A stretch of DNA of 22,614 bases. Source: a virus. The stretch spans positions 1 to 22,614 of IMG/VR virus record IMGVR_UViG_3300042502_000831; one strand, written 5' to 3'. Position numbers and translations under genes: made by a program. The notes beneath the pieces are model-generated. The model was not told the DNA's origin, did no database searches, and was given only the letters and a program-made list of their open reading frames with translations. Of this stretch, positions 1-22,614 are shown piece after piece. Position 1 is the stretch's first letter. Each line of letters begins with the position of its first letter.

Positions 1-61
1 CTTAAAAAAGTCTGAAAATAGCTCTAATTTTTCAAAATTATTATCATTTATCAATGGCTAA
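1..61 (+). CDS. C-terminal end of an upstream gene (partial)
   Basis: The frame beginning at base 2 is open from the window edge to a TAA at 59-61 and reads ...KKSENSSNFSKLLSFING. It would overlap the next start codon (ATG at 54) by 8 bases, the same packing seen between most genes here. Only about 19 residues are visible, so no function can be given. It could also be a chance open frame. Confidence 0.45.
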   Translation, partial: LKKSENSSNFSKLLSFING

Positions 62-548
62 TATATCAGTCAATGCCGATAAGTATAGTTATGATGAATT
101 TGTAAGCGAATGTAAGTCGGCTTATATCTTTTATCATTTGCAAAAAAATAACTACGATGTAACTTTAACAGCTAAAAAGATTGAAACTTGCAGAACTTTG
201 ATTCATAAGTTAATGACTGGAGGCAAAAAGAAAAGCGAATACAACTTAACAATAAAATCAAAGTCATCATTTTGTCCTGAGTTCTGGAATAAAAAATCAA
301 AGCAAATTAAAAAAGAATCAAAAATAGAGGAATCAAAAAAAATAATTCCGTTGCTAAGTGAAGATGAGCTTTATAATTCAATGTTACCTCATTATTTATT
401 CTATATGGGAATAAAAGAATCGGAATACGACAAATCGGATTTAATTAGACTTCCATTATTGATTGACCATTATAAAAATATCAATGCAGACGACAAAGTG
501 GAGGATTTAGAAGAAATTTATCAAATCATTAAAACCAAATTAAATTAA
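54..548 (+). CDS. Hypothetical protein with a Fis-like helix-turn-helix
   Basis: A 164-residue protein of unknown role. Residues about 14-54 follow the pattern of the Fis-family C-terminal helix-turn-helix: a helix (EFVSECKSAYIFYHLQKN), a polar turn, then VTLTAKKIETCRTLIHKLM, which resembles the usual N-V-T-x-A-A-x-x-L-x-I-S-R-T-L-x-x-K-L pattern. A lysine- and serine-rich linker (55-105) leads to an acidic helical tail (115-164). It may therefore be a small DNA-binding regulator, but the HTH is read by eye and the expected small residues in the turn are imperfect. It heads a run of small accessory genes and ends 6 bases before the next start. Confidence 0.8.
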   Translation: MANISVNADKYSYDEFVSECKSAYIFYHLQKNNYDVTLTAKKIETCRTLIHKLMTGGKKKSEYNLTIKSKSSFCPEFWNKKSKQIKKESKIEESKKIIPLLSEDELYNSMLPHYLFYMGIKESEYDKSDLIRLPLLIDHYKNINADDKVEDLEEIYQIIKTKLN

Positions 549-554
549 AAAATT

Positions 555-818
555 ATGCTAATTAACAATTATCAAACTATTAAACAACTAGAAACGCTTT
601 TGGAGCTTGCAAAAAAGAATGGCAAAGGAATAAGCACCACTACATCAATCAATGAAAAGGTCGATAATTATGGCAACAATGTATCGAGCTGGGTATCTCA
701 AACCAAAGACGAAAGAGAAGCAAAAGCAAGCCGAACATATTGTGGAAATGGCAAAGTAGTATTCTCAAAAGCTAGCGAATATCTAGTAGCTCCAAAAAAT
801 AATGACAATCCATTTTAA
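555..818 (+). CDS. Hypothetical phage protein, 87 aa
   Basis: Function not recognised. The protein has a short N-terminal helix (residues 4-22, LINNYQTIKQLETLLELAKK), then a polar region (SINEKVDNYGNNVSSWVSQT), a charged stretch (KDEREAKASR) and a small beta-like segment (YCGNGKVVFSKASEYLVA). Small proteins of this general look are common in the early regions of Bacteroidota phages, but I cannot name a family. The C-terminus NNDNPF slightly resembles the tail of single-stranded DNA-binding proteins but lacks their acidic run. It overlaps the next gene by 17 bases. Confidence 0.7.
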   Translation: MLINNYQTIKQLETLLELAKKNGKGISTTTSINEKVDNYGNNVSSWVSQTKDEREAKASRTYCGNGKVVFSKASEYLVAPKNNDNPF

Positions 819-999
819 TTTACCTTGCAAAGCAAATAAGGTATCATTTGAATTTAACAAAAAAACACAAAAAAATGATCGAATACTGACTCCGATAGAA
901 ATATTGGAGTTAATCGGTCAAAGTGTAGACGAAACAAATCTATATTTATGCCAGATAGGCAAAAGCAAGGTAATTTTAAAACAAACAGAAATAATATGA
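802..999 (+). CDS. Hypothetical protein, 65 aa
   Basis: Function not recognised. This is a short basic protein with a predicted beta-type N-terminus (MTIHFNLPCKANKVSFEF), a charged linker and a helix around residues 30-45 (LTPIEILELIGQSVDETN). The start at 802 lies inside the end of the previous gene, and its TGA at 997-999 is part of an ATGA overlap with the next start at 996. That overlap supports translational coupling and hence a real gene. A competing minus-strand frame covers the same bases but has no supporting context. Confidence 0.6.
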   Translation: MTIHFNLPCKANKVSFEFNKKTQKNDRILTPIEILELIGQSVDETNLYLCQIGKSKVILKQTEII

Positions 1000-1172
1000 A
1001 TAAATTTGAATTAGCAGAAAAAATACTAGACATTCTGGATGAAGCAGACATAACAGTATTCGATAAAATGGCAATTATAGTCGATGTAAAAAGACGATTG
1101 ACAACCGAAAATAAAATGAGAATGCAACAAGAAATATTTGAACAACTAAAAAATAAAACAAATGGAGAATAA
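996..1172 (+). CDS. Hypothetical protein, 58 aa
   Basis: Function not recognised. A longer reading from ATG 948 exists, but I prefer ATG 996. It forms a four-base ATGA overlap with the preceding stop, and the product then begins MNKFELAEKILDILDEAD, a good amphipathic helix, whereas the extra 16 residues are just the shifted frame of the upstream gene. The 58-residue product is almost entirely helical and charged (FELAEKILDILDEA, then VDVKRRLTTENKMRMQQEIF), possibly a small oligomerising protein. It overlaps the next gene by 11 bases. Confidence 0.6.
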   Translation: MNKFELAEKILDILDEADITVFDKMAIIVDVKRRLTTENKMRMQQEIFEQLKNKTNGE

Positions 1173-1395
1173 ACAAATGACAGCAGTGGAATGGTTACAA
1201 GAACGAATTAACATAGGATTAACCTATGAACAAGAAGTTTTATTTGAAGGATTTTTTGAACAAGCAAAAGAAATGGAAAAGGAACAGATTATTGATGCTT
1301 ATAGAGATGGCAGGAGCGACCAACAGTCTGAAAAAGCAAGTAGATTCTATAATAGAAACGCAGAGTTTTATTACAACGAAACATATAAAAAATAA
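1162..1395 (+). CDS. Hypothetical phage protein, 77 aa, helical
   Basis: A small protein of a kind often seen in Bacteroidota phage accessory regions. It starts MENKQMTAVEWLQERI and has a central FFEQAKEMEKEQIIDAYRDG helix, then a polar region rich in Arg, Asn and Tyr. No catalytic motif is visible and the function is unknown. It starts within the end of the previous gene and stops 3 bases before the MazG-like gene, so it probably shares a transcript with it. A second ATG six codons in (MTAVEW) is also a possible start. Confidence 0.75.
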   Translation: MENKQMTAVEWLQERINIGLTYEQEVLFEGFFEQAKEMEKEQIIDAYRDGRSDQQSEKASRFYNRNAEFYYNETYKK

Positions 1396-1398
1396 AAT

Positions 1399-1698
1399 AT
1401 GAAAAGTCAAGATTTAAAAGAACTTATTATCAAATGGGCAAATGAAAAAAACCTTATTCAAAAAGAAAATCATTTAAAGCAATACTGCAAGATGGTTTCC
1501 GAAGTCGGAGAGCTTGGAGATGCTTTAATCAAAAAAGATGTTATAGAGGTTATAGATGCCATTGGAGATGTTCAGGTTTGTTTAATTATACTTTGCGAGC
1601 AATTAGGATTAGATATGAATGAATGTTTGGAATCAGCCTACAATGTAATCAAGAATAGGACTGGACAAACCATAAACGGAACTTTCATTAAGAATTAA
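1399..1698 (+). CDS. MazG-like nucleotide pyrophosphohydrolase
   Basis: A 99-residue all-alpha protein of the MazG/all-alpha NTP pyrophosphohydrolase superfamily. The metal-binding pattern is visible: SEVGEL gives the ExxE pair (E35, E38), and VIEVIDAIGDVQV supplies E50, D53 and D57. Members hydrolyse (d)NTPs to the monophosphate and pyrophosphate. Phage versions are thought to adjust nucleotide or alarmone pools in the infected cell, but the substrate here is not known. The length fits a single-domain phage MazG. It sits with other host-takeover type genes; a promoter-like box lies in the gap just after it. Confidence 0.88.
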   Translation: MKSQDLKELIIKWANEKNLIQKENHLKQYCKMVSEVGELGDALIKKDVIEVIDAIGDVQVCLIILCEQLGLDMNECLESAYNVIKNRTGQTINGTFIKN

Positions 1699-1709
1699 CA
1701 AAAAATACT

Positions 1710-1719
1710 TAATTTTGCA
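1710..1719 (+). promoter_or_regulatory. Candidate Bacteroidota promoter -7 box
   Basis: TAATTTTGCA fits the Bacteroidota -7 consensus TAnnTTTG with the CA extension seen at several other gaps in this window. It lies in the 33-base gap before the DUF3310 gene, 12 bases from its ATG. I see no TTG at the proper -33 distance, so confidence is moderate. Confidence 0.4.
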
Positions 1720-1731
1720 AAAACAAAAGCA

Positions 1732-1959
1732 ATGCAAGAAAAAATAAACCATCCTCAACACTATGGAGGTGACAATACATACGAAGCCATAAAAGTAATA
1801 GAACATTATAGCCTAGACTTTCACCTAGGGAACGTATTAAAGTACATTCTAAGGGCAGATAAAAAAGGAAAGGAACTAGAAGACTTGAAAAAAGCACAAT
1901 GGTATCTAAATAGAAAGATAGAGCATTACGAAAATAACATAGAAAATAGAAAATACTAA
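1732..1959 (+). CDS. DUF3310 family protein
   Basis: A 75-residue protein matching the DUF3310 family, small phage proteins of uncertain role. Diagnostic features are the N-terminal NHPQHYGG, the YEAIKVIEHYSLDFHLGNVLKYILRA core and the KKGKELEDLKKAQWYLNRKIE helix, all in the expected order, so essentially the whole domain is present. Family members occur in early or accessory regions of many phages; a biochemical function is not established. It follows a candidate promoter and is 11 bases upstream of the DUF551 gene. Confidence 0.88.
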   Translation: MQEKINHPQHYGGDNTYEAIKVIEHYSLDFHLGNVLKYILRADKKGKELEDLKKAQWYLNRKIEHYENNIENRKY

Positions 1960-1970
1960 AGAAATAATCA

Positions 1971-2228
1971 ATGTTAGCTAAAAAAGAAATAAACTGGATA
2001 AACATAAACGATAGCCAACCAAACGACAATGACGTGGTGCTAGTATATGGACAAGAATATAATTCTGAATCAAATCACTATGAAATAGGATTAGTTTATT
2101 GGAATCATAATCTATTAGCTAATACGGAACCTTATGATATTATAGGAGTTCACCAGATAAAAGACTACGCTTACCATTGCCTTTACTATTACAATGTAAC
2201 CCACTGGGCTATAATAAAAAACCCTTAA
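1971..2228 (+). CDS. DUF551 family protein
   Basis: An 85-residue protein with the DUF551 pattern: WININDSQPNDNDVVLVYGQ near the N-terminus (W10 and a DxxP-like turn), a central variable beta region, and the closing VTHWAIIKNP. The family is small, beta-rich and common in phages and prophages; no biochemical function is known. It stops at 2228, 2 bases before the next chosen start. Confidence 0.82.
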   Translation: MLAKKEINWININDSQPNDNDVVLVYGQEYNSESNHYEIGLVYWNHNLLANTEPYDIIGVHQIKDYAYHCLYYYNVTHWAIIKNP

Positions 2229-2230
2229 TA

Positions 2231-2620
2231 ATGTCAAGAAAAAAAGAAACAGCACCAACAAATGACGAAGGTCAGGAAGGCGATGTAATATCGCAAAATT
2301 CCAAAACTACTCAAATCAATAAAGATTCATTGAGAATTTATAAAATAGTTCACTACCTATCAATGACCAATCTAGAAATAGAAAGCATAAATAGATCAAA
2401 CATTGACCCTACGATATACAACACTATTGGATCAATATACAATCGAAATAGACGTCTGGTCAAAGAATTAAAAGAAAAGACAAAGGATTTCGACAATATC
2501 TTTGATTCAATATCAAATGAAAAGATATTTGCAATGATGTCCGTAATGAATAAAATGATGCTACTAAGCGAAAAGCAGGCAGTAGAGTTTGAAACTTTTA
2601 TTGAAGTAAAAGAAAACTAA
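2231..2620 (+). CDS. Hypothetical protein, 129 aa
   Basis: Function not recognised. The frame is open from ATG 2177, but that start would overlap the DUF551 gene by 52 bases and add a peptide (MPLLLQCNPLG) that is only its shifted frame. ATG 2231, 2 bases after the DUF551 stop, gives a natural MSRKKETAPTNDEGQEG beginning. Residues 1-30 look disordered and the rest is helical (about 30-45 and 70-120, including a methionine-rich segment MMSVMNKMMLL). Being upstream of the terminase genes it could be a packaging or regulatory accessory, but nothing in the sequence shows it. Confidence 0.7.
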   Translation: MSRKKETAPTNDEGQEGDVISQNSKTTQINKDSLRIYKIVHYLSMTNLEIESINRSNIDPTIYNTIGSIYNRNRRLVKELKEKTKDFDNIFDSISNEKIFAMMSVMNKMMLLSEKQAVEFETFIEVKEN

Positions 2621-2624
2621 AATT

Positions 2625-2801
2625 GTGATTATTATAATTATCTTTGTAATACTAGCAGCATTGTCTTTATATGAAGCCATAAACAACTTCAAAACAAACT
2701 GCGAATATTCAAAACATTGCTTTTTAATATTTATGCTTTTTTTTATTCTGGCATTGATTGGATATATAATTAGGCTATATCATAACTTATTAAAAAATTG
2801 A
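2625..2801 (+). CDS. Small two-helix membrane protein (GTG start)
   Basis: A 58-residue open frame fills the otherwise empty gap before the terminase genes. It starts with GTG 4 bases after the preceding stop and ends with TGA at 2799-2801, one base before the next ATG. The product is very hydrophobic: residues 2-17 (IIIIIFVILAALSLYE) and about 33-51 (FLIFMLFFILALIGYIIR) form two membrane segments joined by a short loop with two cysteines (C26, C32). Topology and tight packing support a real gene. It could be a holin- or antiholin-like peptide or an inner-membrane accessory; there is no direct evidence for either. Confidence 0.6.
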   Translation: MIIIIIFVILAALSLYEAINNFKTNCEYSKHCFLIFMLFFILALIGYIIRLYHNLLKN

Positions 2802-2802
2802 A

Positions 2803-3297
2803 ATGACTAAAACAAAAGCGTATGTAGATTTTATACTAACTTTGATGCGTTCAGGAGATGTAGATAGAAGCGTCATTGTTTCTAAGTTTTGCAAAAAGTT
2901 TCAAACAACGGAAAGAACTGCCGACACTTATTTGAAAGATGCAAGAGAAGCCTATATAGTTGAACTAGAGGCGATAAATAATAAAAGGATTGAAGAATAC
3001 CAATCGAACGAAATTGAAGCCTTTAAAACGCAAATACGGAGCAAAACAGAAAGATTGATCTCATATCAAGTACAGATTGAACACATTGAAAAGGAATTGA
3101 TGACTGGCAAGACAAAAGAGCTAATTAGCTTTAAGGATGGAAAGGCTCAAATGGTCGATAGAGACTTGACTGTGTTTGAAAAAAATTCACTTAGAAAGAC
3201 GCTCAAAGAATTGCAAGCCGAAATATCAAAGATCGAGGGCGACTATGCACCGAAACAATTTGAAATGATTGAAGGCATAAACATAATAATTGAATAG
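2803..3297 (+). CDS. terS: Probable terminase small subunit
   Basis: A 164-residue protein immediately before, and one base overlapping, the large terminase gene. Residues 1-50 look like a DNA-binding helical head (FILTLMRSGDVDRSVIVSKFCKKFQTTERTADTYLKDAREAY, with an HTH-like turn around QTTERTADTYL). Residues 50-105 form a charged helix or coiled coil suited to ring oligomerisation. The tail (LRKTLKELQAEISKIEGDYAPKQFE) resembles the end of many small terminases, where an ELxxxLG-like helix precedes the large-subunit contact. The inferred role is to recognise phage DNA and regulate the TerL motor. The call rests mainly on position and architecture. Confidence 0.72.
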   Translation: MTKTKAYVDFILTLMRSGDVDRSVIVSKFCKKFQTTERTADTYLKDAREAYIVELEAINNKRIEEYQSNEIEAFKTQIRSKTERLISYQVQIEHIEKELMTGKTKELISFKDGKAQMVDRDLTVFEKNSLRKTLKELQAEISKIEGDYAPKQFEMIEGINIIIE

Positions 3298-4700
3298 TGC
3301 AAGCTGCTAGAACGCTAAAAAATAAGATACTGCCCTGCTATAAGCACCTATTTGAAGAAAATGATATTCAAATAGAGTTTTTATGGGGTACAAGGGATTC
3401 TGGAAAGACAAAGGCTGGCAGTCAATTAGGCTTATATGATTACACTAAAATAGGCATAGATTTTAAATGCATACTAATTCGTAAGGTCAAAGACACCATA
3501 AAAGATTCAATCTACTCGAATATTTTGGATATAATTCAGGAATGGAGGTTAGAAAATTACTTTGATACTTCAAAAAGTCCTATGGAAGTTCGATCAAAAT
3601 TGGATAATGGAATGTTTATATGCAGAGGACTTGACGAACCTGCAAAGCTCAAATCGTTAATGAATCCGACAATGGCAATTATTGAGGAAGGTGATCAAAT
3701 AACAAGCGATGACCTTACAATGATATTGACCACGCTAAGGCACAATAGTATCAAAACAAAAGTTGTATTTATGTTTAATCCGGAAATGCCAAAAGGAGTG
3801 AACAAAAAAGAGGATTGGTGGCTATGGAAGGATTGGTTTAGTCATACTTCGGATAAATCATTTACAAATACAAAATTGATTGACTATGTAGATAATGGAA
3901 TAACTAAACAGCTATCTATTAAGTACAGAGCAACTCACACCACATTTGAAGACAATCCATATTGTCCGCCAGAGCGAAAAGCTCACTACCATAACCTAAA
4001 ATTCACTAATCCTGCCAAATATTTACCTTACGCAAAAGGTGAATGGGGCATAAGAGAAGTAAAAAGTCCTGCATTCCCTACATTTGATGTCAATAAGCAC
4101 GTTTCAAAGACAGAGGCAGTTCCAAATGTACCGTTATTGTTTTGGGTTGACTTCAACAACGATCCTTTGGCTTGCACTGTCTGGCAAATTTACCGAGATA
4201 ATGAAGGTCATAAGATCAGAGGTTTGCGTGAAATAAAAATCAAACCAAAAGATGGCATTCACAATACTCAATTATTGATTGACTTTATAAAATTGCATTA
4301 CCAAAATCACGTTCATTCATTATGCATAACAGCTGATGCAACTGGATCGCAAAAGACCGCAGCAGGATTATCAAACTTGCTACAATTAAACAAAGCCTTC
4401 AATCTAAATAGACGACTTCAAACTCCAACTGTCAATCCAAAAGTAAAAGATAGCGTTGAGCTTTGCAATTATCTATTCTATCACCATCCAAATATTGTGA
4501 TTGATCCATCAATGGAAACTTTGATATTTGAATTACAAAATACCGAAAAGGATGCCGATGGAGGTTTGGTAAAAGATAAGCGAGACGATGCAACTCAAAG
4601 AGCTGACTTTGTTGATACGCTTCGTTATGGATTTAACTATCATTTCTTTTTAAACGATAACGTCTATAAATATCCGACAAAATTTAGCATAAAAGCCTAA
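3297..4700 (+). CDS. terL: Terminase large subunit (packaging ATPase and nuclease)
   Basis: A 467-residue phage terminase large subunit. The N-terminal ATPase has a Walker A at residues 31-38 (GTRDSGKT), a Walker B ending in acidic residues at about 126-131 (MAIIEE) and the coupling motif FNP at 160-162. The conserved TFEDNP follows at about 216-221. The C-terminal RNase H-like nuclease shows its metal-binding aspartates in order: D285 (FWVDFNNDP), D347 (ITADATG) and an Asp near 437-440 (ADFVDTLRYGF). The enzyme translocates DNA into the prohead through the portal and cuts the concatemer. The start is GTG at 3297, sharing a base with the upstream TAG; no ATG lies close downstream. Length and motifs are complete. 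Confidence 0.96.
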   Translation: MQAARTLKNKILPCYKHLFEENDIQIEFLWGTRDSGKTKAGSQLGLYDYTKIGIDFKCILIRKVKDTIKDSIYSNILDIIQEWRLENYFDTSKSPMEVRSKLDNGMFICRGLDEPAKLKSLMNPTMAIIEEGDQITSDDLTMILTTLRHNSIKTKVVFMFNPEMPKGVNKKEDWWLWKDWFSHTSDKSFTNTKLIDYVDNGITKQLSIKYRATHTTFEDNPYCPPERKAHYHNLKFTNPAKYLPYAKGEWGIREVKSPAFPTFDVNKHVSKTEAVPNVPLLFWVDFNNDPLACTVWQIYRDNEGHKIRGLREIKIKPKDGIHNTQLLIDFIKLHYQNHVHSLCITADATGSQKTAAGLSNLLQLNKAFNLNRRLQTPTVNPKVKDSVELCNYLFYHHPNIVIDPSMETLIFELQNTEKDADGGLVKDKRDDATQRADFVDTLRYGFNYHFFLNDNVYKYPTKFSIKA

Positions 4701-4707
4701 AAATCAC

Positions 4708-4715
4708 TATATTTG
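4708..4715 (+). promoter_or_regulatory. Candidate promoter -7 box before the HNH gene
   Basis: TATATTTG matches the Bacteroidota -7 consensus TAnnTTTG in the 19-base gap between terL and the endonuclease gene. It ends only 4 bases before the ATG, so a transcript from it would be leaderless or nearly so. No clear -33 TTG is seen, so this may be a chance match. Confidence 0.35.
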
Positions 4716-4719
4716 TAGT

Positions 4720-5259
4720 ATGGAAAAAGAAATATGGAAAGACATCAAAGGTTACGAATCTTTATATCAAATATCTAATTTTGGGAGGGTAAAAAGTTTA
4801 ACTAGAAAAAGAAACGAAAATACAAATGCAGTTATAAAAGAAAGAATTTTAACTCCAGATTTAGGTAAAGCAGGTTACAATTCAATTTGTTTTAAAATTA
4901 AAAATAAAAAAGAAAAATACTTAATACATAGATTAGTAGCTATTCACTTTATAGATAACCCTGATAATAAACCTCAAGTAAATCATATTAATGGAATTAA
5001 AAACGATAATAGACTAGAAAACTTAGAATGGGTTACAATTTCAGAAAACAGGAAGCACGCTTATAATACAGGTTTGCAATTTGGGCCGATAGGAGAAAAG
5101 CAAGGCAACAGTAAGTTGACAGAATCTCAAATTTTAGAAATTAAAGAAAGACTAAATAGAAAAGAAAAACAAGCGAATATTGCTATGATATACAATGTAA
5201 GACAATCAAATATATCTAAAATAAAAAACAATAAAAGATGGAATCATTTAAATAATTAA
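4720..5259 (+). CDS. NUMOD4/HNH homing endonuclease
   Basis: A 179-residue free-standing homing endonuclease. Residues about 4-28 are the NUMOD4 DNA-contact motif (IWKDIKGYESLYQISNFG, then RVKSL). Residues about 68-112 are the HNH_3 nuclease (H70; VNHINGIKNDNRLENLEW with N88, H89 and N101; N110). Residues about 128-175 form a helix-turn-helix DNA-binding tail (SKLTESQILEIKERL, then IAMIYNVRQSNISKIKNN). Such enzymes nick or cut intron-less or intron-containing alleles and spread their own gene. It sits directly after the intact terL, so it is an intergenic insertion rather than part of an intron. Its codons are more A-rich than those of terL, consistent with separate acquisition. Confidence 0.93.
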   Translation: MEKEIWKDIKGYESLYQISNFGRVKSLTRKRNENTNAVIKERILTPDLGKAGYNSICFKIKNKKEKYLIHRLVAIHFIDNPDNKPQVNHINGIKNDNRLENLEWVTISENRKHAYNTGLQFGPIGEKQGNSKLTESQILEIKERLNRKEKQANIAMIYNVRQSNISKIKNNKRWNHLNN

Positions 5260-5263
5260 AAAT

Positions 5264-5599
5264 ATGAATAACATAATAACAATAGTAGAGCTAATCCTAT
5301 TCGCGTCTGGACTTTCGCTAATTATAAACGCTGTACATATTTGCTTTCAGGAGGGTATGTTTTTAGAATGGCTTTATAAAAGACTTGAAAATATATTCAG
5401 AGATAGACGAAAACAAAGCAAATTTAGAAACATTGAAGGACTTTTGTACATAGGAAAACCAATATACGCGTGCGCTTCGTGTATGCCTTCGATATGGTCT
5501 TTGCCTTTGCTTTTCATTTTAGTTTGGTGGAAAGTTTTAATTATTGCTATCTTTGCAATCGTAATAAGTACAATATTAAGAGATAAAATATTTGAATAA
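5264..5599 (+). CDS. Two-helix membrane protein with a CxxC motif
   Basis: A 111-residue predicted inner-membrane protein. Residues about 4-26 (IITIVELILFASGLSLIINAV) and 77-104 (WSLPLLFILVWWKVLIIAIF onwards) are membrane segments. The central part (35-65) is basic and cytoplasmic-looking. Just before the second helix is PIYACASCMPSIW with C70 and C73, a cysteine pair that could bind metal or form a disulfide; membrane proteins with this kind of CxxCMxSxW segment occur in Bacteroidota phages. The function is unknown; a holin role is possible but a better holin lies at 22113. The gene shares one base with the next gene. A TAnnTTTGCA box at 5548-5557 falls inside it. Confidence 0.75.
   Translation: MNNIITIVELILFASGLSLIINAVHICFQEGMFLEWLYKRLENIFRDRRKQSKFRNIEGLLYIGKPIYACASCMPSIWSLPLLFILVWWKVLIIAIFAIVISTILRDKIFE
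5523..5557 (+). promoter_or_regulatory. Possible internal promoter before the tail genes
   Basis: TTTG at 5523-5526 is followed after 21 bases by TATCTTTGCA at 5548-5557, matching the spacing and extended -7 box of the intergenic promoters here. It lies within the membrane protein gene, 41 bases upstream of the next start at 5599, and could drive the chaperone and tape measure block. Because it is in coding sequence, chance is a real alternative. Confidence 0.3.
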
Positions 5600-5940
5600 T
5601 GACCTGCGAACCAATCATAGAGCTATCAATTTGCGACAAAAATGTCAAGATAGCTGAGAATGTAAACGATTTGAGGCTAATCGTCTATAAAGGAAGCCAA
5701 AGACAATGTGATTTTGATTTGCCTAGCATTGATGGCATTATATCATTAACCGACACCGAAATTCTAGAATTTGCAACTACTGCCCATACGTTTAAGTTTC
5801 AATTGAGAGATCCACAAACTAACGAGATGGTAGATTTTGAATATATAGACTGCAATGGTTTTGAAATGCTTGCAAATGTAGTTAGAGTTCGATTTGTCGA
5901 ATGTGGTGAACAAAACGATGTGATGTATGAAGTTTGCTAG
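5599..5940 (+). CDS. Hypothetical protein, possibly a small tail component
   Basis: Function not recognised. The 113-residue acidic protein looks beta-rich (IIELSICDKNVKIAENVNDL, LRLIVYKGSQRQCDFDLP, TAHTFKFQLRDPQ, VVRVRFVECG) and would suit a compact sandwich domain. It contains six cysteines, including MTC at the start and a C-terminal EVC. Its place directly before the tail assembly chaperones is where many siphophages put the tail tube or terminator gene, but it is short for a tube protein. It shares one base with the upstream stop and overlaps the next gene by 14 bases, so the two are probably translationally coupled. Confidence 0.72.
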   Translation: MTCEPIIELSICDKNVKIAENVNDLRLIVYKGSQRQCDFDLPSIDGIISLTDTEILEFATTAHTFKFQLRDPQTNEMVDFEYIDCNGFEMLANVVRVRFVECGEQNDVMYEVC

Positions 5941-6550
5941 TATAAAAGAAAAACTATTTCCTAAAAAAGTAAAAGCAAACGGAAAAAATGTACCGATGCG
6001 ATATGCTTTCACTGGATTAAGTGGTCATAGATACTATCATTATATTGACGTTGCTAACGATATGAACCCAGCGCGGTACATTGAATACTATTTGCCGATG
6101 GTCAAAGAGTATTTTTTAGGCATAAAACAAACCGAACTAAATACTTTTTGGCATAAGTGCAAAGAATATAAAACCTTAAAGCAATATGAAACAGCTCATC
6201 TAGTAATGGAAGAGCGATCAAGGTTAAATCTAGACACTGGAATTATTTACGATATAATGAGCGTGCTTTATTTGCGAGAGGATGAAAAGAATGAGTTTGT
6301 AGATCAATTATTCTTGCAAGAAAAGTCAAAAGATATTAAGCTGACAATGAGGGCAAGTGGAGGGGTCGATAGCAGTTTTTTTTTATGTCAAGAGTTCAGG
6401 AACTTTTTAAAGTCGGCGAATCTATCGGACGTAGATTGGAACTCATATACACGAATAGCGGAAAAGAACTTGGAAATATTGAATCAGACGCTGGATTTAA
6501 TCCACAACTCAGAGCAATTCAAGAATACAATGAGTACACAGAAAAAATAA
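5927..6550 (+). CDS. Tail assembly chaperone, short form (G-like)
   Basis: A 207-residue protein that, with the overlapping frame at 6385, occupies the place directly upstream of the tape measure where long-tailed phages encode their tail assembly chaperones (lambda G and GT). The N-terminus is basic (SIKEKLFPKKVKANGKNV), followed by RYAFTGLSGHRYYHYIDVAN and a helical domain (60-145). At codons 150-153 it crosses nine consecutive Ts (6376-6384), which create a U UUU UUA slippery heptamer. Reading straight on gives the 207-residue form; a -1 slip would switch after residue 153 into the next frame. The role is inferred from position and the frameshift layout, not from recognised homology. Confidence 0.72.
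   Translation: MKFASIKEKLFPKKVKANGKNVPMRYAFTGLSGHRYYHYIDVANDMNPARYIEYYLPMVKEYFLGIKQTELNTFWHKCKEYKTLKQYETAHLVMEERSRLNLDTGIIYDIMSVLYLREDEKNEFVDQLFLQEKSKDIKLTMRASGGVDSSFFLCQEFRNFLKSANLSDVDWNSYTRIAEKNLEILNQTLDLIHNSEQFKNTMSTQKK
6376..6407 (+). other. Probable -1 programmed ribosomal frameshift site
   Basis: A run of nine Ts at 6376-6384 is followed by A6385. In the upstream frame this reads AGT TTT TTT TTA, so bases 6379-6385 form the heptamer T TTT TTA, the same slippery sequence used by HIV-1. A -1 slip continues with ATG TCA AGA, exactly the frame of the downstream ORF. Four bases later a possible 7 bp hairpin (6390-6396 with 6401-6407, loop CAGG, one G-U pair) could stimulate slipping. A GGAGGGG stretch at 6359-6365 lies 13 bases upstream, similar in place to the internal Shine-Dalgarno of dnaX. 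Predicted fusion: 153 + 96 = 249 residues. RNA polymerase slippage on T9 is an alternative route. Confidence 0.65.
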
Positions 6551-6675
6551 AAGATCAATTAGTTTATGTTTGCCAAAACGTAGACGACTATAATAGAGTT
6601 TGGAATGGAACGATGAGAGATTATTATTTTGCTTTGACTAAATTTATTCAAGGCATACCAAAAGAAAAAAAGTAA
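6385..6675 (+). CDS. Tail assembly chaperone extension (T-like frame)
   Basis: A 96-codon frame, -1 relative to the upstream gene and overlapping it by 166 bases. It is best read as the T-like extension of a frameshift fusion (249 residues in total), with the ATG at 6385 being partly formed by the slippery A; independent initiation there is also possible. The product is helical, with EYNEYTEKIKDQLVYVCQNV and a C-terminal WNGTMRDYYFALTKFIQGI segment. In lambda the T part recruits the tape measure and tail tube during assembly, and the tape measure gene does follow here after a 56-base gap. No sequence homology to lambda T is claimed. Confidence 0.68.
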   Translation: MSRVQELFKVGESIGRRLELIYTNSGKELGNIESDAGFNPQLRAIQEYNEYTEKIKDQLVYVCQNVDDYNRVWNGTMRDYYFALTKFIQGIPKEKK

Positions 6676-6731
6676 TCCAATTAAGTAGCGAAGGCTTTAC
6701 GGATATTTCATAACAATTAAAACCATTAGAT

Positions 6732-9200
6732 ATGGCAGATGAAATAATAGTAAAGGTACGCGCCGACGTCGATGGCTTTAAGTCCGATATGGATGAAGCC
6801 AAAAAGATAGGCAATTCAGCAATTCAAGAAATTGAAAAGAATAGTATTGATTTAAAGGTAGATACAAAATCCACTGAATCTTTGCGAACTCAAATGCGAA
6901 AAGCACAGCAAGAGGTCGCAGAATTATCTATGAAGTTTGGAGCTACATCAAAGGCAGCTATTGATGCTGCAAAAAGAGCTTCCGAGCTAAAAGATGCAAT
7001 TGGAGATGCAAAGGCATTAACAGACGCTTTTAGTCCAGATGCTAAGTTCAAAGCATTGTCAGGAAGTTTGCAAGGGGTTGTAGGTGGATTCACAGCGGTT
7101 CAAGGTGCAATCGGTGCTTTTGGAACTAAAAGCGAAGAAGTTGAGCAGGCTTTATTGAAAGTTAATTCAGCAATGGCATTATCTCAAGGGTTGCAAAGCG
7201 TTGGTGAAAGTGTGGATAGTTTTAAAAACTTAGGTGCGGTCATAAAATCTACAACTGCATTTCAATTCTTATACAATGCAGCGACTGCGACAGCGACAGC
7301 GGTTCAAACAGCCTTCGGCGTTGCAACCACTGCGACTAGCACAGGATTCAAAGTACTAAGGGGTGCAATTATGGCGACTGGTATCGGTGCGCTTGTTGTT
7401 GGTTTAGGATTAGTTATAAGTAACTTTGATGCAATATCAAATTGGATTAGCAAAAGTCCATTGGGAGGGTTTGCCAGTTCTGTTGGAAATTTAGTTCAAA
7501 AATTTACGGATTTAGTTGGTATCACTAGCGAATCTGAAAGACAATTTTCAGCAATGGAAAAAATGGGCAAAATGAGAAACGATATGATTGGAAGACAGAT
7601 AAAATTATTGTCTGCGCAGGGTGGGAAAGAAAGCGAAATAGCTAAACTTCAAAAAGAATCAACTCAAAATGAAATAAATACCTTATTAAAAAAAGTAGAT
7701 AAAAAAGGAAAATTGTATGGTGAAGATGCAAAGAATTATCTAGACTTACAAAATAATTTAGCGGTAATAGATGCAACTGAATCAAAAAGAAAAAATGATG
7801 AAGCTATAAAAGCAAGCGAAAAATCTAAAGAAAATTCAAAAAAAGAAAAAGATAGAAGAGATAAAGAAAAACAAGAACTTCTAGATGCTGAAATAAGATA
7901 TCAAAAAAGTTTAGAAAAATCTAGAGTAGAGCAATTTGAAAAAGACGCTAAAATACAACAAGATGCTTTTGATGCTACATTAACAGCTCAACAATTAGAA
8001 GAAAGGGCAGTCAAGGATAAATATTTTCAACAAATTGAAGAGGCAAAAAAATATAATGAAACATATAAAAATGATTTAACAAAATCACAAATTGATATAA
8101 TCATATTAGAGCAAAAGAAAGCCGATGAACTAAAAGCAATAAATGATAAGTATCAAAAAGAAATACAAGATGCTGATAAAAAAACAGCAGATGAACAAAA
8201 GAAAAATATTGAAAGCGTAAATGCAGTTTTAGGTGATGCTGCGAAAAGAGGTTATGAAACTAGAGCTGACTATGAAAAAAGGCTATTTGAAGAGCAAAAA
8301 GCGCAATTAAACGAAATACTTACATTTGCTCAAAATGGTATATTGCTTCAAATAGGGTTAAATCCTGCAGATGTAAATAGAGTAAAATCTAGTATTGAAA
8401 ATTTGCAAAAAACATTAGACAAAGAAAGTGCTACACCTGCGGAAAAAGCGGCAGCCGCAGCCGAAGCAGCTGGGACAGTATCTCAAACTGTATCAAACGC
8501 TATATTTGCAGCCGATACGGAACGAAGACGACAAGAACTAGAACAATTAAAAGTTCAGCAAGACGAAGAATTAAGACTTGCAGGCGACAATGAGCAAAAG
8601 AAAGAAATCATTAGACAAAAGTTTGCAATAAAAGAACGCGATGTAAAACGTAGACAAGCAGAAGCGGATAAGAGAAAAGCTATATTTGATGCTACAATAA
8701 ATACTGCGGTTGCAGTTATAAAAGCTGCACCTAATCCTATATTGATGGCTATAACAGCTGCTCTAGGTCTTGCTCAAATAGCATTGATAGCAGCGCAACC
8801 TATTCCAAAGTTTGCAAAAGGTGGGGCAGTTCCAAGTTCAGATATAAAAGGAATGATTGATGGTCGTCCACACGCTTCTGGTGGTGTTTTAATTGAAGCC
8901 GAAGGCAATGAGTTTATAACTAGAAAGGCTCAGGCTATGAAGCCAGAAAATTTAGGACTTTTGGAAGCTATCAATATGAGTGATTCAGAGCGCGATGCTT
9001 ACCTAAATGCACACTATATTAAACCAGCTTTGGAAGCGAAAGAAAGCAAAGCTAAGGAATCATATCAAAGATCAATGATAGAAGCTGAAAACAACCTTAT
9101 AGCGCGTATTTCTAGTAATACATTGAGAAACATACACGGAGAATTAAAAAACAACACAGAGGCGGTTAAAAAGCTATCTAAAAACAATTATAGTTGGTAG
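6732..9200 (+). CDS. Tail tape measure protein
   Basis: An 822-residue tape measure protein, which sets tail length and is ejected into the host envelope. The N-terminus (VKVRADVDGFKSDMDEAKKI) and the GGFTAVQGAIGAFGTKSEEV region are typical of Bacteroidota phage tape measures. A hydrophobic segment at about 207-230 (MATGIGALVVGLGLVISN) and a second at about 657-690 (PILMAITAALGLAQIALI) flank a long lysine/glutamate-rich coiled coil (about 265-500). The end has GGAVPSSDIKGMIDGRPHAS and GNEFITRKAQAM, a common tape measure tail. At roughly 1.5 angstrom per residue the tail would be at most about 120 nm. The coiled-coil part is visibly more A-rich than the N-terminal third, matching its amino acid bias. 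Confidence 0.92.
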   Translation: MADEIIVKVRADVDGFKSDMDEAKKIGNSAIQEIEKNSIDLKVDTKSTESLRTQMRKAQQEVAELSMKFGATSKAAIDAAKRASELKDAIGDAKALTDAFSPDAKFKALSGSLQGVVGGFTAVQGAIGAFGTKSEEVEQALLKVNSAMALSQGLQSVGESVDSFKNLGAVIKSTTAFQFLYNAATATATAVQTAFGVATTATSTGFKVLRGAIMATGIGALVVGLGLVISNFDAISNWISKSPLGGFASSVGNLVQKFTDLVGITSESERQFSAMEKMGKMRNDMIGRQIKLLSAQGGKESEIAKLQKESTQNEINTLLKKVDKKGKLYGEDAKNYLDLQNNLAVIDATESKRKNDEAIKASEKSKENSKKEKDRRDKEKQELLDAEIRYQKSLEKSRVEQFEKDAKIQQDAFDATLTAQQLEERAVKDKYFQQIEEAKKYNETYKNDLTKSQIDIIILEQKKADELKAINDKYQKEIQDADKKTADEQKKNIESVNAVLGDAAKRGYETRADYEKRLFEEQKAQLNEILTFAQNGILLQIGLNPADVNRVKSSIENLQKTLDKESATPAEKAAAAAEAAGTVSQTVSNAIFAADTERRRQELEQLKVQQDEELRLAGDNEQKKEIIRQKFAIKERDVKRRQAEADKRKAIFDATINTAVAVIKAAPNPILMAITAALGLAQIALIAAQPIPKFAKGGAVPSSDIKGMIDGRPHASGGVLIEAEGNEFITRKAQAMKPENLGLLEAINMSDSERDAYLNAHYIKPALEAKESKAKESYQRSMIEAENNLIARISSNTLRNIHGELKNNTEAVKKLSKNNYSW

Positions 9201-9215
9201 GTTTTAAATAAAAGG

Positions 9216-9246
9216 TTATGAATATTTCAATTTATGTATTTTTGCA
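9216..9246 (+). promoter_or_regulatory. Candidate promoter before the first tail-tip gene
   Basis: TATTTTTGCA at 9237-9246 fits the extended -7 box, with a weak -33 (TTA at 9216-9218, 18 bases upstream). It occupies most of the 49-base gap after the tape measure gene. The TTTG ends only 5 bases before the ATG at 9250, so the transcript would have almost no leader. Confidence 0.45.
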
Positions 9247-9249
9247 AAT

Positions 9250-11643
9250 ATGCAGGTAGCTAATTTATTTATAAACGGATCTAAGGTAATAACCAAAGAC
9301 GAACCAATTTTAGGTGAGGATATAAAACTATCTTTGGATCGAGATTTTACTTATTCTTGCATTGATACTAAGATGGATATTGAAGTTAGATTTTATTGTG
9401 CAAGCGGAAAAAACGAAATAGATTTAGCTTATGAAGAAATGGGAATTGATGCGGATGGTGAAATTGAAATAGTAGATGACTGCGGTACATTGTCTCAATT
9501 TTTTAAATTTAGATTAGATTTTAAAAGCTATAAATCAAATTCAGAGTTTACAACTTTAGGAATTACTGATATAAATTCCGATTGGAAATCCACATTGACC
9601 AACGAAGTGAATGTATCAGAATATTTAGGCAATGTTGATGACTTTTATGTAAGGAATTTGCCACTTGTTTATAATTATTCAAGTGAAAATATTTACGCGC
9701 AAATAGATCAAGACACATTAGACACTCAGCATATTGCAATATGGTTGCCTTATCCAGTGCCTTATAATACAATTCCTGCGACTATCCCACCAGCTTCAGC
9801 TCCTATTTTTCCATTTAATAGATACTTTAGTCATTATATAATGCCTAAATCAGATCAAATATTGAATGAATTAGAAGAAAGCGATGGACTTTTAATGGAT
9901 TTTTTCGTAATAACAGAACCTTATTCAGATTCAGTCTTTTATGGAAAAACAATGGATGAAAGTGATATTGCAGGAACTATAACGACTGGAAATGTATTAA
10001 CTTATTCAGAAATAGAACCAAATCCTTTATTTACCAACAAGTTAGATTCAGGAACTATAACAATAAGCACAAACAAGACTTCATTTATTGCAAATTACAT
10101 CGATATTACTGTCGTTCAAACTGAAATGATTGAAATAAACGAAATAATAGCAATAGGAATAGACTACAATAATCCAAGGTATATAATTAAAAATGTACTA
10201 ACTAACAATACATATATATTTAATGCTACAAGCCCATTCTCAAATACTGATCTTGTTTCAAAATCATTGTCAATAACTACGGAAGTTAGAGAAAATGAGA
10301 ATTTATGGATTTATTATGAAGTTAAATATAAGCAAATAGAGCCAACTCCAGCTGTTTATAATGCAGGAACTGGAAATTGGAACTACTCACCTATAAATAG
10401 TGTGTTTTTTAAAAACATTGAATACTCATTTGACAATTCAATTGATATTTCTTTTACTTTGACTAAAAATGTATCAACGACAATAACAACAATTTCAGAC
10501 ATTGAGCCTTACCATACCAAAACAAAAGCATATAATGGAGCAAATGTTTTAGGTGCGCTTTTTCAAACTGATTATAATCTTTGTCAAACACCTTGCTTTG
10601 TTGATCTTTGGTTTTCGCGTGGTGATTATTTGCGAAATAAAATAAATGTATCGGATTTTATTGTAAAGCCATCGGACTTTTTTTCTGAATTTGAAAAGGT
10701 TGTATGTTGTGGATTAGGGTACTTTTATTTTAACAACGGATTGACACCTCAAAAAAGGTTAATGAGCGTCTATGATTTTTATACTGATAATACAGTTCCA
10801 AATCAATACATTTTTAATTATCCAGACTTAATTGATGGTGAAATTAAAATAGATCCATTTCTTTCACCTTATTATAAAGAAATTCAAATAGGATATTCAA
10901 ACTCAAAGGACACGCCAAAAGATGTATGCAAACAAAATGCATACACAATACCGAATAGAAGTGAATCAATATATTCAAAGGTTAGTGATTTTATAGGTTC
11001 AATGTTTATAGTAACAAAGGCTTTAAGACTAGGAACTCAAGAGCAAGAACTTGAATTTGACAAAAATATATTTATATTGTCAGGAACTACAATTCCTGCA
11101 AGTCCTGCAAATTATAATGTAACTTTAAGTCAATCGACTGGTTTTCTTGCAGACAATGTTGATTTGAATCCTACAAATACAAATGGAATAAATAGACGAT
11201 ATGCAACGGTATTCAATCTATTTAGGCATCTTTACAAATGGGGATTTTCTTTATTTTCAAACAAAGATACATTGAGAGTTGTAAAGTATGAAGGATCGTC
11301 AATATATGACTTAGAAATATTAGATAGTTCAGGTGTAAGCACAAATCCATATTATCCTGGACTTTCAGATTGCAAATTGCCGGCATTGAATTTTGAAAAG
11401 GTAGATAGAACCGTGGATAATATGTATAGTATGATCCAATCAAATATGTATGTACCTAGCGTGCTAACTTTCAGCACTGCAAAACTAAGCACATTTGATC
11501 TTATTGCTATGAGAGCGTTCCAATATGACTTGTTTCAAGTTTCGGATGGAACGAATACTTATTATGGTAACTTAATAAGCGCGAATCTTGTTAATGATGT
11601 AACGGAAATAAAACTTTTAAGACGATTTAAAAATGGAATATGA
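9250..11643 (+). CDS. Large tail protein, probable tail-tip/baseplate component
   Basis: A 797-residue protein directly after the tape measure, where distal tail, tail-associated lysin or baseplate hub proteins are normally encoded. It begins MQVANLFINGSKVITKDEP and looks beta-rich throughout, with many Asn, Thr, Ser and Tyr residues. The C-terminal part (about 590-797), including YATVFNLFRHLYKWGFSLFS and YDLFQVSDGTNTYYGNLISA, ends in VTEIKLLRRFKNG, the kind of ending found in tail tip proteins. No peptidase or glycosidase motif is evident. Cysteine pairs (for example QTPCF and VVCCG) are present. It overlaps the next gene by ATGA and so is probably translationally coupled. The specific tail role is inferred. 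Confidence 0.72.
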   Translation: MQVANLFINGSKVITKDEPILGEDIKLSLDRDFTYSCIDTKMDIEVRFYCASGKNEIDLAYEEMGIDADGEIEIVDDCGTLSQFFKFRLDFKSYKSNSEFTTLGITDINSDWKSTLTNEVNVSEYLGNVDDFYVRNLPLVYNYSSENIYAQIDQDTLDTQHIAIWLPYPVPYNTIPATIPPASAPIFPFNRYFSHYIMPKSDQILNELEESDGLLMDFFVITEPYSDSVFYGKTMDESDIAGTITTGNVLTYSEIEPNPLFTNKLDSGTITISTNKTSFIANYIDITVVQTEMIEINEIIAIGIDYNNPRYIIKNVLTNNTYIFNATSPFSNTDLVSKSLSITTEVRENENLWIYYEVKYKQIEPTPAVYNAGTGNWNYSPINSVFFKNIEYSFDNSIDISFTLTKNVSTTITTISDIEPYHTKTKAYNGANVLGALFQTDYNLCQTPCFVDLWFSRGDYLRNKINVSDFIVKPSDFFSEFEKVVCCGLGYFYFNNGLTPQKRLMSVYDFYTDNTVPNQYIFNYPDLIDGEIKIDPFLSPYYKEIQIGYSNSKDTPKDVCKQNAYTIPNRSESIYSKVSDFIGSMFIVTKALRLGTQEQELEFDKNIFILSGTTIPASPANYNVTLSQSTGFLADNVDLNPTNTNGINRRYATVFNLFRHLYKWGFSLFSNKDTLRVVKYEGSSIYDLEILDSSGVSTNPYYPGLSDCKLPALNFEKVDRTVDNMYSMIQSNMYVPSVLTFSTAKLSTFDLIAMRAFQYDLFQVSDGTNTYYGNLISANLVNDVTEIKLLRRFKNGI

Positions 11644-13031
11644 GTATAACATTAGGTAATTACACGATTGAAACAAAAAAGACCGTTGGAGAGCTTCCAA
11701 TAGGCTCTGATAACATTATAGCAACGCCACCGTGTGAAGGTAGCATTGACCCTGCTTTGGTGCAACCTAAATGGAAAAAAATACACCAATACAATTATAC
11801 TGACTCACTTACATTTGGAATTACAACACCTTTTGGAGATGATGATGTTTATGCCGATGGATTTGATTACAAAGTAGTTTTTGATGACGTTGTAATAACA
11901 GGATCGCCAACGCTTACGACTTTTGATTTTTCATATGGCGCGCCAATTAGCTATCCAATTGTCAAAGGCGATGAAGTTATAATGAATGAACAAAATTGCG
12001 GTGGAAGTTATGGTAATACAGGTCGATTTTTTACAATAAATAATCCATCTGGAACTCCGTTTCAAGTTTCAATAGATGTTTCAATTTACCAATTAGTTCC
12101 TGCAACTATTGAGATTGATGTTTGTGGTGGTGGTAAAACAATAAACAGAGCTGAATTATTTGGAACTTATGAAGTTGTTTGGCTTCCATTGGAAATAGGT
12201 AGTGAGTTTTTAGTTCCTTATACAATTTATTATAGAGATCAAACATATATCCCTGATCCATCTATAATGCCAACGTCTTGTAATGACTATCGTATTTATT
12301 TTGATGCTATAATTGCTTCAAGTGCAAATACATTGACCGCTGGCAAATCGTTTTTTATTGATTCAATGGCAAATGAAACTCAAATAAGCGTTTCAAATCC
12401 ATTGGGAGTCCCTTTGGATATTATATTTTTTGATGGAACGAATTATTTGTTTGCTCAAAGTGATCCGACAGGCTTTGTAGATTGGACTGGCTTAAATATT
12501 CCTTTGCCAACTACTATTTTGAATTTGCAAGTTTGGATCGGAGCTACTCAACAAATATTATATGGATCGTCTACTATTAAGTTCAGATATGATGTATTAA
12601 ATTCAGATTGCCCGTGCGAGTGCGCTGACGAATGTGGTGGCATAAATGTAATATTCAATCAAAGCTGTGGAACGTCTTATGGATTGAGATTTAATTTATC
12701 AATTCAAGATGGAAAATACAATATTGATGGCGATTCGTTTACGCAAGGCGGTCAAATAGTGAGACCAATAACAAAGACTAAGGCTACTTATGATTTTGTA
12801 ATAAGCGAGTATTCAGATGAAACATTCGAGCTATTGATGAATCTAATTGCAGACAACCTAAATATTGACGTAGTGGATGACATTGACCCTTTAAATCCAA
12901 ATACTAGATACTATATTGACACCGATTCGTTAAATCCAAGTTGGAACTTCAATTCAAAATTAGGAAGCGTAATTATTCCAGTAATTAAAGAAACATCAAT
13001 ATCTACTAAACGAAAAAATTGTTGTAATTAA
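11640..13031 (+). CDS. Putative minor tail/tip protein
   Basis: A 463-residue protein translationally coupled (ATGA) to the large tail gene. It is almost all beta by appearance, with Thr, Ile, Asp and Tyr-rich strands, and may be a multi-domain structural or receptor-contact protein of the tail tip. A cysteine-dense segment (DCPCECADECGG, residues about 322-333) suggests metal binding or disulfides, and the C-terminus is RKNCCN. No enzymatic motif is seen and no family is recognised. The C-terminal domain around DGKYNIDGDSFTQGGQIVRP is distinct in character. The next gene is separated by 68 bases carrying a promoter, so this gene closes the tail transcription segment. Confidence 0.68.
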   Translation: MSITLGNYTIETKKTVGELPIGSDNIIATPPCEGSIDPALVQPKWKKIHQYNYTDSLTFGITTPFGDDDVYADGFDYKVVFDDVVITGSPTLTTFDFSYGAPISYPIVKGDEVIMNEQNCGGSYGNTGRFFTINNPSGTPFQVSIDVSIYQLVPATIEIDVCGGGKTINRAELFGTYEVVWLPLEIGSEFLVPYTIYYRDQTYIPDPSIMPTSCNDYRIYFDAIIASSANTLTAGKSFFIDSMANETQISVSNPLGVPLDIIFFDGTNYLFAQSDPTGFVDWTGLNIPLPTTILNLQVWIGATQQILYGSSTIKFRYDVLNSDCPCECADECGGINVIFNQSCGTSYGLRFNLSIQDGKYNIDGDSFTQGGQIVRPITKTKATYDFVISEYSDETFELLMNLIADNLNIDVVDDIDPLNPNTRYYIDTDSLNPSWNFNSKLGSVIIPVIKETSISTKRKNCCN

Positions 13032-13050
13032 AAAAAAACAATTACTTTTG
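13022..13050 (+). promoter_or_regulatory. Bacteroidota-type promoter for the 13100 gene
   Basis: TTG at 13022-13024, an 18-base spacer and TACTTTTG at 13043-13050 (followed by CA) match the Bacteroidota -33/-7 pattern well. Transcription would begin near 13055, leaving an A-rich leader of about 45 bases that starts close to TAGCGAAG and ends in a run of As before the ATG at 13100. Confidence 0.68.
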
Positions 13051-13099
13051 CATTGACATAGCGAAGATGTTAGATTTTTAAACTTAAAAAAAAAAATAT

Positions 13100-13675
13100 A
13101 TGGCACTTTGCACAACAACCTGCGACGGAAAAACAATGGTCGCATACACAGAACCAGATTGCGAAAACTTTTACAGATTAGGTAATTCGACATCTATTGC
13201 TTACATTATTTGTAAGGACACAAACGATCTTTTGAAAGTAGATTATACAGATGATGCTGTATGGACTGCTCAATTAGCATTAGCTGATTCTTTCAAAGAT
13301 TTGAACGTAATTAACAAAGTATTACTTTCACGTCCTGAAGGTGAGAATGTTACAATCGAAAATCCTTCAAAAGGCGGTATTCCTAACTTGAAAGTTGGTG
13401 AAACTCACACTTTGACAATTACCGATCCAAAAGTAACAGTTAGCAATCACGATTTTTATAATATGATTGACGGAAAAACTGCTTGGGTTGTAATCGCTTA
13501 CAATGATGGCAGAATGGAAGTTAGTCCACGTCCTATGATGTTGATGGTTAAGTCACCAGCAATTGAGTATGGAACTTCTCAGACTTTCAAGATTGAAGCG
13601 CAAGCACAATTTGACAAAGATGAGTATTGGTTGGCTTTTGATTCTCAGCCAACAGGTATATTTACATTTCAATAA
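13100..13675 (+). CDS. Structural protein, possible major tail (tube) protein
   Basis: A 191-residue protein with its own promoter and a terminator-like hairpin shortly after it, a layout suited to an abundant virion protein. It begins MALCTTTCDGKTMVAYTEPD, continues through a mostly beta region with KVGETHTLTITDPKVTV, and ends in AQFDKDEYWLAFDSQPTGIF. Codons are somewhat richer in C-ending forms (AAC, TTC) than in neighbouring genes, as expected for high expression. Lying between tail-tip and portal genes, it could be the tail tube or a capsid-decorating protein; I favour tail tube because no other candidate of suitable size is present. No homology was recognised directly. Confidence 0.6.
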   Translation: MALCTTTCDGKTMVAYTEPDCENFYRLGNSTSIAYIICKDTNDLLKVDYTDDAVWTAQLALADSFKDLNVINKVLLSRPEGENVTIENPSKGGIPNLKVGETHTLTITDPKVTVSNHDFYNMIDGKTAWVVIAYNDGRMEVSPRPMMLMVKSPAIEYGTSQTFKIEAQAQFDKDEYWLAFDSQPTGIFTFQ

Positions 13676-13682
13676 TTGATTT

Positions 13683-13739
13683 ATGTGTTGCGGAAAACCT
13701 ACGAAGCCAAAACCAATCAAACCAATTAGATGGAATTAA
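13683..13739 (+). CDS. Possible 18-residue micro-protein MCCGKPTKPKPIKPIRWN
   Basis: This tiny open frame lies in the 54-base gap between the 13100 gene and portal. It starts 7 bases after the preceding stop and overlaps the portal start by 10 bases. The peptide combines a CC pair with a Lys-Pro repeat (KPTKPKPIKPIRW), not a random composition. It could be a real peptide coupled to portal translation or a chance frame. Confidence 0.3.
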   Translation: MCCGKPTKPKPIKPIRWN

Positions 13740-15703
13740 AAGAAATCCTAAATATCGCAAAAAGAAAACCTCAAAAGTCCGAAAAAACTTTTGGGGTTTT
13801 TTATAGCGAAAAGTTTCCTAGTGAAATTTACAGAAAGAGACATCCTGGACTTGATGAAAAGGAATATGAGTACATTGAAGAAAATTGGATCAATCCTGTT
13901 AAGAAATTAGTAGGCGATGCAATCTTTGAAACTCAAAAAATATTTAGCGATGGAAACTATTCCATACATTCAGATAATGAAACCGTAAAAGAATTCATTG
14001 AAACTTATGAGATAATGAGTTTCTTCAAAAATATTTATTGGCAAAACATTATTTTAGATTCAGATAGCATACTAACTTACCATATTAAGTATTCTGAATT
14101 TATAGACAAACAAAGAGGGATTGAATTAGGTAATGAATATTTGCCATTACATCCTTACTTAGTTACAAGCGAAAACATAATTTACAAAGATAAAACTACT
14201 CTAGTATATAGAGTGAAAGGTGATAAAAGAAACAATTTCGTTGCATTATATTACAACTCTGATAATATATTGACATACGAACATTATTCTTATGATAATT
14301 TAAACGATGAAAAGATAACTCCGATACTTTATTGGGAGTTCAATAATAATTCAAATAAACGCTATTTTAGACAGGCTGACGGCATTAAAATAGTAGATGG
14401 CAACGAATTGGTAATAAGATCATATTTTAGTCCTAGCGAGTCAATTTTGAGTACAATCATAATTGATTCTGTCAATATGGGAGTTACCAAAACTAGAACT
14501 ACTTATCCGATTCCAGTTGTAGTTGGTGAGCCTTGCGATGCGCAAGAATGTTCTGGTGGTAAAATTCCAAGCTGTGACATAGAGGGTAATTATTGTCAAG
14601 TGGATTGCACGACTTGTAAAGGTAGTGGTTCTAAAAACGTATTTAGTCCATTCAATGCAGTTCATATTGTAAGAGATAGCAACGCAATGGGAGGCAATAC
14701 ACCTCCAGCTCCACACGTTTATTGGGTTGATCCACCACAGGGAGCTTTGGAATCCACACGTCAAGAAATTAGAGAAAATAGAGATATTGCATTTGATTAT
14801 ATTGGATTGAGATATTCAAATAGTGAAGCAAGAGGAAGCGAAACAGCATTAGGCAAAATGATAGATAGAGAAAAAACATTCTCTACTTATAAGATGTATA
14901 GCCAAGACGTTGAAATGACGATGCAATGGTGGTTTAACAACTGGCTTGAATTGATGTTCCCTTTGGAGCAAAATGCTGAAATATCTGTAATTACTTACAA
15001 CAATTTTAGAACAACTTCGACTGCCGAAGTAAACGAAATATTCACAGCATTGCAAAAAGACAATGCACCTCAATATATTCTAATCAATCTTTTGAAAGAA
15101 TACTATAATTCAATTGGTGAGATCGACAAATTTAATATCGTAAACAAATACTATCTTTACAAGTCCGACGATATGAACATCAAAAAGGGCAGTTTAGGAT
15201 ATTATGACAAAGTTCAAATAGTTATATCTGACAATATAATGAAATGGGTAGATGAAGTTGTAGATATGAACGAAAATGAAATGGATATTTATTTGAGAGC
15301 AAAAGCTAAATCATTGATGGTTATGCCTTTAGATAGTAATGGGGATATAATGGATATTGATTATAGCCTTTATGAACAATTAAAAGAGCAAACTGAATCA
15401 GCTGGAATGGAAGTTGAAGAAGTTGATGGCAAAGTTATAGTCACAGGAAGCCCTAGTGAATTAGGAGGAGTGAATATTGCTAACTTACCAAGCGCAAATA
15501 AACTTAGAGAAACGGTTGGTGGTCTTCAAGGAATTATTGATATAGCTAAGGCAGTTGCAAGTGGATTATATGACTTAGAAGCTGGTATTGCTTTAATTAG
15601 TTCACTTTATGGAATTAGCTCTGAAGAGGCTTCAAAATGGTTGGGAACTCCAAATATTAAAAATCAAGAGGTATTAGATAATGTTCAAGCCATAGTTACT
15701 TAA
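13730..15703 (+). CDS. Portal protein
   Basis: A 657-residue phage portal protein, which forms the dodecameric DNA channel at the capsid vertex. It precedes the MuF-like head protein, as portals do. Supporting segments are the N-terminal EEYxxxENWINPVKKLVGDAIF-type region, APHVYWVDPPQGALESTRQE (about 325-345), then IRENRDIAFDYIGLRYSN and EKTFSTYKMYSQDVEMTMQW, the long helices expected of a portal stem and wing. The C-terminal part (about 545-657) is Gly/Ala-rich and helical. A cysteine-rich insertion at 269-296 (C269, C274, C282, C289, C293, C296; ending CTTCKGSG) looks like a zinc-binding element. Codons 12-25 overlap a terminator-like hairpin. No other Met occurs before residue about 96, supporting this start. 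Confidence 0.83.
   Translation: MELKEILNIAKRKPQKSEKTFGVFYSEKFPSEIYRKRHPGLDEKEYEYIEENWINPVKKLVGDAIFETQKIFSDGNYSIHSDNETVKEFIETYEIMSFFKNIYWQNIILDSDSILTYHIKYSEFIDKQRGIELGNEYLPLHPYLVTSENIIYKDKTTLVYRVKGDKRNNFVALYYNSDNILTYEHYSYDNLNDEKITPILYWEFNNNSNKRYFRQADGIKIVDGNELVIRSYFSPSESILSTIIIDSVNMGVTKTRTTYPIPVVVGEPCDAQECSGGKIPSCDIEGNYCQVDCTTCKGSGSKNVFSPFNAVHIVRDSNAMGGNTPPAPHVYWVDPPQGALESTRQEIRENRDIAFDYIGLRYSNSEARGSETALGKMIDREKTFSTYKMYSQDVEMTMQWWFNNWLELMFPLEQNAEISVITYNNFRTTSTAEVNEIFTALQKDNAPQYILINLLKEYYNSIGEIDKFNIVNKYYLYKSDDMNIKKGSLGYYDKVQIVISDNIMKWVDEVVDMNENEMDIYLRAKAKSLMVMPLDSNGDIMDIDYSLYEQLKEQTESAGMEVEEVDGKVIVTGSPSELGGVNIANLPSANKLRETVGGLQGIIDIAKAVASGLYDLEAGIALISSLYGISSEEASKWLGTPNIKNQEVLDNVQAIVT
13765..13802 (+). 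terminator. Intrinsic-terminator-like hairpin inside the portal 5' end
   Basis: Bases 13765-13778 pair with 13787-13800 (14 bp with a single T-G wobble at 13771/13794), enclosing the 8-base loop CCGAAAAA. The 3' arm runs into six Ts (13797-13802). A-tract, stem and U-tract form a classic intrinsic terminator that would end transcripts about 125 bases after the 13100 gene, while still coding for portal residues KRKPQKSEKTFGVFY. Partial read-through would then set portal expression. Confidence 0.7.
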
Positions 15704-16467
15704 TGGATTTTGATAAAATATTAGATAAAATTCTTGCAAGATTAAGCGAATACCAATCAAAAGGTACGTTTACATTTGATATTGACAACCTTGAAGATAT
15801 AGACAAAGTAGATGAAATCATTGATGAAGTATTAAAAGAGGAAGGTTATTATGATAATCTCAAAGACTATAAAAAAGTATTTGATGACAATTTAAAGGAC
15901 GTAATAAGTCAATACAAATCTTTTGGAGCTAAAATAAGCGATATAAAAGCATTTAACAATTATGCTTTTGATAACTTCTATAACAATTTAGCTATAAACG
16001 TCACAGATACAAACATAAAACAACCTATTAAAGATGCTTTATTACAGCATATTTCTGGCGGTGGTCGGTATTCTGAATTTAAAAACACGGTAAAAGACTT
16101 ACTTACAAATAAAAAAATAGAAGGTAATATTGATATAGTTGCTCGTGAATATTCAACACAATACAAGCGTGCGCAAGGTCAAATACTAGCAAATAAATAT
16201 GATATAAAGTATTTTCGATACAAGGGGAGCGAAATAGAAACGACTAGATGCTTTTGTGAGCAAAGAGTGGGAAATATTTACAGCAAAGAGGAAATTGAAA
16301 GCTGGGCAGACTTAAATTGGGCAGGCAAAATAAAAGGAACGAACAAAACAAATATTTTTCAAGTTGTCGGCGGTTGGAATTGCATACACGATTTAGTTCC
16401 AGTGAGTGAAAGAGCTGCTTTGGATTATGGATTGAATAAATATAACAATACTGATTGCGACTTATAA
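15703..16467 (+). CDS. Minor head protein, MuF/SPP1 gp7-like
   Basis: A 254-residue head morphogenesis protein sharing one base with the portal stop. The N-terminal two thirds are helical and charged. The C-terminal domain has the family pattern: IVAREYSTQYKRAQGQILAN helix, RCFCEQRVGNIYSKEEIESW (C183, C185), and GGWNCIHDLVPVSE (C227, H229), the conserved Cys/His positions of MuF-like minor capsid proteins. Family members bind the portal inside the prohead and influence DNA ejection or assembly. The length fits a stand-alone gp7-like protein with no fused toxin or protease. A 53-base gap with a strong promoter separates it from the next gene. Confidence 0.87.
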   Translation: MDFDKILDKILARLSEYQSKGTFTFDIDNLEDIDKVDEIIDEVLKEEGYYDNLKDYKKVFDDNLKDVISQYKSFGAKISDIKAFNNYAFDNFYNNLAINVTDTNIKQPIKDALLQHISGGGRYSEFKNTVKDLLTNKKIEGNIDIVAREYSTQYKRAQGQILANKYDIKYFRYKGSEIETTRCFCEQRVGNIYSKEEIESWADLNWAGKIKGTNKTNIFQVVGGWNCIHDLVPVSERAALDYGLNKYNNTDCDL

Positions 16468-16472
16468 AAAAA

Positions 16473-16506
16473 TAAATTTGCATATTTGAAAAAATAAGTA
16501 TCTTTG
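16473..16506 (+). promoter_or_regulatory. Bacteroidota-type promoter for the scaffold/capsid segment
   Basis: TTTG at 16477-16480, an 18-base spacer and TATCTTTG at 16499-16506 (then CA) match the -33/-7 consensus closely. The -33 TTTG is itself part of another extended box, TAAATTTGCA (16473-16482), so two overlapping start sites are possible. The ATG is 14 bases past the second box, giving a very short leader. It would drive the acidic protein, scaffold and probably capsid genes. Confidence 0.72.
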
Positions 16507-16520
16507 CAAAAATTATCAAT

Positions 16521-16883
16521 ATGGAATTAGCTAAATTTTTAATCCTTAGAAGTCCAAATGCTTCAAATATAGGAGTGATAAAACAAAAAATAAGCGGAAG
16601 TATTCACCCTGATCAATACGAAATAAGCGAAAAGGAATTAGACGAATTCAAAGCTATGTCCGATTCTCACAAAAAAGCATTTATTGAAGACAAATTGATC
16701 GAAAAGGATGCAAAAGCATTGGAAGCACAACCAGAAAAAAAAAATGTGGAAGTTGCGGAAGTAATAAACGAATCAGATAGCATTGAACCAATTGAAATAG
16801 AGGAATTGAATGAGCCTATCAATGAAGCATCTGAAGTAATTGAAGAGCCAAAAGCAAAAGGCAGACCAAAAAAAGAAAAATAA
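16521..16883 (+). CDS. Acidic hypothetical protein with basic AT-hook-like tail
   Basis: A 120-residue protein of unknown function, first gene after a strong promoter and 9 bases before the scaffold gene. Residues 1-60 include a possible folded part (ELAKFLILRSPNASNIGVIK, then YEISEKELDEFKAM). Residues 70-110 are a very acidic, probably disordered stretch (many Glu and Ile), and the end is basic (KAKGRPKKEK), with a GRP core like an AT-hook. The context suggests a head assembly accessory, for example a scaffold partner or capsid internal protein. Proteins of this type often follow the MuF gene in Bacteroidota phages, but no function can be assigned. Confidence 0.7.
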   Translation: MELAKFLILRSPNASNIGVIKQKISGSIHPDQYEISEKELDEFKAMSDSHKKAFIEDKLIEKDAKALEAQPEKKNVEVAEVINESDSIEPIEIEELNEPINEASEVIEEPKAKGRPKKEK

Positions 16884-16892
16884 ACCAAATTT

Positions 16893-17663
16893 ATGTATAA
16901 AATAGTACCTAGCGAAGAGAGTACAAGTCAAGAGCAAGCGATAGAAGCGTTCAATAAAGAATACGTTCCTATCAATGCAATATTTGACAGATTACAAGAC
17001 ATTCCAGAAGATCAAAAGTCAAAGATATATGGCAAAGTTGCTGGAAGTGTTGATTCAAAATTAAACAAAGAGGCAAAAGAATTAGGATTGACTTTGGAAG
17101 GCAAAACACCTGACAATGTTGAGCTAATTATATCGACTTTAAAATCAAAATATTCAGAGTTGGAATCAAAGTATAATGATGCTTTGGTGAATCCTGAATC
17201 AAAAGCTGAGATTGAAGCATTGAAGCAAAAGTTGTCCGATAAGGAAACTTTGATAGCTAAATTGCAAAACGATTATCAATCTACTTTGGATGCCAAAACT
17301 GAAATTGAGCAAAGTTATACTGCAAAAGAAAAACAATTGATAGTGTCCAATAAATTGGAATCGGCAAAAAATCATTTTCTTTTGATTGAAGATCAGAATA
17401 CAAGGGATGCGTGCCAATTAGATTTATTGCAACATAAATTTGAAATTGACGAATCTGGGAATGAAATAGTTCGAGATCAAAGCGGAAAAATAATCGTATC
17501 TACATTAAATGCAGGTGGATATGCTGATTATAGAGAGGTTCTAAACGGAATCTATACAAGAAGAAATGCACATCGTAAAGTTCAAGGCGTTGGTGAAGTT
17601 AGACCAAAAGGAATAACAGAAAGCACCAATATATTGAACGGACGTGTAATACTTAAGAGATAG
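16893..17663 (+). CDS. Probable capsid scaffolding protein
   Basis: A 256-residue protein directly upstream of the major capsid gene. It has the shape of a phage scaffold: a folded N-terminal part (about 10-70, with FNKEYVPINAIFDRLQDIPE), a long coiled coil (about 85-150, SKYSELESKYNDALVN, then IEALKQKLSDKETLIAKLQ), and a basic C-terminal segment (RRNAHRKVQGVGEVRPKG) that could contact capsid subunits. Scaffolds nucleate the prohead with the capsid protein and are removed before packaging. No protease motif is present in it, and no separate prohead protease is visible in the window. The assignment rests on position and architecture. Confidence 0.75.
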   Translation: MYKIVPSEESTSQEQAIEAFNKEYVPINAIFDRLQDIPEDQKSKIYGKVAGSVDSKLNKEAKELGLTLEGKTPDNVELIISTLKSKYSELESKYNDALVNPESKAEIEALKQKLSDKETLIAKLQNDYQSTLDAKTEIEQSYTAKEKQLIVSNKLESAKNHFLLIEDQNTRDACQLDLLQHKFEIDESGNEIVRDQSGKIIVSTLNAGGYADYREVLNGIYTRRNAHRKVQGVGEVRPKGITESTNILNGRVILKR

Positions 17664-17786
17664 TTTACTATTTTTTAGGTTATAATTTGAGTTTAGCGAA
17701 ACTTTAATCGCTATGAGGTTGCACACCTGAAAAGGCAAAAAAGAAAAGCAATCAAACTTAAATTTTAACTTATTAAATACTAAATT
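17664..17786 (+). promoter_or_regulatory. Structured leader of the major capsid gene
   Basis: This 123-base gap is the longest non-coding stretch in the window. It holds a near-match to the -7 box (ATAATTTG, 17682-17689), a hairpin TAGCGA/TCGCTA (17694-17699 with 17708-17713, loop AACTTTAA), and a second small hairpin AGGT/ACCT (17716-17719 with 17725-17728). An A-rich tract without a Shine-Dalgarno sequence leads to the ATG. The structures may protect the message or affect its translation; neither is demonstrated. Confidence 0.4.
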
Positions 17787-18932
17787 ATGCCATTTGTACC
17801 AAAAATTTTACAAGAAAGACTTGACACCGTATTCGCAACGAACGGACAGGTCGAAAACACCCAAGCAAACACGCCACTTTCAAATATGCTTCGAGATGAG
17901 GCAAATGCTGGCGCGCTTCAATCATTGCTAGTAAACGAAAACGGAGAACAACTTGATCTAAGATTGATCTGGGGATTACCTGAGTGCGGAGCTGTAACCA
18001 CAGGATGTGTTACTGATCCTTGTGCTGACGGTGGCACACCAACTACTCAACAAAGTCAATCATATTCTTTGGAGTGTAGCTCAACAAACACATTTTCAAG
18101 AGCTTTGACTTTCAATTATTCAGATTTTCTTAAGGCTTCTGCCCTTATGGAAGGTTTGCCAGATTTGAGCGCACCACTTACTGATACTTCAGTTAATGGA
18201 ACTTCAATCGAATCAAAACTTTTGAAACTTATTTCAGATGTTGATTTAGCTGCTGAAGCTGCAATCGCTAAAAAATTAGTTGATGGAGTTGCTGCAACTA
18301 CTTATGGATTTTCACCTGATGAAGTTCCAACTATTCCTAACCTAGTTACAAACGAAGGTAAGGCGGTTACAACTTTTGGAACTGGACTTGCTGCGATTCA
18401 AAACGAACTATTCTCAGGAGTTACAATGTCAGCTGAAATTGCTGAATACAGAAACCAACCTTGGTTAATTGGTGGATATCCACTTGCTAACTATATAAAA
18501 CTTTCAGGTGGTTTGTGTTGTGCTTCAACAGGAATCAATCTTGGTGAGCTTTCTTCAATCAATCAGACTCCAATTATGACTTCTAAGGCTCTAATTAAGG
18601 CTATGATAGCTGAATATCCTGCACTTGCTGGAAACTTCGTTACAATGCCATTCTTCTTGTCTTACGATAGAGGTTCTATCCAATTGTTGAACTTCCATAC
18701 ATTTGCTGGTGGTTTCGGAGTTGAGAACGGTGTAACAGTTAGAAAACAAATCTTCTCGCCATTCACAAACAGACCAATGGGATTAACTATCGCAATGAAC
18801 AATTGTGGAACTAAGATTACAGTAAGAGTTCAAACAACTGAAGATGTAGTGTTCAAGCCTGAGACTCAGTGCGCTGGAACTGCTGCTTTCGGTGTTAATG
18901 GATTGCAACAATTCGTTATTAAAAACGCTTAA
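17787..18932 (+). CDS. Major capsid protein
   Basis: A 381-residue protein with the expected size and place of the major capsid protein: after portal, MuF and scaffold, with a long leader of its own. It is rich in Ala, Gly, Thr, Ser and Leu. Codon use differs from its neighbours, with many AAC, TTC, CTT and GCT codons (for example near 18630-18660), as expected of the most abundant virion protein. Helical parts (DVDLAAEAAIAKKLVDGVAA; ALIKAMIAEYPALAGNF) and the YDRGSIQLLNFHTFAGGFG segment could fit an HK97-type fold. A cysteine-containing insert (GLPECGAVTTGCVTDPCADG, residues about 63-82) and GGLCCAS are unusual. The fold has not been confirmed. Confidence 0.8.
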   Translation: MPFVPKILQERLDTVFATNGQVENTQANTPLSNMLRDEANAGALQSLLVNENGEQLDLRLIWGLPECGAVTTGCVTDPCADGGTPTTQQSQSYSLECSSTNTFSRALTFNYSDFLKASALMEGLPDLSAPLTDTSVNGTSIESKLLKLISDVDLAAEAAIAKKLVDGVAATTYGFSPDEVPTIPNLVTNEGKAVTTFGTGLAAIQNELFSGVTMSAEIAEYRNQPWLIGGYPLANYIKLSGGLCCASTGINLGELSSINQTPIMTSKALIKAMIAEYPALAGNFVTMPFFLSYDRGSIQLLNFHTFAGGFGVENGVTVRKQIFSPFTNRPMGLTIAMNNCGTKITVRVQTTEDVVFKPETQCAGTAAFGVNGLQQFVIKNA

Positions 18933-19717
18933 TGAGCTGCTTTTCTTATTCTTTTATAAAGTGTGGAACTACACCATCTGGAGTGCGAACTCTGGATGGT
19001 GTATTCAACACCCTTAGCAAACTAGATTTATATTCTATGTTTGACAAACCACAGGAAGCCATTGATAGAGCTGCTGAATTAGCCTATAATTCAATGACAA
19101 CCGCGTTAATAAGTAAAGAGGGCAAAAGCGTAAACAGATACAATGAAGTGCTAGGAGAACGATTTACATCGAGCTATTCTAGTATTCAAACAAAGATATT
19201 TTATTCAAACCATAAAAAGTTCTATCGACTCAATAAAGCGTGGGTAAATGTTAATTTTACAGGAACTGTCAATATTAAATTGGTAAATGAGTTATTAGTT
19301 ACTGAATTAGTTCCAGTTGTAGTGGTCGCAGGAATAACAACTGAAATTCAGTTGAATAAAGATTTTAAATATGTAGAGGTTAGTTTGAACGAAGATAAAC
19401 AAGGTCGTTCGACTTATGGATGTGGAATAAATGGAATATTATTGGATTATTCAATACTTTGTGATTACAATAATTTTATTTGTTCTAATAAAGATTTATT
19501 TCAAGTCGCTATGGATTACAAGGTCGCAAGTATTTTGCTTACTGACGGAGTTTTTAGCGGTGAAATAGGACAAAGAATTATGCAATCAGAAGACTATGAT
19601 AATCTAAAGAAAGAATATGAGGTCGAGTATGAAAGAGAACTTGACAAATTAAGCATAAAAGAAAGTGGATGTTTTGATTGTGGAAGTAGTATTCAAATTA
19701 GAAGTTTTATATCGTGA
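18932..19717 (+). CDS. Putative virion protein after the capsid gene (connector candidate)
   Basis: A 261-residue protein sharing one base with the capsid stop. It begins MSCFSYSFIKCG and has a mixed fold: a helix (EAIDRAAELAYNSMTTALIS), a beta region (WVNVNFTGTVNIKLVNELLV through VEVSLNEDKQG), and a helical C-terminus (LKKEYEVEYERELDKLSIKE) followed by GCFDCGSSI. The position fits a head-completion or head-tail connector protein, but no family is recognised. Its first 25 codons contain a strong 15 bp hairpin that may limit transcription or translation relative to the capsid gene. It ends in a GTGA overlap with the next gene. Confidence 0.68.
   Translation: MSCFSYSFIKCGTTPSGVRTLDGVFNTLSKLDLYSMFDKPQEAIDRAAELAYNSMTTALISKEGKSVNRYNEVLGERFTSSYSSIQTKIFYSNHKKFYRLNKAWVNVNFTGTVNIKLVNELLVTELVPVVVVAGITTEIQLNKDFKYVEVSLNEDKQGRSTYGCGINGILLDYSILCDYNNFICSNKDLFQVAMDYKVASILLTDGVFSGEIGQRIMQSEDYDNLKKEYEVEYERELDKLSIKESGCFDCGSSIQIRSFIS
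18970..19003 (+). promoter_or_regulatory. Strong GNRA-capped hairpin just after the capsid gene
   Basis: Bases 18970-18984 pair with 18989-19003 over 15 bp, including two adjacent G-U wobbles, and are closed by the tetraloop GCGA, a GNRA loop. The hairpin begins 37 bases after the capsid stop. No T-run follows, so it is not a complete intrinsic terminator. Flanking GTGT (18961-18964) and ACACC (19008-19012) can pair with its two arms instead, so alternative structures are possible. A role as 3' stabiliser of capsid mRNA or as an attenuator is inferred. Confidence 0.6.
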
Positions 19718-20211
19718 GTTTGGAAAATATATTTGAAGCCTACAAAATCAACTTAGAAAAAAACTTTGCTGAGGCGGTTTTTGATTTGCACGATGAAATG
19801 GGAGAAAGAATATTCAGAGATCACAAAGACATAAACGGAAATAACACCAAGCCATACGATACTAAACTTATGTACGCTAGTAAAGCTGCATATAAAGGGG
19901 TTCGATTGGGCGGTGAAAATACAAAAGGTGGCAAGTCTAAAAAGTTTGAAGGCGGTTATGCTCAATTGAAACAACAAAGTGGCAGACCTCCGATAATGTT
20001 ATTCGGCAATTTGGAGCGAAGTTTTAACAATGGTGCAAGAACTTTCTCAGGTGCAGTAAAAAAAGTAAATGATTTAGAATATCATATCGTTTTGCCAAAA
20101 GAGGACAACGACAAAGTAAAGGGTAATTTTAAAAATTTTTTCAAGGTTAGCAAACAAGAAAAAATAAATCTATTAAAAAGAATAGACGGTGATAGCAAAA
20201 GTAATAAGTAA
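19714..20211 (+). CDS. Putative head-tail completion/virion morphogenesis protein
   Basis: A 165-residue basic protein with GTG start at 19714, overlapping the previous stop as GTGA; the next Met candidates would remove conserved-looking sequence. A helical N-terminus (IFEAYKINLEKNFAEAVFDL) is followed by KPYDTKLMYASKAAYKG, a lysine/glycine-rich stretch (GGENTKGGKSKKFEGGYAQL), and GRPPIMLFGNLERSFNN. The pattern of a GGY...L...GR motif followed by an LxGxLxxS/F element resembles small neck or Mu gpG/HK97 gp10-like morphogenesis proteins in Bacteroidota phages. The position between capsid and tail-completion candidates agrees. Assignment is tentative. Confidence 0.62.
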   Translation: MSLENIFEAYKINLEKNFAEAVFDLHDEMGERIFRDHKDINGNNTKPYDTKLMYASKAAYKGVRLGGENTKGGKSKKFEGGYAQLKQQSGRPPIMLFGNLERSFNNGARTFSGAVKKVNDLEYHIVLPKEDNDKVKGNFKNFFKVSKQEKINLLKRIDGDSKSNK

Positions 20212-20221
20212 TTTGATCAAT

Positions 20222-20644
20222 ATGGATATTGTTAGCGTCTATAAGCAATTAGACGGTAAGGATATGCTTATTTACCTATCTGAAAGCAATGAACTATTCA
20301 GCAGTCAAAGATATCAAGGTTATTTAAGAAACACCGAAACATCGTATTTTTTTGATCCAAAAATGATCAGTCGTCAAATGGAACGCAATACTTATAAGTT
20401 AGTATTGTTGTTTTCAAAAACGACTTGTGATAAAGATGTGCGTAATACTATTGCAAACTTACTGATGGACGTTCCTCAAAGTGGAATCGTAAGCATTAAA
20501 CCACTAAAAAGTTATCCAGACAGCTGGGATAATATTAAAAAAGAATTAAACAAAGATAGCGCGTACATCAATTATAGAGTGGTTGTAGTTGATCTAGAAA
20601 CAGAGGAAATAATTTGCAAAACTAAAATAACTTGTAATGAATAA
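20222..20644 (+). CDS. Hypothetical protein, possible tail terminator/completion factor
   Basis: A 140-residue protein. A longer form from ATG 20189 would overlap the previous gene by 23 bases; I prefer ATG 20222, 10 bases after the stop, giving MDIVSVYKQLDGKDMLIYLS. The fold seems alpha/beta, with LVLLFSKTTCDKDVRNTIANLL in the middle and YINYRVVVVDLETEEIICKT at the end, similar in size and strand/helix order to tail terminator proteins that cap the tail tube. There is no sequence-level recognition, so the role is only suggested by length and place. It overlaps the next gene by 8 bases. Confidence 0.65.
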   Translation: MDIVSVYKQLDGKDMLIYLSESNELFSSQRYQGYLRNTETSYFFDPKMISRQMERNTYKLVLLFSKTTCDKDVRNTIANLLMDVPQSGIVSIKPLKSYPDSWDNIKKELNKDSAYINYRVVVVDLETEEIICKTKITCNE

Positions 20645-21206
20645 TTGTTGTTTCACATATAATGGCAATCTGTTTAATTACGGAGCTACTAATCCATCAA
20701 GTCTTTTCGCTCAGACTGGCAATTCAACTATTATATCTGGAACAAACATAGAAAGCACATTGATAAATGGAGGTGTTGGAACTTTAACAGTGCCTGCAAA
20801 TGCTTTCAAAATTGGTGATAGTTTTAGAGCTGTATTCGGAGGTGTTATGAATGCTGCAAATAATCAAACAATAAGAGTAAGGGTGAAAACAAATGGAGTT
20901 ATATTATTGGATAGTGGCGTGCAAAATTTAACAAGCTCAATTGTAAATGATATTTTTAGTTTAAATATAGACTTCACCATAAGACAAATAGGGGGCGCTG
21001 GAGTGGCTTCAATAGTTTCGTTAGGTACATTTCACTACACAAAGACAAATAATGCATCTACGCAAGGTTTTGGGTTTAATGTGGTCAATAATACGACCTT
21101 TAATACAACAGTAAATAATACTTTGGATGTGACAGTGCAATGGGGATCGACAAACGCTGGCAATTCAATTTACAGCGATCTTTTCATTTTAAATAAAACT
21201 TATTAA
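20637..21206 (+). CDS. Beta-rich surface/fibre-like protein with NCCFTY anchor
   Basis: A 189-residue protein that starts MNNCCFTYNGNLF, almost the same peptide as the next gene. The remainder is an uncharged, Gly/Asn/Thr-rich beta sandwich (GGVGTLTVPANAFKIGDSFR, RVRVKTNGVILLDSG, VSLGTFHYTKTNNASTQGF, LDVTVQWGSTNAGNSIYSDL) of the jelly-roll type found in phage and virus surface spikes or head fibres. It probably decorates the virion as a trimer, with the N-terminal cysteine peptide as attachment point. There is no enzyme motif. Role and location on the particle are inferred. Confidence 0.7.
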   Translation: MNNCCFTYNGNLFNYGATNPSSLFAQTGNSTIISGTNIESTLINGGVGTLTVPANAFKIGDSFRAVFGGVMNAANNQTIRVRVKTNGVILLDSGVQNLTSSIVNDIFSLNIDFTIRQIGGAGVASIVSLGTFHYTKTNNASTQGFGFNVVNNTTFNTTVNNTLDVTVQWGSTNAGNSIYSDLFILNKTY

Positions 21207-21215
21207 AATAAATAT

Positions 21216-22103
21216 ATGAAAAATTGTTGTTTTACATATTACGGAGAATTATATTCAGAGGGTGGTGAATGTCCATCTTGTCCAGAAGTTGGAAGCCTTC
21301 AAATTCATAGAGGATTAGATCAAGGATTATATTCAGATCAAGCAACTGCCGAAACTTATTTAGGAACTGCAATAGATGGAACTTGTTCAAAGGTTTATTT
21401 AGATGTAGAAAATGATGTTTTGTTTTTTGATGTACCACAAGGAACTTATACTAATCAATATTTTTTAACATCCACGAGTGCATATATAGTTCAATTAAAC
21501 AATTTATTGCAATATTCTGATCTATGTTTTGGAGATAACGGAGGTAATAATATAATAAATGGATTGGCAGGTAATGATATTACTTTTGGAGATGGTTGTT
21601 TTGCTTCATCATTTGGAAATAATTATATTTCAAGTGCAATCGCAGGTAATGAATTTTTTCAAAACTCATCTGGAAATAATACTATTGATTATTGTGAAGC
21701 TGATAATAATGCTTTTTTTGGAAGCGTTGGAAATAATAAAATTGCAGAATTTATTGGAACGAATAATTGTTTTCAATTAAGTACTGGAAATAATAGTATT
21801 GGAGATGGTACATTTGGAGAATCCGCTTTCGTTGACGCTGCAAGTTCATTAAATACGATTACAAATATTATAGATGCTGGTGATAATTTTGGAAAAAACT
21901 ATCAAGGAAATTTTATAATTAAAGGAAATATTGGAGCTACCGATTCAGACGATTTAACTGGAACTGCTACTTTTTTTGATACTGGCAGTTCTGCAAATTT
22001 GATAGTTCAATTAGCAAAATTAACTAGCAATGGAGGCAATCCAGAGGGGGATTTAGCAAACGCAGTAATAAATGGAGCTACTATAAATTATATATTGATT
22101 TAA
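21216..22103 (+). CDS. Beta-helix surface/fibre-like protein with NCCFTY anchor
   Basis: A 295-residue protein starting MKNCCFTYYGELY, sharing its N-terminal peptide with the preceding gene. A linker with CPSC and a globular part (about 30-105) lead to a right-handed beta-helix or beta-roll built from alternating 10 and 9 residue turns, each ending in a GNN-type corner. Residues about 134-209 hold four exact 19-residue units (57 bp in DNA). A final domain (about 235-295) closes the helix. Such repeats are typical of trimeric fibres and tailspikes. No lyase or depolymerase residues can be identified. It is likely a host-contact or capsid-decorating protein; the exact target is unknown. Confidence 0.75.
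   Translation: MKNCCFTYYGELYSEGGECPSCPEVGSLQIHRGLDQGLYSDQATAETYLGTAIDGTCSKVYLDVENDVLFFDVPQGTYTNQYFLTSTSAYIVQLNNLLQYSDLCFGDNGGNNIINGLAGNDITFGDGCFASSFGNNYISSAIAGNEFFQNSSGNNTIDYCEADNNAFFGSVGNNKIAEFIGTNNCFQLSTGNNSIGDGTFGESAFVDAASSLNTITNIIDAGDNFGKNYQGNFIIKGNIGATDSDDLTGTATFFDTGSSANLIVQLAKLTSNGGNPEGDLANAVINGATINYILI
21615..21842 (+). repeat. 57 bp degenerate tandem repeat (4 units) in the beta-helix gene
   Basis: GGAAATAAT starts at 21615, 21672, 21729 and 21786, each exactly 57 bases apart. Each unit encodes 19 residues with GNN at the first corner and a second GNE/DNN/TNN/GES corner 10 residues later. A related GNN at 21543 lies 72 bases upstream, so a five-residue insertion separates it from the regular series. 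The rest of each unit has diverged at DNA level. Confidence 0.75.
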
Positions 22104-22108
22104 TTTTG
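22101..22108 (+). promoter_or_regulatory. Possible promoter -7 box before the holin gene
   Basis: TAATTTTG fits TAnnTTTG and also contains the stop codon of the beta-helix gene. It ends 4 bases before the holin ATG, and no -33 TTG is visible at the right distance. Chance is a serious alternative. Confidence 0.25.
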
Positions 22109-22112
22109 TAAA

Positions 22113-22544
22113 ATGGGAAAGTATCTAAATGCCTTTGTTATATCAGTAATAACATTTTTTTCTCCGATATATGGGTTATTATTGGCAGTTGGTACAATGA
22201 TATTTATGGATACTATTTTAGGAATTACAAAAGCAATTAAACTAGACGGGTGGGAATCGGTTACATCAAGAAAAGCTAGCGTAATTATAAGCAAATTTTT
22301 GCTATATCAATTGACCGTCGTTACTTTCTTTATAATAGATTACAATTTAATAAATGAGTTCACAAAAGCACATTATCAAAATGATTATTTATTGACTAAA
22401 TTCATAACTCTATCTTTGTGCTTTGTCGAAGCCAAAAGCATTGACGAAAACATAAAAGCTATCTTTGGCTTTTCAATTTGGACAAACCTAAAAGATGTTT
22501 TGACCAGAAAGCAAGAAATAGAAGAAATTTCAAAAAAATCTTAA
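22113..22544 (+). CDS. Phage holin
   Basis: A 143-residue membrane protein of the phage holin type seen at the end of structural modules. Hydrophobic segments are at about 7-36 (LNAFVISVITFFSPIYGLLL continuing through MIFMDTILGI), 57-76 (VIISKFLLYQLTVVTFFIID) and 92-106. The middle LGITKAIKLDGWESVTSRKA, with its GWESVTSRK loop, is characteristic of the holin_4-like family, and the C-terminus is charged (TRKQEIEEISKKS). Holins form holes in the inner membrane to release or activate the endolysin. The next gene, cut by the window end, may be the lysin. It starts 9 bases after the beta-helix gene. Confidence 0.83.
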   Translation: MGKYLNAFVISVITFFSPIYGLLLAVGTMIFMDTILGITKAIKLDGWESVTSRKASVIISKFLLYQLTVVTFFIIDYNLINEFTKAHYQNDYLLTKFITLSLCFVEAKSIDENIKAIFGFSIWTNLKDVLTRKQEIEEISKKS

Positions 22545-22553
22545 ACAAAACAA

Positions 22554-22614
22554 ATGGCAAACATCAAAAAATACAATGGCTACTTTAAATTTGAACACGA
22601 ATTTACATCAATAA
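22554..22614 (+). CDS. Start of a gene cut by the window edge
   Basis: ATG at 22554, 9 bases after the holin stop, opens a frame that runs off the window: MANIKKYNGYFKFEHEFTSI. Only 20 residues are visible, too few for identification. Position after the holin makes an endolysin or lysis partner plausible, but nothing in the sequence shows it. Confidence 0.55.
   Translation, partial: MANIKKYNGYFKFEHEFTSI

Follow-up and report, generated by a model that had tools for sequence, protein, structure and literature searches.

A conserved slip site and an upstream Shine-Dalgarno-like element in a probable −1 frameshifted tail-assembly chaperone gene of phages

The window analysed here is a whole virus record of the IMG/VR type (IMGVR_UViG_3300042502_000831, 22,614 nt). 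It contains two overlapping reading frames, here called G and T, which in our judgement very probably constitute a tail-assembly chaperone gene expressed by −1 programmed ribosomal frameshifting. The slip site, its phase, the dual coding of the overlap and an element upstream of the site are conserved in the loci compared, and from these sequences we infer the slip, its rate, the pairing with ribosomal RNA and the chaperone role. The features are collected in Table 1.

Table 1 Features of the gene pair and its surroundings in the window.
Feature	Position	Strand	Evidence
G-like tail-assembly chaperone frame (frame 0, putative), 207 aa	5927..6550	+	ORF; close relatives 80-99% identical; distant G-like family (190-228 aa) at the equivalent position
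T-like frame (−1), open from 6373, ATG 6385, 96 aa from the ATG	6373..6675	+	ORF; close relatives 84-100% identical; matches profile of distant T-like family (E 6.5e-5)
Slip site TTTTTTTTTA, in-phase T TTT TTT (6376-6382) and T TTT TTA (6379-6385)	6376..6385	+	Exact in 17/17 close relatives; in-phase heptamer in 119/119 loci
GGAGGGG, Shine-Dalgarno-like element, probable 5' stimulator	6359..6365	+	Conserved GGAGG/GGGGG; predicted anti-Shine-Dalgarno pairing
Dual-coding overlap, both frames read	6385..6550	+	Low variation over all codon positions; third-position (−1) variation resumes after 6550
Tape measure gene, next downstream, 822 aa	6732..9200	+	N-terminal similarity to Porphyromonas and Alistipes phage tape measures

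The downstream ORF (6385-6675) is in −1 phase relative to the upstream ORF (5927-6550) and overlaps it by 166 bases. Nine Ts at 6376-6384 are followed by A6385. An in-frame TAG (6370-6372) lies 15 bases ahead of the ATG and closes the −1 frame upstream; from 6373 that frame is open. A slip at T TTT TTA would join 153 residues to 96, giving 249. An earlier note on this DNA had described the T9 run, the in-phase T TTT TTA, the −1 phase, the 166-base overlap and a 249-residue fusion beside a 207-residue product, with frame 0 remaining open past the site; all of these hold, frame 0 being open as far as its stop at 6550. By itself the T9 run is unremarkable, with seven matches on the two strands of this AT-rich contig against about 10 in shuffled sequences. 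The run alone is therefore within chance, and it is its conservation, phase and position that go beyond it.

In the mechanism proposed here, most ribosomes would read 5927-6550 and produce the 207-residue G-like protein. With the Phe (or Phe and Leu) codons of T TTT TTT or T TTT TTA in the P and A sites, both tRNAs would re-pair one base back, and a fraction of ribosomes would go on in the −1 frame to make the 249-residue G-T fusion. As in dnaX, base pairing between the 3' end of 16S rRNA and the GGAGGGG sequence, 12 nt ahead of the T run, is the probable stimulus for the slip. If the lambda proteins are a guide, binding of the tape measure would fall to the G part and recruitment of the major tail protein to the T part. 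A point against frameshifting is that in E. coli U UUU UUU and U UUU UUA are far less shift-prone than A AAA AAG, although the review in question leaves room for low rates (PMC5009743).

The earlier note had proposed an alignment of relatives, and in this alignment the T run and the −1 phase are kept while the bases before the run vary. The close relatives are 17 further IMG/VR contigs carrying the G/T pair with 80–100% protein identity. All of them have exactly nine Ts followed by ATGTC, and the bases just 5' of the run differ. Errors are common in homopolymers and the window is a single metagenomic contig, so that a wrong T count, from sequencing or assembly, might have split a single gene; the earlier note had named a different count on resequencing as evidence that would undo its reading. 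We regard such an error as extremely improbable, given that both frames evolve under constraint through the overlap, and that the identical T9 in 17 independent contigs rules out a miscounted homopolymer.

The close relatives also indicate how the overlap is read. Of the third codon positions of frame 0, 100 of 147 vary upstream of the overlap and 10 of 56 inside it, and after the frame-0 stop the variation lies on −1 third positions (22 of 37). In the stretch around 6472-6494, many substitutions are synonymous in frame 0 but alter the −1 protein; at 6525-6540 the pattern is reversed, with residues changing in frame 0 and not in −1. Selection therefore seems to act on both products, with each of them under the stronger constraint in its own part of the overlap.

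Three other observations concern this group of contigs. The terminase (window 3297-4700, compared with L004-L016) is only about 40% identical in most close relatives, against more than 80% for the chaperone, so that terminase genes have been swapped within the group. An HNH-type endonuclease gene (4720-5259) separates the terminase from the tail genes in the window, and a similar gene is present in Polaribacter phage P12002L. Runs of A9, A11 and A10 at 13030-13096 and 16735-16744 of the window are near gene boundaries or in a lysine-rich gene.

More distant relatives were reached using two anchors. The first, the C-terminal part of the tape measure, gave 47 distant loci; weak matches to the T profile recur directly upstream of their tape measures, and about 20 of the 47 have a G-like ORF followed by an overlapping −1 ORF of about 100 residues before the tape measure. 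The second was a scan with the distant G-like family, of which the best 80 of 187 relatives were kept. Anchoring on the tape measure and then on the chaperone yielded about 96 distant contigs with this gene pair, and the comparison set comprises 119 loci, four contigs being represented twice. The T frame of the window matches the distant T profile (Table 1), whereas the match of its G frame to the distant G profile has an E value of only 0.06; the families are colinear in alignment. Both Phe residues of the slip site are among the six that are invariant in an alignment of 23 sequences. A degenerate DNA scan of the slip region was discarded, its matches being mostly chance.

Every one of the 119 loci has an in-phase heptamer: T7 in 60, T8 in 27, T9 in 19 and T TTT TTC in 13. 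The last of these has only six Ts, yet both tRNAs can still re-pair in the −1 frame. This distribution bears on transcriptional slippage, in which RNA polymerase would add a U at the T9 run and ordinary translation would then give the identical fusion. Runs of nine A or T are known to slip in bacteria (PMC5009743), and the window has such a run. Nevertheless, the long run is not what is kept, with T7 in so many loci and T TTT TTC in others; what is conserved is exactly the seven bases that the ribosome would use. T TTT TTC retains the ribosomal heptamer and breaks the homopolymer, and so favours ribosomal −1 frameshifting over polymerase slippage, as does the conserved Shine-Dalgarno-like element, which works on ribosomes and not on RNA polymerase. 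As the explanation for the family, transcriptional slippage is thus very unlikely, but the T9 of the window's own clade might add some of it, giving the same fusion.

The same loci bear on whether G and T are simply two genes, with T initiated at ATG6385, either independently or coupled to translation of G, and with no fusion made. The ATG that immediately follows the run, in the window as in each of the 17 close relatives, is a point for this and against frameshifting, and the start of G itself has a poor upstream context. The context of ATG6385 is also poor: it lies at the 59th percentile of random ATGs and is worse than those of 23 of the 27 genes. GGAGGGG is 19 nt from this ATG, beyond the usual spacing for initiation, and the starts in this phage do without such signals. 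The distant relatives also speak against it: the equivalent −1 frame there has no Met before codon 24 and hence no ATG near the junction, so that a slip is needed. Two separate genes would also leave the conserved heptamer unexplained, and we give this explanation little credence, though in the window's own clade T might have some initiation of its own at ATG6385. Ribosomal frameshifting accordingly survives everything that the earlier note had named as able to overturn it: the run and its phase are kept in the relatives, about 96 distant relatives have no ATG near the junction that would mark T as a clearly separate gene with its own start, and the T count is identical in independent contigs.

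Codon-position difference rates from 45 sequences agree with dual coding. They are 0.21/0.08/0.49 where only G is read, 0.26/0.23/0.38 in the overlap and 0.22/0.39/0.29 where only T is read. The rates shift frame and flatten across the overlap in the way that dual coding predicts, and therefore indicate that both frames code. In the two codons that open the heptamer no synonymous change occurs at all; the upstream element and most of the overlap show a reduced amount of it.

The upstream element is the second conserved part of the site. GGAGG or GGGGG ends 9–12 nt before the T run in 117 of the 119 loci, which strongly backs the suggestion in the earlier note that GGAGGGG could act as a stimulator. 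The exceptions, L175 and L199, are the most divergent loci; they keep a T9 slip site and an overlap of 48-51 codons and have no GGAGG (L175:4138-4937, L199:2938-3713), and so offer a natural comparison for the role of the element. Predicted pairing with the anti-Shine-Dalgarno sequence has a median of −11.4 kcal/mol at the element against −3.1 kcal/mol elsewhere in the same genes, and 0.4% of background windows reach this strength. The codon register of the element differs between loci (GGA GGG; AAG GAG G), and with it the residues encoded; protein coding alone is therefore insufficient to explain why the element is kept.

In contrast to the upstream element, the hairpin at 6390-6407 that had been suggested as a further stimulator did not hold up. 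This 18-nt structure has a predicted stability of −2.1 kcal/mol with a z score of −0.68 and is too weak to be supported. No general conserved 3' structure is supported in the window or across the relatives, and the lack of support for one in the window counts against frameshifting. A stem of the form GGGTAT...ATGCCC occurs in part of the distant clade, but is broken in other members and has no two-sided changes.

The label of tail chaperone for G and T rests on position, size and architecture. The pair lies directly upstream of the tape measure in every locus checked, in the window and in the distant relatives, and in this respect the label given in the earlier note stands; similarity to known chaperones, in sequence or in fold, was not found. 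Neither G nor T has a match in Pfam or PHROG. Fold comparison gave no significant match, the models being of low confidence. The established chaperones of this type are highly divergent among themselves. The absence of a known chaperone family or fold, together with the weak match of the window G to the distant G family, is a point against our reading. A search of isolate phages for G and T found nothing credible, and contigs of prokaryote genomes contained no relative. Both G profiles were also run against 396 genomes from the phylum of one Bacteroidetes MAG and gave no match, while the positive control, made up of virus records with a known match, was recovered.

Two further leads were rejected: a DNA match to a Polaribacter phage is short and lies at the start of a 67-residue gene, not in a tape measure, and among terminase relatives in Bacteroidetes MAGs the locus read lacks a neighbouring tail module. 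Six loci (L158, L173, L179, L180, L185 and L189) have a single ORF of about 210–220 residues before the tape measure and no convincing −1 partner, and possibly make the chaperone without frameshifting.

The lambda G/GT frameshift is established, and is widely conserved despite low sequence similarity (PMC5009743). The window resembles gpG/gpGT in its overlapping −1 frames directly before the tape measure, its in-phase slippery heptamer, and a predicted short product accompanied by a longer fusion. It differs in that frame 0 continues for 51–59 codons and a 5' Shine-Dalgarno-like element is present, and neither in sequence nor in fold do G and T show a detectable resemblance to the lambda proteins. 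The lambda heptamer is G GGA AAG, unlike the T-rich site of the window; two contigs with related tape measures have this heptamer in phase a few bases before the frame-0 stop (L193:3735-3774, L196:2569-2608). Another parallel is gpE/gpE+E' of P2, where the heptamer, T TTT TTG, is likewise T-rich and the overlap is also fairly long. Its proteins are different ones, and P2 is not known to have a Shine-Dalgarno-like element.

Candidate −1 pairs are also found before the tape measures of two isolate or prophage genomes, Flavobacterium phage 11b (L281:13856-14529, in-phase A AAA AAA) and Porphyromonas phage005b (L116:4894-5672, in-phase T TTT TTG). They have shorter overlaps than the window and no GGAGG, and are annotated as separate hypothetical proteins. 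With lambda G/GT established and these candidates at hand, the window locus belongs to an already known type.

For the element, a close precedent is the −1 frameshift of E. coli dnaX, in which a 5' Shine-Dalgarno-like sequence lies upstream of an XXXYYYZ heptamer (PMC3711429). The spacing there is about 10 nt, within the range seen in the window family. The heptamer of dnaX is, however, A AAA AAG and has a hairpin on its 3' side, and the dnaX shift ends at once in termination, where that of the window family would lead to a long fusion.

The window and its relatives are probably phages of Bacteroidota, to judge from their sequences. At about −14 to −9 from its gene starts the window is rich in A, a context similar to the one that Flavobacterium johnsoniae is reported to have (PMC6847099). 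The Bacteroidota −7 promoter motif TAHHTTTG occurs 56 times in the window against 27 expected, a twofold excess, which is absent in the distant clade. The window's tape measure is similar to tape measures of Porphyromonas and Alistipes phages (Table 1), and the terminase of the distant clade is nearest to that of Flavobacterium phage 11b and next to that of a Bacteroides phage. A search of one MAG with a 16S 3'-end pattern gave no match and is uninformative.

If this is right, the element is in an unusual setting. Ribosomes of Bacteroidia are reported to sequester their anti-Shine-Dalgarno sequence (PMC9976891), and a Shine-Dalgarno signal of this kind precedes gene starts in none of 19 window genes, none of 47 genes of close relatives and 5 of 87 genes of distant relatives, about the random rate. 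A conserved element in Bacteroidota-like phages therefore poses a testable question. It is possible, if somewhat short of probable, that it acts on elongating ribosomes whose anti-Shine-Dalgarno sequence is hidden at initiation, the rRNA-mRNA pairing being used for −1 recoding and not for gene starts in phages that probably infect Bacteroidota. A phage-encoded bS21 might alter access to the anti-Shine-Dalgarno sequence; none was found in the contigs of 12 relatives, which are possibly fragments. Most Bacteroidia retain a Shine-Dalgarno-like element at the +1 site of prfB, and the authors of that work propose that a pause frees the anti-Shine-Dalgarno sequence (PMC8710568). Common to the two cases is a recoding site with such an element, in a group whose anti-Shine-Dalgarno sequence is reported to be hidden, but the prfB shift is +1, occurs at a stop codon with very short spacing, and is in a cellular gene. 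By analogy, pause-dependent release could also apply at the phage slip site.

The locus defines a widespread and hitherto unclassified family, probably of tail chaperones, whose frameshift cassette is conserved. Its natural variants (T7, T8, T9 and T6C, with and without the 5' element) lend themselves directly to tests of −1 slipping. Most deserving of a test is the conserved Shine-Dalgarno-like element in probable Bacteroidota phages. If its proposed action is true, this element would be the equivalent, in phages and for a −1 shift, of the Bacteroidia prfB case. Should the hosts be Bacteroidota, it asks directly whether ribosomes reported to hide their anti-Shine-Dalgarno sequence (PMC9976891) may expose it during elongation, the question raised by the work on prfB (PMC8710568).
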